Source: an uncultured Candidatus Saccharibacteria bacterium
GTDB lineage: Bacteria > Patescibacteriota > Saccharimonadia > Saccharimonadales > Saccharimonadaceae
Reading direction: 5' to 3'
DNA: 64,000 nucleotides
Assembly (NCBI GenBank): GCA_947302355.1
Contig: CAMYUU010000004.1
Coordinates: forward strand, 1-64,000
Under the pieces are notes generated by a model. That model saw only the letters and a program-made list of their open reading frames with translations, did not search any database and had not been told where the DNA came from. Shown here piece after piece: positions 1 to 64,000 of the stretch; the first letter of the stretch is position 1; each line of letters begins with the position of its first letter. The position numbers and the translations under genes are program-made.

Positions 1-1
1 T

Positions 2-490
2 TATAATGCTGTGCAAGTGGGCTACGGTCAGGGTAAGAATCTGAGCAAGTCGGTTGCTGGCCACGTTAAGAAGGCCAGTGAAAATACAAATCCTAAGGTT
101 CTAAAGGAATTTCGCGTGGAAGTTGTTCCTGAAGGTATGAAGTTGGGCGATCAGCTTACGGTTGAGAGCTTTAAACTTGGTGACAAAGTTGCAGTGACTG
201 GTACGAGCAAGGGTAAAGGCTATGCTGGTACGGTCAAGCGTTGGAATTTCAACGAATCGCGCAATACGCACGGTTTTAAGGGTAATATTCGTCGTGTTGG
301 TTCGATTGGTTCGATGTATCCACAAAAAGTATTTAAGGGCAAAAAGATGCCTGGCCGGATGGGGCATGATCAAGTGACGGTCAAGAATCTTGTAGTTGCT
401 TATATCGATGCTGAAAATAATTTGATTGGTCTAAAGGGCGCTGTGCCTGGACCACGCAAGGGCATTGTATCGGTGGAGGGAAAGGAGTAA
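2..490 (+). CDS. rplC: 50S ribosomal protein L3 (5' truncated by window edge)
   Basis: Large-subunit protein L3, an early 23S rRNA assembly protein reaching toward the peptidyl-transferase centre. The reading frame is open to the first base, so the start lies upstream; about 162 C-terminal residues are visible. The family core is recognisable: VQVGYGQ at the left edge, the GTSKGKGYAG segment, then the H-G and G-S-IGSMYPQKVFKGKKMPG loop that penetrates the 23S core. It is first in a tight S10-type operon; the next gene starts 2 nt after the stop, behind an AAAGGAG site inside this gene's end. Confidence 0.95.
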   Translation, partial: YNAVQVGYGQGKNLSKSVAGHVKKASENTNPKVLKEFRVEVVPEGMKLGDQLTVESFKLGDKVAVTGTSKGKGYAGTVKRWNFNESRNTHGFKGNIRRVGSIGSMYPQKVFKGKKMPGRMGHDQVTVKNLVVAYIDAENNLIGLKGAVPGPRKGIVSVEGKE

Positions 491-491
491 T

Positions 492-1091
492 ATGGCTACA
501 CTAAATAAAGACATCTTTGGTCTAGACGTAGAAAATCATGAACTCGTAAAACTCGCTTACGATACTTATCTTGCAAATTCACGTAGTTCACACGCTAAAA
601 CTCTGAAGCGCGGTGAAGTGCGTGGTGGCGGTAAAAAGCCTTGGAAGCAAAAAGGTACTGGTAGAGCACGTTTTGGTTCTACTCGTAACCCAATTTGGCG
701 TCATGGTGGCGTAGCATTTGGCCGCACTGGCAACGAGAACTTTACTAAAAAGATTTCAAAGAGTTCAAAGTTACTCGCTGTGAGGCAAGCTCTTAGCATG
801 AAAAATGCCGATAAAGCAGTATTTGTACTTGATTCAGCGGTTAAACTTGATGGTAAGACTAAGAGCGCAGTTAAAGTTTTGAAAGATATGAAGCTCGAGG
901 GCAAGAATGTGCTTGCCGTAGCGGCTGAAAAAACTCCAGAAGTTTTACGTTCGACCAATAATCTACCTAATGTTAAATTGGTACGTGCTAGCTATTTGAA
1001 TGTATTTGATATTCTAAATGCGGATGCTATAGTATTTAGCCCAGAAGCTTTAAAGGTGACTGAAAAATGGTTGTTAGGAGAGGAGAAGTAA
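492..1091 (+). CDS. rplD: 50S ribosomal protein L4
   Basis: L4 (199 aa) binds 23S rRNA and lines the exit tunnel. The conserved extended loop is clear around residues 40-75: RGEVRGGGKKPWKQKGTGRAR, then the GGVAFG stretch. I chose the ATG at 492 because AAAGGAG ends just before it. An in-frame upstream TTG would overlap rplC and has no such site. It stands between L3 and L23, its canonical place. In some bacteria L4 represses its own operon; nothing in the visible sequence shows or excludes that here. Confidence 0.95.
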   Translation: MATLNKDIFGLDVENHELVKLAYDTYLANSRSSHAKTLKRGEVRGGGKKPWKQKGTGRARFGSTRNPIWRHGGVAFGRTGNENFTKKISKSSKLLAVRQALSMKNADKAVFVLDSAVKLDGKTKSAVKVLKDMKLEGKNVLAVAAEKTPEVLRSTNNLPNVKLVRASYLNVFDILNADAIVFSPEALKVTEKWLLGEEK

Positions 1092-1092
1092 A

Positions 1093-1497
1093 ATGGTAAA
1101 AGAAGATAAGACGAACATTGAACTTCATCTCTTGGAGCCACGTGCCACTGAGAAAAGCTATCTTGAGCAGACTAACCGTATTTACGTTTTTCCAGTAAAA
1201 CGTAATATGGGTAAGCAAGAAATTGCTAAGATGGTAGAGAAAGAATTCAACGTAACCGTAACTGATGTGCGTACGTTGATTCGAAAAGGTAAGAAGACTA
1301 AATTCAGCAAGGGTAAGCATGCTTATCCTGGCATTACTTATCGTCAGGACAAGAAATATGCATACGTCAAGTTGAAGAGCGGTGACTCAATTAAGGTATT
1401 TGAAGATAGTGATTCTAACGAATCTAAGAAAAGCAAAGAACCCAGCGCAAAGGATGCCAAGAAGGCAGACAAGAATGCAGGGAAGGAGAAGAAGTAA
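1093..1497 (+). CDS. rplW: 50S ribosomal protein L23 with charged C-terminal tail
   Basis: L23 (134 aa) sits at the tunnel exit and is the docking site for trigger factor and SRP. The fold region covers roughly residues 10-100 (LLEPRATEKSY at the start, VTDVRTLIRKGKKTK in the middle). About 30 residues after it form a Lys/Ser/Asp-rich tail not needed for the fold, making the protein longer than the usual ~95-100 aa. Its stop codon TAA shares one base with the rplB start, so the two are probably translationally coupled. Confidence 0.94.
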   Translation: MVKEDKTNIELHLLEPRATEKSYLEQTNRIYVFPVKRNMGKQEIAKMVEKEFNVTVTDVRTLIRKGKKTKFSKGKHAYPGITYRQDKKYAYVKLKSGDSIKVFEDSDSNESKKSKEPSAKDAKKADKNAGKEKK

Positions 1498-2333
1498 TGG
1501 CAATTAAAGTATATCGCCCGACGACTCCGGCTCAACGTCAAAAGACGACTGAAGATTACGATCAGATTACGACGAAGAAGCCACTAAAGTCGTTAACGAG
1601 AGCGAAAAAGCAACAAGCTGGTAAGAACAACCAAGGACGAATTACCGTACGCCATCGTGGTGGCGGCGTAAAGCGTCATTATCGTGTTGTAACTTACAAA
1701 CTACCTGAAGATTTAACTCTCACGGTAGAAGAGATTGAATATGATCCGAATCGTTCGGCTCGTATTGCAAGAGTCAAAGACGAAAATGGTACATATTATT
1801 ATGTACTCGCAGATACTAAGATGACAAAGGGTACAGTTTTCAAGTCTGGCAAGAATGCGGAAGTTGAAAATAGTAACCGTTTGCCTTTGGAGAATATTCC
1901 AGTAGGTACTTTTGTTTACGCTATTGAGTTGGCACCTGGTAAAGGAGCTCAAATGGCACGTGCGGCAGGTTCATCGGCGCAGTTGATGGCTAAGGAAAAT
2001 GGCTATGCAACTTTGAAGATGCCTTCTGGTGAGGTTCGCAAGGTATTAATTGGCTGTGAAGCTTCAATTGGTACCGTTTCGAATGTTCAGCATCAGAATG
2101 TGAAGATTGGTGCAGCTGGCCGTCGTCGTCGTAAGGGCATTCGCCCGACCGTGCGTGGTGTAGTAATGAACGCCGCAGATCATCCACATGGTGGTGGTGA
2201 CGGTGGTCGTCACGGTACTGGCAAGGCTCCTCGTACGCCTTGGGGTCAATTGACACTTGGTTACCGTACTCGTCGCAATAAGAAAACTAATAAAATGATC
2301 GTGCGCAGTCGCCACGAAGGAAAGAGGAAATAA
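1497..2333 (+). CDS. rplB: 50S ribosomal protein L2
   Basis: L2 (278 aa) is needed for subunit association and peptidyl transfer. Length is typical for the family. Key motifs are [11 protein letters not shown] near residue 45, the RNA-binding OB-like region with [18 protein letters not shown], and the near-universal C-terminal [13 protein letters not shown] block whose histidine lies close to the catalytic centre, followed by a basic [13 protein letters not shown] tail. It overlaps rplW by one base at the 5' end and rpsS by one base at the 3' end. Confidence 0.97.
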
Positions 2334-2626
2334 TGTCTAGGAGCTTGAAAAAAGGTCCGTTCGTGGACTATAAACTCGCAAAGAAAGTCGCTGCTCTCTC
2401 TAGTGAAGATCGCACCGTGATCAAAACTTGGGCGAGACAATCGACAATTTCGCCAGAAATGGTTGGTCGAACGATTGCTGTACATAACGGCAAGGTGCAT
2501 GTTCCAGTATTTATATCAGAGAATATGGTTGGTCATAAGTTAGGCGAATTCGCGCCAACACGTAAATTTAGACGCCATGGTGGTAAGAAGGCTGCTGAAG
2601 CAGCGGCGGCGAAAGGAAAGGGGTAA
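2333..2626 (+). CDS. rpsS: 30S ribosomal protein S19
   Basis: S19 (97 aa) binds the 3' domain of 16S rRNA with S13, in the head of the small subunit. The signature [12 protein letters not shown] start, the [19 protein letters not shown] core and the [14 protein letters not shown] segment are all present. The last ~20 residues are Ala/Lys-rich ([13 protein letters not shown]), a modest extension like those of several neighbours. It is joined to rplB by a one-base overlap and followed 3 nt later by rplV. Confidence 0.96.
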
Positions 2627-2629
2627 AAT

Positions 2630-3040
2630 ATGGCAGATACTTATTTTGCACATGCATATGAGAAGGACGTCGATTCATTGCCACGTAAGACTAATATCGT
2701 AGCATCTTTAGTGCGCGATCGTTATGTAGCCGATGCTGTAGTAATTCTCGAACATACCCAGAGACGTGCAGCGCGCGCAGTTCTTAAAGCTATTGAGTCT
2801 GCTAACGCTAATCTATTGAATAATACGAAGGTATCTATTGATCCTAAGACCGTCAGAATTGCAAGAATTATTGTGACGAGTGGTACTAGGATGCGTAGAT
2901 ACAAGCCGGCATCGCGTGGTCGTGCTTTGCCTTATGAGAAAATCAGCAGCAACATCTTTGTCGAAGTGGCTGGTGAAGAAAAAGTTAAGAAGTCTGCATC
3001 TACTAAAAAAACAGAAGCAGATAAGAAGGAGAAAAAGTAA
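2630..3040 (+). CDS. rplV: 50S ribosomal protein L22
   Basis: L22 (136 aa) is a globular exit-tunnel protein whose long beta hairpin reaches the tunnel constriction. The C-terminal family block is clear (MRRYKPASRGRA, where the hairpin tip lies). A Lys-rich tail of ~20 residues extends beyond the usual end. Ribosome binding uses AAAGG 5-8 nt before the ATG. The next gene, rpsC, begins one base after the stop. Macrolide-resistance deletions map to this hairpin in other bacteria; the hairpin here looks intact. Confidence 0.94.
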   Translation: MADTYFAHAYEKDVDSLPRKTNIVASLVRDRYVADAVVILEHTQRRAARAVLKAIESANANLLNNTKVSIDPKTVRIARIIVTSGTRMRRYKPASRGRALPYEKISSNIFVEVAGEEKVKKSASTKKTEADKKEKK

Positions 3041-3041
3041 T

Positions 3042-3668
3042 ATGGGTCAGAAGGTTAATCCCATCTCTTACCGTCTCCAGGTCAGCAAAGATTGGTCTTC
3101 AAAGTGGTTCACCCGTAAGAGCAATTTTAGGCGTTGGCTTTATGAAGACGACAAGATTCGTGCGATTATTGAGGAGCGGTTTAAAGCTCGCCCAACTATT
3201 GCCCGAGTAAATATCGAGCGTTCTGCTAATCTTACTACGATTACAATTGCGACCGCTAAGGCTGGCGCAGTGATTGGTAAGCAGGGTTCAGGCATTAATG
3301 AGCTTAAAAAGCAACTCGAGAAAATAATCGAAGGTCCAATTAGAATAAATGTTGAAGAAGTTAAGAAGCCAGAACTAAGCGCTAAACTTGTTGCGGAAAA
3401 TATCGGTTTTCAACTAGGCAAGCGTATGAACTTCCGTCGCGCCGTAAAGATGGCACTGCAATCAACTATGAATGCAGGCGCCAAGGGTGTACGTATTGAG
3501 GTTGCAGGACGCTTGAATGGCGCTGAAATGAGCCGCCGCGAGAAGTTTATCGAAGGATCGGTACCTCTACATACGCTTAGAGCGGACATAGATTTCTATT
3601 GTCATCATGCTCAGACGATTGCAGGTATTGTTGGCGTAAAAGTTTGGATTTATAAGGGGGAGAAATAA
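3042..3668 (+). CDS. rpsC: 30S ribosomal protein S3
   Basis: S3 (208 aa) lies at the mRNA entry channel with helicase-associated basic residues. It has the [12 protein letters not shown] start, an N-terminal KH domain with a GKQGSGI loop near residue 84, and the C-terminal domain ending in [16 protein letters not shown] selected the ATG at 3042, which has GGAGAAAAAG before it and matches the invariant family start; longer in-frame starts would lie inside rplV. It ends 1 nt before rplP. Confidence 0.96.
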
Positions 3669-3669
3669 A

Positions 3670-4089
3670 ATGGCGATATTAGTTCCTAAAAAAGTTCCGC
3701 ATCGCAAGGTGCGTAAGGGTAAAAATGCAGGTGTTGCGACACGTTGTAATACCGTGGCATTTGGTGATTTTGGCTTGATGTCCCTTGATAATGAGCGCAT
3801 TACGGCGCGTCAGATTGAGGCAGCTCGCCAAGCAATCACTCGTTATGTTAAGCGTGGTGGTAAAATTTGGATTCGAATCTTCCCACATACGCCAGTTTCG
3901 AAGAAACCACTTGATGTAAAGATGGGTTCGGGTAAGGGTGAGCCGCAATTCTATGTTGCAAAGGTAAAAGCAGGTACGGTAATGTTTGAGATTGCCGACG
4001 TGACTGAGGAAAAAGCACGAGAAGCGTTGCGCCTTGCATCACACAAGTTGCCCGTGAAATGTAAAATTATAAAGAAAGAGGAGTTTTAA
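3670..4089 (+). CDS. rplP: 50S ribosomal protein L16
   Basis: L16 (139 aa) lies near the A-site tRNA elbow and is assembled late. Recognised by the [20 protein letters not shown] stretch, the basic-aromatic [15 protein letters not shown] block and the [15 protein letters not shown] loop, ending in a short basic tail. An RBS (GGGGGAGAAAT) precedes it. The expected next gene in bacteria is rpmC (L29), but the stop is followed after a single base by rpsQ, so L29 is missing from its standard slot. Confidence 0.95.
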
Positions 4090-4090
4090 G

Positions 4091-4378
4091 ATGGCACATT
4101 CGCTAATTGGTACAGTGACTTCCGACCAGCGTGATAAGACCATTACCGTCTCCATCACGAGCCGCGAAACTCATCCGCTGTATCGTAAACAATATACGAA
4201 AACTCGTAAATATACTGCACATGACGAAAAAAACCAAGCTAAGCTTGGGGACCGTGTAGAAATCACTATGTGCCGCCCGATGTCAAAGACTAAGGCTTAC
4301 AAGTTAGTGAGAGTTATCGAAAAGTCTCAAGGGACTGTGGAATTGAAGGAGGATGTAGATGATCCAACAAGAGAGTAG
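4091..4378 (+). CDS. rpsQ: 30S ribosomal protein S17
   Basis: S17 (95 aa) is a primary 16S-binding OB-fold protein. The pattern [14 protein letters not shown] near the start, [19 protein letters not shown] in the middle and [19 protein letters not shown] are the family signatures. It follows rplP by one base, with GAAAGAGGAG as its RBS. Its last 20 bases overlap the start of rplN. I looked for an L29 domain fused to either end and see none. Confidence 0.94.
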
Positions 4379-4727
4379 ATTAAAGGTCGCCGACAATAGT
4401 GGCGCGAAGGAGCTTGGAGTAATCCGAGTGCTTGGTGGCACTAGAGCTCGCTATGCCAGAGTAGGTGATATCGTCACCTGTTCGGTTAAGGAAGCGACGC
4501 CAAATGGCAACGTAAAGAAGAAGGCTGTAGTAAAAGCGGTAATCGTGAGAACAAGACAACCAATTCGTCGCCCAGATGGTTCCACCATTCGTTTTGACGA
4601 CAATGCAGCTGTGCTTGTTAACGACGATAAGACCCCAAAGGGTACGCGCGTATTCGGTCCAATCCCTAGGGAATTACGTGATCTTGGCTTTATGAAGATT
4701 GTAAGTTTAGCTCCGGAGGTACTTTAA
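4359..4727 (+). CDS. rplN: 50S ribosomal protein L14
   Basis: L14 (122 aa, the standard length) is on the subunit interface where silencing factor RsfS and 30S contacts bind. It begins [18 protein letters not shown], a textbook L14 start, and carries [20 protein letters not shown] and [13 protein letters not shown] near the C terminus. The ATG lies inside the rpsQ coding region with AAGGAGG upstream, so translation is probably coupled. Confidence 0.97.
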
Positions 4728-4728
4728 A

Positions 4729-5013
4729 ATGGCACAGAGTTTGAAGATAAATGACAAGGTAAAGGTTATCTCTGGTGATAACAAAGGTAAGGAAGCCAAG
4801 ATTGTTAAGATTGATCGTAAGGCTGGTAAAGCAATGCTAGATGGAATTGGCGTAGTTGAACGTCATATGCGAAAGACGCAATACAATCCAGCAGGTGGCA
4901 AAAAGACTATTCATGTAGGTATTGATTTATCGAACTTGATATTAGTAGAAGCAGCCAGTCACGAGAATAAATCGTCGAAAGCGAATAAAAAGAATAAGAA
5001 AGGAGCTAAGTAA
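4729..5013 (+). CDS. rplX: 50S ribosomal protein L24
   Basis: L24 (94 aa) starts 50S assembly at the 5' end of 23S rRNA. The KOW motif is at the N terminus (NDKVKVISGDNKGKEAKIVK) and the later family block reads NPAGGKKTIHVGIDLSN. The last ~20 residues are Lys/Asn/Ser-rich. A strong GGAGG site precedes the ATG, and the stop overlaps the first base of rplE. Confidence 0.94.
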   Translation: MAQSLKINDKVKVISGDNKGKEAKIVKIDRKAGKAMLDGIGVVERHMRKTQYNPAGGKKTIHVGIDLSNLILVEAASHENKSSKANKKNKKGAK

Positions 5014-5621
5014 TGGCGGAAAATAAGACGACTAGCAAAGCCAAAAAAGCTGAAGCTAAGGCTGAGCCACGCCTAAAGGCTCTTTACAAGAATGAGCTGA
5101 AGGCGAAATTAATGAAGGAATTAGGGTTAAAGAATATTAACCAAGTTCCAGAACTTAAAAAAATCGTAGTTTCTTCGGGTGTAGGTAAGAAACGTGAAGA
5201 TAAAAGATTTACTGAAACGGTAGAGTTGACACTAGCTAAGATTACTGGTCAAGCACCGACTTCAAGATTAGCTAAAAAATCAATTGCTACGTTTAAGATT
5301 CGTAAAGGTATGGGCGCACCAGTAGGTTATTTGACTACTCTTCGTAATGATAAGATGTATGAGTTTGCTGATAGACTACTAAATATTGCACTCCCACACG
5401 TAAGAGATTTTCATGGCGTTTCACGCGAAGCATTTGATGCACAAGGTAATTATAGCTTGGGGCTAAAGGAGCAAACCGTATTCCCAGAGATTACTTTCGA
5501 GGATGCTGCGGCGTTGCATGGTCTTGAAATTACTTTTATTATTAAAAATGGTTCAAAGGAAGGAAGCACAAAATTGCTAGAACTTTTCGGAATGCCGTTT
5601 GAAAAGAAAGGAGATAAGTAA
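5013..5621 (+). CDS. rplE: 50S ribosomal protein L5 with N-terminal extension
   Basis: L5 (202 aa) binds 5S rRNA and contacts the P-site tRNA and S13. The core begins near residue 25 ([18 protein letters not shown]) and includes [14 protein letters not shown] and [16 protein letters not shown], ending in a typical beta-sheet domain. About 22 Lys/Ala/Glu residues precede the core and are absent from most homologues (usual length ~180). The start overlaps rplX by one base behind GAAAGGAG. Confidence 0.94.
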
Positions 5622-5622
5622 G

Positions 5623-5892
5623 ATGGCAAAAAAATCTGCTGTACTCCGAGATGCTAAACGGCGCAAAATGTATGAAAAATACCAAGCCAAAAGGGCTGAA
5701 CTAAAGGCTAATGGGGATTTAGAAGGTTTACAGAAGTTACCTCGAAATAGCTCCCCTACGAGATTAAAAAATCGCGATATGCTAGATGGCCGTCCGAGAG
5801 GTTATATGCGTCAATTTGGGCTTTCTCGTATTAATTTCCGGGAAAAGGCGTCGAAAGGCGAAATTCCTGGTGTAACTAAGAGTAGCTGGTAA
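5623..5892 (+). CDS. rpsN: 30S ribosomal protein S14, zinc-free long form
   Basis: S14 (89 aa) sits in the head of the 30S subunit. It ends with [25 protein letters not shown]-type sequence, the canonical S14 end. It is the long form without the CxxC...CxxC zinc site: there is no cysteine at all. The ATG at 5623 directly follows GAAAGGAGATAAGTAAG and gives the family start [13 protein letters not shown]; an upstream TTG inside rplE is unlikely. It lies between rplE and rpsH as usual. Confidence 0.95.
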
Positions 5893-5908
5893 GGAGAAAG
5901 GAGAAGAT

Positions 5909-6310
5909 ATGTCTATACAATCAACAGACCAAATTGCAGATCTTATTACGCGTATGCGTAATGCGATTATGGCTGGAAAGAATGAAATACTTGTCCCTAC
6001 CTCAAGACTGAAGACGCAGGTGGTGGAAGTGCTAGAGAAAAATGGCTATATTTCGAGCTTTGAAGTCAAAGATGAAAATCCTCGTGGAATTTTAAGAGTT
6101 ATCATTAATGAAGAAGGTGAAAACCCAAAGATTAATGAGATTACGAAGGTCTCAAAGCCTGGACAGAGAGTTTATTCTGCTGCGAATGATTTGCCAACCG
6201 TTAAATCTGGTCGTGGCATGGTCATTGTGTCCACTTCGAAAGGTTTAATGACGGGACGAGATGCCAAAAAGAATCGTTTAGGTGGTGAAATACTAGTAAA
6301 AGTTTGGTAA
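5909..6310 (+). CDS. rpsH: 30S ribosomal protein S8
   Basis: S8 (133 aa) is a primary binder of the 16S central domain. The family features are DQIADLITRMRNAIMAGK at the start and the C-terminal GRGMVIVSTSKGLMTGRDA with GGEILVKVW at the very end. RBS AAAGGAGA lies 5-8 nt upstream. In nearly all bacteria rplF follows directly. Here a strong terminator follows 10 nt after the stop, and rplF is 6.7 kb away beyond two surface-protein genes. Confidence 0.96.
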   Translation: MSIQSTDQIADLITRMRNAIMAGKNEILVPTSRLKTQVVEVLEKNGYISSFEVKDENPRGILRVIINEEGENPKINEITKVSKPGQRVYSAANDLPTVKSGRGMVIVSTSKGLMTGRDAKKNRLGGEILVKVW

Positions 6311-6319
6311 AAACAAAAA

Positions 6320-6343
6320 GTGGCCCTTCGGGGCCATTTTTTG
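6320..6343 (+). terminator. Intrinsic terminator after rpsH
   Basis: A 6-bp perfect stem, TGGCCC / GGGCCA, encloses a TTCG tetraloop and is followed by six T. It ends the first ribosomal block and separates it from the inserted surface-protein genes. Confidence 0.9.
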
Positions 6344-6365
6344 TTGCTAGGGAAAATGCTTATCG

Positions 6366-6394
6366 TTGACCTCAGTTAATGGGCGTGATAAGAT
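6366..6394 (+). promoter_or_regulatory. Promoter of the vWA/Cna-B surface protein gene
   Basis: TTGACC at 6366-6371, a 17-nt spacer, then TAAGAT at 6389-6394 preceded by TG (extended -10). It lies 31 nt before the ATG at 6426, leaving a short leader with a GAAGGAGGA Shine-Dalgarno site. It gives this gene transcription independent of the ribosomal operon. Confidence 0.75.
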
Positions 6395-6425
6395 AGGGCA
6401 AAATTATAGAGTGAAGGAGGAGTCT

Positions 6426-9400
6426 ATGAAGTTCAAAAGACTGACTAGTGCATTTCTAGCAGTTGTGATGGTGGGCGCGAATATAATTAATGGTCTTTTG
6501 CCGGCTATGGCAGCGGATGACCCAACGGTGAGAAACCCTAGATCGGTAGAGTTGACTGATGGCGTGGTTTTATCGAAGACGGCAGAGAGTGTACCTGGGT
6601 ACGCGAATATGTGGAGAGTTACACTGAAGATTGAAGCGCCAGTAGTTACGATAACTTCGGATACCGTGCTAGTGATTGACCGTTCTGGTAGCATGAGCGG
6701 TAATCGTATGACTTTAGCTAAGTCGGCGGCTAAGTCTTTGGCTGAAGAACTTTTACCAGAAGGTAATACGGTTAACCGAATTGCGGTTATTTCTTTTGGT
6801 ACTACTATAAATGAGGAGGTTGGTTTTTCTGATGATTACGATACGGTAGCTGATGCAATTGACGATATCCAAGTAGGTGGAGGGACATTTACGCAAGGAG
6901 GATTGCATGCTGCGGCCGAGTTGATTGCGTCCTCTACGGCTACACATAAAAACGTGATTTTGCTTTCTGATGGCTTGCCTAGTTATAGCTACGCAATTAA
7001 TGATGTTGGAGATCATTTAGTGCAGGGCGGCCCTAATTTTCACTCTAATCAATTTGAAACAACAATCATTGATTCAGCGAGCGATTTTGATTATACGCGA
7101 AGAGTAGGTGATGGTGGGACGAGTATGCCAGAAAATTATGAAGTTTGGTATCAGTATTGGCATCAGGGCGATCAATATCGTTACTACAATCATGGCAATT
7201 CAGCGATTTCAGAGGCTAATTTCTTTAAGAGTAGCAACAATGGTGATCTTTGGACGATTGCATTTAATGCTGGTACTACTGGTAATAATGTGCTTGGCCA
7301 AATGGCAAGTACTGGCAAAAACAAGACTGCCAGTGAGAGCGATTTGGAAGCAATTTTTGATGAAATTGCTGGCGAAATCTCTTCATTGATTGGCAACAGC
7401 AGTGTGCATGACGTGATGGGTGAAGGCGTAATTGTGGAGAATCCACAACATTCAACTTCGCTAGATTGGACTCCTGTTTATACCTATGATGCGGCAACTG
7501 GGAAATATGTAGCAACTTATACTTATGAGGTTGAGGCAGGTGAGCATATTTTGGATGAAGATAGCACGGACGGATTTCATCCTTTAAATAAAGAAGCGAC
7601 CATAACTTATAATGGTAAAACCGAGAAGTTTCCGGTGCCATACGTGAAACCGTTTTTCGTTAATGTAGCAAAAGCGGTTGAGGGGCAGGAATGTGATGAA
7701 GGAGAATGCGTATTTGATTTTGAGATTGTGCATCCGAATGGCAATAAAACAAGTTATACGGTTGAAGCTGGCAAGACACATCGAATTATAGAAGCGTTTC
7801 CGGTTGGTGATTACACATTGACGGAAACAGGAACAAATAGTAGTAATCCAGTGGGACTTGAATATTATTTAACGTCTTATAGTGGAAATGTTTTCACAAT
7901 TAATGAGCAGCATGCTGATCATATTGATGTAACAATTAACAATAAGTACGAAACGAAGAATATTACGGCGGAAAAGGAGTGGGATGATGATAATAACCGA
8001 GATGGATTCAGGAGTAATTATGACGATTTGTATTTGGCGGTAAAGGATGGTAATAACTATGTTGCTTTTGAGAAAGTCAATACGGATGGTAGCAGTAATT
8101 CTCAAAGTTTCACGTTTGAGGATTTGCCGAAAAATCGAAATGGGGTAGAGATTAACTATACATTAGTCGAAGCGATAGGTTGTGCTGAGGTGAATAATAC
8201 GATAAGCTGTACAAGCGATTTTTCAAAAGACGATGATTACATTAGTACTGTAAGTGGTACCAAGGTGACTAATTCACATACACCAAAGACTACTACGTTG
8301 ACCATAAAGAAGAAATGGGATGTTTCGGCGGGTAACTTGCCGTCCGTGACGCCTGGATTTGTGACGGTCGAGGTCAGTAATGATAAAAACGACGATGTTG
8401 AAACTGTGACTTTGAGGGGAAATGATTATGAAGAATGGCAAGGTGATTTCGAAGGATATAAATATGAGGACGGCCAAGAGATCACATATACAGTGACGGA
8501 AAAACAAATTGGTAATAATGCTTTTGAAGTTAATAAAAGTACACTTTATATTTATAATGATTCTGTCTTAGAAGGTGAATGGGTGGCAAATTATAATGGC
8601 ACAGAGGTAACGAACGTTTGGACGCCCGCAGAAACGGTTTATTCTGGCAATGGCGAGTTCTACATTGAAAAACTTGATCAGGATGGGCAGCCTTTGCAAG
8701 GCGTAACTTTTACTGTTGGTAATGACACCTACACTACTGAAGCCGACGGAAAAGTAGCAGTAGAGTTTTCGGGAGATGACGTAGAACCGGATGATCGATA
8801 TACATTAACTGTTGAGGAAACTTCAGCTCCCGATTATTATGCACTAATTGATGGAACGGCAACAATTGAGGTAACTACAAAGCTAGATTTAGTAGTTGAT
8901 GAAGAGGGGCTAACCAATACTTATACAAAGAATTTCGAATATGCAGCTGGAACTATGGCGGACGGTTATGTTTGGAGGGCGGATGATAATACTTTGGTGG
9001 CGACAGATCAAGCTTTGGCAAAGGAACTGGAGATTGAAAAATCTTTCGAAGGAATAACTGCGGAAGCGTTTAGTGAGAAAAGCGAGATTGAATTTACGAT
9101 TACTGGGCCGGAAGGTTTTGACGAAATGACGGTTGGAATTGGAGATGATGAGTGTGAGATATCTGATAGCAAGCTAGTATGTGTTATTTCTGGAGATGAT
9201 GTTGTTTTGCCTATTGGCGAATATACGGTGGTCGAGGGTAAAGCAGACATTGAAAACTTTACATATGAAAGTGATCCTGAGAGCGGTGAAGTGTCACAAA
9301 CTGCTAAGTTTGGCGAAACAGTTAAATTTGAGCTGCAAAATACTTATACTCCGGTCAATTCGGCATCATATAAAGTTAAAAAAGTATGGGAAGATGATAA

Positions 9401-10952
9401 TAATAGAGATGGAATTCGCCCGGATGAGCTCGCAGTAACGCTTTATGCGGATGGTGAGGAATACGATTCATCTGTAAAATTGGACGAGGATGGTGAGTGG
9501 ACACACGAGTGGACTAATCTGCCATTAGTAAATGAAAACGCGGAAGAGGTAGAGTATACCGTAAAGGAGGCTGAAGTTGATGGTTATGATTCGGATGATG
9601 GTGTAGTGGAAGATGATGTGTTTGTGTTTACTAATACGCATGAACCTGAACTATATGAAGGAACTGGTGATTTGCAGGCAGAGAAAGCGTGGTCGGGTGA
9701 GGGTAATGAATTGGTAAGACCAGCAACTATTACTTTGGTGCTTTATGGTGAAATAACTGACGATGAAGGCGATGTGAAGACTTGGGTAGTTGGAAATCCG
9801 GTAGAAGTATCCGATGCCAATGAGTGGAAATGGACTTTTGAAGGGTTGTATAAATATGAGAATGGTAAAGAGATTACTTATTCGGTACAAGAGTCGGCGA
9901 TCAATGGAGTAAGCTTTGATGAAAATGAGAGTACGATAATTATTTATGAGGATGATGGTCAAGCCTTGAAGGGTAAATGGACAAGGTCTGTTTCGAACTT
10001 TGAGATAACTAATGCCTGGACGTCTGCGATTAATATTTATAATGGAGAGGACGAATTCACCATTAAGAAGATTAATGAAGGCGGCGAAGTGATGGAAGGT
10101 GTGACGTTTATGGTAGGAACGGAAGAGTATACTACGGATGAAGACGGGTTGATTAAGATTGCTGTTCCAGAAGCGACCGAAGTTGCGGAGGATGATCTTG
10201 AATATGTAATTGAGGAAATCGATACCCTGGATGGATATGATTTGGTTGAAGGTTCGGCAACCGTAGCGGTAAAAAGCGTTAGTGAGTTTGTAGAAGCGGA
10301 TATTGAGAAGTTAGAGAATACTTATAGTAAAACTTATAGTTTTTCTGCAGACGGTGATGATGGGTACGATTGGGATGCGGATGATAAGATTATGATGGTT
10401 GTAAATGAGCGTAGTAAGGCCAAGTCTCTTATGATTGAGAAGACATTTTCGGGGGTTTCAGAATCAGATTTGCAAGGTATAACCTTTACGATAACGGGTC
10501 CAGATGATTTCGGGGTTAATGGTGGAATCACGTTAGTGTTCGGTGAGGATTGTAAAGTTTCTGAAACTGTGGCGATATGTAATGTTAGTGTTGAGATCCC
10601 AACCGGTGAATACACCGTTAAAGAGAATAATGCTGAGATCGAGCATTACATTCTAACCGTTTCTGGTGATAATGGCGCGACTAAGGAAGTTGAAAAAGAT
10701 GACGAAGTTATATTTGAGATTACGAATAACTATGAAGAGATTCAGGAGCCGGAGGATCCGTGTGTAAATGGTGGTGGATGCGGCAACGATGCGCTTATAC
10801 CGACTGCTCCAGATACTGGTTCGTTTACTAAAAGTATTGATAATAGTAATGGTGAAACTAGTAGTATGATTGGTGCTATTGCTATGACTATGCTGGTAAT
10901 GTCTAGTGCGATTATGTTTAGTGTAACTGAACTTGCAAAACGAAAAAAATAA
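6426..10952 (+). CDS. Sortase-anchored giant surface protein with vWA and Cna-B repeats
   Basis: A 1508-aa exported adhesin/pilin-like protein. A signal peptide covers residues 1-30 (basic start, hydrophobic core, AMA cleavage site). A von Willebrand A domain (about 77-320) has an intact MIDAS start DRSGSMS (Asp85, Ser87, Ser89). The rest is a chain of Cna-B/prealbumin-like immunoglobulin modules, in which a block of roughly 460 residues is duplicated. The C terminus has APDTGSF, a hydrophobic segment and a KRKK tail, a PDTG-type sorting signal. A strong GAAGGAGG site fixes the ATG at 6426. The architecture resembles tip adhesins/pilins of Gram-positive bacteria, where Cna-B modules carry Lys-Asn isopeptide bonds. 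Target unknown; host-cell attachment is an inference. Confidence 0.88.
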   Translation: MKFKRLTSAFLAVVMVGANIINGLLPAMAADDPTVRNPRSVELTDGVVLSKTAESVPGYANMWRVTLKIEAPVVTITSDTVLVIDRSGSMSGNRMTLAKSAAKSLAEELLPEGNTVNRIAVISFGTTINEEVGFSDDYDTVADAIDDIQVGGGTFTQGGLHAAAELIASSTATHKNVILLSDGLPSYSYAINDVGDHLVQGGPNFHSNQFETTIIDSASDFDYTRRVGDGGTSMPENYEVWYQYWHQGDQYRYYNHGNSAISEANFFKSSNNGDLWTIAFNAGTTGNNVLGQMASTGKNKTASESDLEAIFDEIAGEISSLIGNSSVHDVMGEGVIVENPQHSTSLDWTPVYTYDAATGKYVATYTYEVEAGEHILDEDSTDGFHPLNKEATITYNGKTEKFPVPYVKPFFVNVAKAVEGQECDEGECVFDFEIVHPNGNKTSYTVEAGKTHRIIEAFPVGDYTLTETGTNSSNPVGLEYYLTSYSGNVFTINEQHADHIDVTINNKYETKNITAEKEWDDDNNRDGFRSNYDDLYLAVKDGNNYVAFEKVNTDGSSNSQSFTFEDLPKNRNGVEINYTLVEAIGCAEVNNTISCTSDFSKDDDYISTVSGTKVTNSHTPKTTTLTIKKKWDVSAGNLPSVTPGFVTVEVSNDKNDDVETVTLRGNDYEEWQGDFEGYKYEDGQEITYTVTEKQIGNNAFEVNKSTLYIYNDSVLEGEWVANYNGTEVTNVWTPAETVYSGNGEFYIEKLDQDGQPLQGVTFTVGNDTYTTEADGKVAVEFSGDDVEPDDRYTLTVEETSAPDYYALIDGTATIEVTTKLDLVVDEEGLTNTYTKNFEYAAGTMADGYVWRADDNTLVATDQALAKELEIEKSFEGITAEAFSEKSEIEFTITGPEGFDEMTVGIGDDECEISDSKLVCVISGDDVVLPIGEYTVVEGKADIENFTYESDPESGEVSQTAKFGETVKFELQNTYTPVNSASYKVKKVWEDDNNRDGIRPDELAVTLYADGEEYDSSVKLDEDGEWTHEWTNLPLVNENAEEVEYTVKEAEVDGYDSDDGVVEDDVFVFTNTHEPELYEGTGDLQAEKAWSGEGNELVRPATITLVLYGEITDDEGDVKTWVVGNPVEVSDANEWKWTFEGLYKYENGKEITYSVQESAINGVSFDENESTIIIYEDDGQALKGKWTRSVSNFEITNAWTSAINIYNGEDEFTIKKINEGGEVMEGVTFMVGTEEYTTDEDGLIKIAVPEATEVAEDDLEYVIEEIDTLDGYDLVEGSATVAVKSVSEFVEADIEKLENTYSKTYSFSADGDDGYDWDADDKIMMVVNERSKAKSLMIEKTFSGVSESDLQGITFTITGPDDFGVNGGITLVFGEDCKVSETVAICNVSVEIPTGEYTVKENNAEIEHYILTVSGDNGATKEVEKDDEVIFEITNNYEEIQEPEDPCVNGGGCGNDALIPTAPDTGSFTKSIDNSNGETSSMIGAIAMTMLVMSSAIMFSVTELAKRKK

Positions 10953-10959
10953 AGATAAA

Positions 10960-10988
10960 TTGACATATAAACATAAATATGATATAAT
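10960..10988 (+). promoter_or_regulatory. Perfect-consensus promoter directly upstream of a terminator
   Basis: TTGACA at 10960-10965, exactly 17 nt, then TATAAT at 10983-10988. It is the only perfect sigma-70 consensus promoter I found here. It overlaps the region just after the giant protein's stop, and the expected start near 10995 lies about 10 nt before a terminator hairpin. Confidence 0.75.
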
Positions 10989-11004
10989 TAAAGAGTGAAA
11001 CATT

Positions 11005-11030
11005 AATCCTCTCTTCGCGAGGGGATTTTT
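11005..11030 (+). terminator. Terminator after the vWA/Cna-B gene
   Basis: Stem TCCTCTC / GAGGGGA (one G-T pair) extended by A-T pairs, with a 5-nt loop and a five-T run. It can end transcripts of the upstream gene, and also any RNA started at the consensus promoter at 10960. Confidence 0.8.
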
Positions 11031-11075
11031 GTTGTGGAAAACGTTTGTGTTGCTCGAAAATTCTTACTTTTATTA

Positions 11076-11104
11076 TTGACTTAAGGATTTTAAATTAATA
11101 TAAT
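11076..11104 (+). promoter_or_regulatory. Promoter of the beta-helix surface protein gene
   Basis: TTGACT at 11076-11081, a 17-nt spacer, TATAAT at 11099-11104. It precedes the ATG at 11131 by 26 nt, with an AGCGGAGGA Shine-Dalgarno site between. Confidence 0.8.
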
Positions 11105-11130
11105 CGTAATTAGGATAAGCGGAGGAAAAA

Positions 11131-12849
11131 ATGAGTTATAAGCGATTAGCTTGTGCTTTATCAGTAGGAACTTTAGCTTTAGGGACGGGGATTATTGCTC
11201 CGTCGGTTTGGGCTGAAGGCGAGTGTGTAGCCTCTAATCTGGAAGGGTTGGAGGTTTGTCTTGCTGATGGAGAAGCAACCTCTATCACTACGACTGACAC
11301 CATCGTGGTGACTGGAGAAGATACCAACAAGACATTAGTAATCAATAAAGACATAACTGGCGCTAGCGGTAAGAATGTATTTAGTATTGAGGATGGCGCC
11401 TCGGTGACGTTGCGCGGTAGTGGTGTAATTACTGCTGGTCGTTATGGGGCTTCCGTGGATGGTGCGGAGCTCATAATTGATGGGGTTACAATTAATGCGA
11501 CAAATCCATCTTCGTACGGCATTTATGCATTAAATAATGGTCGCGTGACGATGCAAAGTGGACAAGTGGTCGCCGATTATGCTGCTTTTGCTGGAAATAA
11601 TACAACTGGAGATATGAATTTTTACATTCGGGGTGGTCAGCTAATTTCCAATAGATACCCAGCAATCTACATGCCTGGTCAGGTTGATTTAGAAATGCGA
11701 GGTGGCACGCTGACTGGTGGTATTGTAGCTAGAATGGGCCAAATTACGATTGAAGGTGGTACTATTAATGCTCAACCTAATCCAGTTTCTGATGACGGCA
11801 TCGATAAAAATTACAGTAGTATGCCTAGTGTTACGGGTGAAGCGATTACTCTTCTCGCCGGGACTTATAAAAGCGCAAATGCTGAGCATGGTAATGACAT
11901 GAATGTGGTTATTAGCGGCGATAACACTCAAATAAATGGCGATGTCGTGCTTTATGATTTAGGCAATACTGCTGCTGGCTATGAGCAAAATGTAAATGTG
12001 AGAATAGAAGATGGTCGTCTGACTGGATTCCAAACTAAGTTTACCGAAGAAGAGATTGGTTTTGCTCTTAAATCTGGTTATACTGCTGGTCTTAATAATG
12101 CGGCTGAGAGAGTCAATGTTGAGATTACTGGTGGTAAGTATATAACAGAACCAGCCGAGGAGGATATTGCTCCGGATTCTGAAGCTGAATATGACGAAGA
12201 TGCCGGTGTTTACGTGATTTGGCCAAAGCGAGTTGATTACTCCAACTGGTATATCGAAACAGATCTTAGCGAAGATCAGTTGCCTGTATTTGTAGAATTT
12301 GGTGATGTTGAGTTTATCGCTGACAGAAAGGCGACCTTATCTGCAACTGAGGTGGATACGGACGAACTCACTTTGACTGGTGAAGGCGAATTGATTGGCG
12401 CTCTAGATTTATCAATGCTTGATCGTGATGGTCATGTGATTAAGGTGAGTAACAATAGCTTGATTGTGCATATCGACTTAGATGAAGATTCTTATAATCT
12501 GTTCTCCGAATACGATAAGCTCTATGCGGTCTATTTCAACGAGGACGGTGAAGAAGTCGAGCGATTCGAGATTAATCTCGAGAGCGAAATTGATGAAGAA
12601 TTCTCTTGGTATTGGCTCTGGTTTGAAACACCACATCTATCAACTTATGGTGTGGTCGGTGTAAATGAGTCTGAGGAAGAGGGCTCGCAAGAGGCCACTG
12701 GGGCATCGACGCCAGATACTGGTACGATGACTATGGCTGGTGCTTCGGCATCAACTGCGGCGATTGTGACTGTTTTGGTAGTTGGTGTATTGACGTCGGT
12801 CGTAAGCTTTGCGTATTTGTTTAAGAAATTGTATCTCAATAGGAAGTAA
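11131..12849 (+). CDS. Sortase-anchored surface protein with beta-helix-like repeats
   Basis: A 572-aa exported protein. The signal peptide is residues 1-29 (VWA-E cleavage). Residues ~55-345 contain many short glycine-spaced strands with inner Val/Ile/Asn (for example VTLRGSGVITAGRYG, VTMQSGQVV, ITIEGGTINAQ), the look of a right-handed parallel beta-helix/pectin-lyase fold. A more acidic C-terminal domain follows (about 370-525). The end has STPDTGTM, a hydrophobic segment and KKLYLNRK, a second PDTG sorting signal matching that of its neighbour. It has its own promoter and terminator and lies inside the split spc operon. Role unknown; no catalytic residues can be assigned. Confidence 0.82.
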   Translation: MSYKRLACALSVGTLALGTGIIAPSVWAEGECVASNLEGLEVCLADGEATSITTTDTIVVTGEDTNKTLVINKDITGASGKNVFSIEDGASVTLRGSGVITAGRYGASVDGAELIIDGVTINATNPSSYGIYALNNGRVTMQSGQVVADYAAFAGNNTTGDMNFYIRGGQLISNRYPAIYMPGQVDLEMRGGTLTGGIVARMGQITIEGGTINAQPNPVSDDGIDKNYSSMPSVTGEAITLLAGTYKSANAEHGNDMNVVISGDNTQINGDVVLYDLGNTAAGYEQNVNVRIEDGRLTGFQTKFTEEEIGFALKSGYTAGLNNAAERVNVEITGGKYITEPAEEDIAPDSEAEYDEDAGVYVIWPKRVDYSNWYIETDLSEDQLPVFVEFGDVEFIADRKATLSATEVDTDELTLTGEGELIGALDLSMLDRDGHVIKVSNNSLIVHIDLDEDSYNLFSEYDKLYAVYFNEDGEEVERFEINLESEIDEEFSWYWLWFETPHLSTYGVVGVNESEEEGSQEATGASTPDTGTMTMAGASASTAAIVTVLVVGVLTSVVSFAYLFKKLYLNRK

Positions 12850-12875
12850 TTAAGACACATGACGCAAATAAAAAG

Positions 12876-12899
12876 ATCCCCCGTAAGGGGGATTTTTTG
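12876..12899 (+). terminator. Terminator after the beta-helix surface protein
   Basis: Perfect 7-bp stem ATCCCCC / GGGGGAT with GTAA loop and a T6 run. It insulates the surface gene from the following rplF promoter. Confidence 0.9.
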
Positions 12900-12912
12900 T
12901 AGGGGTTTTTGC

Positions 12913-12941
12913 TTGAAATTTTATCCATCTCGTGATATAAT
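12913..12941 (+). promoter_or_regulatory. Promoter restarting the spc ribosomal operon at rplF
   Basis: TTGAAA at 12913-12918, a 17-nt spacer, TATAAT at 12936-12941 with the extended TGA. A spc operon normally needs no promoter here. It compensates for the terminators and surface genes placed between rpsH and rplF. Confidence 0.82.
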
Positions 12942-12972
12942 TGTTTGGATATTAACATAACAGGGGAATAAT

Positions 12973-13509
12973 ATGAGTCGTATCGGAAAACAACCCATCG
13001 AGATTCCGGCGGGAGTGACAATTACGGTCGGCGAGAGTGAGATTACTGTCGCGGGCCCAAAGGGTCAGCTCAACGTCCCAGTGCAACCCAAAACCAAGGT
13101 TAATGTTGATGGCGCAGTGGCTACGGTTACCCGTGAGGATGACGAACCAAAATCCCGTGCTTGGCACGGTTTGCAGCGTGCATTACTCAATAATGCAGTG
13201 CAAGGAGTAACTAAGGGTTACGAAAAGAAACTAGAGATTAATGGCGTAGGCTACCGTCTTTCTGGTGGCGGCCAAGAAATCGAAATGGCGCTTGGATTTT
13301 CGCATCCAGTAAAGTATAAGGCGCCCGAAGGCGTGCAACTTACTACCAACAAAATGGAAATTACCGTTTCTGGTATCGATAAGCAAAAAGTTGGACAAGT
13401 AGCAGCTGAGATTCGTAGCCTCAAGAAACCTGAACCATATAAGGGCAAAGGTATCAAGTATGTTGACGAAGTAATTCTTCGCAAAGCAGGAAAGGCTGGT
13501 AAGAAATAA
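12973..13509 (+). CDS. rplF: 50S ribosomal protein L6
   Basis: L6 (178 aa) lies near the sarcin-ricin loop and the GTPase factor site. Signs: MSRIGKQPIEIPAGV start, VTKGYEKKLEINGVGYR in the middle and the C-terminal EPYKGKGIKYVDE block with GKAGKK end. Two tandem L6 repeats are evident. A CAGGGG site lies 6-9 nt before the ATG. It ends overlapping rplR by one base. It should directly follow rpsH but is displaced. Confidence 0.96.
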   Translation: MSRIGKQPIEIPAGVTITVGESEITVAGPKGQLNVPVQPKTKVNVDGAVATVTREDDEPKSRAWHGLQRALLNNAVQGVTKGYEKKLEINGVGYRLSGGGQEIEMALGFSHPVKYKAPEGVQLTTNKMEITVSGIDKQKVGQVAAEIRSLKKPEPYKGKGIKYVDEVILRKAGKAGKK

Positions 13510-13838
13510 TGAATAAGATTTTTAGAGCAAAGAGAACTCGTGCCAAAATCAATGGCACCGCAGAAAGGCCACGTCTTTCGGTACATTTTTCGAATCAGCA
13601 TATTACTGCTCAGATTGTGGATGACGAGAAAAAAGTAACTTTAGCGTATGCCACTACGGTAGGAGCTAAGGTGTCTGGCACGATGACCGAAAAAGCTAGC
13701 AAGATTGGTGAAGAAATTGCGAAGAAAGCTAAAGCTAAGAAGATCAAGAAAGTAGTTTTCGATCGTGGTTCTAAATTATATGCTGGGCGTATGTCGGCAC
13801 TAGCTGATGCTGCCCGTAAAGAAGGATTGGAGTTTTAA
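13509..13838 (+). CDS. rplR: 50S ribosomal protein L18
   Basis: L18 (109 aa) carries 5S rRNA into the large subunit together with L5. Family marks are RLSVHFSNQHITAQIVDD and the C-terminal VVFDRGSKLYAGRMSALADAAR with GLEF end. Start overlaps rplF's stop by one base; rpsE follows after 2 nt, as in other bacteria. Confidence 0.95.
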   Translation: MNKIFRAKRTRAKINGTAERPRLSVHFSNQHITAQIVDDEKKVTLAYATTVGAKVSGTMTEKASKIGEEIAKKAKAKKIKKVVFDRGSKLYAGRMSALADAARKEGLEF

Positions 13839-13840
13839 TT

Positions 13841-14695
13841 ATGCCAGAAAATGAGAAAAAAGCCCCAAGAGTAATTAATAAGTCTGGTACACTCAAGATG
13901 GACGACAAAACTGCCGCCACCAAGCAGACTCGCGATATTGCAGGTCGTAGGATGGACAGGCGGAATCGTCGTGATCGTGTGCGCGCAGATGCTGGGCCAA
14001 AAGAATTTGACAGCATTACTATTTCAGTGGATCGTGTATCTCGTACAGTTGCTGGTGGACGCAGAATGCGTTTTAAAGCACTTGTTGCTATTGGTAACCA
14101 CAAGAATAAGGTAGGTATCGGTGTATCTAAAGGTAACGATGTAACGACTGCAGTAGCTAAAGCTACTTCTAAGGCTAAAAAAGCCATGATTGTGTTTAAC
14201 ATGAATGACGAGACGATTTGCCATGAAACTCGTACAAAGGTTACTGGTGCGGATGTTTTGATGAAGCCAGCTGCTCCAGGTACTGGTATTATTGCTGGTG
14301 GTACCGTACGAGCTATTATGGGCCTAACTGGCGTAAAGAATTTGATTTCTAAATCGCTTGGTTCAACTAATAAGGTCAATATCGCCTATGCAGTAATTGA
14401 AGGCCTACGCAGCCAAGTTCCTCGTTCGGAATGGAATAGTACCAAGATGAACGCTGCTAAGTCGAAAGCAGATAAAATTGAAAAAGCTGTGGCAAAGAAA
14501 TCTGAGAAAATAGCTGCCGTCAAGGAAAAAGTTGAAAAGGCGAAAAAAACTGTAGCCAAGAAGACTGAAGCTAAGAAGACTGAAGTTAAAAAGGCTGTAG
14601 CAAAAAAGGTTGAGGCCAAGAAGTCTGAAATTAAGAAAGCTGTAGCCAAGAAGGCTGAAGCTAAGAAGTCCACTGCAAAGAAGGAGGACAAGTAA
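13841..14695 (+). CDS. rpsE: 30S ribosomal protein S5 with long Lys/Ala-rich C-terminal tail
   Basis: S5 (284 aa against ~165 usual) takes part in decoding fidelity and mRNA helicase activity. The double-stranded-RNA-binding and C-terminal domains occupy roughly residues 55-195 (VAGGRRMRFKALVAIGN, GTGIIAGGTVRAIM). About 45 basic residues come before, and about 85 residues after are a near-periodic lysine/alanine/glutamate repeat (units like AKKTE, AVAKKVE). The tail is read in frame with clean codons, so it is real rather than an assembly slip. There is no rpmD (L30) after it: rplO starts in the stop codon. Confidence 0.94.
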   Translation: MPENEKKAPRVINKSGTLKMDDKTAATKQTRDIAGRRMDRRNRRDRVRADAGPKEFDSITISVDRVSRTVAGGRRMRFKALVAIGNHKNKVGIGVSKGNDVTTAVAKATSKAKKAMIVFNMNDETICHETRTKVTGADVLMKPAAPGTGIIAGGTVRAIMGLTGVKNLISKSLGSTNKVNIAYAVIEGLRSQVPRSEWNSTKMNAAKSKADKIEKAVAKKSEKIAAVKEKVEKAKKTVAKKTEAKKTEVKKAVAKKVEAKKSEIKKAVAKKAEAKKSTAKKEDK

Positions 14696-15165
14696 TGAAA
14701 TACAATGATTTAGTGGTAGAGAAAAATACTCGCCCTACCCGTAAGGGCCGTGGTATTGCCGCCGGTCAGGGTAAGACGGCCGGACGTGGTACTAAGGGTC
14801 AGAAGGCTCGAGCAGGCCACAATAAAATGCCAAGAGGCTTTATGGGCGGTCAGCGTGCGATTATGCAGGCAGTGCCGAAGCTAAAAGGTTTCAAATCTTA
14901 TCATGCGAAGGCTGAGGTAGTGTATACCGATCGCTTGAATGAGCTAAAGGGTAAAGTCGATAATTACGCTTTGGCAGAAGCTGGATTGATTACTTCGCCA
15001 TTTGCGAAGGTAAAGATTATTTCTAGGGGTGAATTAACTTCCAAGATTGATTTAGAAACGCAATTCGCTTCAAAGACAGCAGTTGAGGCAATTAAGAAGG
15101 CTGGTGGTTCGTTTAAAAAGGTAAAGATTTTACAAAAGCCTGCAAAAGCCGAAAAGGAGAGCTAG
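14695..15165 (+). CDS. rplO: 50S ribosomal protein L15
   Basis: L15 (156 aa) is a late assembly protein at the base of the 50S. It has the Gly/Arg-rich N-terminal RNA-binding arm (KGRGIAAGQGKTAGRGTKGQKAR) and the C-terminal globular part. In most bacteria secY, adk and map follow. Here the operon stops at a strong hairpin and secY is 39.7 kb further on. Confidence 0.95.
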   Translation: MKYNDLVVEKNTRPTRKGRGIAAGQGKTAGRGTKGQKARAGHNKMPRGFMGGQRAIMQAVPKLKGFKSYHAKAEVVYTDRLNELKGKVDNYALAEAGLITSPFAKVKIISRGELTSKIDLETQFASKTAVEAIKKAGGSFKKVKILQKPAKAEKES

Positions 15166-15185
15166 TTTTTTTAAACTATAGAGAG

Positions 15186-15218
15186 CATAACGACCACGAG
15201 TGGTCGTTATGTTTTTTT
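15186..15218 (+). terminator. Terminator after rplO
   Basis: Perfect 11-bp stem CATAACGACCA / TGGTCGTTATG, CGAG loop, then T7. Strong end of the second ribosomal block. Confidence 0.93.
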
Positions 15219-15262
15219 ATGCTACTGGGGTAAATTTTGGCGTTTTATAAAGCCATATCTTA

Positions 15263-15271
15263 TGATATAAT
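15263..15271 (+). promoter_or_regulatory. Extended -10 promoter of the FKBP gene
   Basis: TGATATAAT (TATAAT 15266-15271) with no good -35 box at 17 nt. It leaves a short leader with GTGGAG before the ATG at 15299. Confidence 0.65.
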
Positions 15272-15298
15272 TAGGTAAAATTAAGTGGAGTTATCAAA

Positions 15299-16027
15299 AT
15301 GGACGAAAAAGAATTGAAAACCAGTACTCGACAGCGCGTGGTGATTGCGATAATTGCAGTTTTGATGTTGGGGTCAATTATTGCTGGATATGCTGCGATT
15401 ATATTAAATGGAGGTAACGGTAGTTCAACTGCTTCTGGAGATAGTAAAATCGATGAGGCTAAAGTTGCCGAATACGAGGAAGCTTACAATAAACTACAAG
15501 CCGAATTTTCAGAATCTACGAAAGATGACTATGATCAATTCATAGCTTACAAATCAGAAATAAAGGGCTACAACGAGACTAGTGCCAATGAAGATGGTCT
15601 TCAAACACGAGATTTAAAGAAAGGTTCTGGTGATAAAATTGATGAGAATACAGAGTATTTAGCGTACTACGTAGGTTGGTGTGCTGATGAATCTATTTTC
15701 GATTCTTCGTTTGATGATAAAGATAATCCTACCGCTTTTGCGAAAATCCTTGATGCTTCACTAGGAATGATTGAAGGCTGGAATGAGGGTGTAAAGGGAA
15801 TGAGATTGGATGGTATTCGCGAAATTACGATTCCTGGAGAATTGGCTTATGGCGAATCTATGGAGATATGTGGTGGATACAATAAACCATTGAAATTTAT
15901 AGTGATGGCTAAGGCCAAAGAGGACCCATTGAAGACTTTGGCAAGTGATTTGGATACTGCCTATATGAGATATCAGTATGCTCAGTATGGCGTAGACTAT
16001 GACGAAGTTTCTGGTGGTACGGAATAG
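15299..16027 (+). CDS. Membrane-anchored FKBP-type peptidyl-prolyl isomerase
   Basis: A 242-aa protein with one N-terminal membrane anchor (about residues 14-36), a charged linker, and an FKBP domain at ~100-205. The domain has GLQTRDLKKGSG entry, a YYVGW strand, GMIEGWNEGVKGM (family: I-x-G-W-E-x-x-L-x-x-M) and ITIPGELAYGE. It probably catalyses X-Pro isomerisation of proteins folding outside the membrane. The substitution VVGW/YYVGW and a Cys in WCADES are unusual but the pocket outline is kept. A short tail follows. It is a single-gene unit between two terminators. Confidence 0.85.
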   Translation: MDEKELKTSTRQRVVIAIIAVLMLGSIIAGYAAIILNGGNGSSTASGDSKIDEAKVAEYEEAYNKLQAEFSESTKDDYDQFIAYKSEIKGYNETSANEDGLQTRDLKKGSGDKIDENTEYLAYYVGWCADESIFDSSFDDKDNPTAFAKILDASLGMIEGWNEGVKGMRLDGIREITIPGELAYGESMEICGGYNKPLKFIVMAKAKEDPLKTLASDLDTAYMRYQYAQYGVDYDEVSGGTE

Positions 16028-16039
16028 TATCAGTTATCA

Positions 16040-16071
16040 AAAAGCGTCGCGCGTAATAGTGCGACGCTTTT
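16040..16071. terminator. Bidirectional terminator between convergent genes
   Basis: Perfect 11-bp stem AAAAGCGTCGC / GCGACGCTTTT with a 10-nt loop. A-rich on the left and T-rich on the right, so it can serve both the FKBP gene (+) and the beta-helix gene (-). Confidence 0.85.
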
Positions 16072-16095
16072 AGCTGGTTCTTGAGCTGGTGGGGA

Positions 16096-17061
16096 TTAAT
16101 TCGGGAAGGGGCGGTTCAGGACACTAGTGATGTCGTCGTCGTAGAATACCCTAGTGAAACCAGAAACATCGGCCAGGCCGTGTACTTTAGCTTTGTCGAA
16201 GACTACTGCGTTTTCTCGGATAGTGGCGGAACCGTAGATTTCGGCTTCGCCAAAGACCTTGGCGACTCCCTGAATGTCAGCTTTGCCACTAACCTTGACT
16301 TCATCGAGAATGACGACATGTCCATGGACTGCGGCATTACCCTCAATGATGTTTGCGCTGAAGATTCGGGCGTGTTCGTAGATTTGAGCTCGTCCGGTAA
16401 TGGTGCCACCATAGATTTCGACTTCACCGTGGGCTTTGGCTTCGCCAGTAACAACAGCGGAACCTCCGATTCTTGCATTGCCATAGACTCTGGCTTCGCC
16501 AGAAATTTCGGCGTACCCGAGAATTTGGGCTTGGCCGAAGACATGGGCTTTTCCTTTGATTCTGGCTTCCTGACTCACATGTGCTTCGCTGTCTATGCTG
16601 GCATATTCGCAGACAATGACATCGTCGCCGATTGTGGCCGATCCCATGATTTTGGCGTGGCCACTTACTGAAGCTTTGCCAAAAACTCTTGCATCGTTGC
16701 TAATTTTGGCATATTCTTCAATGATGGCCTCGTTGCAGACGTGTGCTGCGTTACGGATTTCGGCGTATCCCCAGGCTTCAGCATTGTCTTGAATGCTGGC
16801 TGTGCCGGAGATTTCGGCGCAATCGTGTATCGTGGCATCGTTTAAAACAGTCGCTTGTCCGTACGCCTTGGCGTCGTCGAAAACCCAGCAGTTTCCTTTC
16901 TGGCTAAGATTGTTTTTGCTCTCGACCCATCCTCCGTAATCTCCTTTTTTGACAAATGAGCCGATGCTCCTGAGTGCGCGAATACGATGAAGGGTCTTGA
17001 ACTCAAGGTTATCCAAAATCCTAATCGTTTCGCTAGTCAATTCGTACTTTAGCTCTTCCAT
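16096..17061 (-). CDS. YdcK-like hexapeptide-repeat left-handed beta-helix protein
   Basis: A 321-aa protein with no signal peptide, so probably cytoplasmic. After a ~45-residue head, GGWVESKNNLSQKGNCWVFDDAKAYG-type sequence resembles E. coli YdcK, as I remember it. Then ~35 imperfect hexapeptide turns run to the end (ARVFGKA, AEISGTA, ATIRENA type, with G/A-rich corners and I/V/A inside), the pattern of a left-handed beta-helix. Start: the ATG at 17061 sits 4-8 nt behind GAGAGGTGAT; a GTG three codons upstream overlaps that site and is less likely. Hexapeptide proteins are often acyltransferases, but no catalytic His or loop insertion is evident, so it could be structural. Function unknown. 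Confidence 0.8.
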   Translation of the reverse strand: MEELKYELTSETIRILDNLEFKTLHRIRALRSIGSFVKKGDYGGWVESKNNLSQKGNCWVFDDAKAYGQATVLNDATIHDCAEISGTASIQDNAEAWGYAEIRNAAHVCNEAIIEEYAKISNDARVFGKASVSGHAKIMGSATIGDDVIVCEYASIDSEAHVSQEARIKGKAHVFGQAQILGYAEISGEARVYGNARIGGSAVVTGEAKAHGEVEIYGGTITGRAQIYEHARIFSANIIEGNAAVHGHVVILDEVKVSGKADIQGVAKVFGEAEIYGSATIRENAVVFDKAKVHGLADVSGFTRVFYDDDITSVLNRPFPN

Positions 17062-17186
17062 TCTTATCACCTCTCAAAAACAACAATTTAAAGAGCTTGT
17101 TGAAATACACATAATTAATATATCATGATGGTGGATAATTGTATAGATGATGAGGGCCTATTAGGGGTAGGGCAAGTCTGTTATGC

Positions 17187-17215
17187 TTGACTTTTTTTAT
17201 TGCTTGTGGTATAAT
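17187..17215 (+). promoter_or_regulatory. Promoter of the 17282/17668 membrane-protein pair
   Basis: TTGACT at 17187-17192, 17-nt spacer, TATAAT at 17210-17215 with a TGG extended element. Transcription should start near 17222, which rules out upstream start codons for the first gene. Confidence 0.82.
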
Positions 17216-17281
17216 GGGGATGAGGTTTTGGAAAAGCTGGAACCTTGTGCCCATATAATCGAACAAGAAACGGGGGGAATC

Positions 17282-17659
17282 ATGGGCTTTATCAAGTTTA
17301 TCCTTTGCATAATTGCAATTCTTGTGGCGCATCTCGGGTCTAGGCGCGTGCGCGCTCTCGGGAACGATGGCGCTAGCGAGTTTTGGATTGTGGCGCTCAG
17401 TGTCGTGGTGAGTTTTGGCACTGCCTTGTTCATCTATTTGATGAGTGAACAGTGGGTTTATGAGTATTTTTACTCCAGACCTGAGCGCTATGAGACGCCA
17501 TTACGGGCAGGTGGCGATGGACTGAAAATCTATATTGTCATGCTCGTTATTGGCGCCTCGATGTTCTACCATGTAGTGCTGGAAGACGCATTGTCTCGTC
17601 GTTCGGCGACTATTCGTCGTCGTCGGCGTGAGGCTCGCACGAAGCGTCGTGCTATGTAG
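17282..17659 (+). CDS. Small membrane protein, unknown function
   Basis: 125 aa, with three predicted membrane segments (about residues 3-17, 34-53 and 83-98) and a strongly basic C-terminal tail (SATIRRRRREARTKRRAM) expected in the cytoplasm. I set the start at the ATG at 17282 because it follows GGGGGGAA and lies downstream of the promoter; a longer frame would begin upstream of the -10 box. G+C-rich codons compared with neighbours. I do not recognise the family. The next membrane gene begins 8 nt later, so the two are probably made together. Confidence 0.6.
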   Translation: MGFIKFILCIIAILVAHLGSRRVRALGNDGASEFWIVALSVVVSFGTALFIYLMSEQWVYEYFYSRPERYETPLRAGGDGLKIYIVMLVIGASMFYHVVLEDALSRRSATIRRRRREARTKRRAM

Positions 17660-17667
17660 GGGGGGAG

Positions 17668-17916
17668 ATGAAGCACGTTCTTTTGATTATTTTCCTGTTT
17701 GTCTTCTGCCTCGTGTTGACGCAGGGATCGCGCATGGTGGCGGCGACTTACTGGAATTGTGGTCTCGTTTTGCTTTTTAGCTTGTCGATGACCATAATTG
17801 CCACGCTCTTCCTCGGGTTATTCTTTGAGGCAGGGGCGAGTTGTGGCGTAGCTATCCTGTGCGGGATGATTGGTTACTTCGCTTACGAGGAGGGCATGGA
17901 AGAGATAGGAGGATAA
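17668..17916 (+). CDS. Small membrane protein, unknown function
   Basis: 82 aa with about three short hydrophobic segments covering most of its length, and an acidic end (EEGMEEIGG). Preceded by a GGGGGGAG Shine-Dalgarno site and second in a two-gene unit ended by a hairpin. No family recognised. Its association with the preceding basic-tailed protein suggests a small membrane pair, but this is inference. Confidence 0.6.
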   Translation: MKHVLLIIFLFVFCLVLTQGSRMVAATYWNCGLVLLFSLSMTIIATLFLGLFFEAGASCGVAILCGMIGYFAYEEGMEEIGG

Positions 17917-17949
17917 ACGTTAGTGTCCCTAGGTAATTCTGGGGGCAAG

Positions 17950-17976
17950 GCCCCCAGGTTTGCCTGGGGGCATTTT
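17950..17976 (+). terminator. Terminator after the small membrane pair
   Basis: 9-bp stem GCCCCCAGG / CCTGGGGGC with TTTG loop and a short T run. Confidence 0.82.
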
Positions 17977-18000
17977 CGTTGTAGATTTTTGGGTTTGAGT

Positions 18001-18006
18001 TATAAT
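18001..18006 (+). promoter_or_regulatory. -10 box of sbcB, leaderless arrangement
   Basis: TATAAT at 18001-18006, with a partial TTGTAG 16 nt upstream. Only 8 nt (AAATAGAT) separate it from the ATG at 18015, so the mRNA would begin at or next to the start codon. There is no Shine-Dalgarno site. Confidence 0.7.
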
Positions 18007-18014
18007 AAATAGAT

Positions 18015-19403
18015 ATGGAGGCGAATAGTTTTTTCTTTTATGATTTAGAAACTAGTGGCTTAAATGCGCGCGAGGATCGCATTATGCAATTTGCTGGCCA
18101 AAAGACTAATTTGGATTTGGAGCCAGTCGGTGAGCCGGTTAATATACTGGTAAAATTAACCGATGATGCCCTTCCTAGCCCAGGTGCTATTTTGGTAACT
18201 AAAATTACACCACAAGATACGTTAAGGGATGGCATTAGTGAAGTGGAGTTTGTAAAATATGTTCTAGATGAAATTTTTACTCCTGGTACGGTAGCGGTTG
18301 GTTATAATACTGTGCGTTTTGATGATGAGTTTATGCGGGCGATTTTGTGGCGCAATTTTTGTGATCCATATGAGTGGGAATGGAAGGACGGTCGATCGCG
18401 CTGGGATATGCTAGACGTCGTGAGGTTGACTAGGGCTCTGCGTCCTGAAGGGATTAATTGGCCAGTTACGGAAAAAGGACAACCGACTAATAGACTTGAA
18501 CTCTTAACAAAATTAAATGGATTAGAGCATTCTCATGCACATGATGCGCTTTCTGATGTATTTGCTACTATCGCTGTGGCTAAAATGATACGAAACAAAC
18601 AACCAAAGCTTTTCGAGTATCTCTTTAAGATGCGGAATAAGAATGAAGTAAAGAAGCTAGTGAATCTTGAGGATAAACAACCATTCGTATATGCATCTGG
18701 CAGATATTCGTCGGAATACAATAAAACTACTGTGGCTTTTCCGTTGACGGTGGGTAGGAACGGTAATGTGCTAGTATATGATTTGCGTTATAATCTGGAG
18801 GAGGTGATGGATGCGGTTGAGCTCGGCAAAAAAGATGCGAAAGCAGAGGGGGCTAGAAAATCGTTTTATCCGATTGTGAAGGAATTATGTTTTAATAAAT
18901 GTCCAGCTGTGGCACCTGTTTCAGTACTAAATGGGAATGGATGGGAAAAGATTGGATTGAGTGAGGATGAAGTGAAGAGTAATTTGGATATTCTGTTAAG
19001 ACATCCTGAGTTTGCTGAGCAAATGCGCGAAGAGGTTGAAAAGCTTCCGGAATTTCCGCCGGCGTTGGAGCCAGAAGCGGCACTATATGATGGTTTTTTG
19101 AACGATGCGGATCGCGGTAAAGTGGCAATCGTGCGCAATCTCGAACCTGAGAAGCTTGCGGATTATCATCCTGATTTTATAGATGATAGATTACCCGATT
19201 TGCTATTGCATTATAAAGGACGGAATTTCCCACAGGCTTTATCTGAGGATGAGAGCGCCAAGTGGCAGGAGTACCGTAAACAACGTCTTGAGCGTTTGAC
19301 GCCGAATTTCTTAGCCGAATTAGAGCTTGCTTATAAAAGAGATGAATATGTAGCGGAAGAATTGAAGTTGTATTTTGAATCTTTATTTGATCAAGATTAT
19401 TGA
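18015..19403 (+). CDS. sbcB: Exodeoxyribonuclease I (3'-5' ssDNA exonuclease)
   Basis: 462 aa, close to the ~475 of E. coli ExoI. It removes nucleotides from 3' single-stranded ends in recombination and mismatch repair. A DEDDh exonuclease core spans residues 1-200: YDLETSGL (Asp and Glu metal ligands), VGYNTVRFDDEFMR, RSRWDMLDV, then HSHAHDALSDVFAT with the last His and Asp. The ExoI-specific SH3-like and helical parts follow. Transcribed alone; the promoter is only 8 nt before the start. ExoI is not among the most widespread exonucleases in CPR, so it is a notable repair gene here. Confidence 0.9.
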   Translation: MEANSFFFYDLETSGLNAREDRIMQFAGQKTNLDLEPVGEPVNILVKLTDDALPSPGAILVTKITPQDTLRDGISEVEFVKYVLDEIFTPGTVAVGYNTVRFDDEFMRAILWRNFCDPYEWEWKDGRSRWDMLDVVRLTRALRPEGINWPVTEKGQPTNRLELLTKLNGLEHSHAHDALSDVFATIAVAKMIRNKQPKLFEYLFKMRNKNEVKKLVNLEDKQPFVYASGRYSSEYNKTTVAFPLTVGRNGNVLVYDLRYNLEEVMDAVELGKKDAKAEGARKSFYPIVKELCFNKCPAVAPVSVLNGNGWEKIGLSEDEVKSNLDILLRHPEFAEQMREEVEKLPEFPPALEPEAALYDGFLNDADRGKVAIVRNLEPEKLADYHPDFIDDRLPDLLLHYKGRNFPQALSEDESAKWQEYRKQRLERLTPNFLAELELAYKRDEYVAEELKLYFESLFDQDY

Positions 19404-19427
19404 ATTTTATTGAAATTATGATATAAT
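19400..19427 (+). promoter_or_regulatory. Promoter of the 19489 membrane protein, with leaderless mini-ORF
   Basis: TTGAAT at 19400-19405, 16-nt spacer, TATAAT at 19422-19427 with TGA before it. Six nt downstream an ATG opens a 4-codon frame MNKV ending in TAA at 19446-19448; the annotated gene starts 40 nt later with its own AAAGGGAAG site. The mini-ORF could be a leaderless upstream peptide or chance. Confidence 0.6.
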
Positions 19428-19488
19428 ATTGGTATGAATAAGGTTTAAGAAGGCCTCGTACCCTCACAACTAGTAGAAAGGGAAGAAA

Positions 19489-19758
19489 ATGGGAGCTGTC
19501 AATGTAATCCTGGTGTTTTTTTTCATGGTGTTAGCCTTGGCGTATGTTGGTTGGCTTGGCAAGATCGGGGTTCGTAAGGAGGCTATTGTCGTTGCTTCGG
19601 CGACGTGTGCATTCATCTTTTCTGTGATGTTGAAGATTGTGATGGATGATTTATGTGGCGATTGGCGGTATACTTGGATTACGCTTTTAGGCGTGTTCTG
19701 CGTCTTCTTCTGTGTGTTGCATTGCATTGGAAGTGGCCAGCAAGGAAAGGGGGCGTAG
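19489..19758 (+). CDS. Small membrane protein, unknown function
   Basis: 89 aa with three hydrophobic segments (about residues 4-21, 30-47 and 60-79) and a short Gly/Lys-rich end. RBS AAAGGGAAG lies 4-8 nt before ATG. It resembles the pair at 17282-17916 in size, hydrophobicity and G/T-rich codons, but I cannot show homology. No family recognised. Confidence 0.55.
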   Translation: MGAVNVILVFFFMVLALAYVGWLGKIGVRKEAIVVASATCAFIFSVMLKIVMDDLCGDWRYTWITLLGVFCVFFCVLHCIGSGQQGKGA

Positions 19759-19850
19759 TCACGGCATTCCGGTATACTAGAACGACATGAGTCGTATTAA
19801 TGGCATCCATTTATTTTCACTACTAGCAACCCATCTTTTTCAGAGAGGGG

Positions 19851-19877
19851 AGCCCTCGGGTAATACCGAGGGCTTTT
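19851..19877 (+). terminator. Terminator upstream of ldh
   Basis: 9-bp stem AGCCCTCGG / CCGAGGGCT, GTAATA loop, four T. A TATACT-like box at 19772-19777 lies between the preceding gene and this hairpin, so a ~95-nt RNA is possible; otherwise the hairpin ends the 19489 gene. Confidence 0.8.
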
Positions 19878-19879
19878 GC

Positions 19880-19908
19880 TTGGTTAATGAAAATGGTTAT
19901 GGTATAAT
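19880..19908 (+). promoter_or_regulatory. Promoter of ldh, leaderless arrangement
   Basis: TTGGTT at 19880-19885, 17-nt spacer, TATAAT at 19903-19908 with TGG before it. The ATG is just 6 nt downstream, with no Shine-Dalgarno site. Confidence 0.78.
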
Positions 19909-19914
19909 ATAGGT

Positions 19915-20835
19915 ATGGATAATAATAAAATAATGATTGTAGGGACGGGCAATGTGGGGGCAAGTATAGCCTTTGCGCTTTTGAATCAACGTACAGCGGT
20001 AAATGAAATTGTGTTAACGGATATTGTTGCGCGTGATGCTGAGGGTGAGGCTATGGATTTAAGAGATGCTCTAGCAGTAGCTCCTAGTTATGTTAAAATA
20101 AGCAATGGTACCTATCAAGATGCGAGGGATTGTGATGTAGTAGTGATTGCGGCTGGCGCCAATCAGAAGCCAGGTGAAACCCGCATGCAACTTCTGCGCA
20201 AGAACGTAAATATTTTGCAGGGTATGATTGAACAGATTATGGCCAGTGGGTTTGATGGTATTTTTCTGGTAGTGACTAACCCTATGGATGTATTGACTTA
20301 TTATACGATGAAATTTTCTGGTTTGCCGGCTGAGCGCGTGATTGGCTCTGGCACGGTGCTGGATTCTGCGAGATTGAGACAGCGAATTGCGGGATACATG
20401 AATGTTAATCCGAAATCTGTGCATGCTTATCAAATTGGCGAGCACGGTGATTCGGAGCTTACTTTGTGGTCACTAGCGGATATGGGCGGTCAAAAAATAA
20501 CTGAGTTATTGCCAGAATCTACAAGGAATGATATTTCGGATTTTGTGAAGAAAGAGGCCTACGATATTATCGAGCGTAAAGGTGCGACTTATTATGGCAT
20601 CGCGACTTGCACTGCTCAGATTTTAAATTGTATTCTGAATGACGAAATGCGCGTACTCTCGGTGTCTTCTTTCGATGAGTTTTCTAATACTTCGTTCGGC
20701 TTTCCATCAGTAGTTGGGCGGGCTGGCATTATTCGCCGTCTTGATCTTAAGATTTCGGAAAAAGAGGGAATAGAGCTACAGAAGTCAATTAATGTTCTAA
20801 AAAAAGCTATAGAATCTGCTAAAATAAAGATATGA
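19915..20835 (+). CDS. ldh: L-lactate dehydrogenase
   Basis: 306 aa NAD-dependent dehydrogenase that reduces pyruvate to lactate to regenerate NAD+. N-terminal Rossmann motif VGTGNVGASIA (residues 9-19). The specificity loop reads GANQKPGETR: the Gln marks lactate dehydrogenase, where malate dehydrogenases have Arg. The VVTNPMDVLTY strand and the catalytic-histidine motif IGEHGDSE (His ~182) are complete. Fits a fermentative, reduced metabolism. The stop overlaps the next gene by 4 nt (ATGA), suggesting one transcript. Confidence 0.93.
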   Translation: MDNNKIMIVGTGNVGASIAFALLNQRTAVNEIVLTDIVARDAEGEAMDLRDALAVAPSYVKISNGTYQDARDCDVVVIAAGANQKPGETRMQLLRKNVNILQGMIEQIMASGFDGIFLVVTNPMDVLTYYTMKFSGLPAERVIGSGTVLDSARLRQRIAGYMNVNPKSVHAYQIGEHGDSELTLWSLADMGGQKITELLPESTRNDISDFVKKEAYDIIERKGATYYGIATCTAQILNCILNDEMRVLSVSSFDEFSNTSFGFPSVVGRAGIIRRLDLKISEKEGIELQKSINVLKKAIESAKIKI

Positions 20836-22724
20836 GAAAGAATCGTTTATTGATTTGTCGACTTATGTTTTTTGTTTGTTGTTCACTGTTTTTTGGATTA
20901 TTGGTCGACCAAACCGTATTTGCGGGCGTAAATGATTTTTATTTTAGTGATTTTACTGGTGATTATTATTTATCGAAAGACACTGAAGGCGTTTCGCATT
21001 TGAGAGTAGTTGAAAGTGTGACGGCTGAGTTCCCAAATTATAATCAAAATAAAGGTATTTGTCGCCAGATATCTTATACGAATAAAGATAAAACAAATGT
21101 TACTTTGCCGAATTTGAATCGTGGTAATTTGAAATTAACTCGGAATGGCTTAGCTGAGCCTATTTATAGTATTGAGAAAGTAGACAAGTATTACAATGTC
21201 TGCACTGGTACTGAGGAATATCTCCTAGGTAAACAAACATATGTTTTTGAATATGAATTTGAAAAGGTCATAACCGAGTATGATGATAATAAGCATGGTT
21301 ATCAGGAATTGTATTGGGATACGAATGGTAGCGGTTCAATGCAAAGATTTGATTCGGTCACGGCGAGGGTGCACTTTGGAGATGGGGTTGAGTCAGAATT
21401 CACTGGTGATAGTTGGTGTTATGTCGGAGCTTATGGGGTGAGCGGTCAAGATAGGTGTGAGATTTCAAAGATTGATGATGGGGTAGAGTTTCATGCCGAA
21501 GATTTGAGCGCGTATGAGAATTTAACATTTGATATTGAATTTGAAGCTGGAAGCTTCGTGGTGCCTGGACTGGAGGACGACTATACTTATTTCTGGCTTT
21601 TAATAATTTTGAATATTCTATGTATAATTAGTATCATTTTGACAATTAGAAAAACATTGAAGTTGCGCGCTAAGGCTAAGTATTATAAAAGAATCTTTGC
21701 TAAACCTGAATATCAACCAAGCAAAGATTATTCGTTGACCGAGATGGCAGAGGTGTATCTTGGTGAGAAAAAGAGCACAGAGGTGGCAATGTTGCTTGAA
21801 ATGATTGTGCAGCATAAAGTTGATTTAGTGAAATACGAAAAGAAAAAGTGGGGCTTAACCGTCAAGGAAGCGGTGCAAGGTGAATATGAGGACTTGTTGA
21901 CAATTTTAAATAATGGAACTAAGCCCGAGGTGGGTAAAACCATAAAGATAGAAAGTCACTCGGCGACAACAAAGCTAATTGATTTAAGGCACAGCATGGA
22001 AAAGAAAGTTCTGAGTGATATAAAGAGGGATGGTCTAGTGGAAGAGGACTATAAGACTGGGAGCAGTAAAAAACGTGGTTTGCTAAATACGTTTATGATG
22101 ACGATGACATTAATTCCATTTATTTTGATGGCTTTACTGTTTGTCGTAGCAATACTGAGTGGGTGGTTGGGGCTAGATGTTCCATATGGAAAGCGAATGA
22201 TTATCGATGAAGAGGATTTTTTTATAAGTGCTTTGATGGTGATTGTGCCGACAGTAATGATTTGCGTTTTCTGCACAGACAGAGTTGCGCAATATAAGGG
22301 TTTTACTGAAAAAGGACTAAAAGCTTCCAAATACATGGAAGGTCTGAAGCTATATATCGGAATGGCAGAGGCTGACCGAATGAAGATACTACAAAGCGTG
22401 GAGGGCGCAGATGTTTCTGCTGATGGGATCGTAAAATTGTATGAGAAACTTTTGCCATATGCGGCGATATTTGGTTTGGAGAAGAGTTGGATGGATGAGA
22501 TGAAGGAATACTGTAAAGTCGAAGAGATTGAGGAGCCGGATTATTTAATGTCTGGTATTACGGCGATGGAACTTTCGCGCGGATTGCATAATGCGGCTTC
22601 GTATGTGGCTACTTCTACTGCGATGAGTAGTTCTGGTGGTAGTTCATCTTCTGGCTTCTCTGGCGGTGGCGGGGGAGGATTTTCTGGCGGTGGCGGTGGC
22701 GGGGGAGGATTTTCTGGTCGTTGA
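20832..22724 (+). CDS. DUF2207-type membrane protein with Gly/Ser-rich tail
   Basis: 630 aa. A signal peptide (residues ~1-30) is followed by a ~220-residue extracytoplasmic domain, a membrane segment near 250-272, a cytoplasmic helical part, two further segments near 420-445 and 460-480, another soluble part and a tail of SGGGGGG units. This is the layout of the DUF2207 (predicted membrane protein) family, whose function is unknown. It starts inside the ldh stop codon, so the two are co-transcribed; no functional link is implied. Confidence 0.78.
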   Translation: MRKNRLLICRLMFFVCCSLFFGLLVDQTVFAGVNDFYFSDFTGDYYLSKDTEGVSHLRVVESVTAEFPNYNQNKGICRQISYTNKDKTNVTLPNLNRGNLKLTRNGLAEPIYSIEKVDKYYNVCTGTEEYLLGKQTYVFEYEFEKVITEYDDNKHGYQELYWDTNGSGSMQRFDSVTARVHFGDGVESEFTGDSWCYVGAYGVSGQDRCEISKIDDGVEFHAEDLSAYENLTFDIEFEAGSFVVPGLEDDYTYFWLLIILNILCIISIILTIRKTLKLRAKAKYYKRIFAKPEYQPSKDYSLTEMAEVYLGEKKSTEVAMLLEMIVQHKVDLVKYEKKKWGLTVKEAVQGEYEDLLTILNNGTKPEVGKTIKIESHSATTKLIDLRHSMEKKVLSDIKRDGLVEEDYKTGSSKKRGLLNTFMMTMTLIPFILMALLFVVAILSGWLGLDVPYGKRMIIDEEDFFISALMVIVPTVMICVFCTDRVAQYKGFTEKGLKASKYMEGLKLYIGMAEADRMKILQSVEGADVSADGIVKLYEKLLPYAAIFGLEKSWMDEMKEYCKVEEIEEPDYLMSGITAMELSRGLHNAASYVATSTAMSSSGGSSSSGFSGGGGGGFSGGGGGGGGFSGR

Positions 22725-22768
22725 TTACATTTTGATTAATCATACTGGTATTGGTTTTTGAATAATTG

Positions 22769-22777
22769 TGTTATAAT
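22769..22777 (+). promoter_or_regulatory. Extended -10 promoter upstream of the 22823 gene
   Basis: TGTTATAAT (TATAAT 22772-22777) with a ~40-nt leader and GAGGAAT site before the ATG at 22823. metG, 9 nt after that gene, probably shares this promoter. Confidence 0.65.
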
Positions 22778-22822
22778 AAAGCCATAAGCATGATTACAAA
22801 TTTTAATTTTGAGGAATAAAGA

Positions 22823-23965
22823 ATGGATCCAACAAATAACAACCCAACAATTACACCAGCTTCTTCGCCGGAGCCACAGCTTGGTGGTACAGATCAATCA
22901 AATCCTGTGGCATCGCCTACTTCTGGTCCTACTTTGGAGCCTTTAGCTATACAACCATCAGCGCAGAGTCCTCTTGCTGCGACAGATCAAGCTCAGCCAG
23001 CAATGACATCTCGGATTCAGACGCCTGCATCTAATCCGACTGCGAGTGGGGTGCCGCAAGCGGCTCCATCTCCTGCGTCAATAGCTTCAGTGCCACCAGT
23101 GGCGCCTGCTGGTCCCACAATCGCTGCTCCAGTGAACCCCATTATTAACCCGGGTGTTTCTTCGGCACAGAATGGGGTTGGTGCGACAGATGCAATCTTG
23201 CGGCCTGATCCTATTCCTGAACCAGATCCCGTAGAAGAAGAACTAAAGGCTCCAATGCGAGCAGCTGCGCCTGTGCCAGGTTCGATTGGTTCGGCGGTTT
23301 CTGGACCTACTGGTGATTTAGCTTCTTCCGATGGCCAAACTCCTAGTGTTTCTTTTAATGACCCAGCTACACAACCAATTGCCTCAAGTAGTGATCAATT
23401 ACAGCAGTCTGGCGCTCCGAAAAAGACGGATCGTAAGACTTTGATTGCTTTAATTATTGTGGCGGCTATGGTTGTGATTGTTTTGGGGTTTGTGCTAGTT
23501 ATGCAATTCATTACTCCATCGCCTTCTAGTCCTAGTACGTCTGGTACAACTAATAACTCTAATACGGCTAACAATACGATTTCCGAACCCGAGCAGAAAA
23601 ATATCGATAATGGTAATACGTCGAGTGCTGTGATTTCTAAGATGAGTTGTACTCGTGCCATGACTAGCGCGGAGCTAGAGGACTTCGAAGATGCTGCTTC
23701 TGGTAATGTCAATGTTAGTGCTAAATTTTCGGACGATAAACTCTCTTCAATAACCTTAGTCAAAATGGTAACATACAATAATGAAGATGCTGTCGATAAT
23801 GAGCCGGTCGAAGAGGTGCTAGAAAACGCTAGTAGTGATGACATTTCGGTTGCTACTGCGCCTACTTATTATTTATCCGTTAGTGATGATGGAACTATCG
23901 ATTTGACTAAAACTGGTATCCAAAAGAATTACGAGCTTCTTGACTTCACCTGCGAAGTATTGTAG
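22823..23965 (+). CDS. Pro/Ala/Ser-rich single-pass membrane protein, unknown function
   Basis: 380 aa. The first ~195 residues are a disordered Pro/Ala/Ser/Thr/Gln-rich stretch, then a basic patch (KKTDRKT), one membrane segment (about 205-230) and an outer domain of ~150 residues with a Ser/Thr/Asn linker and two cysteines (MSCTRAM and the final FTCEVL), possibly a disulfide. No N-terminal signal, so the long proline-rich part should be inside the cell. Not recognised. Upstream of metG by only 9 nt. Confidence 0.65.
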   Translation: MDPTNNNPTITPASSPEPQLGGTDQSNPVASPTSGPTLEPLAIQPSAQSPLAATDQAQPAMTSRIQTPASNPTASGVPQAAPSPASIASVPPVAPAGPTIAAPVNPIINPGVSSAQNGVGATDAILRPDPIPEPDPVEEELKAPMRAAAPVPGSIGSAVSGPTGDLASSDGQTPSVSFNDPATQPIASSSDQLQQSGAPKKTDRKTLIALIIVAAMVVIVLGFVLVMQFITPSPSSPSTSGTTNNSNTANNTISEPEQKNIDNGNTSSAVISKMSCTRAMTSAELEDFEDAASGNVNVSAKFSDDKLSSITLVKMVTYNNEDAVDNEPVEEVLENASSDDISVATAPTYYLSVSDDGTIDLTKTGIQKNYELLDFTCEVL

Positions 23966-23974
23966 AATTTTTTT

Positions 23975-25390
23975 ATGACAAAGAGATATATTACAACGGC
24001 GATTCCTTATGTGAATGGTTTGCCGCATATTGGTCATGCGGTTGACTATTGTTTGGCTGATGTTTGCGCGCGCTATTACAAGTTGCTAGGTGATGAGGTG
24101 AAATTTCAGGCTGGTACCGATGAACATGGTGGCAAAATTTTTCAAAAAGCGAAAGAGCTTAATATACCAGTACAAGAATATGTAGATAGGAATTCGCAGA
24201 AGTTTCGTGATTTTATTGCGGCGCTCGGCGCTCGGTACACTGATTTTATTCGAACCTCCGACCCAGAGCACGAGAAACGTGTCCAGGAGATTTGGCTTAA
24301 ACTGTTTAACCATATTTACAAGGAGAAATATTCTGGGTGGTATTGTACGGGTTGTGAAAGATATGTTACGCAAAAAGAATACGACGAAAATCATGGAGTA
24401 TGTCCGGATCATCAGAAAGCTTACGAGAAATTAGAAGAGGAAAACTATTATTTTCGAATAGCTGATTTTAAAGAGCAGATTCGTCAGGCGATTAAAAGTG
24501 ATGAAATGTTGATCTTGCCAGAGTTTAGAAAAAAAGAGGTTTTGAGATTATTAGAAGAATCTCCTGATGTCTCTATTTCTCGTCCAAAGAGTCAGCTAAC
24601 TTGGGGGATAACTGTCCCTAATGATGAATCTCAAACTATGTATGTATGGCTCGATGCTTTGTCTAATTACATTACAGTCCTTGGATATCCAGATCAAAAT
24701 ATTGAGGATTGGTGGCCAGCTTCGGCTCAATTTGTAGGTAAGGATATTTTGAGATTTCATGCGATTATTTGGCCAGCAATGTTGATTGGGTTGGGTCTGC
24801 CTTTGCCACGAGTGATTGTGTCGCATGGATTTGTTTTGGCAAATGGACAGAAGATGTCGAAATCGATTGGTAATGTAGTAGATCCAGTTGAGGTTTTGGA
24901 TCGCTATGGAGTAGACGCTTTTAGGTATTATTTCTTGCGTCATGTTGATACTTTTGCTGATTCTGATTTTACATGGGATAAATTTATTAGTGCATATAAT
25001 AATGAGCTAGCTAATGATTATGGAAATTTGGTTCAGCGTTTGGCTACTTTGGCGATAAAGAATCAGATCGAGCCTGAAGAGAAACCACACAAACTAGATG
25101 ATTGTTATAGGGGATTGATGTCAGAGTTTAAATATTCAGAAGCTTTTGAATATGTATGGGGAAAGATTCAGGCATTGAACAAGAGAATTGATGATGAAAA
25201 ACCTTGGATGTTGGCAAAGAGTGGTGAGACGTTGAAGTTAAAAGAATGTTTAAATAGCTTGATTTCCGATTTATTAGATTGCAATTATTTATTAGGGCCG
25301 TTTTTACCAAACGCAACTAGTCGAGTAGATAAGATTTTTGACAAAACAATTATTTTACCAGACCGGCCACTGTTTCCTAAAGATAAGTAA
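23975..25390 (+). CDS. metG: Methionyl-tRNA synthetase, short form
   Basis: 471 aa class I synthetase charging tRNA-Met. HIGH-type motif HIGH in NGLPHIGHAVDY (residue ~17), zinc knuckle CTGCERYVT with CPDH (residues ~127-148) intact, KMSKSIGN (~292). The anticodon-binding helical domain is present, but there is no C-terminal EMAP-like tRNA-binding domain, so it is shorter than the E. coli form (677 aa). No clear SD before the ATG (TAGAATTTTTTT), so expression may depend on the preceding gene. Confidence 0.95.
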   Translation: MTKRYITTAIPYVNGLPHIGHAVDYCLADVCARYYKLLGDEVKFQAGTDEHGGKIFQKAKELNIPVQEYVDRNSQKFRDFIAALGARYTDFIRTSDPEHEKRVQEIWLKLFNHIYKEKYSGWYCTGCERYVTQKEYDENHGVCPDHQKAYEKLEEENYYFRIADFKEQIRQAIKSDEMLILPEFRKKEVLRLLEESPDVSISRPKSQLTWGITVPNDESQTMYVWLDALSNYITVLGYPDQNIEDWWPASAQFVGKDILRFHAIIWPAMLIGLGLPLPRVIVSHGFVLANGQKMSKSIGNVVDPVEVLDRYGVDAFRYYFLRHVDTFADSDFTWDKFISAYNNELANDYGNLVQRLATLAIKNQIEPEEKPHKLDDCYRGLMSEFKYSEAFEYVWGKIQALNKRIDDEKPWMLAKSGETLKLKECLNSLISDLLDCNYLLGPFLPNATSRVDKIFDKTIILPDRPLFPKDK

Positions 25391-25420
25391 AAAAATCACC
25401 CTTCAAAAGGGTGATTTTTT
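25390..25420. terminator. Bidirectional terminator between metG and the aquaporin gene
   Basis: 10-bp stem AATCACCCTT / AAGGGTGATT, CAA loop, A-run on the left and T-run on the right, serving both converging genes. Confidence 0.9.
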
Positions 25421-25433
25421 AGTACTTATATTC

Positions 25434-26351
25434 TTATTCTTCGCATGCGATTTTGTTGGTAAAATCAGCTAGATAGAAGCCAATTACGCCGCCAATCATC
25501 GGTAATAATGCATAGGCTGAAAGTGCTTGGCAGATGCCTCCTAAGATTTCACCGAAGTTTTCGCCAGCGGTAGGGAAGATTTTCATCATCAAGGCTACGG
25601 CTGGGTTGAATATGAAGTTATTGTTTGCGCCAAGGAAAGCGGCCGAAATGACATATCCTACAACTACGGCTAGACAAATACCACCTGCTACGGTTGCCGC
25701 GAAGGTAAATACGCTGCGCTTATAGGCTAATGCACGTGCAAAGAAGAATGCGATGATTGCTGCACCAAGCAATTCAAGCAGTGCGATTGTCCAGAAACCA
25801 CCTTCGGCAATTTCGGTCATTGCAGGTATATCATAGGCGGATTCGCCACCCGCAAGATGGAACCCGTTGAAGATTAGCCAGCCAATCCACGCGCCGACGA
25901 CTTCTGCAATAACATACATCACGCCGCGGATGACTGAAATTCTGCGGCTAGCCATCATACCTACGGCGATTAATGGATTCAGGCAGGCGCCAGAAAAGGC
26001 GTAAACCGCAATCAAGAGAGCAATTATTGCAAAAATGTAGGTTGCAATATTTGCTATACCCATTAGTGAAATTGATAAAAGCAATAGTGCAAGTAGCATA
26101 GTGCCCAGAACTTCACCTAGTAAAGAACCATAGAATTTGCGTGTTTTGAAAATAGTAAGAATGCTTTCTTTTTCTTCGTATTTTGGCGCGAAGAAATCCT
26201 TCCAGCAGCTCTTCTTGGTGGTTGATTTTTTTTCTGATAAGTTGGTTTTTTTGGCCTCGAGATCTGTCTTTTTCGCAGTTTTCGTGGCGGATTTGGGTTT
26301 GGTCGAAGAAGCATTTGTCTTCTTCGGTGTCTTTGACTTTTTAGTCGCCAT
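25434..26351 (-). CDS. MIP-family channel (aquaporin/glycerol facilitator) with Lys-rich N-terminal extension
   Basis: 305 aa. Residues 1-75 are a Lys/Thr/Ala/Ser-rich, probably cytoplasmic tail not found in ordinary aquaporins. After it come six membrane segments and the two half-helix motifs: first as NPL (CLNPLIAVG) and second as the classic NPA (FNPAVALMM). The first variant NPL is unusual but the pair defines the family; water or small neutral solute passage is expected. AAGGAGGTC precedes the ATG. Divergent from the 26444 gene over back-to-back promoters. Confidence 0.82.
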   Translation of the reverse strand: MATKKSKTPKKTNASSTKPKSATKTAKKTDLEAKKTNLSEKKSTTKKSCWKDFFAPKYEEKESILTIFKTRKFYGSLLGEVLGTMLLALLLLSISLMGIANIATYIFAIIALLIAVYAFSGACLNPLIAVGMMASRRISVIRGVMYVIAEVVGAWIGWLIFNGFHLAGGESAYDIPAMTEIAEGGFWTIALLELLGAAIIAFFFARALAYKRSVFTFAATVAGGICLAVVVGYVISAAFLGANNNFIFNPAVALMMKIFPTAGENFGEILGGICQALSAYALLPMIGGVIGFYLADFTNKIACEE

Positions 26352-26380
26352 TATTGACCTCCTTAAATAATATTTGCTTT

Positions 26381-26409
26381 ATTATATCACATAATTTATA
26401 TGTTATAAT
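26381..26409. promoter_or_regulatory. Divergent extended -10 promoters
   Basis: On the minus strand TGATATAAT (box 26381-26386) drives the channel gene; on the plus strand TGTTATAAT (box 26404-26409) drives the 26444 gene. The two -10 boxes are 17 nt apart facing away, so polymerases may compete. Confidence 0.68.
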
Positions 26410-26443
26410 GAAAAAGTTATATTAATTTTATTTAGGGAAAAAT

Positions 26444-26677
26444 ATGGGCGTAATAGTAAATAAAGAGAATAATAAAAATGATGAATTGTCGCGACGGATT
26501 GATGCTGATTTGCGGGAGAAACTCAGTGGAAACTCGGAGGTTGTTGGCGATGATCCTGATCTAGCGGAAGATGTAGAGTATTTAAAAGATTTGAAAAAAA
26601 CTGGCAGATTTGCTTGGGTATGGGCGGTATTAATAGTGCTAGCTACAATTTCTTTGATTTTTATTTTTCGTTTTTAA
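26444..26677 (+). CDS. Small tail-anchored membrane protein, unknown function
   Basis: 77 aa: a charged, acidic soluble part with helix-forming residues (residues 1-52), then a single membrane segment at the C terminus (about 56-76) ending in FRF. N-in, tail-anchored topology likely. TAGGG precedes the ATG weakly. Unknown family; it precedes the large 26711 gene by 33 nt, but that gene has its own -10. Confidence 0.6.
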   Translation: MGVIVNKENNKNDELSRRIDADLREKLSGNSEVVGDDPDLAEDVEYLKDLKKTGRFAWVWAVLIVLATISLIFIFRF

Positions 26678-26688
26678 AAAAGTATAAG

Positions 26689-26697
26689 TGTTATAAT
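26689..26697 (+). promoter_or_regulatory. Extended -10 promoter of the 26711 gene
   Basis: TGTTATAAT with TATAAT at 26692-26697 (the T of the TG is at 26689). The ATG at 26711 lies 13 nt further with no SD; a minimal MK-stop frame starts directly behind the box. Confidence 0.6.
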
Positions 26698-26710
26698 ATG
26701 AAGTAACATT

Positions 26711-29341
26711 ATGGTAGAAAAGTATGACCCTATAAAAAAAGCTGAAAAAGATAGCATAACTCCGGATTTTTTGAATAGAAAGTCGAGTGGCAAGGATAAA
26801 CGTGAAAATGCTGCGAGTGCTTTGGCGGGAGCTGAAAATGCGGCAGAAAAGTCTTCCGCATTTGGTGGCAAGCCATCTAACAAGAAAGCTTCTGGTGGGT
26901 TGTATATTGGTGGTGGGTTGTCTGGACGATTTGGCAAAAAATCGAAAGGCAAATTGCAGGTTAAGAAAGGGCCGGCTCTGGCGGTTGTGGCTGTAGTCGT
27001 GATTGTGATGTTTGTGATCGTTCCGAGTATTCCTTTTGTTGCTATAGGTACCATTGATTACAATTTACAGAAGAGCTTGGGTTTTTCGGGTACTATAGGA
27101 ATTGTGGAAAAAGCTGCATCTTATGTAGTTTCCGAAATGATGTCGAAGGGTAATTTTCCAAGTAAATTAGCGACAGACTTTGCTGATTCTGGTATTGTAG
27201 TTGGGCAAGTAACGGAATCTGGTGATTTTGTGCGTACAAATCAATATGTGGCGAATATAGATGATACTTTTGAAGTGGCTGCTACGGGCTTTGACTTTCA
27301 TAGATATGGTAGTGAGGGGGAACTGGCAGTGCTTTACAATGGGCGAGTGATTGCCGCGAATGAGTTTGCTGAGGTTTTGGAGTCAGATTCAGAAATGTAT
27401 TTAGATTATACTGAGGCCTTGAAAGCTGGTACGAAACTTATGTACGAAGATAAAGATGTTCAACATCTTTATGACGATGTGATTGAGGCTAATCGGGCCA
27501 GTTTTTACGATTGGACTAATAGCGGGGACAACGAAGAAGATGAAAAGAATTATTATGAAATAATTGATAAAATATTGGAGGATGACGTTTCGGCAACTAT
27601 TGCTGGTTGTGATGATAATAGCGATGATGGTTGCAATGTGGTTGATTTTGATTCTGATCACACTGATAGTATTCTGGATGATGTAAAAAGTGCGACTAAT
27701 GACACGAAGAAATCAGCGCAGCTTCTAAATATGGCCATTTCTTCTACTGAGCCCAAAAAAGCTGCAAAGGCATTTCTGGCGATTGAGGAGCCAATCCAAC
27801 GAGCCAGGATAAATGGAGACGGCCCAATTAATCCAGTAATGAATTCCTTGAATAGAAAAGTCGAGATAAGCTATACAGATGTAAATACTAATGAAGAAGT
27901 AACCGAAAACAAATCTATTCTTGAAACTACTAATTTTGTAGCGGCTATTTCTGAGGGGCATTATTCCACGGAGGAGGCGAATAACTTTTCGCGAGACAGG
28001 GTTTTAGTTGCTACCGATACGCAATCTTACGATGGAATGGGAGACGTAATCAGTGATTCGACATTAGATGATAAGGCTAAGTCTTCGCCGAGTTCCGTTT
28101 TGAAAAAAGGTGGTGATGGCGCGAATGGAGATGTTGTTGATTTAGCTAAAAACAGCATAGGTAACGCGACGATGAAGCTTGATAACGAGAGGTTTACGAG
28201 CATAGTCGGGGCTAATATGGCCATAGCTGGTGGTTCTTATTTGTCAAATGCGATAAGTTCGGCTGCTCTAGGCGCAATGCCGTCTGACGCCGAATATGTT
28301 GCCAGATATCAGCAAGAGGTGGACGAGGTGTTGGCGCGAAAGGCAAATGCGGAACGCGCTACGCTTAGTCCGTTTGATATTTCTTCTCCTAATACTTTTT
28401 TAGGAAATATTGCAAACAAGGTTGCTAGTGCATATTTGAATCATTCATCTAGGAACGATTCTGGGTTTATTTCTGTTGTCGGTACCATGGCAGATTTGAC
28501 CAATAATTCTGCAGGAAACTTGCTTGGTAGTGCAACTGCGGATGGCAGCGATGGGCAGTTTACTACGATTGCGGGTGATTGCTCAACCGTGAAGCAAGCG
28601 GCCAATGTTGAAGGAGACTTATATTGTAATTCCCATAATACAATCACTACTAAGTATATTGATTATACTTGGGAACAGTGGAAGGATGCTCTTGGTGATA
28701 ATATAACCAATGACGGGAGGCCGGAATCTGATACGGATTTTGCTGAATATGTGACTTATGGTACTGATCGTGAGGCTACGGTGGGGGTAAAAAGCGCGAC
28801 AGTGTGTGAGGCTAAAAAAGAGAAAGATGGTGATGGTACAATAATTGAGCAATTTGTGGGATTGGTTAAGGTCTTACTTGGAGCGTATAAGGCGTGTGTC
28901 AATGTTGATGATGATATAGCGACTGGTGCAGCATATACTCTGAGTGAAAGCAACGGTAATGTAGCCGATATCGAATTGTATTCTGGTTATGTGCTTTATG
29001 ATAAGGTGTATGCACTAGTAAATGATTCTCAGAGCAAAGTATCTTTGTTTAGGGAGGAGTATTACAAAGAAAACCCTAAAGATGAATCTCCGGCGGGCAA
29101 GATTGCGCGGATGTCTGGCATGACGAAGGCGGAGGCCGAGGTAGCTTTAGGATACGCTTCATACTTGGCACGGATTAGAAATTACGATCCTTCGCAGAGA
29201 TTTGCATTTGGTGGGTCAACTTTGAAAATAGAACAACCTGAATTGTTAGTAGATGATACAAATATAAAGGAGACCCTGTACTGTTATTGGCAGGGTAAAA
29301 CAGAGTATTCGGATTTAAGAAATCGTAGCCAAATAGCCTAA
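26711..29341 (+). CDS. Large single-pass membrane protein, unrecognised
   Basis: 876 aa. Residues 1-95 are a charged, Gly/Lys/Ala-rich cytoplasmic region with a basic cluster before a strong membrane segment (about 96-120, Val/Ile-rich). The remaining ~750 residues lie outside and are acidic and Ser/Asp/Asn-rich, with cysteine pairs around residues 297-305 and 622-640 that could form disulfides. No motif I can name. It has no signal cleavage or PDTG anchor, so it should stay in the membrane. The C terminus is a helical, charged block. Expressed as a single gene before pheS. Similar N-terminally anchored giants occur beside type IV secretion genes in some CPR genomes, but none are seen here, so I make no such claim. 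Confidence 0.65.
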   Translation: MVEKYDPIKKAEKDSITPDFLNRKSSGKDKRENAASALAGAENAAEKSSAFGGKPSNKKASGGLYIGGGLSGRFGKKSKGKLQVKKGPALAVVAVVVIVMFVIVPSIPFVAIGTIDYNLQKSLGFSGTIGIVEKAASYVVSEMMSKGNFPSKLATDFADSGIVVGQVTESGDFVRTNQYVANIDDTFEVAATGFDFHRYGSEGELAVLYNGRVIAANEFAEVLESDSEMYLDYTEALKAGTKLMYEDKDVQHLYDDVIEANRASFYDWTNSGDNEEDEKNYYEIIDKILEDDVSATIAGCDDNSDDGCNVVDFDSDHTDSILDDVKSATNDTKKSAQLLNMAISSTEPKKAAKAFLAIEEPIQRARINGDGPINPVMNSLNRKVEISYTDVNTNEEVTENKSILETTNFVAAISEGHYSTEEANNFSRDRVLVATDTQSYDGMGDVISDSTLDDKAKSSPSSVLKKGGDGANGDVVDLAKNSIGNATMKLDNERFTSIVGANMAIAGGSYLSNAISSAALGAMPSDAEYVARYQQEVDEVLARKANAERATLSPFDISSPNTFLGNIANKVASAYLNHSSRNDSGFISVVGTMADLTNNSAGNLLGSATADGSDGQFTTIAGDCSTVKQAANVEGDLYCNSHNTITTKYIDYTWEQWKDALGDNITNDGRPESDTDFAEYVTYGTDREATVGVKSATVCEAKKEKDGDGTIIEQFVGLVKVLLGAYKACVNVDDDIATGAAYTLSESNGNVADIELYSGYVLYDKVYALVNDSQSKVSLFREEYYKENPKDESPAGKIARMSGMTKAEAEVALGYASYLARIRNYDPSQRFAFGGSTLKIEQPELLVDDTNIKETLYCYWQGKTEYSDLRNRSQIA

Positions 29342-29361
29342 TATTCATATTATATCACACT

Positions 29362-29390
29362 TTGATAAAATTGTCAATTGGGGGTATAAT
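29362..29390 (+). promoter_or_regulatory. Promoter of pheS-pheT, leaderless arrangement
   Basis: TTGATA at 29362-29367, 17-nt spacer, TATAAT at 29385-29390. The ATG is 8 nt after the box (GGGCTGAT), so transcription should begin within 0-2 nt of the start codon. Best example of the leaderless pattern because both hexamers are good. Confidence 0.8.
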
Positions 29391-29398
29391 GGGCTGAT

Positions 29399-30364
29399 AT
29401 GGAACAGTTAGATAAAATCGGTAGGTTAAAGCAAAAACTAAAAGAATTAAATGCCGAATATTCAAATATTGGGAAGTTAAAAGCTGAGAAGCGAGCTGAG
29501 TTTGGTCGTCAACTAAATTTGGCTAAGCAGAAGATTCTACAGGAAATCGCTAAAGCAGAGCAAGAATTAATTGACAAAGATACGGAGCCACTTGATATTA
29601 CTGCTTGGTCTGGCGTAAATGAATCTCTTCCTGAATTTTATCCAGCTACTTCAGGGTCTAAACATCCTTTGATGGCTGAGCTGGATCGGGTGACTAACAT
29701 TTATCAGATGATGGGTTTTGATGTGGTTGAATCGCGTCAATTAGACGATGAATTTCATATGTTTGATAGTTTGAATTTCGTGAAGGAGCATCCGGCGCGT
29801 GATGGTTATGATACGTTCCGGACAGAGGAGGGACTAATTCCTCCTGCGCACACTTCTACGATGCAACATCGTGTTTTGAGGAGCTACAAACATAATTTGG
29901 ACGAGGGAAAGGCAATTGCCGTAGTAGTGCCGGGCCGTGTGTTTAGAAATGAAGATGTAGATGCGACGCACGAACATACTTTTTATCAATGTGAAGGTGT
30001 ATATGTATCTAAGGATTGCACTATGGGCGATATGCTTGGTATCTTGAGAGAGTTTTTCGAAAAATATTATGAGCAGAGATTAAATATTCGGACTCAGCCA
30101 GGATACTTCCCATTCACTGAACCGTCGCTAGAGTTTATGATTGAAAAGCCGAAGTCTCTTGGCGGAAAGAAGGGTGATTTTCTTGAAATGCTTGGTTGCG
30201 GAATGATTCATCCTAATGTACTAAAAATGGCTGGAATTGATCCTAATGAATATCATGGCTTTGCTTGGGGTGGTGGGATTGATCGATTAGTGATGTTACG
30301 CTACGGCTTAAATGACGTGCGTTATTTTGAATCTGGGAACTTAAATTTTTTGAGGGAGTTTTAA
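29399..30364 (+). CDS. pheS: Phenylalanyl-tRNA synthetase alpha subunit
   Basis: 321 aa class II catalytic subunit. An N-terminal coiled-coil arm (residues 1-65) that grips tRNA-Phe precedes the catalytic domain. Motif 2 region FRNEDVDATHEHTFYQCEG binds ATP; motif 3 is GFAWGGGIDRLVMLRYG, with the arginine expected. It forms an (alpha-beta)2 tetramer with pheT, which starts 1 nt downstream. Start chosen at 29399, the only ATG consistent with the promoter. Confidence 0.96.
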   Translation: MEQLDKIGRLKQKLKELNAEYSNIGKLKAEKRAEFGRQLNLAKQKILQEIAKAEQELIDKDTEPLDITAWSGVNESLPEFYPATSGSKHPLMAELDRVTNIYQMMGFDVVESRQLDDEFHMFDSLNFVKEHPARDGYDTFRTEEGLIPPAHTSTMQHRVLRSYKHNLDEGKAIAVVVPGRVFRNEDVDATHEHTFYQCEGVYVSKDCTMGDMLGILREFFEKYYEQRLNIRTQPGYFPFTEPSLEFMIEKPKSLGGKKGDFLEMLGCGMIHPNVLKMAGIDPNEYHGFAWGGGIDRLVMLRYGLNDVRYFESGNLNFLREF

Positions 30365-30365
30365 T

Positions 30366-32708
30366 ATGAAGATTTCATTAAATTGGTTAAGAAAATACGT
30401 CGATATAAAAGTTCCGAATGATGAGTTAATCAAATTGATTGGCGCACGATTAGTCGAGGTAGAGGGTGTAATCGATGAAACTCATAAGTATGACAAGATT
30501 TATGTAGTAAAAGTAACGAAAGCTGAGAAAATACCAGATACGCACTTAACTCTTTGTCAAATTGATGTGGGTGAAGATTCTTTGGTGCAAGTAGTGTGTG
30601 GTGCTCCCAATGTGCGTGAGGGGATGATGGCGGTGTGGATAGCGCCAGGTGCAATCGTGCCTGCGTCAGCGAAAGAAGATGCGCCATTTGTGATTGGCAA
30701 ACGAAAAATGCTTGGAAAATATGAGTCTAACGGCATGCTAGCTGGAGCTGATGAGCTTGATTTCGGTGATGATCATAGTGGAATTGTGGAGATGGATCCA
30801 GAATTAGCGAAGCCTGGCGCATTGCTGTCAGAAGTTTTTGATTTGGAAGATTTAATATTAGAAATTGAGAATAAATCCTTGACGCACCGTCCAGATTGTT
30901 TTGGTATTATTGGGTTTGCGCGCGAGGTTGCAGGTATTCTAGGACAGAAATTTAACGATCCAGGATTTCTGTTTGAAGAAAAAGTTTTTCCTAAGGGATT
31001 TTTGCAACGCGTAAATGATGGGTTAAGAAGCAAAGATTCTGATCTAAGTATACAAATATTACGGCCAGAGAATTGCTCGAGATATTCGGCGGCGATACTG
31101 AAGGTGACTGATGCTACCGAAAAAGAAAAATATCTTTCCGAAATGCAAATTCTACTTGCGAAGTCTGGCATGAATAGTATTTCTAGGATTGTGGATATCA
31201 CGAATTATGTGATGCTTTTGACTGGTCAGCCGTTGCATGCTTTTGATTATGATAAGTTTATCGAGGTTGGCAATTCTAAGAAACCAGAAGTAGTGGTTAG
31301 ATTAGCCAAAAAGAATGAGAAGCTGGTTTTGCTTGATGATGCAGAAGTTGAACTAAATGAAAATGATATCATTATTGCTAGTGGACATACTCCGGTAGCT
31401 TTGGCGGGGGCAATGGGCGGAAAGAATACTATGGTCGATGACGACACGAAGAATATTTTGCTAGAGTCTGCTTCGTTTAGTTTGTATAATTTACGTAAAA
31501 CTCAAATGGCGCATGGAATTTTCTCTGAAGCTATCACGAGATTTACTAAAGGTGTGCCGTGCGGAGGTACATTTAATGTGTTGGCGGAAACAGTGAGGGA
31601 GATTGGAGGCAAGACGGTTTCTGTAGTAGATTGTTATCCAAATCCAAAATCGCAACCAACTGTAGAAATATCCGTGCAAGAAATAAATGATTTACTAGGC
31701 ACGAAATATGATGAAAAGCTAATAATTAGTACACTGGAAAATGTTGGGTTTGAAATTGAAGCACGTAAAGCTAAATTGAAGGTTACTCCGAAGTATTGGC
31801 GCACGGATATTCATATAAAAGAAGACATCATTGAAGAAGTCGGTAGACTACTAGGATATGACAATATTGAACCAACTTTGCCGCTGCACGGCACATCAAA
31901 CACGAATCCAATGTTTGAGCTAAAGTATGAAATTCGGGATATTATGGAAAAATTGGGCGCGAATGAATTGCTAACTTATAGTTTTGTTTCTGGGAATTTA
32001 CTAGAGAAAGCTGATCAAGATCCGCGCAATTCATATAAAATTGTCAATTCGATTTCTCCCGAACTGCAATATGTAAGGCAGAGTTTAGTGCCGAGTTTGC
32101 TAGATAAAACGTATATAAATGAGAAGTTGCCAGTAGACTGGTTCGCTATTTATGAGATGAATAAGATTTATCAAAAAGAGTGGGGGCTGGATGATGAGAA
32201 TGTACCAGTAGAGAAGATGTCATTAGGATTCATCGTGGCGGAGCGCAAACAGCGAGAAACCGCATATTACAAAGCTAAAAAGTATGTGGCTGAATTGCTG
32301 TCAGAGCTTAATATTGCACCTGAGTATTTGCCACTCAAAAGTAATGCAGCCAGCTCCAAGCCTTTTGATGAAAAACGGTCGGCCGAAATTAGATTGGATG
32401 GTGAATTAATTGGCGTAGTAGGTGAATTTAAGAATTCTGTGCGTAGTAAGTTTAAGCTGGCGCAATACCTAGCCGGTTTTGAATTAGACCTAGACATTAT
32501 ATTAGGAAAAGCAAACTATAAGAAGAAAATCGAAATGGCTAGACGTAAGTCAGAAGATTTGACGGTCACTACTAACGACACTTATGGTGAGACTCTGAAA
32601 AAGGTACAAGCAGAACATCCTGATGCGAAGATATATCCTGGGACGATTTACCAAGGCGTACATCAGAAAACCAAAAATATCACATTTCATCTTGAGTATG
32701 CAGAATAG
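30366..32708 (+). CDS. pheT: Phenylalanyl-tRNA synthetase beta subunit
   Basis: 780 aa. Domains in order: N-terminal B1 region, EMAP-like tRNA-binding OB fold (about 40-150, with QVVCGAPN), B3/B4 editing domain (LTHRPDCFG near 175), B5, the catalytic-like core, and the C-terminal ferredoxin-fold anticodon-binding domain (about 690-780). Completeness and length are typical. Follows pheS by one base and is read with it; GAGGGAGTTTTAAT supplies the SD in the end of pheS. Confidence 0.96.
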   Translation: MKISLNWLRKYVDIKVPNDELIKLIGARLVEVEGVIDETHKYDKIYVVKVTKAEKIPDTHLTLCQIDVGEDSLVQVVCGAPNVREGMMAVWIAPGAIVPASAKEDAPFVIGKRKMLGKYESNGMLAGADELDFGDDHSGIVEMDPELAKPGALLSEVFDLEDLILEIENKSLTHRPDCFGIIGFAREVAGILGQKFNDPGFLFEEKVFPKGFLQRVNDGLRSKDSDLSIQILRPENCSRYSAAILKVTDATEKEKYLSEMQILLAKSGMNSISRIVDITNYVMLLTGQPLHAFDYDKFIEVGNSKKPEVVVRLAKKNEKLVLLDDAEVELNENDIIIASGHTPVALAGAMGGKNTMVDDDTKNILLESASFSLYNLRKTQMAHGIFSEAITRFTKGVPCGGTFNVLAETVREIGGKTVSVVDCYPNPKSQPTVEISVQEINDLLGTKYDEKLIISTLENVGFEIEARKAKLKVTPKYWRTDIHIKEDIIEEVGRLLGYDNIEPTLPLHGTSNTNPMFELKYEIRDIMEKLGANELLTYSFVSGNLLEKADQDPRNSYKIVNSISPELQYVRQSLVPSLLDKTYINEKLPVDWFAIYEMNKIYQKEWGLDDENVPVEKMSLGFIVAERKQRETAYYKAKKYVAELLSELNIAPEYLPLKSNAASSKPFDEKRSAEIRLDGELIGVVGEFKNSVRSKFKLAQYLAGFELDLDIILGKANYKKKIEMARRKSEDLTVTTNDTYGETLKKVQAEHPDAKIYPGTIYQGVHQKTKNITFHLEYAE

Positions 32709-32720
32709 ATTATTTTGCGG

Positions 32721-32748
32721 TTGCATCTAACTATGCTTATGTTATAAT
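32721..32748 (+). promoter_or_regulatory. Promoter of ftsE, leaderless arrangement
   Basis: TTGCAT at 32721-32726, 16-nt spacer, TATAAT at 32743-32748 preceded by TGT. The ATG follows after 6 nt (AGTTAT). Confidence 0.76.
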
Positions 32749-32754
32749 AGTTAT

Positions 32755-33522
32755 ATGATATTACTTGATTCGGTTACAAAGAAGTATCCCGGAGATAGTG
32801 AGCTTGCACTAGACTCGGTATCTTTGCATATCGAACCGAATGAGTTCGTATTCTTGGTGGGTAAATCTGGTGCTGGTAAATCTACTTTGATGAAAATGAT
32901 AACCAAAGAAGAGGTTCCGGATTCTGGCAAGATTATTATTGGTGGAATTGATCTTGATTATGTGAAGAAGCGTCATATTCCTGGCTATCGTCGTCGACTA
33001 GGGGTGGTATTTCAAGATTTTAAGTTGCTGCCTAGGAGGACGGTTTATGAGAATGTTGCTTTTGCGCTTGAAATTGCCGGGATGAGTAACAAGGAAATTA
33101 GGCGAACCGTACCAAAAGTGCTTGAATTGGTGGATTTATTAGATCAGGCAAATAAGTTTCCAGATCAATTGTCTGGTGGGCAGGCGCAGCGTGTGTCTAT
33201 TGCGCGTTCTGTGGCAAGGCAACCAAAGATTTTAATTGCGGATGAGCCTACAGCCAATTTGGACAAGCTTACCACTAATGAAATCATTGATTTGTTGAAG
33301 AGAATTAATGATTTTGGAACTACTATCCTTGTGACTACACATAATGAGAATATCGTGAATAATCTTCAAAAGCGTGTGGTGACGTTGAAAGATGGTAAGA
33401 TTGTAAGCGATCAGAAGAATAACGGTATTTATAATTTGGGGAATGCTCCAGTGCCGAAGCAACCCGCGCGAAAGGTGCAGACTCCTGGGCATGCGTTAAG
33501 ACCGAGAAGAAAAATAATATAA
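32755..33522 (+). CDS. ftsE: Cell-division ABC transporter ATPase FtsE
   Basis: 255 aa. Walker A GKSGAGKST (residues ~38-46), Q-loop FQDFKLLPRRTVYENVAF typical of FtsE, ABC signature LSGGQAQRVSIAR, Walker B ILIADEPT, H-loop TTHNE. With FtsX it forms a mechanotransducer that activates a peptidoglycan hydrolase at the septum rather than a substrate transporter. The last ~35 residues are a basic Pro/Arg tail beyond the family. ftsX follows 10 nt later with GGGTGACGAG site. Confidence 0.95.
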   Translation: MILLDSVTKKYPGDSELALDSVSLHIEPNEFVFLVGKSGAGKSTLMKMITKEEVPDSGKIIIGGIDLDYVKKRHIPGYRRRLGVVFQDFKLLPRRTVYENVAFALEIAGMSNKEIRRTVPKVLELVDLLDQANKFPDQLSGGQAQRVSIARSVARQPKILIADEPTANLDKLTTNEIIDLLKRINDFGTTILVTTHNENIVNNLQKRVVTLKDGKIVSDQKNNGIYNLGNAPVPKQPARKVQTPGHALRPRRKII

Positions 33523-33532
33523 GGGTGACGAG

Positions 33533-34567
33533 ATGGCGAACGAAGATAAGGCAGTAAAAACGAAGAAAATAAAGAATGTGTCGAAGAAGAGCTTGCGTAC
33601 GATGCAAAAGAATAAGAATCGACATATTTTGCGCGAGAGAGCGCGTATTGTGAAGTATGGCACTAAGGGCTTTGGTCGTAACATTTGGCTTTCGACGGCT
33701 GCTACTGTAGTTATGGCAATTACTTTGATTATTCTTTTTGTGACGATAGTTGCAAGTGTGATTTTAACAAATACCGCTGAAATGATGAAAGATAAAATAG
33801 ACATCACGATTTATTTTAAGCCTAATACGTCGGCTGAAAATTTGGAGAAACTGACGGAGGAGATAAAGAAAGATCCAAATATTAAAAGCGTTGAAACGTC
33901 TACTTCGGAGGAAGAATACAAGAAGTTTTTGGAGGAGAATGCGGATAGCGATGAAGTCTTGGATATTTTAGATGAAGAAATGACGAAGTTGATGATTGGC
34001 AAGATGCAATCGACGATGAGGATTAAGGTATATAACGTAGACGATTTGACGAGCGTGAAGAGTATCGTCGAGGATGGCGAGTTATTTCAAACTTATACTG
34101 ATAAGGAAAAGGCTCCGACTTACGATGTGAATCGTGCTGAAATTGCCACGATTACGTCTTGGGCTAGAATTGCGCGTACTAGTGGCATTATTCTGGCTGC
34201 AGTTTTCTTGGTAATATCCATTTTGATTATCTTCAGTACGATTAGAATGGCGATCTTTTCTCGTAGGGAAGAAATCTATATGATGAAACTGGTGGGGGCT
34301 GATAAGAGTTTTATTCGTGGACCTTTCCTAGTGGAAGCAGAGATTTGTGGAGTGATTGCTGGAATAGTGTCAGCTACGGCCTCCTATTTTGGTTTCAAAT
34401 TTCTTGCACCTAAGCTAGCTGGATACGGCATCGATGTTAGCTCGATTAGTGATATTCTAGAGTCCAATAAGCTGATAATCGTGTTTTTGATTTTCATAGT
34501 AGCTGGGGCTTTGATTGGTAGGATTTCGGCGAGATTAGCTGTATCTAAATACTTGCACAAGACATAA
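33533..34567 (+). CDS. ftsX: Cell-division membrane protein FtsX
   Basis: 344 aa with a basic cytoplasmic start (residues 1-45), first membrane segment (~50-78), the ~140-residue outside domain (ECL1, about 80-215), then three closely spaced membrane segments (~218-242, ~260-290, ~312-335). This four-segment layout with one large loop is the FtsX fold. FREEIYMMKLVGADKSFIRGPFLVEA matches the family's cytoplasmic loop, in part, without being quoted whole. The loop is the expected contact for the CHAP hydrolase encoded next. Confidence 0.92.
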   Translation: MANEDKAVKTKKIKNVSKKSLRTMQKNKNRHILRERARIVKYGTKGFGRNIWLSTAATVVMAITLIILFVTIVASVILTNTAEMMKDKIDITIYFKPNTSAENLEKLTEEIKKDPNIKSVETSTSEEEYKKFLEENADSDEVLDILDEEMTKLMIGKMQSTMRIKVYNVDDLTSVKSIVEDGELFQTYTDKEKAPTYDVNRAEIATITSWARIARTSGIILAAVFLVISILIIFSTIRMAIFSRREEIYMMKLVGADKSFIRGPFLVEAEICGVIAGIVSATASYFGFKFLAPKLAGYGIDVSSISDILESNKLIIVFLIFIVAGALIGRISARLAVSKYLHKT

Positions 34568-34573
34568 AACTTA

Positions 34574-34582
34574 TGCTATAAT
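34574..34582 (+). promoter_or_regulatory. Extended -10 promoter of the CHAP hydrolase gene, leaderless arrangement
   Basis: TGCTATAAT (box 34577-34582), ATG 6 nt later at 34589. No SD between. It lies just after the ftsX stop, so the hydrolase can be made apart from ftsEX. Confidence 0.72.
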
Positions 34583-34588
34583 GAAAAT

Positions 34589-35770
34589 ATGAAATATCAA
34601 AACAAAAAGAAGTTTTTGATCTTGGGGGTAGTTTTTACATTAGTGGCTACTCCGGCCGTTAACATGATTTTGAATTCTCAGCGGGTAGATGGGATTTCTA
34701 AGGCTTGCCAAAATTCTGCTGCTTGTCGTGAGGCTGTCGAAAAGGAAAAAGAGGCAACAAACAATGCGGCTTCGGCAGCGAAGACTGCGAATGCTTATCA
34801 AGTAAAGGTGGGTGAGCTTGCGGTAGAAATTGCCAAAAAAGAAGCTGAAATTGCCGAAACAGAAGCTGAAGTTAAAGTTTTAAAAGATCAGATTGCTGAA
34901 ACAGAGAAAAAGTTAGATGAAGAGCAGGAAGCTTTGGCGGAGCTTTTGGTTAACATGCATTTTGAGTCCGATGCTGAACCAATTAAGATTTTAGCTGGAG
35001 CCAGTTCTATTTCTGATTTGGCTGAAAAAGCGGCTCGCGAAGAGGTGGTAAAGGAGCAAATTAGTGTTTCAGCACTAGCGGTGCGTAATACCAAAGAAGA
35101 ATTGGAGGCAGATAAGGCGGAGGTTGAAAAGTTGCTTGAAGAGCAGCAACTAGCCAGGGAATCTCTAGTAGAAAAGAAGGGTGAGCAGCAGGCACTAGTG
35201 GAAAAGTACGAAAATGACGCCGAAGCGTATGCTGAAGTAGCAAAAGCTGCGCAGATTGCTCAACGTGAAGCTGAGAAGGCTGAGCAGGAAGCTCATCCAG
35301 AGTTATATCGCGGTAGTGCGTATACTGGCGCCAATACTTATCCTTGGCAGGCCGATTGTCCTGGTCGTCAGGATGAATACATTACTTATTGGGAAGGTGG
35401 CGATGGTTGGTATAAGATTGGTGGCTATGTTTGTGAATGTGTGAGCTATGCAGGATGGAAAGCATATGAATATTTTGGCGTAGCAGTTGGCTGGGGAAAT
35501 GCTTACTCTTGGGATGACGGAGCGAGAGCTGCTGGTTATTTGGTAGATAAAAATCCAGCGGCGAATACGATTGGACAGGTAGACGGATATCCTTATGGGC
35601 ATGTTTTCTGGGTGGAAAGTGTGAATTCGGACGGTTCCATTAACGTTACGGAGTATAACAATGCATATGCTACATATCTCTATACTGGTAGTATGCATTA
35701 TGGTGATTTTGGATCGCGTACGATTTCGGCTGGTGAAGTATGGCAGTACAATTTTATTCATTTTGAATAA
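34589..35770 (+). CDS. PcsB-like secreted peptidoglycan hydrolase (coiled coil + CHAP)
   Basis: 393 aa. A signal/anchor sequence (residues ~8-27), a long Glu/Lys/Ala coiled coil (about 48-235, e.g. AEIAETEAEVKVLKDQIAE), then a CHAP domain (about 255-393). The CHAP catalytic cysteine is in CECVSYAGWKAYEYFG and the histidine in YPYGHVFWVE, with NVTEYN supplying the polar partner. In Streptococcus PcsB and other FtsX partners the coiled coil inhibits the enzyme until FtsEX moves it. The position right after ftsEX supports that role: septal peptidoglycan cleavage. Two cysteines and the linker before the CHAP domain are also intact. Confidence 0.88.
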   Translation: MKYQNKKKFLILGVVFTLVATPAVNMILNSQRVDGISKACQNSAACREAVEKEKEATNNAASAAKTANAYQVKVGELAVEIAKKEAEIAETEAEVKVLKDQIAETEKKLDEEQEALAELLVNMHFESDAEPIKILAGASSISDLAEKAAREEVVKEQISVSALAVRNTKEELEADKAEVEKLLEEQQLARESLVEKKGEQQALVEKYENDAEAYAEVAKAAQIAQREAEKAEQEAHPELYRGSAYTGANTYPWQADCPGRQDEYITYWEGGDGWYKIGGYVCECVSYAGWKAYEYFGVAVGWGNAYSWDDGARAAGYLVDKNPAANTIGQVDGYPYGHVFWVESVNSDGSINVTEYNNAYATYLYTGSMHYGDFGSRTISAGEVWQYNFIHFE

Positions 35771-35777
35771 AAGCATG

Positions 35778-35786
35778 TGCTATAAT
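35778..35786 (+). promoter_or_regulatory. Extended -10 promoter of the S41 peptidase gene, leaderless arrangement
   Basis: TGCTATAAT (box 35781-35786), with the chosen ATG at 35794, 7 nt away. An alternative ATG at 35785 overlaps the -10 box and cannot be used on this transcript. Confidence 0.72.
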
Positions 35787-35793
35787 GAAAGAT

Positions 35794-36990
35794 ATGGTTT
35801 ATAAAAAAGAATGGAAAGAGAAAAAGACTAGCCTCGGTAATGCTATTATTATTGGTGCGGTTTTTGCAGTTTTAGGAATTATTGTAGGGGCAAATTGGAA
35901 TAATTGGGTACATACTTTTGCGCCCTATTTGGGGTTAAGTGGCGTAGTAGAGTCAAGCGCTGATTGGTCTGAACTAAATGAAGTTTATGATAAATTAGTG
36001 AATACCTATAATGGTGAAATGGTGAAGAGCGAAATGATTGAAGGCGCCAAGAAAGGTTTAACTGAGGCTCTTGGAGATGTATATACAGTATATATGGACA
36101 AGGAAGAGACTTCAGATTTTTATGATGATTTGCATGGTAATGTGGGTAGTGGCGTTGGCATTGAAATGGGGCTAAGGGATGGCTATGTCAGGGTACTTCG
36201 GACCCTTCCGGATAATCCTGCGAGGAAAGCGGGAATCTTGGCTGGAGATATTATTTATAAGGTTGATGGGGAAGTAGTTTACGATCTTTCAACGGATGAA
36301 ATATCGAAAAAGGTACGTGGTGAGGACGGAACAGAAGTTACGATTTCGGTAGTGAGAGATGGCGAGGAGAAGACCTTTACGATGAAGCGTGAGGCCATTA
36401 ATAATGTATCGGCTTATGTTGACTATGATGGCAAGACTGCCATCGTGACGGTGACCAGATTTGATAATGACACTGGTACTATGGTTCAGAAGTTTGCCAA
36501 AGAGTTTGCGGATAAGGGGATAGAAAAGGTGATTTTGGATCTTCGTGGTAATGGTGGTGGATATGTTTCGGCAGCACAGGATTTGCTTAGCCTCTGGATT
36601 GATAATAATGACATCTTGATTCAGAAATCAAAACATTTTGGCAATAGCACCACTAAGACTAGCTCTGGTAAGGCAATATTAAAAGATATGGAGACTATAG
36701 TACTCGTAAACGGTTCTTCGGCTTCGGCTTCGGAGATTGTAGCTGGTGCGCTTCAGGATTATGGAAAGGCTAAGATTGTAGGTGAGAAGACTTATGGAAA
36801 GGGTGTGGTACAGCAGCTATTTGACCTTTCGGGAGGTACTGTGCTTAAGGTGACAACGGCGGAGTGGTTCACGCCAAATGAGCGCTCAATCAATGGTGAA
36901 GGAATTAAGCCAGATATCGAAGTCGAACGTACATACGAAGATATAAATTCCATGCGTGACCCGCAAATGGATAAAGCAAAGAGTTTATAG
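35794..36990 (+). CDS. C-terminal processing peptidase (S41, CtpA-type)
   Basis: 398 aa. An N-terminal membrane anchor (about residues 13-35), a small helical part, a PDZ domain (about 105-190, GIEMGLRDGYVRV) and the S41 protease core. The catalytic Ser lies in LVNGSSASASEIVAGAL and the Lys in VGEKTYGKGVVQ, giving the Ser-Lys dyad; the PDLRGNGGG-like stretch is DLRGNGGGYV. Such proteases trim or destroy envelope proteins, including division hydrolases. It follows the CHAP hydrolase gene directly, so control of that enzyme is a reasonable inference. Start at 35794 from the promoter position. Confidence 0.92.
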   Translation: MVYKKEWKEKKTSLGNAIIIGAVFAVLGIIVGANWNNWVHTFAPYLGLSGVVESSADWSELNEVYDKLVNTYNGEMVKSEMIEGAKKGLTEALGDVYTVYMDKEETSDFYDDLHGNVGSGVGIEMGLRDGYVRVLRTLPDNPARKAGILAGDIIYKVDGEVVYDLSTDEISKKVRGEDGTEVTISVVRDGEEKTFTMKREAINNVSAYVDYDGKTAIVTVTRFDNDTGTMVQKFAKEFADKGIEKVILDLRGNGGGYVSAAQDLLSLWIDNNDILIQKSKHFGNSTTKTSSGKAILKDMETIVLVNGSSASASEIVAGALQDYGKAKIVGEKTYGKGVVQQLFDLSGGTVLKVTTAEWFTPNERSINGEGIKPDIEVERTYEDINSMRDPQMDKAKSL

Positions 36991-36996
36991 CAACGC

Positions 36997-37090
36997 GAAT
37001 AGTCTTTCTCGGACACACGTCGCTTCGCTCCAGTGTCTCAAAGGTCTTTTGAGACTGCTCGGCCGAGCTTATGGCCCTCGAAAGACCATT
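36997..37090. repeat. Palindromic repeat element, type A (intergenic copy)
   Basis: Outer arms AGTCTTTCTCGG (from 37001) and CTCGAAAGACC (to 37087) are imperfect inverted repeats, with an 8-bp inner hairpin GTCTCAAA / TTTGAGAC near 37034-37055. The right arm, AGCTTATGGCCCTCGAAAG, matches at 17 of about 22 positions a stretch in leuS at 39140-39161. Could also help end ctpA transcription. Confidence 0.6.
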
Positions 37091-37092
37091 TG

Positions 37093-37101
37093 TGTTATAA
37101 T
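37093..37101 (+). promoter_or_regulatory. Extended -10 promoter of the glycosyltransferase gene, leaderless arrangement
   Basis: TGTTATAAT (box 37096-37101), ATG at 37109 after 7 nt of A/T. No SD site. Confidence 0.74.
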
Positions 37102-37108
37102 AAAAAAT

Positions 37109-38350
37109 ATGCGTATTACCATTGCGACAGCCGTTTATTACCCTCAAATAAATGGGGTGGCGGTATTTTCGCACAATTTAGCGTTGGGTCTTGTAGAGCG
37201 GGGACATGAAGTACTAGTGCTTTGTCCGAGTCAGACTGGTAAAAATTATACTCGTGTTGAGGATGGGGTTAAGGTGAATTATTTAAGATCGGTAGATGTA
37301 AGGGTATATCCAGATCAGATTAATGAGGTGCCGCCTAAGAAAAAAGTCATGGGTGTAGAGTTGCCGCACTTGTTTTATAAAAAAGGGTTGAAAGTCTCAG
37401 CATTTCCAGCGTCTGAAATAAAAAGGGCGCTTGACAAATTTCGCCCTGATGTGGTGCATGTGCAAGTTTCGGATCCGATTGGATTATCCGTGGTGTCATA
37501 TGCTAGAAAAAATCATATTCCAGTAGTTACAACTGAGCATAATCAACCGGAGGTGATTACTGAGCCTCTTAAAGTTCCAGATGTAATTAAAAAACCTGTC
37601 AATGTGCTTCTTTCGTCATATTTTCGTAACCGACAAAGTAAAAGTGATTTTGTGACTATGCCAACTGAACAGGCTATTCGTAATCTATTAAAAAAGCATG
37701 AACTAAATATTCCGGTAGCGGCTGTATCTAATGGAGTAGACTTAACGAATTTTAAACCTGGTAAGGTCAAAAAAGAAGTTTATGAAAAATACGGTATTAC
37801 GTATGGGGTGCCGATTGTGTTATATGTGGGGCGCGTAGATCCGGAAAAACAAGTTGGGACAGTGATTTCGGCATTTAAGGAAGCGCGTAGTCTTGTTCCG
37901 AAAGCAGAGATGGTGATTGTAGGCGATGGGGTAGATAAGTCGAGATTGGAGAAGAAAGTAAAAGAATTAGGTTTAGATGGTAGTGTGAAGTTTTTGGGGC
38001 GGGTATTACCACCAGATTTGTATGAGCTATATAAAGTGGGGACGGTGTTTGCGACGGCAAGCGAGATTGAAACTCAAGGTATTGTATTAATTGAGGCGGC
38101 GGCGACAGGATTACCTTTGATTGCAGTAGACAGGGGTGCGGTTGGTGAGGTTTGTATTGCTGACGAAAATGGATTTCTCTGTGAGCCGGGTAATGTCGAT
38201 GACATAGCAAAGGCGCTAGTAAAGGTACTATCAGATAAGGATTTACAGGAGAAATTCTCTCAGAATTCTATAAAGATAGCGGCAGAGCATGATTTTGAAA
38301 GGACTTTGGATAAGTTTATAAATATTTATCAACACTTGATTCGTGATTAG
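37109..38350 (+). CDS. GT4-family glycosyltransferase
   Basis: 413 aa, two Rossmann-like GT-B domains. N-terminal acceptor domain with NGVAVFSHNLALGLVERGHEV; C-terminal nucleotide-sugar domain with LYVGRVDPEKQV near residue 230 and the donor-site E-x7-E (EIETQGIVLIEA). Probably transfers a sugar from a UDP- or GDP-donor to a lipid or cell-wall glycan; substrate not visible. Similar enzymes include alpha-mannosyl- and glucosyl-diacylglycerol synthases. The start at 37109 follows the promoter; an earlier frame would begin inside ctpA. Confidence 0.9.
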   Translation: MRITIATAVYYPQINGVAVFSHNLALGLVERGHEVLVLCPSQTGKNYTRVEDGVKVNYLRSVDVRVYPDQINEVPPKKKVMGVELPHLFYKKGLKVSAFPASEIKRALDKFRPDVVHVQVSDPIGLSVVSYARKNHIPVVTTEHNQPEVITEPLKVPDVIKKPVNVLLSSYFRNRQSKSDFVTMPTEQAIRNLLKKHELNIPVAAVSNGVDLTNFKPGKVKKEVYEKYGITYGVPIVLYVGRVDPEKQVGTVISAFKEARSLVPKAEMVIVGDGVDKSRLEKKVKELGLDGSVKFLGRVLPPDLYELYKVGTVFATASEIETQGIVLIEAAATGLPLIAVDRGAVGEVCIADENGFLCEPGNVDDIAKALVKVLSDKDLQEKFSQNSIKIAAEHDFERTLDKFINIYQHLIRD

Positions 38351-38367
38351 ATAAACGATGGTTAATA

Positions 38368-38376
38368 TGGTATAAT
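38368..38376 (+). promoter_or_regulatory. Extended -10 promoter of leuS, leaderless arrangement
   Basis: TGGTATAAT (box 38371-38376), ATG at 38384 after 7 nt. No SD site. Confidence 0.72.
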
Positions 38377-38383
38377 ATGGTTC

Positions 38384-40834
38384 ATGGATAGATATGAACC
38401 ACTGAAAATCGAAGAAAAATGGCAAAAAAAATGGGAGAAGGAAAAACCTTTTCGTGCGGTTGAGAAAAAAGGTGTGCCGAAAATGTTTGTGGCTGAGATG
38501 TTTCCTTATCCTTCGGGAGCGGGACTTCATGTGGGGCACGTACGGAATTTTACAATCGTAGATGTGTTGACGCGCTTTTATGAGCAACAGCGCCTCAATG
38601 TAATGCGACCTTTCGGATATGATACGTTTGGCTTGCCTGCTGAAAATTATGCAATCAAGACTGGGATGGCCCCACAGGAGATTACTAAGATAAATATCGA
38701 TAATTTCCGCAAGCAGGCGAAGCGCCTTGGTTATGCAATAGATTGGGATCGCGAGATTAATACTTCCGATCCGGAGTATTACAAATGGACGCAGTGGTGC
38801 TTTTTGCAGTTATATAAGAAGGGTCTAGCTTACCAGAAAGAATCCTATCAGTGGTGGTGTCCAGAAGACGAGACAGTGCTTGCTAATGAACAGGTAGAAA
38901 ACGGCAAATGCTGGCGTTGCGGCCATGAAGTTGAAAAGAAAAAAATGAAGCAGTGGTTCTTCAAGATTACCGAGTACGCGGATGAATTACTTGATGAGAT
39001 CGATGCGCTGGATTGGCCAGACAAAATTAAAACGATGCAAAAGAATTGGATCGGTCGCTCGACTGGTGCGGAGATTGATTTTGAGGTTGTGGCGGAAGGC
39101 GAAGGGCCTTTTTCGGACACGCTCAAGGGCGCTCGCCCAAGCTTACGGTCCTCAAAAGGCCTTCACCCTTCCGCCCAAAACATCAAAGTCTTTACTACGC
39201 GACCTGATACGATTTATGGTGCGACGTTTTTGGTGGTGGCGCCAGAGTATCCGGGGTTAGATTATATTGTTTCGGACGATGCGCGTGATGAGGTGATGGC
39301 TTATAAACGGTCGGCATTATTAAAGTCTGAGGTCGAACGCCAAGAAAATAAAGAAAAAACCGGTGTATTTACCGGGGCTTATGCCATTAACCCAGCCACA
39401 AAGGAAAAGATTCCAATTTGGGTGGCAGATTATGTGCTGGCTGGTTATGGTACGGGTGCAATTATGGCAGTACCCGCCATGGACGAGCGCGACCGTGAAT
39501 TTGCTGAGGCGCATGATTTGCCAATCGTAGAAACCGAGCTTTGCGACTTTGGTCAATTTGGTACTCCTAAAACGACTTACAAAATGCGTGACTGGCTAAT
39601 TAGTCGTCAGAGATATTGGGGTTGTCCGATTCCGATTGCTTACGATAAGGATGGTAATGCACATCCAATACCTGAAGATCAATTGCCGGTAGTGATTCCC
39701 GAGGTGGAGGATTATAAGCCCGATCATACTGGTAAGTCGGCGCTTGCAAAGGCTAAAGACTGGCTAAAGGTTGAGATTCCAGTCAAAGACCCCAAAACTG
39801 GTGAAACGCATATGGAAGAAATGACTCGGGAAACCGACACACTAGATGGCTATGCCTGTTCTTCTTGGTATTTATGGCGCTATGTTTCGCCGCATGACGC
39901 TAAGCACGCTTGGAATCCAGAGGCTATAAAGTATTGGGCACCAACAGATATATATGTGGGTGCCGACCATGCTGTGGCACACTTACTTTACATTAGATTT
40001 TGGTGTAAGTTTTTTGCCGACCAAGGATATTTGCCGTTTAGGGAACCAATTAAGAAATTGATTTATCATGGCTACATCAATGCACCAGACGGTAAAAAGA
40101 TGAGTAAGTCAAAGGGTAACGTGATCGATCCATTAGACGTGATTGATGAGGGTTATGGCGCGGATACTTTACGCACCTATGAAATGTTTATCGGGCCAGT
40201 AGAATTAGATGCAGCATGGGATCCGCGCAGTGTGGGAGGCGTTTATAGGTTCTTGAACCGTTGTTGGAGTTTGTGCTTTGGTAAGGACGGCAGTGTTGCT
40301 TCAATCAAGAGCATTCGCGACAACGGGAGCGAACTAGCGAGTGAGCCCCGTAACGACGGGCGCGAACGAAGCGGCTCGAGAGGGGCGCAAAATGCCGTCG
40401 TTCGAAACAAAGCAATCAAGAAGGTAACAGAAGATATCTACAAATGTAACTTCAACACTGCGGTGGCTGCGTTGATGGAATATGTGAACGAGCTGTATAA
40501 AGTCGGTGCGGATGAAGCGGACTTAGTAGTGTTAGCGAAACTATTAAAGCCATTTGCTCCACATCTGGCAAGTGAGATGCTTGAAAAGTTGGATGTCGAC
40601 GATGAGTGGCCAAAGTGGGACGATAAATACCTAGTTAGTGATACGGCAGAGGTAGTAGTGCAAGTAAATGGTAAATTAAGAGGAAAACTGACGGTCGATG
40701 CAGGAGATCTTAATGAAGAAGAGAAGATTATCGAGATGGCACTAAATGATAAGAAGATAAAGAAATACGTCGAAAGTGGCGTAAAAAAGACAATCTATGT
40801 AAAGCGTGCGAAGCTCTTAAACATTGTAATATGA
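38384..40834 (+). CDS. leuS: Leucyl-tRNA synthetase with two in-frame repeat-derived inserts
   Basis: 816 aa class I synthetase for tRNA-Leu. HIGH site as HVGH (PYPSGAGLHVGHVRNF, residues ~38-53), zinc domain with WWCPEDE and CWRCG intact, CP1 editing domain with VFTTRPDTIYGATFL and the proofreading Asp in MDERDREF, then KMSKS as KKMSKSKGN. Two segments have no place in normal LeuRS: about 25 residues around 240-265 (GPFSDTLKGARPSLRSSKG) and about 35 around 640-680 (RDNGSELASEPRNDGRERS), both coded by palindromic DNA. The later half of CP1 is trimmed compared with E. coli. The last 4 nt overlap the next gene. Function should be retained. Confidence 0.94.
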   Translation: MDRYEPLKIEEKWQKKWEKEKPFRAVEKKGVPKMFVAEMFPYPSGAGLHVGHVRNFTIVDVLTRFYEQQRLNVMRPFGYDTFGLPAENYAIKTGMAPQEITKINIDNFRKQAKRLGYAIDWDREINTSDPEYYKWTQWCFLQLYKKGLAYQKESYQWWCPEDETVLANEQVENGKCWRCGHEVEKKKMKQWFFKITEYADELLDEIDALDWPDKIKTMQKNWIGRSTGAEIDFEVVAEGEGPFSDTLKGARPSLRSSKGLHPSAQNIKVFTTRPDTIYGATFLVVAPEYPGLDYIVSDDARDEVMAYKRSALLKSEVERQENKEKTGVFTGAYAINPATKEKIPIWVADYVLAGYGTGAIMAVPAMDERDREFAEAHDLPIVETELCDFGQFGTPKTTYKMRDWLISRQRYWGCPIPIAYDKDGNAHPIPEDQLPVVIPEVEDYKPDHTGKSALAKAKDWLKVEIPVKDPKTGETHMEEMTRETDTLDGYACSSWYLWRYVSPHDAKHAWNPEAIKYWAPTDIYVGADHAVAHLLYIRFWCKFFADQGYLPFREPIKKLIYHGYINAPDGKKMSKSKGNVIDPLDVIDEGYGADTLRTYEMFIGPVELDAAWDPRSVGGVYRFLNRCWSLCFGKDGSVASIKSIRDNGSELASEPRNDGRERSGSRGAQNAVVRNKAIKKVTEDIYKCNFNTAVAALMEYVNELYKVGADEADLVVLAKLLKPFAPHLASEMLEKLDVDDEWPKWDDKYLVSDTAEVVVQVNGKLRGKLTVDAGDLNEEEKIIEMALNDKKIKKYVESGVKKTIYVKRAKLLNIVI
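39101..39164. repeat. Type A palindromic repeat inserted in frame within leuS
   Basis: Arms GAAGGGCCTTTT / AAAAGGCCTTC frame a centre with a GGGC-GCTC-GCCC hairpin. TTTTTCGGACAC on the left and AGCTTACGGTCCTCAAAAGG on the right match the intergenic element near 37001-37087. Its translation gives the non-homologous stretch in LeuRS. Confidence 0.6.
40310..40420. repeat. Second palindromic/low-complexity insert within leuS (type B)
   Basis: A run of short inverted and repeated words: ACGGG...CCCGT around GCGAACTAGCGAGTGAG, CGACGGGCGCGAACG, GGCTCGAGAGGGG and GCCGTCGTTCG. The words differ from type A. In frame it codes for about 35 charged residues absent from other LeuRS. Confidence 0.5.
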
Positions 40835-41337
40835 AGCTAATTCTAGTTTTAGATAATATTCGTTCTACTTATAACGTGGGAGCAATTTTACGCACCGCGG
40901 AAGGTTTTGGGGCGGAAAAAGTAGTTTTATCTGGCTACACACCGAGAGTACATGACGAAGCTTTATTGCCACATTTAAGGTCAAAGCTTGACCGGGCGAT
41001 TCATAAAACCGCTTTGGGAGCAGAAGATATGTTAGACATTTATTCGTCCCATGACATAATTAACGATTTGAAAGATTTAAAGGAACAGGGGTGGCAAATT
41101 GTAGGGTTAGAGAATAATATCAAGAAAGGTAATTTAATACGATTAGATGATTCTGGGTTGAAAGAAAAACTGTCAGAGAAAGTAGTTTTAATATTGGGCG
41201 AAGAAGTCCAGGGTATAGATTATTCACTGCATGATATGATAGATTTATTTATTGAAATCCCAATGCATGGCAAGAAAGAGTCATTTAATGTATCCGTGGC
41301 GACTGGAATCGCTATGTATGGTATAATGAGTTTATGA
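40831..41337 (+). CDS. SPOUT-family (TrmH/SpoU) RNA 2'-O-methyltransferase
   Basis: 168 aa SPOUT methylase that uses S-adenosylmethionine on rRNA or tRNA ribose. Motif 1 DNIRSTYNVGAILRTAEGFG (residues ~7-26), motif 2 LILGEEVQGID, motif 3 IPMHGKKESFNVSVATGIAMY, the trefoil-knot cofactor site. It is the catalytic domain only, with no extra RNA-binding domain, and the target base cannot be told. Overlaps the leuS stop by 4 nt, so probably coupled. Confidence 0.9.
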   Translation: MKLILVLDNIRSTYNVGAILRTAEGFGAEKVVLSGYTPRVHDEALLPHLRSKLDRAIHKTALGAEDMLDIYSSHDIINDLKDLKEQGWQIVGLENNIKKGNLIRLDDSGLKEKLSEKVVLILGEEVQGIDYSLHDMIDLFIEIPMHGKKESFNVSVATGIAMYGIMSL

Positions 41338-41540
41338 TAAAGATATATACAACACCAACTTGTGCGTATTGTCATGCCTTAATGGATTGGCTTGATCAGC
41401 TGGGCGTGGAATATGCGGAAATGGATGCCACGAAGGAGCCAGACATTACAGCAGTGCCGGTAACTGAAATTAATGGCCAAAGAATTGTAGGGTTTGATCG
41501 TCCAGCTATCAAGAAGGCTTTAAAAAATTTAGAGAAATAA
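41334..41540 (+). CDS. Glutaredoxin-like protein (CAYC active site)
   Basis: 68 aa, thioredoxin fold. The active site CAYC sits at residues 10-13 (TPTCAYCHALMDWL) and the cis-proline loop reads VPVTEINGQRIVGFD. The size and sequence are near NrdH-redoxins and glutaredoxin-3-like proteins; either could donate electrons for ribonucleotide reductase or thiol repair. It overlaps the methylase by 4 nt. Confidence 0.88.
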   Translation: MIKIYTTPTCAYCHALMDWLDQLGVEYAEMDATKEPDITAVPVTEINGQRIVGFDRPAIKKALKNLEK

Positions 41541-41552
41541 CTACAAAAAGTA

Positions 41553-41581
41553 TTTACAGCTAGTAATAATTCATATATAAT
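41553..41581 (+). promoter_or_regulatory. Promoter of the adhesin gene, leaderless arrangement
   Basis: TTTACA at 41553-41558, 17-nt spacer, TATAAT at 41576-41581; ATG at 41588 after 6 nt (GAGCTT). Confidence 0.76.
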
Positions 41582-41587
41582 GAGCTT

Positions 41588-43594
41588 ATGCTAAGGTCAT
41601 ACAGTAAAACTAACTTTTCACATATATATGTATTAGTAATTTTAATCAGCCTTGTTTATCTTTCTGGAGTTATACTTAGCTCTAGTATTGCTTCTGCTGA
41701 CGATTCCATAGTAGACCAAGTGACCATCAATGTACCAGTCTCCTGTACTATGACCGGCACTGGTATGAACTCTCATACTGCAGAAATTACTAATGGTACA
41801 TATACTGCAAATATAGGTACTACCACACTTAAAGCTTATTGTAATGATAGTAATGGTTTTTCTATTTATACTATAGGATACACTAATGATACATATGGTA
41901 CTACTACACTAATAGGACAAAGTACTAGTAATACTATAGTTACAGGAACAGCTACATCTGCAGGTAATCCTGACACATCTAACTGGGCTATGAAACTAAC
42001 AGCAGTATCATCTCCAACACCTACATATCCTATTACACTAGACAATGGTTATGGAAGCTATAGTATAGTACCATCTACTTATACTAAAGTAGCACATAGA
42101 GATTCTGGTACTGATATAGGAACCAATGCAGAAGGCTCAACTCTTACTACTACATATGCAGCTTATATATCCAGAACCCAACCTGCTGATACATATGAAG
42201 GTAAAGTTAAATACACACTTGTACATCCAGCGAGTGAAGAACCATTACAACCACAGTCTACCCCTTCAGGATATATAGCTTATTATCCGAATGCCTCAAC
42301 CGCACTTGGTTCGATGAGTGACGCCAATGGTGGACCAGTACAGCAATTGACGAACGATCAAACTTCTGCTACTTTGTTGGCGACTAATTTCAGTAGGGAA
42401 GGTTATGGCTTTGCTGGTTGGTCTGATGCATACGACTGGGCTACTAATGCCGATGCTCATTTTTATGGTCCAAATGAAGACATTTCCTTTGCTGCGGGAC
42501 AATATTATTCACCAAACGAAGGTCTAAGTCTATATGCCGTTTGGATACCATCTGCTGGTTCATTTCAAGATTCTGCCAAAGTTGCAGAGCTTTGTGGTAC
42601 TGGACAAGAAAGTCTTACACAGGCTCCAGCTTCTGGCGTCGTAACACTAGATAGTGTCACCGCATTAACCGATCAGCGAGATAACCAGGTTTATGCTATT
42701 GCTAAACTTGCTGATGGCAATTGTTGGATGATAGAAAACTTGAGACTAGAACATGAAGCTACAGTCGGGAATAATATTAATAACCCTTCTGTTACTAATG
42801 AGTCTCTGGCGCAAGGTTATGGTAAATATTCTGGCACTGGCACTAATTATGGTAATTTTGTGGGTTTGGCCGAAGCCGAAAATGAACGATTTGATAATTC
42901 TTCCACGGGAAATAGCTTATATAGCACCGATGGTAGCAATAACACTGAAAACATAGGGACTAGCAATTCGCCTGGTTACCGCATGCCGCGATATAATCAT
43001 ATCAATACCGATTCCAACCCGTCTACTGGTACAAGGGCTCAAAGCTTAACCGTTAGTACGTCGTATGCCACTCTTGCTAATGCCAGTATTTATGGCTATG
43101 GAAACTATTATAATAGGGCTGCTACTATAGCCGACACAGCCTATGACGGTGGTGGTATTGTTACCTCAACTTCCATCTGCCCGAAGGGCTGGCGGCTCGC
43201 TTCTGGGGGTAACGTGTCGTCTGCCGTCAATGTGCCGGGTGATCCAACTACGTGGCGCGATTATTATATCTTGGGCTATGCGGTTATGGGAAATGTAACG
43301 AACGCTTATCAACCTACCTATGAATATGCGTATTATGATAACAATATTACCAATGCAAATGGTGACACGGCAACGAAAGCCTTTAGAAAGTTTCCATATA
43401 ATTATGTTTATTCTGGTTGGTTCAATATGTCTTCTGTTTATTTAAGAGGAAGATATGGTTACTATCAATCGAGCTACACTTACAATAACCTCACTTTTTA
43501 TGGGCCGCAGTTAGCTTCATCATCCTTTTTCCCTGGCACTTATGGTCACAGTAAACTAACAGGATTTTCTATTAGATGTCTTGCATCTATGTAA
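41588..43594 (+). CDS. Secreted surface protein: Listeria-Bacteroides-repeat + FISUMP-like domains
   Basis: 668 aa. Signal/anchor about residues 12-38 (SASA-D cut). Residues ~40-215 form a Thr/Ser/Tyr-rich beta domain. About 225-320 is a Listeria-Bacteroides repeat-like unit (GYIAYYPNA...FSREGYGFAGWSD). From ~330 a FISUMP-like domain (family named after Fibrobacter) shows LADGNCWMIENLRLEHE, CPKGWRLASGG and a final GFSIRCLASM. No PDTG or KRK tail, so it is released or otherwise anchored. The first ~650 bases use different codons (many ACA/ACT/ATA/GTA) from the rest, a mosaic look. A roughly similar small frame follows at 43624. Confidence 0.76.
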   Translation: MLRSYSKTNFSHIYVLVILISLVYLSGVILSSSIASADDSIVDQVTINVPVSCTMTGTGMNSHTAEITNGTYTANIGTTTLKAYCNDSNGFSIYTIGYTNDTYGTTTLIGQSTSNTIVTGTATSAGNPDTSNWAMKLTAVSSPTPTYPITLDNGYGSYSIVPSTYTKVAHRDSGTDIGTNAEGSTLTTTYAAYISRTQPADTYEGKVKYTLVHPASEEPLQPQSTPSGYIAYYPNASTALGSMSDANGGPVQQLTNDQTSATLLATNFSREGYGFAGWSDAYDWATNADAHFYGPNEDISFAAGQYYSPNEGLSLYAVWIPSAGSFQDSAKVAELCGTGQESLTQAPASGVVTLDSVTALTDQRDNQVYAIAKLADGNCWMIENLRLEHEATVGNNINNPSVTNESLAQGYGKYSGTGTNYGNFVGLAEAENERFDNSSTGNSLYSTDGSNNTENIGTSNSPGYRMPRYNHINTDSNPSTGTRAQSLTVSTSYATLANASIYGYGNYYNRAATIADTAYDGGGIVTSTSICPKGWRLASGGNVSSAVNVPGDPTTWRDYYILGYAVMGNVTNAYQPTYEYAYYDNNITNANGDTATKAFRKFPYNYVYSGWFNMSSVYLRGRYGYYQSSYTYNNLTFYGPQLASSSFFPGTYGHSKLTGFSIRCLASM

Positions 43595-43623
43595 ATCATT
43601 GACTTTATAATGAAATAGTATAT

Positions 43624-43725
43624 ATGCACGATGGATTTAATGCTTGTTTGGGCGGTAAAAAAACTTCGCATTATTCGGGTAGAGAATTCGGATGGGGATT
43701 CTCTTGGTGGAACAATTATGTTTAA
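43624..43725 (+). CDS. Possible small Trp/Gly-rich peptide
   Basis: 33 codons (starts MHDGFNACLGG, ends WWNNYV). TATAAT lies at 43606-43611, 12 nt before the ATG, which fits a near-leaderless start. The C-terminal FGWGFSWWNNYV is aromatic and unlike random sequence, and a Gly-Gly occurs at residues 10-11. Could be a small secreted peptide, or the remnant of an adhesin domain next door. Codon support is slight. Confidence 0.3.
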   Translation: MHDGFNACLGGKKTSHYSGREFGWGFSWWNNYV

Positions 43726-43770
43726 CTATCTGCTGCTCAATAATTATGTGGGGGTTATATCTCAAAAATA

Positions 43771-43799
43771 TTGTCTAATTTCGCATTTCGTGGTATGAT
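43771..43799 (+). promoter_or_regulatory. Promoter of the rpmF-nusB-Nudix-rnc operon
   Basis: TTGTCT at 43771-43776, 17-nt spacer, TATGAT at 43794-43799 preceded by TGG. Leader 32 nt with TAAGGAG site before rpmF. Confidence 0.72.
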
Positions 43800-43831
43800 A
43801 AGTAAAATTATATATTAAACTAAGGAGTAAA

Positions 43832-43990
43832 ATGCCTGAACCTAAGAAACAAAGTAGCCCACGCAAAACTGGGCTTCGTAGGAGTCATTTGAGGTTGGAG
43901 CTGGCGCGTAGAGTTAATAAAATTTCTCCCGTCAAGGCTTTTGAGACCAAAAAGCGTACCCCTAATTTAAAAGTTAAAACTAACAAATAA
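43832..43990 (+). CDS. rpmF: 50S ribosomal protein L32, zinc-free
   Basis: 52 aa. The family start is visible as [20 protein letters not shown], whose PKKxxS...RRSH pattern is the L32 mark. The second half has no cysteine, while zinc forms carry two CxxC pairs there. The SD TAAGGAG lies 5 nt upstream. L32 is a small extended protein of the 50S near the exit tunnel. nusB follows 17 nt later. Confidence 0.85.
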
Positions 43991-44007
43991 TAAGAGATAT
44001 TAAAAAT

Positions 44008-44538
44008 ATGGCAAGTAATCGACATCTAGGTAGAGTAATAGTGCTACAAAGTTTATACGAGTATGAACTTAGGACTTTGGCGCATGACCCCCAGGTCGAT
44101 CTAAAGATTATTATTGCTAAAAATATCGAGCCGTACGAGAAGGCACTTGGTGACACCGAGTTTGTCTATAATCTCGCACAGAATGTTGCTGATAATTTTG
44201 AGCTTCTCGATAAAGTTTTGGCGCCAATCGCCCCTGAGTGGCCGATTGAGTCAATTGCGGCAATTGATCGAAACATACTTCGGATGGGGCTATATGAGCT
44301 TTCGGAATGTGGTGACACTATTCCTCCGAAAGTCGCAATAAACGAAGCCGTGGAACTAGCAAAGGCGTTTGGGTCGGAGAATTCGTCCAAATTTGTCAAT
44401 GGCGTGCTAGGTACAGCTTATAAAAACTTAGGAATTACTGAATCAAATAATCATGAAACCAAATCACACGCCGTTGGCGGAACCAACGGGGAGAAGGACT
44501 CTAAAGGTACCGGAAGCGCTACCGACGGAAAAGATTAA
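44008..44538 (+). CDS. nusB: Transcription antitermination factor NusB
   Basis: 176 aa. The all-helical NusB fold covers residues ~1-145: [19 protein letters not shown] at the start and the C-terminal block [21 protein letters not shown] followed by [15 protein letters not shown]...FVNGVLG. With S10 it binds boxA RNA and supports rRNA transcription. The last ~32 residues are Gly/Ser/Asp/Lys-rich and lie over the beginning of the Nudix gene, an 86-base overlap. Confidence 0.92.
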
Positions 44539-45031
44539 AGAGTCCGCTCTCGATAAAATTAGATCTGCGGTTTTTCGCAAAAAGACCGCAATTCAGGAAA
44601 TTGTACGTGAGCCGACTTCTGGTGGGATTGTTTTTAGGTTTACTAAAGATAGGAAAGACATTGAGATTCTTTTAATCCAAGACTCTAAGGAGCGTTGGAC
44701 CATACCAAAGGGTCATATTGAGCCGGGTGAGACTGCTAAAATGACTGCTAGGCGCGAGATTGAAGAAGAAACTGGACTAAAGAATGTCTCAGTTCTAGCT
44801 TGGCTCGGCAAGATTCATTTTAAATATCGTAGAATGGATAAGTTGGTGCTCATGACTACTCAGATTTATCTAGTGCAAGCGTTGGACAGTAAAGAAATGC
44901 CTATTCCTGAAAAGTGGATGAAGGGGATAAAGTGGTTTTCGTTTACCGACGCGCTAGATGCAATTGAATATGAAGATATTGAAAAATTAATGCTCGTAGC
45001 CAAAAAGAAAATTCGCGCAGGCGATTATTAA
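44453..45031 (+). CDS. Nudix hydrolase
   Basis: 192 aa. The Nudix box is complete at about residues 87-109: [20 protein letters not shown], i.e. G-x5-E-x7-RE-x2-EE. It hydrolyses a nucleoside diphosphate linked to another group; candidates include oxidised dGTP, ADP-ribose or RNA 5' ends, but the substrate is not visible. A ~60-residue N-terminal segment precedes the fold. The ATG at 44453 lies inside nusB and has little SD; no better in-frame start exists before the fold, apart from shorter non-ATG options. Confidence 0.88.
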
Positions 45032-45068
45032 TTTCTTGGCAGGCATACTAAGGGCAATAAGGAGGAGA

Positions 45069-45779
45069 ATGGAAGAATACCAAAAGTTTGCAAGGGAAAA
45101 ATTGGGGTTTGAATTTCATGATATCAATTTACTCGTGACGGCATTGACGCACCGAAGTTATGTAAATGAGCATAAAGCTGCGCATGAACATAATGAACGA
45201 TTGGAATTCTTGGGAGATGCGGTGCTAGAATTAGTTTCTTCAGATTTTTTGTACCGAAATTACGACGAACCTGAGGGAATTATGACTGCGGTGAGAGCGG
45301 CACTTGTGAGAACCGAGTCAATTGGTGCGGCCGGCATAGAATTGGGCTACGAACCTTTAGTGAGACTATCTAAAGGCGAGGCTCATGGATCTGAGCGGGC
45401 ACATGAGTCGATCCTGGCTGATTGTTTCGAAGCGGTAATTGGTGCAATCTATTTGGATCAGGGGTATGAAGCGGCGAGGGATTTTATCGACAAACATATT
45501 TTAGTGAAAATTGATACCGTCTTAGAGGAAGGTACATGGCGTGATCCGAAGTCGTATGTGCAGGAACTAGCTCAAAAGATTGACGGAGTGACGCCGGTGT
45601 ATAGGACAATGAAAGAGGAGGGTCCAGATCACGATAAGGTGTTTACGGTAGGGATCTATGTTGGTGATTCTTTGAAAGGAACGGGTAAGGGACACTCTAA
45701 GCAAGAGGCGCAGACTAACGCGGCTAGAGAAGGGGTAAAGAAATATCGCTCCGAGAATAAGCTTAAGGGCAAAGGTTGA
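45069..45779 (+). CDS. rnc: Ribonuclease III
   Basis: 236 aa. Cleaves double-stranded RNA in rRNA maturation. The catalytic signature HNERLEFLGDAVLEL is near residue 40, with the acidic residues ES-LADCFEAVIGAIYLD (about 115-130) completing the two-metal site. A double-stranded RNA-binding domain takes up residues ~160-230. I chose ATG 45069 behind AAGGAGGA; an in-frame TTG 33 bases upstream has no site. Ends in TGA, showing UGA is a stop here. Confidence 0.95.
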   Translation: MEEYQKFAREKLGFEFHDINLLVTALTHRSYVNEHKAAHEHNERLEFLGDAVLELVSSDFLYRNYDEPEGIMTAVRAALVRTESIGAAGIELGYEPLVRLSKGEAHGSERAHESILADCFEAVIGAIYLDQGYEAARDFIDKHILVKIDTVLEEGTWRDPKSYVQELAQKIDGVTPVYRTMKEEGPDHDKVFTVGIYVGDSLKGTGKGHSKQEAQTNAAREGVKKYRSENKLKGKG

Positions 45780-45795
45780 TTTTTTAGAGATAGTG

Positions 45796-45804
45796 TGATA
45801 TAAT
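45796..45804 (+). promoter_or_regulatory. Extended -10 promoter of the 45841 locus
   Basis: TGATATAAT (box 45799-45804). The leader contains GAGGAGTTCCTC just before the GTG, a small hairpin (GAGG / CCTC) that could hide the SD. Confidence 0.62.
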
Positions 45805-45840
45805 TATAGGAGTGGTACCTTATAGCGAGAGGAGTTCCTC

Positions 45841-46143
45841 GTGAAAAATGACTCAACGTTGTCGTTTGACGAAATGTATCCTGGTTGGATAGAGAGGGGG
45901 CAGGATGAAGGCGATTGTGATGTCATTGCCGAGGTGGCCGTGGGCGGTAGCGTTTGCATTGGCTGTTGTGGCGGTCATGATTTACCTCGGGAACAACGAT
46001 CCTACGGCTCGACCGTAGTTGAAACGACCATGAGCGCTGCGATGGCTCAGAACGACGATTGCGTTGTCGACGGGAAGGACTTGGACGGTATTGCTGATGG
46101 AGAGGAGAGGTATGATTATGATTTGTGGATAATGTTAAATTAG
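45841..46143 (+). CDS. Uncertain small locus, overlapping frames
   Basis: A GTG-started 100-codon frame whose end (DGKDLDGIADGEE) resembles a calcium-binding DxDxDG-type loop. Its first half is compositionally odd (a CIGCCGG segment). In another frame, ATG 45905 behind GAGGGGGCAGG encodes 37 residues with a membrane segment (WAVAFALAVVAVMIYLG). A membrane anchor plus acidic DG repeat would make sense as one protein if a frameshift joined them. I cannot decide which frame is used. Followed by a terminator. Confidence 0.4.
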   Translation: MKNDSTLSFDEMYPGWIERGQDEGDCDVIAEVAVGGSVCIGCCGGHDLPREQRSYGSTVVETTMSAAMAQNDDCVVDGKDLDGIADGEERYDYDLWIMLN

Positions 46144-46178
46144 CCGCAAATTATCTTCTTTCTCGGACGCAAGCAGTT

Positions 46179-46203
46179 AAGGGGTCGCACTTTGACCCCT
46201 TTT
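46179..46203 (+). terminator. Terminator after the 45841 locus
   Basis: 8-bp stem AAGGGGTC / GACCCCTT, 7-nt loop, short T run. Preceded by TCTTTCTCGGAC, a 12-base match to the left arm of the type A repeat. Confidence 0.8.
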
Positions 46204-46219
46204 CTAATTCTAAAAATTG

Positions 46220-46228
46220 TGATATAAT
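46220..46228 (+). promoter_or_regulatory. Extended -10 promoter of rpsP
   Basis: TGATATAAT (box 46223-46228). SD TTAAGGAGA lies before the ATG at 46257. Confidence 0.68.
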
Positions 46229-46256
46229 TTAAGGGTTAATAATTTAAGGAGAAAAA

Positions 46257-46652
46257 ATGCTAGCGATTCGCATGCAACGTAATGGCCGGTCACATTATCC
46301 AACGTACCGGATAGTCGTCCAAGAATCACAGCGTCATCCACTTTCGGGACGCGTTGTGGCTGAGGTCGGCAACTATAATCCCGCAACTAAAGCTTTGACT
46401 TTAGATAAGGAAACTGTAGAAAAGTATTTGAAGAATGGTGCTCAGCCATCTTCGCGTGTAGCGTTCATCTTGAAGAAGAACGGCGTGAAGTTGCCAAAGT
46501 GGTATAAGGAAGCATCGGTAAAGAAAGCTGTAGCAAAACATGCCGATAAGCTTCGCAAGAATCAGCCTAAGGAAGAAGCTCCGGCCGAAGATTCTGCTGA
46601 GGCTCCGGTTGAAGAAGCTTCTGTCGAGGAAACTCCTGCTGAAGACGCATAG
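46257..46652 (+). CDS. rpsP: 30S ribosomal protein S16 with acidic tail
   Basis: 131 aa. S16 domain in the first ~85 residues: MLAIRMQRNGRSHYPTYRIV, VAEVGNYNPATK and FILKKNGVKLPKWY. The last ~30 residues are Glu/Ala/Pro-rich and acidic, unlike the basic tails of neighbours. Early 16S assembly protein. Single gene unit between terminators; the usual rimM/trmD/rplS partners are absent. Confidence 0.93.
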   Translation: MLAIRMQRNGRSHYPTYRIVVQESQRHPLSGRVVAEVGNYNPATKALTLDKETVEKYLKNGAQPSSRVAFILKKNGVKLPKWYKEASVKKAVAKHADKLRKNQPKEEAPAEDSAEAPVEEASVEETPAEDA

Positions 46653-46660
46653 GCTTTATC

Positions 46661-46689
46661 AAAAAATAGTCCTTATGGGGCTATTTTTT
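46661..46689 (+). terminator. Terminator after rpsP
   Basis: Stem AAATAGTCC / GGGCTATTT (one G-T pair) with a T6 run. The T run directly joins the -10 region of khpA. Confidence 0.82.
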
Positions 46690-46690
46690 G

Positions 46691-46699
46691 TGTTATAAT
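46691..46699 (+). promoter_or_regulatory. Extended -10 promoter of khpA
   Basis: TGTTATAAT (box 46694-46699), immediately after the preceding terminator's T run. SD TTAAGGAG before the ATG at 46727. Confidence 0.68.
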
Positions 46700-46726
46700 T
46701 ATAGAAAATTAACTTAAGGAGAAAAT

Positions 46727-47164
46727 ATGGCTACTATCGACCAGCAATTTGTAGAATACATCGTAAAAACCTTAGTCAACAATCCTGAAAAGGTAGCAGT
46801 TGAGCGTAAAATCGACGAAAAGGGTGTGCTCCTTTCGCTTACGGTGGATCCAGAAGATGTGGGACGCGTGATTGGTAAACGCGGTGTGACTGCGCAGGCT
46901 ATCAGAGTACTATTGAGGGCATTAGGAACCAAGCAAGATGCTAGATATAACTTGAAGATAGTTAATACTGATGAGGCTGCTCCTGCGCACAAGGATGATG
47001 AACCTAAAGAAGAAGAGCCGGAAGCAACGGAGGAAGAAGTTGAAGAAGTGGAGGAAGATGTCGAGGAAGAGGGTGATGACGAGGAAGAAGAATCTTCGGC
47101 GACTTCTGATCTAGCGGAGAAAACAAGAGCTGAATTAGCAGATTTAGATGATTTAGATATCTAA
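46727..47164 (+). CDS. khpA: KH-domain RNA-binding protein KhpA with acidic tail
   Basis: 145 aa. One type II KH domain in residues ~1-80 with the loop GRVIGKRGVTAQAIRVLLRA; the GKRG tetrapeptide binds RNA. After it comes an extended Glu/Asp tail (residues ~85-130), then a short helical end. In Gram-positive bacteria KhpA pairs with KhpB and influences division and mRNA. It commonly lies beside rpsP, as here. Confidence 0.9.
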   Translation: MATIDQQFVEYIVKTLVNNPEKVAVERKIDEKGVLLSLTVDPEDVGRVIGKRGVTAQAIRVLLRALGTKQDARYNLKIVNTDEAAPAHKDDEPKEEEPEATEEEVEEVEEDVEEEGDDEEEESSATSDLAEKTRAELADLDDLDI

Positions 47165-47170
47165 ACAAAG

Positions 47171-47194
47171 AATAGCCCTTCGGGGCTATTTTTT
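47171..47194 (+). terminator. Terminator after khpA
   Basis: Perfect 8-bp stem AATAGCCC / GGGCTATT with TTCG loop and a four-T run. Confidence 0.88.
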
Positions 47195-47206
47195 ATTAAA
47201 AAAGTC

Positions 47207-47235
47207 TTGACTTATTTGGTGGAGTGGTCTATAAT
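47207..47235 (+). promoter_or_regulatory. Strong promoter of the rpoB leader RNA
   Basis: TTGACT at 47207-47212, 17-nt spacer, TATAAT at 47230-47235. Transcription should start near 47242 and meet a terminator at 47304. Confidence 0.78.
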
Positions 47236-47241
47236 TCTTCT

Positions 47242-47330
47242 TAAGCTAACTGCGAGTCGGCTTATACATAAATCAAGTTGAGAGCTTATATATGTCTAGA
47301 AATCCGCTTTTCATGGAAAGCGGTTTTTTG
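47242..47330 (+). ncRNA. Candidate ~88-nt structured leader/small RNA upstream of rpoB
   Basis: Begins after the 47207 promoter. TAAGCT (47242-47247) can pair with AGCTTA (47283-47288), closing a 5' domain, and the 3' end is the terminator at 47304. So it is either a free small RNA or an attenuated leader of rpoBC. It contains no convincing reading frame. I match it to no known family. Confidence 0.42.
47304..47329 (+). terminator. Terminator/attenuator in the rpoB leader
   Basis: Stem CCGCTTTT / GAAAGCGG with CATG loop and T6. It lies after one promoter and before a second, so read-through could regulate rpoBC. Confidence 0.82.
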
Positions 47331-47348
47331 GATTTTGGTAAAAATATG

Positions 47349-47377
47349 TTTACAAAATATTGTTTCTGTAGTACAAT
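47349..47377 (+). promoter_or_regulatory. Second, rpoB-proximal promoter
   Basis: TTTACA at 47349-47354, 17-nt spacer, TACAAT at 47372-47377. Leader of ~100 nt to the ATG at 47484; this stretch (47378-47483) shows no other clear feature. Confidence 0.7.
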
Positions 47378-47483
47378 TCAGTATAAGAAGTAGTGTGCCT
47401 TGTTTTTAATACTTGATGGAAGCTGGCGACTTTCAGGGGGAAAATAAGGCAGTAATCTTCGGCGCTGAGACGAGGATCTTTTA

Positions 47484-50400
47484 ATGTCCTTGTCAAAAAA
47501 GAATACTAATAACACTAATAAAAGAGGTAGAATGGCTACAAAACCAAAGTCTGGTGAAAGAGTATTTTTCACCGAAGGGGACCAAGCGCTGCCAATTCCG
47601 GATCTTACGGCTCACCAAAAAGATTCTTGGGCAGACTTTGTCGATAATGGACTGAGGGAAGTTTTTGACGAGCTAAATCCAATTAAGGATTACACTGGCA
47701 ACAAACTTTCGCTCACCTTTAAAGAACATTATTTTAAAGAACCAAAAGAAACTGATGCTCAGGCGAAATACAATCTCGCCACTTATGAAGCACCGCTTCA
47801 TGTGGTAGTTGAAGTTGAAAATCTTGAGACTCACGCCAAGAAAGAACAAGATATCTATTTTGGCGATTATCCGTGGATGACGGATCGGGCAACTTTCATT
47901 ATCAACGGTACGGAGCGTGTGGTTGTTTCGCAGTTGATTAGGTCGGCTGGTGTCTTCTTTAACGCCGAAACGATTGGTCTTAGACGCTACTATGGAGCAA
48001 AGGTAATTCCTGGCCGTGGCGCATGGCTCGAGTTCGAGACGGCTGCGAATGGTGCAATGTACGTAAAGATTGACCGACGTCGTAAGATTCCAGTAACTAC
48101 GTTCTTAAGAGCTCTTGGGCTTTCAAAATCTGAAATCAAACAAAAGTTCGAGGGTATCGATAACGGCGAGAAGAGCTATATCGATGCAACACTTGAGAAA
48201 GATGTGACTTCTAGTCAGGGTGAGGCTTTACTAGAAGTTTATCGTCGTTTGCGTCCAGGTGATCTTGCTACTGTAGAGAACGCCAAATCAATGATTGAAA
48301 GGACATTCTTTGATCCTAAGCGTTATGATTATTCTAATGTTGGTAGGTTTAAGATTAATCGCAGACTTGGATTCGATACGCCTAACGATCCAGAGCATCG
48401 TACTTTGCAAATTGATGATGTGATTGCGATTATTTCGGAAATGATTCGTTTGAATAATACGCAGGATCCTGCCGATGACATCGATTCACTTTCTAATCGA
48501 CGCGTTAAGCTTGTCGGTGAGCTCGTGCAAAGGCAATTTAGACTAGGCATGCTTCGTTTGCAGAGAAATATTCTAGACCGCATGTCGATGGCAAATCCGG
48601 AAGAAGTTACACCGTCTCAACTACTAAATCCTCGACCTGTAGTGGCTGCCGTAAAAGAATTCTTCGCCACTTCTCAGCTTTCTCAGCTGATGGACGAAGT
48701 GAACCCATTTTCAGAACTAGCGCATAAGAGGCGCCTAAGCTCGATGGGTCCAGGCGGTTTGACTAGGGAACGTGCAGGGTTTGACGTACGTGATGCTCAC
48801 CCTACACATTATGGACGTATTTGTACAGTCGAGACACCAGAAGGTGGTAACGTGGGTCTTGTGCTTAACTTCGCTACTTATGCCAGAATTAACGAATACG
48901 GTTTTATTGAAGCGCCATACCGTGTCGTAAAGAATGGCAAAGTAACTGACGAAGTGGTTTACATGGATGCGGATACCGAGAGAGATAAGGTGATTGCTGA
49001 TGCGTCAGTAAAACTTGATAAAAACGGACATTTTGTAGAAGATTGGGTGTCTGCTCGTGTGCATGGTACGCCTGCCCAGGCGGAAGCTTCGACGGTGACC
49101 CACATTGATGCGGCCCACAAGGAAATTCTTGGTGTATCTGCATCTTTGATTCCGTTTGTAGAGAAAAACCGTGTAGACCGTTCTTTGATGGCCTGCGCCA
49201 TGCAGAAACAGGCTGTGCCTCTTCTTAGAAACGATAATCCAGTAGTGGGCACCGGCATAGAAGCTGAGGTGGCTAGGAATACTTCCCAATTAGTAATGGC
49301 TTCTGGCAAAGGTGTAGTAAAGAAAGCCGATGGCGATTCCGTAATCGTTACATATGATAAAGGTGGCAATATTGAGTATAAGTTGCAGCATTTCGAAAAG
49401 ACTAACGACGACCGTTGTTATAATCAAAGATGTGTTGCTAAGCGTGGCCAGAAGGTCAAGAAGGGTGATATCTTGATTGAGGGTGCATCCGTTAATGACG
49501 GAGAGCTTGCGCTTGGTCGTGATCTTTTGGTCGCATTTATGCCTTGGCGTGGTTATAACATGGACGATGCTATCGTAATCTCGAATCGCCTCGTCGAAGA
49601 TGACACTTTGACCTCTATCAATATTAAAGATTTCGATGTTGAAGTACGCGAAACCAAATTAGGTCCAGAACAAGTGACGAGAGATATTCCTAACGTTTCT
49701 GAACATTCGTTGCGTCATCTTGGTGAAGATGGTATCGTGACTATCGGTTCAGAAGTAAAGAATGGCGATATCTTGGTCGGTAAGATTACGCCTAAGGGCG
49801 AACAAGAGCTAAGCTCCGAGGAGAGGCTTCTTAGGGCGATCTTTGGTGAAAAGGCTAAAGATGTTCGTGATACCTCTATTCGTATGAATGGTTCTTCTAC
49901 TGGAAAGGTAGTCGATGTTCGCGTTTATACCAGAGAACAAGGTCACGAGCTCAAAGCTGGCGTAATTATGCAGATTAAGATTTTTGTAGCAGAAATGCGT
50001 AAGATTGGTGTGGGCGATAAGTTAGCTGGTCGTCATGGTAATAAGGGCGTAGTATCGCGTGTGTTGCCAATTGAAGATATGCCTTTCATGGAAGACGGAA
50101 CACCTGTAGATATCGTTCTTTCACCGATGGGCGTACCATCTCGTATGAATTTGGGCCAGCTATTTGAAACTCACTTGGGCATGGCAGCTCGTGCTTTAGG
50201 TTATAAAGTTGCTACGCCGTCATTTAACGGTGTGCCAGATGAAACAATTTCTTCAGAGCTCAAGAAGGCTGGTTTTTCTGAAGATGGAAGGGTACAACTT
50301 TATGATGGCCTAACTGGTGAACCTTTCAATGAAAGGACTTCGGTAGGTGTGATGCATATGCTCAAGCTTCATCATATGGTAGAAGACAAGATTCACGCTC

Positions 50401-50912
50401 GTTCTACGGGGCCTTACACTATGGTTACTCAACAGCCATTAGGTGGTAAGGCGCAGAATGGTGGCCAGAGATTTGGGGAAATGGAGGTCTGGGCACTTGA
50501 AGCTTACGGTGCCGCTACTACTCTTCAGGAGATGTTAACAATTAAGTCGGATGACGTTTACGGTCGTGCTAAAGCATATGAAGCGATTATCAAACACGAG
50601 CCGATTGAAGGACCTAAGCTTCCAGAAGGCTTCAATGTCTTGGTCAAGGAATTACAAGGTCTTGGACTTAAGGTTGATCTTCTAGACCACGGAGAGTCTG
50701 CTGATGCTGGTGACGTTATAGAACGAACTTCAAAAGAAATTGAAAAATCAAAGGATGATCAATCCATCTATGATCAACACAAGAAAGATACCGAGCCGCA
50801 AATCTACGACCTTGACGAGTCAGAGGCCGAAGCAATGATTGCAGAAGAAGGTATCGAAATAACAGAGGGCGACGAAGATGATGGTACTGTCGACCTCGGA
50901 GAGGAGTTCTAA
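47484..50912 (+). CDS. rpoB: RNA polymerase beta subunit
   Basis: 1142 aa. Forms one half of the catalytic cleft. Main landmarks: RSAGVFF, the rifampicin region with SQLSQLMDEVNPF and LAHKRRLSSMGPGG (the usual susceptible residues are present), RERAGFDVRDAHPTHYGR, the AMPWRGYN-like FMPWRGYNMDDAI, KLAGRHGNKGV, GGKAQNGGQRFGEMEVWALEAYGA. The last ~70 residues are acidic. Two possible starts: ATG 47484 (GAGG 8 nt before) and ATG 47532 (AAAGAGG 4 nt before), 16 codons apart; I keep the longer one without strong preference. rpoC starts 1 nt after the stop. Confidence 0.96.
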   Translation: MSLSKKNTNNTNKRGRMATKPKSGERVFFTEGDQALPIPDLTAHQKDSWADFVDNGLREVFDELNPIKDYTGNKLSLTFKEHYFKEPKETDAQAKYNLATYEAPLHVVVEVENLETHAKKEQDIYFGDYPWMTDRATFIINGTERVVVSQLIRSAGVFFNAETIGLRRYYGAKVIPGRGAWLEFETAANGAMYVKIDRRRKIPVTTFLRALGLSKSEIKQKFEGIDNGEKSYIDATLEKDVTSSQGEALLEVYRRLRPGDLATVENAKSMIERTFFDPKRYDYSNVGRFKINRRLGFDTPNDPEHRTLQIDDVIAIISEMIRLNNTQDPADDIDSLSNRRVKLVGELVQRQFRLGMLRLQRNILDRMSMANPEEVTPSQLLNPRPVVAAVKEFFATSQLSQLMDEVNPFSELAHKRRLSSMGPGGLTRERAGFDVRDAHPTHYGRICTVETPEGGNVGLVLNFATYARINEYGFIEAPYRVVKNGKVTDEVVYMDADTERDKVIADASVKLDKNGHFVEDWVSARVHGTPAQAEASTVTHIDAAHKEILGVSASLIPFVEKNRVDRSLMACAMQKQAVPLLRNDNPVVGTGIEAEVARNTSQLVMASGKGVVKKADGDSVIVTYDKGGNIEYKLQHFEKTNDDRCYNQRCVAKRGQKVKKGDILIEGASVNDGELALGRDLLVAFMPWRGYNMDDAIVISNRLVEDDTLTSINIKDFDVEVRETKLGPEQVTRDIPNVSEHSLRHLGEDGIVTIGSEVKNGDILVGKITPKGEQELSSEERLLRAIFGEKAKDVRDTSIRMNGSSTGKVVDVRVYTREQGHELKAGVIMQIKIFVAEMRKIGVGDKLAGRHGNKGVVSRVLPIEDMPFMEDGTPVDIVLSPMGVPSRMNLGQLFETHLGMAARALGYKVATPSFNGVPDETISSELKKAGFSEDGRVQLYDGLTGEPFNERTSVGVMHMLKLHHMVEDKIHARSTGPYTMVTQQPLGGKAQNGGQRFGEMEVWALEAYGAATTLQEMLTIKSDDVYGRAKAYEAIIKHEPIEGPKLPEGFNVLVKELQGLGLKVDLLDHGESADAGDVIERTSKEIEKSKDDQSIYDQHKKDTEPQIYDLDESEAEAMIAEEGIEITEGDEDDGTVDLGEEF

Positions 50913-50913
50913 G

Positions 50914-53900
50914 ATGGCTTGGATGGATAATTTCATAAGCGCATCAGATTTTGACTCTATAAGACTAACTATAGCGAGTCGAGACGATATTTTGAACTGG
51001 AGTTATGGCGAAGTAACTAAGCCAGAGACCATTAATTATCGAACGCAAAAACCAGAGAGGGATGGTCTGTTTTGTGAAAGGATTTTTGGTCCAACGAAGG
51101 ATATTAATCCGCACGACTCAAAACTTAAAGGCGTGCGTTCGCGCGAAGCCGCAGTTGATAAGGAAGGCAATCTAGTTACTAAATCAATCACGCGCCGTGA
51201 ACGTATGGGGCACATTGAGCTAGCGGCTCCTGTGGCGCATATTTGGTTTATGCGCGGTATTCCTTCCGCTTTGAGTTTGTTACTGGATATAACAGTAAAA
51301 AATATTGAGAGAGTGGTTTATTTTGCTACTTATCTCATAACAGATGCTAAGACGGAAGAAATTCAAAAAACTCTAGAAAAGTTAGAGAATCAAACCAAAA
51401 CAGCTGAGCAAGCTATTAAAATTCGTTACGAGAAGGAAGCCAAAAAGAAAGGTGCTGATATCGAGGCGTTAGCTGAAGAAAGAACTAAGGAGTTGGAAGA
51501 ACTAGAAACTAATTATCAGTCCGACAAATCAATCTTGGAGTCCTTCAAGAAAGGTAATACCATTACTGAGGTTCAGTATCGTAGCTTGCCAGAAGAATAC
51601 GAAGATTTAATCACTGTAGAGATGGGCGCAACTGCAATTAAGAAGTTGCTTGACGAAATTGATCTCGACAAGTTGATTGAAGATTTGCATAAAGAAGAAG
51701 AACAAGTTAAGGGTCAAAGAGAAAAGAAGATCCAAAAACGCTTGAAGACGCTAGAAGGAATGCAAGCTGCAGGAATTAGGCCAGAAGATTTGATTTTGAC
51801 TGTAGTTCCGGTTATCCCACCAGATTTAAGGCCAATGATTGCGTTGCCTGGTGGTAGGTTTGCGACTTCTGACCTAAATGACCTTTATCGTCGTGTAATC
51901 AACCGTAACAATCGTCTTAAAAAATTAATGGATCTAAATGCGCCAGAGGTGATTTGTAGAAATGAAATGAGAATGCTGCAAGAGGCTGTCGATGCGTTAA
52001 TCGATAATTCAGCTGCTCATGGCTCTAGGGGTGCAAACTCTACTAATGGTAGGCGTAAATTGAAATCCCTATCTGATTTACTAAAAGGTAAGCAAGGTAG
52101 GTTCCGTCAGAATTTACTAGGTAAGCGTGTAGATTATTCAGGTCGATCCGTTATCGTGGTTGGACCAGAATTGAAGCTCAACGAATGTGGTTTGCCAAAG
52201 CAGATGGCTCTCGAATTGTTTAAGCCCTTTGTAATCTCTTGGTTGATTGGTCATGAGTATGCCAATAACATCAGGGCCGCATCTAGATTGATTGAGGCGA
52301 AGGAGACTGTGGTTTGGGATGCGCTCGATGAAATAATTGAAGGTAAGTATGTATTACTAAATCGTGCACCGTCTCTACATAGATTGTCTGTGCAAGCTTT
52401 CCAGCCTAAATTGATTGATGGCAAGGCGATTAAATTACATCCATTAGTCGCTTCTGGATTTAACGCTGACTACGATGGCGATCAGATGGCGGTTCATCTT
52501 CCACTTTCCGATGCTGCTCAGGCAGAAGCTAAGGAGCTAATGTCTGCTTCAAAGAATCTTTTGAAACCGGCTGATGGTTCTCCAGTGCTAGCTATTTATC
52601 AGGATGTGGTGCTAGGCGCATATTATTTGACATATGATAAGCCTGGTACAGATACGGATAAGCCTAAGGCTTTCTCAAGTGTATATGAAGCCGAAATGGC
52701 TCACGATCAGGGAATAATTGCTCTTCAAACGCCGATTAGGGTATTCGCTAAGAAAGAGATTCGCGATACGACTCTAGGTAGGGTGATTTTCAATGAAATT
52801 TTGCCAAAAGATTATCCATATGACAATTCAGTGCAGACTAAGAAGCATTTATCTAAGGTAATGGCTGATATCTTTGATCTTTATGGATCTGAGGTGATGG
52901 TGAAGACTGCTGATGCCTTGAAAGACTTAGCGTTTGAGTATGAAACTGTGGCTTCGATTTCTACAGCTAAGGATGATTATCCAACTTATGATGAAATCGA
53001 TGACTTTATCGCCGAAGGTGACGCTAAGACAGCTATGATTCAGGAGCAGTTCAATGATGGATTAGTCACTGAAGAAGAGCGTCATAAGCTAACTATCGCA
53101 AACTGGCGCGATATCGATAAAAAGATTTCGGACTTCTTGCAGAGCAAGCTATCTGAGATGGATACCGATATCGCGGTAATGGTGAACTCTGGCGCACGTG
53201 GTAATATTTCGAATATTAAATTGGCCTCTGCCGAAATTGGTATCATGGTTGATATTAATAACAATGAGATTGAATTGCCGGTGAAATCTTCGTACAAGAA
53301 AGGTTTGAATACTTTGGAGTCCTTTATTGCAACACGAGGTGCGCGTCAGGGGCAGGTATCTACCGCTCTTCGTACCGCCGACTCTGGTTATTTGACTCGT
53401 AGATTGGTTGATGTATCACAGGACGTATTTACATCTGATGAAGAAGCAGTCGATCCTGGGTTTACGGTTTATCGCAATGAGACCGAAGCATCTGGTATCG
53501 AGTTTAGTGCTAGACTTAATGGTCGTTATACTGCTGAAGCGGTACCAGGCTACCTAGAAGCTGATGAGCTAATTACTAAGGAAATGGCAGAGCAGATTGA
53601 AGCTGACGAAAAGATACAATCAGTTAAGATTCAATCAATTTTGTCTACTACTGCAGTGGAAGGGATTCCTCGTAAGGCTTATGGTATAGATATGTCTACC
53701 AGAACATTGGTGGCAGCAAATGAGCCAGTTGGCGTAATCGCTGCCCAGTCCTTGGGTGAGCCTGGTACGCAGCTAACGCTTGATACTAAGCATGGTTCTG
53801 GTGTGGCTGGTTCTGGTGCGATTGCAAGAGGTCTTCCTCGTGTAGAAGAGCTTTTAGAGGCGCGTACTCCTAAAGGTCAGGCGTATGTTTCGCCAATCGA

Positions 53901-54747
53901 TGGTGTCGTGAATATGTGGGAAGACAATAATCGCTATATCGTCGAGATTACCCCACAATCTGGTGTAGTTGAGAGGATTGAGCTTGGTGGCCGAAAGCCA
54001 GCGGTAAAAGATGGTGCTAGCGTGAAAGCTGGTGCAACTTTGGTAAAGAAGAGTGGCGATAAACCAGCAATTAAGGCTCCACATGATGGTATCGTAGAGT
54101 TAGTTAAGGATGGCATCGTACTAGTGGCGTCGGCGTCTGCACCTGTTAGAGTTGAAATTCCTGGCGATGCTGAATTAGTTGTTAAAAGCAATGATTCAAT
54201 AGAAGCGGGCGATCGCTTGACTGCTGGCTCCTTGAATCTTCAAGATTTGATGAAGTATAAGGGTGTAGAAGAAACTGAGCGTTATATTATGAACGATGTT
54301 CTCAGCGTTTATGCTGCACAAGGTCATGAGATTTCACCAAAGCATCTAGAGATAATCGTGCATCAGATGTTCTCGCGTGTACAGGTTAACGAGCCTGGCG
54401 ATTCAGAATTCGTATCTGGCGATATCGTTTCTAAGGCTACAGTTTTGACCGAGAATAAAGAGTTGGAGAAAGCAGGTAAAACTCCTGCAACCTATACCAA
54501 TTTGCTTCTAGGTATTACTAAGGTGTCGATCTTCTCTGATTCATTCTTGTCAGCTGCTTCGTTCCAAGACACGACGAGAGTATTGATTAATGCTGCGATT
54601 AATGGTCGCGTTGATCACCTAAAGGGCTTAAAGGAAAATGTTATCATTGGCCGCAAGATTCCTGTAGGTACTGGCGTAGCTCCTTTATCTAGCTTTGAGA
54701 CTTCGGATTCAAAGCTCCCGACCGAAGCGGATCTTGAGAATCTTTAA
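50914..54747 (+). CDS. rpoC: RNA polymerase beta' subunit lacking zinc-binding cysteines
   Basis: 1277 aa. Catalytic NADYDGDQ at residues 517-523 holds the three Mg-binding aspartates. GEPGTQLTL, the clamp and the trigger-loop region (TRGARQGQ) are all there. Both zinc sites are missing: the N-terminal four-Cys finger between FCERIFG and RRERMGHIELA has none of its Cys (residues ~60-100), and the downstream GxCxxCYG is GIPRKAYG (Pro919, Ala922). Only three cysteines remain in the protein. ATG at 50914, behind GGAGAGGAG inside rpoB. Confidence 0.96.
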   Translation: MAWMDNFISASDFDSIRLTIASRDDILNWSYGEVTKPETINYRTQKPERDGLFCERIFGPTKDINPHDSKLKGVRSREAAVDKEGNLVTKSITRRERMGHIELAAPVAHIWFMRGIPSALSLLLDITVKNIERVVYFATYLITDAKTEEIQKTLEKLENQTKTAEQAIKIRYEKEAKKKGADIEALAEERTKELEELETNYQSDKSILESFKKGNTITEVQYRSLPEEYEDLITVEMGATAIKKLLDEIDLDKLIEDLHKEEEQVKGQREKKIQKRLKTLEGMQAAGIRPEDLILTVVPVIPPDLRPMIALPGGRFATSDLNDLYRRVINRNNRLKKLMDLNAPEVICRNEMRMLQEAVDALIDNSAAHGSRGANSTNGRRKLKSLSDLLKGKQGRFRQNLLGKRVDYSGRSVIVVGPELKLNECGLPKQMALELFKPFVISWLIGHEYANNIRAASRLIEAKETVVWDALDEIIEGKYVLLNRAPSLHRLSVQAFQPKLIDGKAIKLHPLVASGFNADYDGDQMAVHLPLSDAAQAEAKELMSASKNLLKPADGSPVLAIYQDVVLGAYYLTYDKPGTDTDKPKAFSSVYEAEMAHDQGIIALQTPIRVFAKKEIRDTTLGRVIFNEILPKDYPYDNSVQTKKHLSKVMADIFDLYGSEVMVKTADALKDLAFEYETVASISTAKDDYPTYDEIDDFIAEGDAKTAMIQEQFNDGLVTEEERHKLTIANWRDIDKKISDFLQSKLSEMDTDIAVMVNSGARGNISNIKLASAEIGIMVDINNNEIELPVKSSYKKGLNTLESFIATRGARQGQVSTALRTADSGYLTRRLVDVSQDVFTSDEEAVDPGFTVYRNETEASGIEFSARLNGRYTAEAVPGYLEADELITKEMAEQIEADEKIQSVKIQSILSTTAVEGIPRKAYGIDMSTRTLVAANEPVGVIAAQSLGEPGTQLTLDTKHGSGVAGSGAIARGLPRVEELLEARTPKGQAYVSPIDGVVNMWEDNNRYIVEITPQSGVVERIELGGRKPAVKDGASVKAGATLVKKSGDKPAIKAPHDGIVELVKDGIVLVASASAPVRVEIPGDAELVVKSNDSIEAGDRLTAGSLNLQDLMKYKGVEETERYIMNDVLSVYAAQGHEISPKHLEIIVHQMFSRVQVNEPGDSEFVSGDIVSKATVLTENKELEKAGKTPATYTNLLLGITKVSIFSDSFLSAASFQDTTRVLINAAINGRVDHLKGLKENVIIGRKIPVGTGVAPLSSFETSDSKLPTEADLENL

Positions 54748-54775
54748 GATACATAGTTATCTTGGAGTAAAGAAG

Positions 54776-54806
54776 AATCTCCCTTTCAGAGATAAGGGAG
54801 ATTTTT
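54776..54806 (+). terminator. Terminator after rpoC
   Basis: 10-bp stem AATCTCCCTT / AAGGGAGATT with an 8-nt loop and T5. Confidence 0.9.
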
Positions 54807-54879
54807 CGTTTATCTTGGTTTTTGGGGTTTCAAAATCTGACGAAGTATGCTAATATATATATAGTTATCAAGAGGTATT

Positions 54880-56313
54880 ATGCATTTCAAGACTATTTTC
54901 AAATCCCTAAAGAATAAAGATATGTTGAAGCGAGTATTTATTATACTCGGTATTATTCTGGCTTATAGATTATTAGCGCAGATTCCTGTACCGATGGGTG
55001 ATGCGTCTACTTTTAAAGAAGCTGTATCAAATCTAATGGAAAAGTCTGATTTTTCGAGTTTCCTAAATTTGATTTCTGGTGGCGGTTTGGCTTCATTTAG
55101 TATTATTTTGGTTGGTTTATCTCCATATATTACTGGCTCAATTGTGATCCAACTTTTAACTAAGGCTATTCCTTCTCTTGAGGAGATTTCGAACGATGGA
55201 GAAACTGGGCGTCGCAAGATTAATCAGTGGACGAGAATTTTGACGGTTCCTCTTGCAATTGTTCAGTCTATCGCCTATATCTTTATTCTTTATCAGTCAA
55301 CTTTGTCAGCAAATATCGCTTCTGATTTTACGCCTACTTTTAATGATTGGGCGCTGTCGGTAACCGCTATGACTGCGGGTTCGGTAATTTTGATGTGGTT
55401 AGGTGAGTTGATTACGGAGCAAGGTATCGGAAATGGTATTTCTATGTTGATTTTTGCTTCTATAATTTCGCAATTGCCGACCACGATGGCTTCTCTTGGT
55501 GCGTCGCTATTTGACACTAGCGAGGGGACGCTTAACCTGTTTGGATGGTTAGATATACCAGTAAATCCGACGACATTTTGGATTCTGCTTGGATTTAGTG
55601 TAGCTATGCTAATAGTTATTTATTTCTTAGTGAAGTTGAATGAGGCACAACGCATTATTACTATTAACTATGCTAAGAGGGTACATGGAAATTCATCCTA
55701 CGGAGGAATTAAGTCGATTTTGCCAATAAAGCTAATTGCAGCTGGCGTAATTCCGGTTATTTTCGCGACTGCCTTCTTGTCGCTTCCAGCGTTGGTGGGT
55801 CAGGTAATCACTTCTATAGATTCGGGGAATGAGTTTGGCCAGTCGTTGATTACTATTTTTTCTGCTCCTTCGGCTAATAATTTTGCGGTTATGTATCCGG
55901 ATGGAATAACTGCACAGTGGTTTGTTTATCCGGCATTATATTTCGTATTGGTATTTATCTTTACGTATTTTTACACCTCTATTATCTTTAACACTAAGGA
56001 AATCGCCGATAATCTACAAAAACAAGGTGGTTTCATTGAGGGTGTGAGGCCGGGTATTACTACGGCAAATTATTTAAGTAAGGTTGTAAATAGACTTGAT
56101 TTGTTTGGGGCATTAGCTTTGGGCTTGATTGCGATGTTGCCATTCATTACTGATTATGTCTTTATTTTGACAACTGGCGCACCAATTGGCTTATCGATTT
56201 CTGGTACTGGTCTTTTGATCGTGGTGACGGTGGCACTTGAGAATCTACGGTCGATAGATTCAAGAGCATTAATGATAACATACGACGATTTTGATAATGA
56301 GTCTAGAGATTAA
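54880..56313 (+). CDS. secY: Protein translocase subunit SecY
   Basis: 477 aa. Pore-forming subunit of the SecYEG export channel with ten membrane segments. Family blocks: YRLLAQIPVPMGD near the start, SLEEISNDGETGRRKINQWTR at the cytoplasmic loop and NLQKQGGFIEGVRPG near the C terminus. Usually at the end of the spc operon next to rplO; here it heads the block secY-sortase-infA. AAGAGGTATT lies before the ATG; the promoter (weak AT boxes near 54852) is not obvious. Confidence 0.95.
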   Translation: MHFKTIFKSLKNKDMLKRVFIILGIILAYRLLAQIPVPMGDASTFKEAVSNLMEKSDFSSFLNLISGGGLASFSIILVGLSPYITGSIVIQLLTKAIPSLEEISNDGETGRRKINQWTRILTVPLAIVQSIAYIFILYQSTLSANIASDFTPTFNDWALSVTAMTAGSVILMWLGELITEQGIGNGISMLIFASIISQLPTTMASLGASLFDTSEGTLNLFGWLDIPVNPTTFWILLGFSVAMLIVIYFLVKLNEAQRIITINYAKRVHGNSSYGGIKSILPIKLIAAGVIPVIFATAFLSLPALVGQVITSIDSGNEFGQSLITIFSAPSANNFAVMYPDGITAQWFVYPALYFVLVFIFTYFYTSIIFNTKEIADNLQKQGGFIEGVRPGITTANYLSKVVNRLDLFGALALGLIAMLPFITDYVFILTTGAPIGLSISGTGLLIVVTVALENLRSIDSRALMITYDDFDNESRD

Positions 56314-56983
56314 GGGTTGGCGCAAAATTATAAAGTGGGTGGCTTGGTCGATCCTAGCTGGTTTATTCTTGATATTTTTAATTAGGGTTGCGGTTTTTGA
56401 AGGGCAGTATTATAGCGAAAAAGAAGGCAGTGAACGGGTTGTGCTAAATTCTAACGATTCTGGGGAAGAACTAATCGAAGTAGAGCCGACGGAAGAAGAG
56501 GTGAGGGAGTATAAAGTAGCCCCCGACCGTCCACGGTATTTGTCAATTGAAAAACTTGGAATATCGAAGGCTAGGATTCTGGCTATGGGCGTGAATGCCG
56601 CCGGGGAATTGGATACGCCGCAAAATATATTTGATGTAGGATGGTACGAAGCATCTGGTAAGCCTGGTCAGGGCGGCACTATGATTATTGATGGTCATAA
56701 TGGTGGTCCGCATGTGCTCGGAGTTTTCAAGAATACTCCTAAGCTTTCTGAGGGTGACATTGTCACTGTGGAGCGAGGAGATGGCGTGATTTATAATTAT
56801 TCAGTCGTGGAGAATAATTCCGTGCCCTTGGATGAAGCAGATACATATATGGCGACAGCTGCTAAATCACCTGTTTCGGGGAAAGAATCGGTTACTTTGA
56901 TTACGTGTACTGGTGAATGGTCGCAAAGTCAAGGTACTTATTTATCGCGTCAGTTCACGAGAGCTGTACTCGTAGAAGAATAG
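56297..56983 (+). CDS. Sortase (cell-wall transpeptidase)
   Basis: 228 aa. Membrane segment at residues ~12-34, an acidic linker, then a sortase beta-barrel. The catalytic triad is visible: His134 in IIDGHNGG, Cys204 in TLITCTGE, Arg218 or 222 near YLSRQFTR. It should cut exported proteins at a PDTG-type signal and join them to an acceptor, probably cell-wall peptide. The ATG at 56297 lies 17 bases inside secY, which couples the two. The two PDTG proteins at 6426 and 11131 are its likely substrates. Confidence 0.9.
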   Translation: MSLEIKGWRKIIKWVAWSILAGLFLIFLIRVAVFEGQYYSEKEGSERVVLNSNDSGEELIEVEPTEEEVREYKVAPDRPRYLSIEKLGISKARILAMGVNAAGELDTPQNIFDVGWYEASGKPGQGGTMIIDGHNGGPHVLGVFKNTPKLSEGDIVTVERGDGVIYNYSVVENNSVPLDEADTYMATAAKSPVSGKESVTLITCTGEWSQSQGTYLSRQFTRAVLVEE

Positions 56984-56985
56984 TG

Positions 56986-57014
56986 TTTACAAATGTTATT
57001 TCTTGTGTTATACT
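56986..57014 (+). promoter_or_regulatory. Promoter of infA
   Basis: TTTACA at 56986-56991, 17-nt spacer, TATACT at 57009-57014. The ATG is 13 nt further; the short leader holds a weak AGGGT site. Confidence 0.75.
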
Positions 57015-57027
57015 GGTAGGGTAATTT

Positions 57028-57252
57028 ATGGCTAGTCAAAAGGAAGTGATTAAGCTCACAGGCAGTGTTGTTGAAGCTTTGCCGAATACCCAGTTTCGGG
57101 TTGAACTCGAGAATGGTCATGTTATTGTTGCCCATATGAGTGGGAAGATGCGAAAAAACTACATTCGCCTCGTCCCGGGTGACAGAGTTGAGGTTGAGTT
57201 AACCCCTTATGATCTTACAAAGGGTAGAATCAGTTTTCGACTCAAAGATTAA
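57028..57252 (+). CDS. infA: Translation initiation factor IF-1
   Basis: 74 aa S1/OB-fold protein that blocks the 30S A site during initiation. Signature: [39 protein letters not shown] and [10 protein letters not shown]. Starts the alpha operon block, in the order infA-rpmJ-rpsM. An attenuator-like hairpin follows before rpmJ. Confidence 0.96.
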
Positions 57253-57257
57253 TATCA

Positions 57258-57283
57258 AATGTTGTAATTTTTGCAACATTTTT
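57258..57283 (+). terminator. Weak terminator/attenuator between infA and rpmJ
   Basis: 7-bp stem AATGTTG / CAACATT with 9-nt loop and T3. A second small hairpin AGCTT / AAGCT follows. May let infA be made in excess over the rest. Confidence 0.5.
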
Positions 57284-57349
57284 AGCTTATTTGCAAAAAG
57301 CTAAAAATTTGTACGATTACAGCTTTAATAAGGAAAGGATTTTAACACA

Positions 57350-57466
57350 ATGAAAGTACGTGCAAGTGTTAAAAAAATCTCCCCTGATGACATTATTGTG
57401 CGCCGCAAAGGTGTGCTTAGGGTCATCAATAAGAAAAAACCTAAGAATAAGCAAAGGCAGGGTTAA
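57350..57466 (+). CDS. rpmJ: 50S ribosomal protein L36, zinc-free
   Basis: 38 aa. Matches L36 over its whole length ([10 protein letters not shown] start, RRKGVLRVI middle, KQRQG end). The four zinc ligands of standard L36 (Cys, Cys, Cys, His) are Ser, Asp, Asn, Asn here. RBS AAGGAAAGG lies 13-15 nt upstream, rather far. rpsM follows 3 nt after. Confidence 0.92.
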
Positions 57467-57469
57467 TAT

Positions 57470-57856
57470 ATGGCTAGAATAGCTAGCGTTGTTATACCTT
57501 CCGATAAACAAGTTTGGATTGCTCTAACTTATGTTTATGGGATTGGACGAACAACAAGCAAAAAAATCCTTGCGGAGGCTAAAATCGAGCCTACCACTCG
57601 GGTGAAAGATCTCACCGAGGCTGACGAACAGAAAATCAACGACATTATTTCCGCGAAATATCATGTTGAAGGTGATCTGAGGCGCCTCGTGAGCAATAAT
57701 ATTAAACGCTTAAAGGATATTAATTCCTACAAGGGTATCCGCCACAAGGCTAAATTACCAGTCAACGGCCAACGTACTCGTACGAATGCACGTACTCGTA
57801 AGGGTAAGGCGATCGCGGTCGGTGGTGCACAACCTAAGGCAGCGAGTAAGACTTAA
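57470..57856 (+). CDS. rpsM: 30S ribosomal protein S13
   Basis: 128 aa. Head protein contacting the P-site tRNA and L5. Has [32 protein letters not shown] with its helix-two-turn-helix, and a basic tail with the [14 protein letters not shown] block. No SD of note besides the AGGG of the preceding gene; coupled to rpmJ. Confidence 0.95.
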
Positions 57857-57865
57857 AGGAGCAAT

Positions 57866-58312
57866 ATGGCAGAAGAAGAAAACATTAAGACAAATGATGC
57901 GGCAGTTGAGTCTGCTGACGTATCTACTGTTTCTAAGGCCAAGTCCAAGAAGGTCAAGCGTATCGTGAATGCTGGTGCTGTTCATATTCAGGCAACATTC
58001 AATAACACGATTATCAGCGTAACTGACAAGCAGGGTGGTGTGTTGTCCGCTTCATCAGCTGGTGCTAATGGTTTTCGCGGATCTAAGAAGGGTACTGCCT
58101 TCGCAGCAGGCGTCGCAGCAGAAAAAGCTTTGGAAATTGCGAAAAAGAATCACGCTTTAAATTCTGTAGACGTCTATGTTTCCGGAATTGGACTTGGGCG
58201 TGATGCTGCTGTTCGTGCAATATCGACTGTTGGCATTAAGATAGATAGCATTACTGATGTAACCCCTATCGCGCATGGTGGTGTGCGACCTAAGGGAGAA
58301 AGGAAACCATAA
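57866..58312 (+). CDS. rpsK: 30S ribosomal protein S11
   Basis: 148 aa. Platform protein forming part of the mRNA exit cleft. Core ~35-148 with HIQATFNNTIISVTDKQGG, SSAGANGFRGSKKGTAFAA and DVTPIAHGGVRPKGERKP. About 30 residues precede the core. The SD is AAAGGAG. Its last base overlaps rpsD. Confidence 0.95.
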   Translation: MAEEENIKTNDAAVESADVSTVSKAKSKKVKRIVNAGAVHIQATFNNTIISVTDKQGGVLSASSAGANGFRGSKKGTAFAAGVAAEKALEIAKKNHALNSVDVYVSGIGLGRDAAVRAISTVGIKIDSITDVTPIAHGGVRPKGERKP

Positions 58313-58929
58313 TGGCTAGAGATCATTCTCCAATTGTAAAGCAGAGTCGTCGTGAAGGGTTTGCATTGGCGCCGAAAGCGCACAAAGTAATGGCTAAAAA
58401 ATCTGGTATTCCAGGTGAACACGGTGATATGCGAGTTAGAGGAGGTAGCCTTTACCTCACGCAACTTCGCGAAAAGCAGAAGGTCCGTCGCATGTATGGT
58501 CTTCTTGAAAAGCAATTTGCTAAGTTGATGAAAGAGGCGCAAAAAGCTGAAGGTATGACTGGTCAGAAACTTCTTGAGTTGTTAGAACGCAGAGCCGATA
58601 ACGTTGTATATCGTGCTGGTTTTGCACTCACGCGCCGTCAGGCGAGGCAACTCGTGACGCATGGTCATTTCTTATTGAACGGTAGACGAGTTGATATTCC
58701 TTCAATTCGTTTGAAACCGGGAGACGTTCTAGAAGTTAGACCTAGGTCAGCAAAAACAGAATACTTCAAAAATCTTGCGAATATTATCGGAGCGGCCAAC
58801 GTAACGTCGCTTTCATGGATGAAGGTCGATGCAAAGAAAATGAAGATCGAAATTACAGGTTTGCCAAAACGCGAAGAGGCTGAACCTGGTATTAATGAAC
58901 AATTAATCGTTGAGTATTACTCACGCTAA
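58312..58929 (+). CDS. rpsD: 30S ribosomal protein S4, zinc-free
   Basis: 205 aa. Assembly initiator and, in many bacteria, operon regulator. The S4 RNA-binding domain shows RRADNVVYRAGFALTRRQAR and HGHFLLNGRRVDIPS. In zinc-type S4 four cysteines lie at 9-31; this one has none (Val9, Ser12 and no later Cys), so it is the C-minus type. Overlaps rpsK by one base; rpoA follows 12 nt later. Confidence 0.95.
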   Translation: MARDHSPIVKQSRREGFALAPKAHKVMAKKSGIPGEHGDMRVRGGSLYLTQLREKQKVRRMYGLLEKQFAKLMKEAQKAEGMTGQKLLELLERRADNVVYRAGFALTRRQARQLVTHGHFLLNGRRVDIPSIRLKPGDVLEVRPRSAKTEYFKNLANIIGAANVTSLSWMKVDAKKMKIEITGLPKREEAEPGINEQLIVEYYSR

Positions 58930-58941
58930 GGAGAAAAGGAC

Positions 58942-59892
58942 ATGACTACAAAAAACATTCATGAGGCATCGCTTGCTAGCGTAAAAGAGTTAGGCGAAAA
59001 TAGCGCAGAGTTCGTTATTAAACCTCTCTATTATGGGTACGGTAATACGCTTGGTAATTCTTTGCGTCGGGTGCTCTTGTCGAGCGTGAAGGGGGCTGCG
59101 ATTACAGCTTTCTCTATCGAAGGTACGAGCCATGAATATGCAACTATTCCAGGCGTAAAAGAAGACGCAGTTGACATCATGTTGAATCTTAAAAACATTC
59201 GTTTTAAGATGCATACAGATGCTCCAGTTGAGCTAGATTTGGAGATGCGTGGGGATAAACAATCAGAGAAAGATGGCGAAAAACGGGTAGTAGCTGGTGA
59301 CATTAAGCTGCCTGCTGAAGTAGAAATTGCCAACCCGAATCAAGTAATTTGCCATATCGATGATCCTAAAAAGACCATTAAGATGCACTTTGTGGTAGAA
59401 ACCGGTAGGGGTTATCTTACTATCGAGAAGTCAAGTGAAGACAGACTTCACTCTGATATGATTGCAATTGATGCAGTCTTTTCTCCAGTGCTAAGAGTAA
59501 GATATAAAGTAGAGAATACTCGTGTAGGTCAAGATACTAATTTGCAGCAATTAACTATGACGGTTGATACTGATGGCACCATTACGCCACAAGAAGCTTT
59601 CGAAGAAGCTGCTGCTATTTTAGTAAACCAGTATTCAGCATTGGCTGGGAGCACCAGGGTCGAATCAGCTCCAATGCCAGGTACACGTCGTGAGGAAGAA
59701 GATTCAGGCCTTTCTTTGCCAATTGAAGAGCTTGATCTTTCCGCGCGTACCGCTAATGCACTTCTAAACAATGATATCAAGACAATAAGAGATTTGATTA
59801 CTCTATCTGAGACTGATCTCAAAGACTTGAAAGGATTTGGGCAGAAGGCGTTAGATGAAGTAAAAGAAAAGTTAACGGAGTTTAATATTTAA
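58942..59892 (+). CDS. rpoA: RNA polymerase alpha subunit
   Basis: 316 aa. N-terminal assembly domain (NSLRRVLLSSVKGAAITAF, GVKEDAVDIMLNLKNIR) joined by a linker to a C-terminal domain (about 250-316) with helix-hairpin-helix GFGQKALDEVKEKL, the DNA- and activator-binding part. AGGAGAAAAGG lies before the ATG. Complete and of usual length. Confidence 0.96.
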   Translation: MTTKNIHEASLASVKELGENSAEFVIKPLYYGYGNTLGNSLRRVLLSSVKGAAITAFSIEGTSHEYATIPGVKEDAVDIMLNLKNIRFKMHTDAPVELDLEMRGDKQSEKDGEKRVVAGDIKLPAEVEIANPNQVICHIDDPKKTIKMHFVVETGRGYLTIEKSSEDRLHSDMIAIDAVFSPVLRVRYKVENTRVGQDTNLQQLTMTVDTDGTITPQEAFEEAAAILVNQYSALAGSTRVESAPMPGTRREEEDSGLSLPIEELDLSARTANALLNNDIKTIRDLITLSETDLKDLKGFGQKALDEVKEKLTEFNI

Positions 59893-59893
59893 T

Positions 59894-60310
59894 ATGCATC
59901 GCCACAGTTATAAAGGCCGTAAATTCGGTCGTGAAACTGATCAGAGGTTGGCACTCACTCGTGGGCTGATGTGCTCTCTTATCAGATATCAATCTATTAC
60001 TACTACTCTGGCTCGAGCTAAAGAAATCCGTAGAAAGATGGAAAAACTAATTACGATGGCAAAGAAGGGGGATTTGCATAATCGTAGATTAGTGATTTCA
60101 AGATTGAATGATTTAGAGGCTGCTACGTTATTAGTTGACGTAATTGCACCTCAGATTGAACGAAATTCTGGATATCTTAGGATAGAACGAGCTGGATTTA
60201 GGCGTGGGGATAATTCGGAAATGGCAACCATCAGTTTTGTTGATGAATTGTCCATGGAGGCCCCAGCTGAAGAAAAGCCGGCTAAGAAGGCTAAAAAGGA
60301 GGCTAAGTAA
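59894..60310 (+). CDS. rplQ: 50S ribosomal protein L17
   Basis: 138 aa. Exit-tunnel protein. Signs: MHRHSYKGRKFGRETDQRLALTR near start (given in part), LITMAKKGDLHNRR and the C-terminal GYLRIERAGFRRGDNSEMA. Short Lys/Ala/Glu tail. It follows rpoA by one base, the usual order, and overlaps rplM by one. Confidence 0.94.
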   Translation: MHRHSYKGRKFGRETDQRLALTRGLMCSLIRYQSITTTLARAKEIRRKMEKLITMAKKGDLHNRRLVISRLNDLEAATLLVDVIAPQIERNSGYLRIERAGFRRGDNSEMATISFVDELSMEAPAEEKPAKKAKKEAK

Positions 60311-60735
60311 TGAAAACTTATAGTCAGAAAGCCTCAGAAATAAAGCGCGAATGGTATCTAGTAGATGCTTCTACTATGCCGCTTGGTAAGCTTGCGGTAA
60401 TTATTGCTGATAAACTAATGGGCAAGTCGAAGGTTACTTATACTCCACACATTGATAATGGCGATTATGTTGTTGTAATCAATGCAAAAGATGTAAAGGT
60501 AACTGGTGACAAAATGATTCAAAAGAAATACTATCGTCACAGTGGATATCCTGGTGGTATTTCCGAGTTGAAGCTTGAGGAAGTAATTGAAAAAGATCCT
60601 ACTCGTGTGATTCGTGAGGCAGTAAAAGGGATGCTCCCAAAGAATAAATTGGCCGCTGACCGTATGAAGAGATTGCGCGTATTCGCTGATTCTGAACATA
60701 CGCATGAGGCGCAAAGCCCAAAGGAGATTAAATAA
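60310..60735 (+). CDS. rplM: 50S ribosomal protein L13
   Basis: 141 aa. Early large-subunit assembly protein. KREWYLVDASTMPLGKLAV, YVVVINAKDVKVTGDK and the HSGYPGGI and GMLPKNKLAADRMKRLRVF stretches are typical. It forms the standard rplM-rpsI pair with the next gene, whose first base overlaps its stop. Confidence 0.96.
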   Translation: MKTYSQKASEIKREWYLVDASTMPLGKLAVIIADKLMGKSKVTYTPHIDNGDYVVVINAKDVKVTGDKMIQKKYYRHSGYPGGISELKLEEVIEKDPTRVIREAVKGMLPKNKLAADRMKRLRVFADSEHTHEAQSPKEIK

Positions 60736-61136
60736 TGGTTGCTACGAAAAAATATGTATATGGGTTGGGCCGTCGTAAGGCTTCTACGGCTACTGCTCGT
60801 CTGTACAAGGGTAAAGGTCAAATAACAATCAATGATAAGCCTGCTCTAGATTATCTTTCTGGAAACAAGACTTATCTTGCCGAAATTACGGATCCTTTAG
60901 CTATTGCGGGAAAGCAGAAAGATTATGATATCACAATCTTGGCCAAAGGTGGTGGTTTGGCTGGCCAAGTAGATGCAATTAAGCTTGCGATTTCTAAAGC
61001 TTTGACCGCTGAGGCTCCAGATCTTCGTCCAGTACTCAAGAAGGCTGGTATGATGAAGCGTGATCCACGCGAAAAAGAACGCAAGAAGTATGGCTTGCGC
61101 TCAGCTCGTCGCAAAGAGCAATTCTCGAAGCGTTAA
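60735..61136 (+). CDS. rpsI: 30S ribosomal protein S9
   Basis: 133 aa. Its C-terminal tail reaches the P-site anticodon loop. Recognised by YGLGRRKASTATARLYKG, KGGGLAGQVDAIKLAISKAL and the end GLRSARRKEQFSKR, whose last Lys-Arg touches tRNA. It ends the alpha operon; six nt after the stop a 165-nt palindrome begins. Confidence 0.96.
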   Translation: MVATKKYVYGLGRRKASTATARLYKGKGQITINDKPALDYLSGNKTYLAEITDPLAIAGKQKDYDITILAKGGGLAGQVDAIKLAISKALTAEAPDLRPVLKKAGMMKRDPREKERKKYGLRSARRKEQFSKR

Positions 61137-61141
61137 AGTTA

Positions 61142-61306
61142 AGCAAATTAAAGCATTTTTCTCGACGTTGGAATACGCGCCGTACAAAAATTACAACGGA
61201 TTAGGCGGACTCGTCCCGGTATTTCAGTACCGGCTACTCGTCCGTAACCGTTGTAATTTTATCGGGCGATTCCAAAGTGTCTCGAAAAACTGCTTTAATT
61301 TGCTTC
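61142..61306. repeat. 165-nt near-perfect palindrome (MITE-like or structured RNA)
   Basis: Outer 15-bp arms AAGCAAATTAAAGCA / TGCTTTAATTTGCTT match perfectly. Inside are TTGGAAT / ATTCCAA, a 13-bp AAATTACAACGG-type arm, CGGAC / GTCCG and CCGGTA / TACCGG around a TTTCAG loop. No coding frame. It probably also ends the rpsI operon, as no other terminator is visible. Confidence 0.85.
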
Positions 61307-61321
61307 CTTGATACGTTTACG

Positions 61322-61330
61322 TGATATAAT
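61322..61330 (+). promoter_or_regulatory. Extended -10 promoter of tRNA-Ala
   Basis: TGATATAAT (box 61325-61330) 8 nt before the mature tRNA 5' end. No clear -35. Confidence 0.7.
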
Positions 61331-61338
61331 AAAGTTAT

Positions 61339-61414
61339 GGGGTGTTAGCTCAGCTGATAGAGCGCTGCATTCGCATTGCAGAGGTCAGGAGTTTGAATCT
61401 CCTACACTCCACCA
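61339..61414 (+). tRNA. tRNA-Ala (anticodon CGC)
   Basis: 76 nt with encoded CCA. The acceptor stem GGGGTGT / ACACTCC carries a G3-U70 pair, the alanine identity element. D-arm with AGCTCAGCTGATAGAGC, a five-pair anticodon stem CTGCA / TGCAG around TTCGCAT (anticodon CGC at 61372-61374, reading GCG), and the TTTGAAT T-loop. Confidence 0.95.
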
Positions 61415-61466
61415 AAATCGGAAAGCCAAGAGTTATATAGTCAAACCGTAATTTGAGCATAGGCAA

Positions 61467-61490
61467 AATCCCGCCATTTCTGGCGGGATT
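61467..61490 (-). terminator. Terminator of the BI-1 gene
   Basis: 9-bp stem AATCCCGCC / GGCGGGATT with a six-nt loop; on the minus strand it ends in TTTT, matching the gene at 61505. Confidence 0.82.
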
Positions 61491-61504
61491 CGGCTTGTGG
61501 GAGC

Positions 61505-62164
61505 TTAATCACGATCACGGCTCTCTGCGATGGAGAGTGTTCTAAGAAATAGGTTGACGATGTCAAGATATAAGTCTATGCAGGTATCGATGGCGCTGTT
61601 TGCTGTATAAGGTTTGTTCTGGGCTATTGCCCAGTCGTATCCAATGTAACAACAGAAAATCAATGCCACGATGATTTCCCAAATTGTTGGCATGTTCATC
61701 TTAAACATAAGTACGCAGAGAAGTTCTACGACGACAGCGGCAGATAATGCGATAAGAAGTGTGCCCCCCATCGAACGGAAAACCTTTGGGAATAATGTGC
61801 TGGTTGCCATCATAACTACTGTAACGCTAGCAGTTACGAGAATCACATTCTTGATTAAGTTTGGAGACACACCGGCTAGGCAAATACTGAGTACTGCGCC
61901 AGCTGGTACGACTATGAAGTTGTAGCCGATGAAGCTAACAACGAAGCTGTCGCTAATCTTGCTTATGAATATGCCGATGATTGACAGTACCAAGTAGCCG
62001 ATCAGGAGTAGACCGAGATTCCACGCAAGAAAGGCCTCCGTGAAATTCTGGATTACCAGATAGTTGACAACGAATCCATAAAACAGGATTGCGCCAATCA
62101 GGCCATTGTACTGAGCTACGCTGAGCTCTTCTTTTATATGGGCACCATACTTTCTTGATTCCAT
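61505..62164 (-). CDS. Bax inhibitor-1 (BI-1/YccA-like) family membrane protein
   Basis: 219 aa with seven hydrophobic segments and a short polar end. The C-terminal ending TCIDLYLDIVNLFLRTLSI is the BI-1 family signature. Family members are pH-dependent calcium leak channels or protease modulators such as YccA. Preceded by AAGGAGGTTAAATC and a minus-strand TGATATACT. Role in this host is unknown. Confidence 0.86.
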   Translation of the reverse strand: MESRKYGAHIKEELSVAQYNGLIGAILFYGFVVNYLVIQNFTEAFLAWNLGLLLIGYLVLSIIGIFISKISDSFVVSFIGYNFIVVPAGAVLSICLAGVSPNLIKNVILVTASVTVVMMATSTLFPKVFRSMGGTLLIALSAAVVVELLCVLMFKMNMPTIWEIIVALIFCCYIGYDWAIAQNKPYTANSAIDTCIDLYLDIVNLFLRTLSIAESRDRD

Positions 62165-62235
62165 GATTTAACCTCCTTGTAATGAACTTTCCATGCGAAT
62201 CACGACGAGTATCTCGTTTTCGCTCGAACTGTTTT

Positions 62236-62244
62236 AGTATATCA
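62236..62244 (-). promoter_or_regulatory. Extended -10 promoter of the BI-1 gene
   Basis: Minus strand TGATATACT (box 62236-62241). Leader ~65 nt, including an AAGGAGG site. Confidence 0.6.
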
Positions 62245-62356
62245 CAAATCGGTTGTTTTGCCTATTGTTGCATTATCGACTTTTTGTTATTTATGCGTCA
62301 TGATGTAAGTATTGTATTTATTTTCGCCCTTTATAGGTCATAGAGATGCCAATGGA

Positions 62357-62394
62357 AAAGGGAATTACGCTTTTTCCGAGGCGCCCTTTTTCAT
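62357..62394 (-). terminator. Probable terminator of glyA
   Basis: GAAAAAGGG / CCCTTTTCC arms around ~20 nt, just after the glyA stop on the minus strand. The following bases are not T-rich, so it is weak. Confidence 0.5.
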
Positions 62395-62397
62395 GTT

Positions 62398-63786
62398 TTA
62401 ATTATGGATGTTAGGGATGGGGAACCGCAAAGCTAGTTTTTTAACTTGGTCTCTGATAATTGCGAATTTTTCTGGTTGGAAAGATTCGATATTTTCGACT
62501 CCGTTTTCGTCCGCTTCTTGACAGAGCTCTGCTATTTCTTTCATCCAATTTGCAAGTTTTTTCATTTCCGCTTCTCCCATTCCGCGAGTGGTGATAGCTG
62601 GTGTACCGAGTCTGACCCCATTTGGTTTGAATGCTCCGCCGGTATCACCGGGAAGGGCGTTAGCATTTAGCGTCAGTCCGACTAGATCCAGGGCTTTTTC
62701 GTACATTTTGCCGTTGATACCGAAACTTTGCATCATGTCGATCAGAATTAGATGATTATCGGTGCCATTACCTTGAAGAATGAAGCCGTGGTTTTTGAGC
62801 TCTTTGGCGAGTGCTTTGGCATTCTTAATGATGTTTTCGGCGTAAGTTTTGAACTCTGGTTGGAGGGCTTCGCCGAATGCTACAGCTTTTGCGGCAATAA
62901 TATGCTCTAGAGGGCCACCTTGGGTGCCAGGGAATACAGCCTTGTCAATCATAGTCGGGATGTTGTTGAGATTTTTTTCTGCTATTTTTTTAAGTGGCGA
63001 GCCGACATTTCCCATACTTAGGATTAAGCCACCCCTAGGACCACGTAAGGTTTTATGGGTGGTGGTAGTCATTACATTGAAACCGTATTTTAAGGGGTTT
63101 GGATGAACTTTGGCGGCGATGAGCCCGGCTACGTGAGCCATATCGGCCATTAGCAGAATTTCGTGCCCCCATTTTTCCTCGGCTTTTTGGCGGATTTTAG
63201 CAACGCGTTCAAAATCCGGTATCTTCATGAAGGCTGAATATCCAATTAAGATAAGTTTGACGTCATTTCCCAATGCCAATTCCTCAATTTGCGCATAGTC
63301 AAGGTCGCCAGTTTCATCGGTGCCATAAGGGATAAAGTTATAGATTTTAGCACTACGCGTAACTGGTGATCCGTGAGTTAAGTGTCCGCCATGGCCTAAA
63401 TTCATTGCGAGAATATTGTCTCCTGGTTCACACCAGGCGAAGTAGACTGCTTCGTTAGCGTTAGCTCCAGAGTGAGGTTGGACATTGGCGTGATCTGCAT
63501 CGAAAAGTCGGCACGCGCGTTCGATTGCTAATCTTTCGATGCGGTCGACATTTTGTTGCCCACCATAGTAGCGATAGTTCGGCAGAATTTCTTGAGAGAT
63601 TTTTTCTTCATCCCAATCTCGCAAACCAGTAAAACTGGGGTACCCTTCGGAGTATTTATTAGTTAAAACTGAACCCATGGCCTCTAGTACGGCTTTTGAA
63701 ACATAGTTTTCGCTAGGGATAAGCTCGAGCCCTTCTACTTGTCGCTTAATTTCATTATCTATCAAATTGAAAACAACATCTTGCAT
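62398..63786 (-). CDS. glyA: Serine hydroxymethyltransferase
   Basis: 462 aa PLP enzyme that converts serine and tetrahydrofolate to glycine and 5,10-methylene-THF. SGANANEAVYFA and LGHGGHLTHG form part of the active site; the PLP-binding lysine is in TTTTHKTLRGPRGG. PHSGA precedes, and GTQGGPLEH is the typical later loop. Start ATG 63786 follows AAGGAGAAATC. It lies 19 nt behind folA, and the two form a one-carbon folate unit. Confidence 0.96.
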   Translation of the reverse strand: MQDVVFNLIDNEIKRQVEGLELIPSENYVSKAVLEAMGSVLTNKYSEGYPSFTGLRDWDEEKISQEILPNYRYYGGQQNVDRIERLAIERACRLFDADHANVQPHSGANANEAVYFAWCEPGDNILAMNLGHGGHLTHGSPVTRSAKIYNFIPYGTDETGDLDYAQIEELALGNDVKLILIGYSAFMKIPDFERVAKIRQKAEEKWGHEILLMADMAHVAGLIAAKVHPNPLKYGFNVMTTTTHKTLRGPRGGLILSMGNVGSPLKKIAEKNLNNIPTMIDKAVFPGTQGGPLEHIIAAKAVAFGEALQPEFKTYAENIIKNAKALAKELKNHGFILQGNGTDNHLILIDMMQSFGINGKMYEKALDLVGLTLNANALPGDTGGAFKPNGVRLGTPAITTRGMGEAEMKKLANWMKEIAELCQEADENGVENIESFQPEKFAIIRDQVKKLALRFPIPNIHN

Positions 63787-63805
63787 GATTTCTCCTTAAT
63801 TTAGT

Positions 63806-64000
63806 TTATGATTTTTCGTATTTGACGATAGTGTAGCCTAGATCATTTTCGCTTCCTTCATGTAGGATTGTTTTATAATATTTCGTTTTGTCGAAATCTG
63901 GGAAAAAGGTAGTTGCTTCGGAATCTGAGGCGTCAATTTCGGTAAGATAAATGGTCTTTGCATAGGGGAGGAATAATTTATAAATCATGCCGCCGCCAAT
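63806..64000 (-). CDS. folA: Dihydrofolate reductase (3' end; cut by window edge)
   Basis: The C-terminal ~65 residues are visible; the start lies beyond the window. GGGMIYKLFLPYA is the late NADPH-site glycine segment of DHFR (IGGGxIY), and TIYLTEID followed by TTFFPDFD are the end strands. Reduces dihydrofolate to tetrahydrofolate. glyA 19 nt downstream uses that product. Confidence 0.9.
   Translation of the reverse strand: MGGGMIYKLFLPYAKTIYLTEIDASDSEATTFFPDFDKTKYYKTILHEGSENDLGYTIVKYEKS

Follow-up and report, generated by a model that had tools for sequence, protein, structure and literature searches.

The gene for the protein-export channel SecY is followed, in the 64,000-nt stretch of Saccharibacteria DNA analysed here (the window), by an overlapping gene for a class-F-like sortase. 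On balance, we think that this secY-coupled sortase probably anchors surface proteins ending in an [A/T/V]Px[T/S]G signal, and that a second sortase of about 400 aa, encoded outside the window, probably serves the LPxTG proteins. The proposal builds on features that are seen directly: the gene order, the overlap, the missing SD site, the intact active-site residues and the co-occurrence of motif and enzyme.

In the mechanism that we propose, a membrane-anchored sortase would be made from a two-gene secY-sortase unit, in which the overlap would couple its translation to that of secY. Proteins exported through SecY and carrying an [A/T/V]Px[T/S]G motif, a linker of about 12 residues, a TM helix and a K/R tail would be held in the membrane. 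The sortase would cut within the motif via Cys204, with the help of His134 and Arg218, and the cut proteins would be transferred, presumably to the cell wall. Its candidate substrates in this genome are the two window-encoded PDTG proteins plus at least three encoded elsewhere (table 1), while the LPxTG proteins would fall to the second enzyme in a division of labour.

A sortase gene that starts inside secY

The initial annotation had placed the sortase ATG inside the 3' end of secY, and this is indeed where it lies. The ATG is at 56297 and the secY stop codon at 56311-56313, and the two genes share 17 nt in different frames. The junction, ATGAGTCTAGAGATTAA, is read as ATG AGT CTA GAG ATT in the sortase frame (which stops at 56981-56983) and as ..AAT GAG TCT AGA GAT TAA in the secY frame. 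The N-terminus M(S/A/G)L(K/E)(I/V) is common to many secY-linked homologues across genera, and because it is conserved we take ATG 56297 as the start; the TTG at 56291, which the ORF program had chosen, is an unlikely one. Overlaps are ordinary in this DNA. Among the plus-strand ORF pairs listed in the window, 12 of 30 overlap their neighbour by 1-35 nt (with mechanically assigned starts). The 17-nt overlap alone therefore means little, and it is the choice of secY as the partner that needs explaining.

The two genes differ in their ribosome-binding signals. Across the loci of the genus, anti-SD pairing has a median of -7.0 kcal/mol at secY, with 95% of starts at or below -5 (n=79), whereas at the sortase start the median is 0.3 kcal/mol and only 1.4% are at or below -5 (n=70). 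Pairing at infA is intermediate (median -3.1 kcal/mol), which means that the sortase is not alone in having a weak SD. A sortase start without an SD, following a secY that has one, makes it likely that translation of the sortase is coupled to translation of secY. The pair has the features by which coupled genes are recognized: the genes overlap or nearly touch, and the second has no ribosome-binding site of its own.

On the side of transcription, secY is preceded by a terminator-like hairpin and a weak promoter-like site, and another promoter-like site separates the sortase from infA; the end of the latter, 31 nt beyond the sortase stop, also closes the region 54880-57014. The hairpin and the site before infA are consensus matches only, and the count of promoter-like sites in the secY region is not above that in shuffled sequences. 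Together, these two elements are consistent with a two-gene transcript and suggest that secY and the sortase are transcribed as a unit of their own.

Table 1. Features of the secY-sortase region, the candidate substrates and the related loci. Positions without a contig prefix are those of the window.
Feature	Position	Strand	Remarks
Candidate substrate 1, VWA + Cna_B + SpaA surface protein	6426..10952	+	ends APDTG-linker-TM-KRKK
PDTG codons, candidate 1	10809..10820	+
Candidate substrate 2, 572-aa surface protein	11131..12849	+	ends TPDTG-linker-TM-NRK; no Pfam match
PDTG codons, candidate 2	12712..12723	+
Terminator-like hairpin after rpoC	54772..54807	+	14-pair stem, then T-rich tail; consensus match only
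Weak promoter-like site before secY	54837..54865	+	9/12 consensus bases
secY, protein-export channel	54880..56313	+	PF00344, E 2.9e-92; SD duplex -7.2 kcal/mol
Overlap, secY 3' end and sortase 5' end	56297..56313	+	17 nt
Class-F-like sortase, 228 aa	56297..56983	+	PF04203; NCBIfam class F best; AF2; Foldseek
Catalytic His134 codon	56696..56698	+	conserved among live homologues
Catalytic Cys204 codon	56906..56908	+	conserved among live homologues
Catalytic Arg218 codon	56948..56950	+	conserved among live homologues
Promoter-like site between sortase and infA	56986..57014	+	TTTACA-17-TATACT, TG before second hexamer; 10/12; consensus match only
infA, next downstream gene	57028..57252	+	same order in most relatives
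Second sortase, 402 aa, class-C-like	C3:69733-70941 (G000; L001:829-2037)
TPDTG protein, candidate substrate	C3:44780-44944 (G000; L199)	-	SpaA and T-Q ester-bond domains
APSTG candidate substrate	C8:15379
VPGTG candidate substrate	C4:79287
Pseudo-sortases, genus g11	L362-L391, e.g. L362:1501-2184		full-length, secY-coupled

Conservation of the arrangement

The survey of secY-sortase overlaps for which the initial annotation had called finds secY directly upstream of the sortase in all 79 readable loci of the genus, most of which come from ruminant guts. Under a strict start rule the sortase begins inside secY in at least 68 of them, with an overlap of 17 nt in 48 loci and of 11 nt in 14, and the catalytic His and Cys are present in all 79. 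In the family as a whole, a sortase is within reach at 59 of 100 secY loci (directly adjacent in 58), and its start may lie within secY or as far as about 90 nt past the gene, depending on the genus. The length of the overlap is a trait of a few genera; the feature that is conserved family-wide is adjacency. At the other 41 loci no sortase was found, even with a family profile search, and the idea that diverged pseudo-sortases hide at these 'empty' loci was dropped. In three assemblies (L097, L119 and L130) the secY-linked sortase is split or truncated by frame changes, owing to sequencing error or decay.

The gene order of the family is rplO-secY-[sortase]-infA-rpsM-rpsK-rpsD-rpoA-rplQ. Within the genus of the window, secY comes after rpoC rather than rplO (window positions 50878-54880); judged from gene order, the spc block is broken there and secY-sortase-infA is retained as a unit. 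The description of the pair as embedded in core translation genes is right as to position but does not extend to a functional link with translation: the sortase sits among translation genes because this is the ancestral neighbourhood of secY. The claim that secY is tied to the sortase fares better, and is supported by gene order, by the overlap and probably by translational coupling. We found no description of the arrangement in the open-licence literature.

A sortase may have landed once behind secY in the ancestor of the family and been kept there by selection on the order of the block, in which case the overlap and the coupling would be meaningless for export. In a sample of 20 class-F sortases taken from other families in the same order and class, not one lies near secY, which speaks for such an accident, as do the commonness of short overlaps in the window, the 41 family loci without a sortase and the start position that varies by genus. 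Yet the adjacency has outlived the break-up of the block in the window's genus, the sortase start has no SD site, and even copies that have lost the catalytic residues are still tightly coupled; in genus g11 their starts lie at -4, -1, +1 or +12 to +13 nt relative to the stop codon of secY. We take a frozen accident to be a serious possibility that falls somewhat short of probable.

The secY-linked enzyme

The sortase has an N-terminal membrane helix (residues 8-43 are helical) and a catalytic domain at about residues 79-225. It matches PF04203 at 59.2 bits, where the cut-off is 26.6. Of all the NCBIfam class models, class F (NF033748) fits best, with 79.5 bits (E 2e-22); since this is below the curated cut-off of 166 bits for that class, we call the protein class-F-like. 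The AF2 model (pLDDT 89.6) shows a single helix at the N-terminus, a stalk modelled with low confidence and a sortase barrel, and all the Foldseek matches listed for it are sortases.

Sorting signals and candidate substrates

Both PDTG proteins encoded in the window have the expected ends of sortase substrates, with a C-terminal PDTG, a linker, a TM helix and a K/R tail, and the first residue of the motif is A or T, not L. Their N-termini are hydrophobic (judged by eye). Candidate 1 contains a VWA domain, four Cna_B stretches and SpaA, and weakly matches a GBS104-like Ig domain. Looking for other PDTG proteins in the genome, as had been proposed, was productive: the PDTG DNA pattern has seven matches, three of which are sorting signals. 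Besides the two proteins of the window, at least three candidates (TPDTG, APSTG and VPGTG) lie elsewhere in the genome. The TPDTG protein at C3:44780 is of a self-linking adhesin type. In genus-mates, the motif takes the form [A/T/V]Px[T/S]G.

The PDTG proteins, which the initial annotation had called plausible substrates, are the best candidates on three comparative lines; what has to be given up is PDTG as the motif itself, which is one form of the looser [A/T/V]Px[T/S]G. Most likely, from these comparisons, the secY-linked sortase anchors surface proteins that end in [A/T/V]PxTG.

Co-occurrence of motif and enzyme

Strong, motif-verified matches to an [A/T/V]PxTG profile occur in 12 of the 21 genomes with a live secY-linked sortase (one that retains its active site) and in none of the 35 in which it is dead or absent. 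With the live genomes restricted to those outside the profile-building set, the counts are 5/14 and 0/35 (Fisher p = 0.001, for genomes that are not independent). Nine of the 21 live genomes have no verified strong match. The profile draws largely on sequences of the window's genus and fails to pick up others. One live genome, G001, is not counted among the 12, as its readable profile matches are without the motif; APDTG is found in another of its proteins (L274).

A second profile was built on a small surface protein with a conserved YNC...YGAG.Y..C core and frames of 73-107 aa. It detects [A/T]PxTG in G049 and G091. Neither genome has a secY-linked sortase, but each encodes a class-F sortase at another site, and in G049 that gene lies next to the one for the [A/T]PxTG protein. 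These two genomes rule out the statement that [A/T/V]PxTG signals are never found without a live secY-linked sortase, and the motif is therefore tied to class-F sortases generally and not to the secY link. In other families, five of 20 sampled class-F sortases adjoin a same-strand [A/V/T]P[D/N]TG protein (APDTG, VPNTG, TPNTG, APDTG and APNTG).

The small surface protein (frames of 73-131 aa overall; L226, L229-L233 and L258-L268) is conserved and carries a sorting signal. Genomes that have a class-F sortase show A or T as the first residue of the motif, and several that have none show L. The homologue in G074, where the sortase Cys is changed to Tyr, keeps the core and the TM helix and has no PxTG (L260, G074:C22:1-195, at a contig end), which speaks for the proposed pairing of enzyme and motif. 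In G023, whose live sortase lies 1.9 kb from secY, the protein carries LASTG, which speaks against it.

The second sortase

The ~400-aa sortase scores best among the sortases of the window's genome. It is present in 28 of the 29 genomes checked, including genomes with a dead secY-linked copy, and its active-site motifs are intact wherever they can be read. The enzyme also has a conserved C-terminal tail, MPxN..FFExIWNWLTG in the window's genus. The LPxTG proteins of the window's genome carry LPSTG (C1:63932) and LPITG (C3:75023), and homologues of the LPSTG protein, nearly all with L/I/MPxTG, occur in 27 of 34 genomes drawn from the live, dead and lacking groups. This LPxTG family (L444, L470-L499) consists of DUF11-repeat surface proteins that are found family-wide regardless of the secY-linked sortase. 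In hand-collected sequences, the median linker between motif and TM helix is 12 residues for [A/T/V]PxTG as against 3 for LPxTG.

An enzyme with this reach, score and active site could be the general anchor, which would also process the PDTG proteins and leave the secY-linked sortase as an accessory. We consider this quite improbable, given that [A/T/V]PxTG signals are less widespread than the ~400-aa sortase and track class-F sortases instead; it is the LPxTG proteins that are about as widespread as it is. The ~400-aa sortase more likely serves the LPxTG proteins, and two enzymes with two signals would be the simplest reading.

Copies without a catalytic site

The initial annotation spoke of an export-and-anchor module. 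Comparative genomics supports this for the live copies, but it is not valid for all secY-linked sortases because the catalytic Cys is absent in 13 of 56 full-length sequences. The Cys is not kept in genus g11 and in eight other sequences. On a tree of the 56 sequences, at least five changes are needed to account for the loss.

Genus g11 has a secY-linked homologue in 36 of 41 genomes. In 29 of 29 full-length aligned sequences none of His, Cys and Arg is retained; in most cases I, L, V, A or N stands in their place. AF2 still predicts a sortase fold and PF04203 still matches, so automatic annotation will label the dead copies 'sortase'. The invariant residues are not confined to the domain; some lie in the N-terminal and juxtamembrane part. 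Most close pairs have a dN/dS of 0.02-0.09 (one very close pair reaches 0.21, on few changes), and by this measure the g11 pseudo-sortase is under strong purifying selection. Its retention hints at a second, non-enzymatic job.

The secY-linked protein might accordingly act at the translocon in a non-catalytic way (e.g. as a partner, tethered to the membrane, that assists folding or hands over substrates), and catalysis would be an extra that was repeatedly lost. The recurrent loss of Cys and the conserved, full-length g11 protein with its retained fold are points in favour of such a role, which we nonetheless find rather doubtful. With 41 of 100 secY loci lacking the gene, the protein is not needed for export in general, and the active site is kept in live copies, which argues that catalysis matters there. 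A broader version, in which the secY-coupled sortase-fold protein of Saccharibacteria is a dedicated partner of SecY at the outer face of the membrane, acting by genus as an active [A/T/V]PxTG sortase or as a non-catalytic pseudo-sortase, we offer as a still more tentative idea and an unlikely one. For the window we prefer an active enzyme that anchors [A/T/V]Px[T/S]G proteins.

Significance and comparison with known systems

Saccharibacteria are tiny episymbionts that live on the surfaces of other bacteria. Should an anchoring role of the secY-linked sortase be true, their attachment would gain a named enzyme, a motif and a list of attached proteins, and there would be a suggestion as to why a 0.7-Mb genome (727 kb for that of the window) keeps two sortases. 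As far as is known from the open-licence literature, a pseudo-sortase that recurs and is conserved downstream of secY would put the sortase fold to a use not described before.

A CPR sortase family, fam000526, has been reported from over half of CPR genomes (Nat Commun 2019, PMC6744442); the passages of that paper that give an account of the family make no mention of secY linkage, pseudo-sortases or sorting motifs. Candidate 1 resembles Gram-positive pilus tip adhesins (GBS104-like) in its VWA, Cna_B, SpaA and weak GBS104-like Ig matches. In contrast to pilus tip adhesin systems, the only sortase of the window is the secY-linked one, and the neighbouring second PDTG gene has no match to a pilin domain. 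Class C and class E sortases (PDB best folds 2xwg, 3o0p and 9iok) have the same fold as the window enzyme with weaker sequence matches, and class-C-like features are a better fit to the genome's other sortase.

The closest likeness is to the class F sortases (NF033748) of Actinobacteria, of which Actinoplanes missouriensis has four (PMC13251363) and which were first studied in Propionibacterium acnes, according to work cited in that paper. Class F is the best NCBIfam subfamily for live and dead secY-linked proteins alike, and the window enzyme shares with it an N-terminal TM helix, a single sortase domain and the His-Cys-Arg residues. It differs from class F enzymes in its coupling to secY and in its likely motif, [A/T/V]PxTG, where theirs is usually LPXTG.
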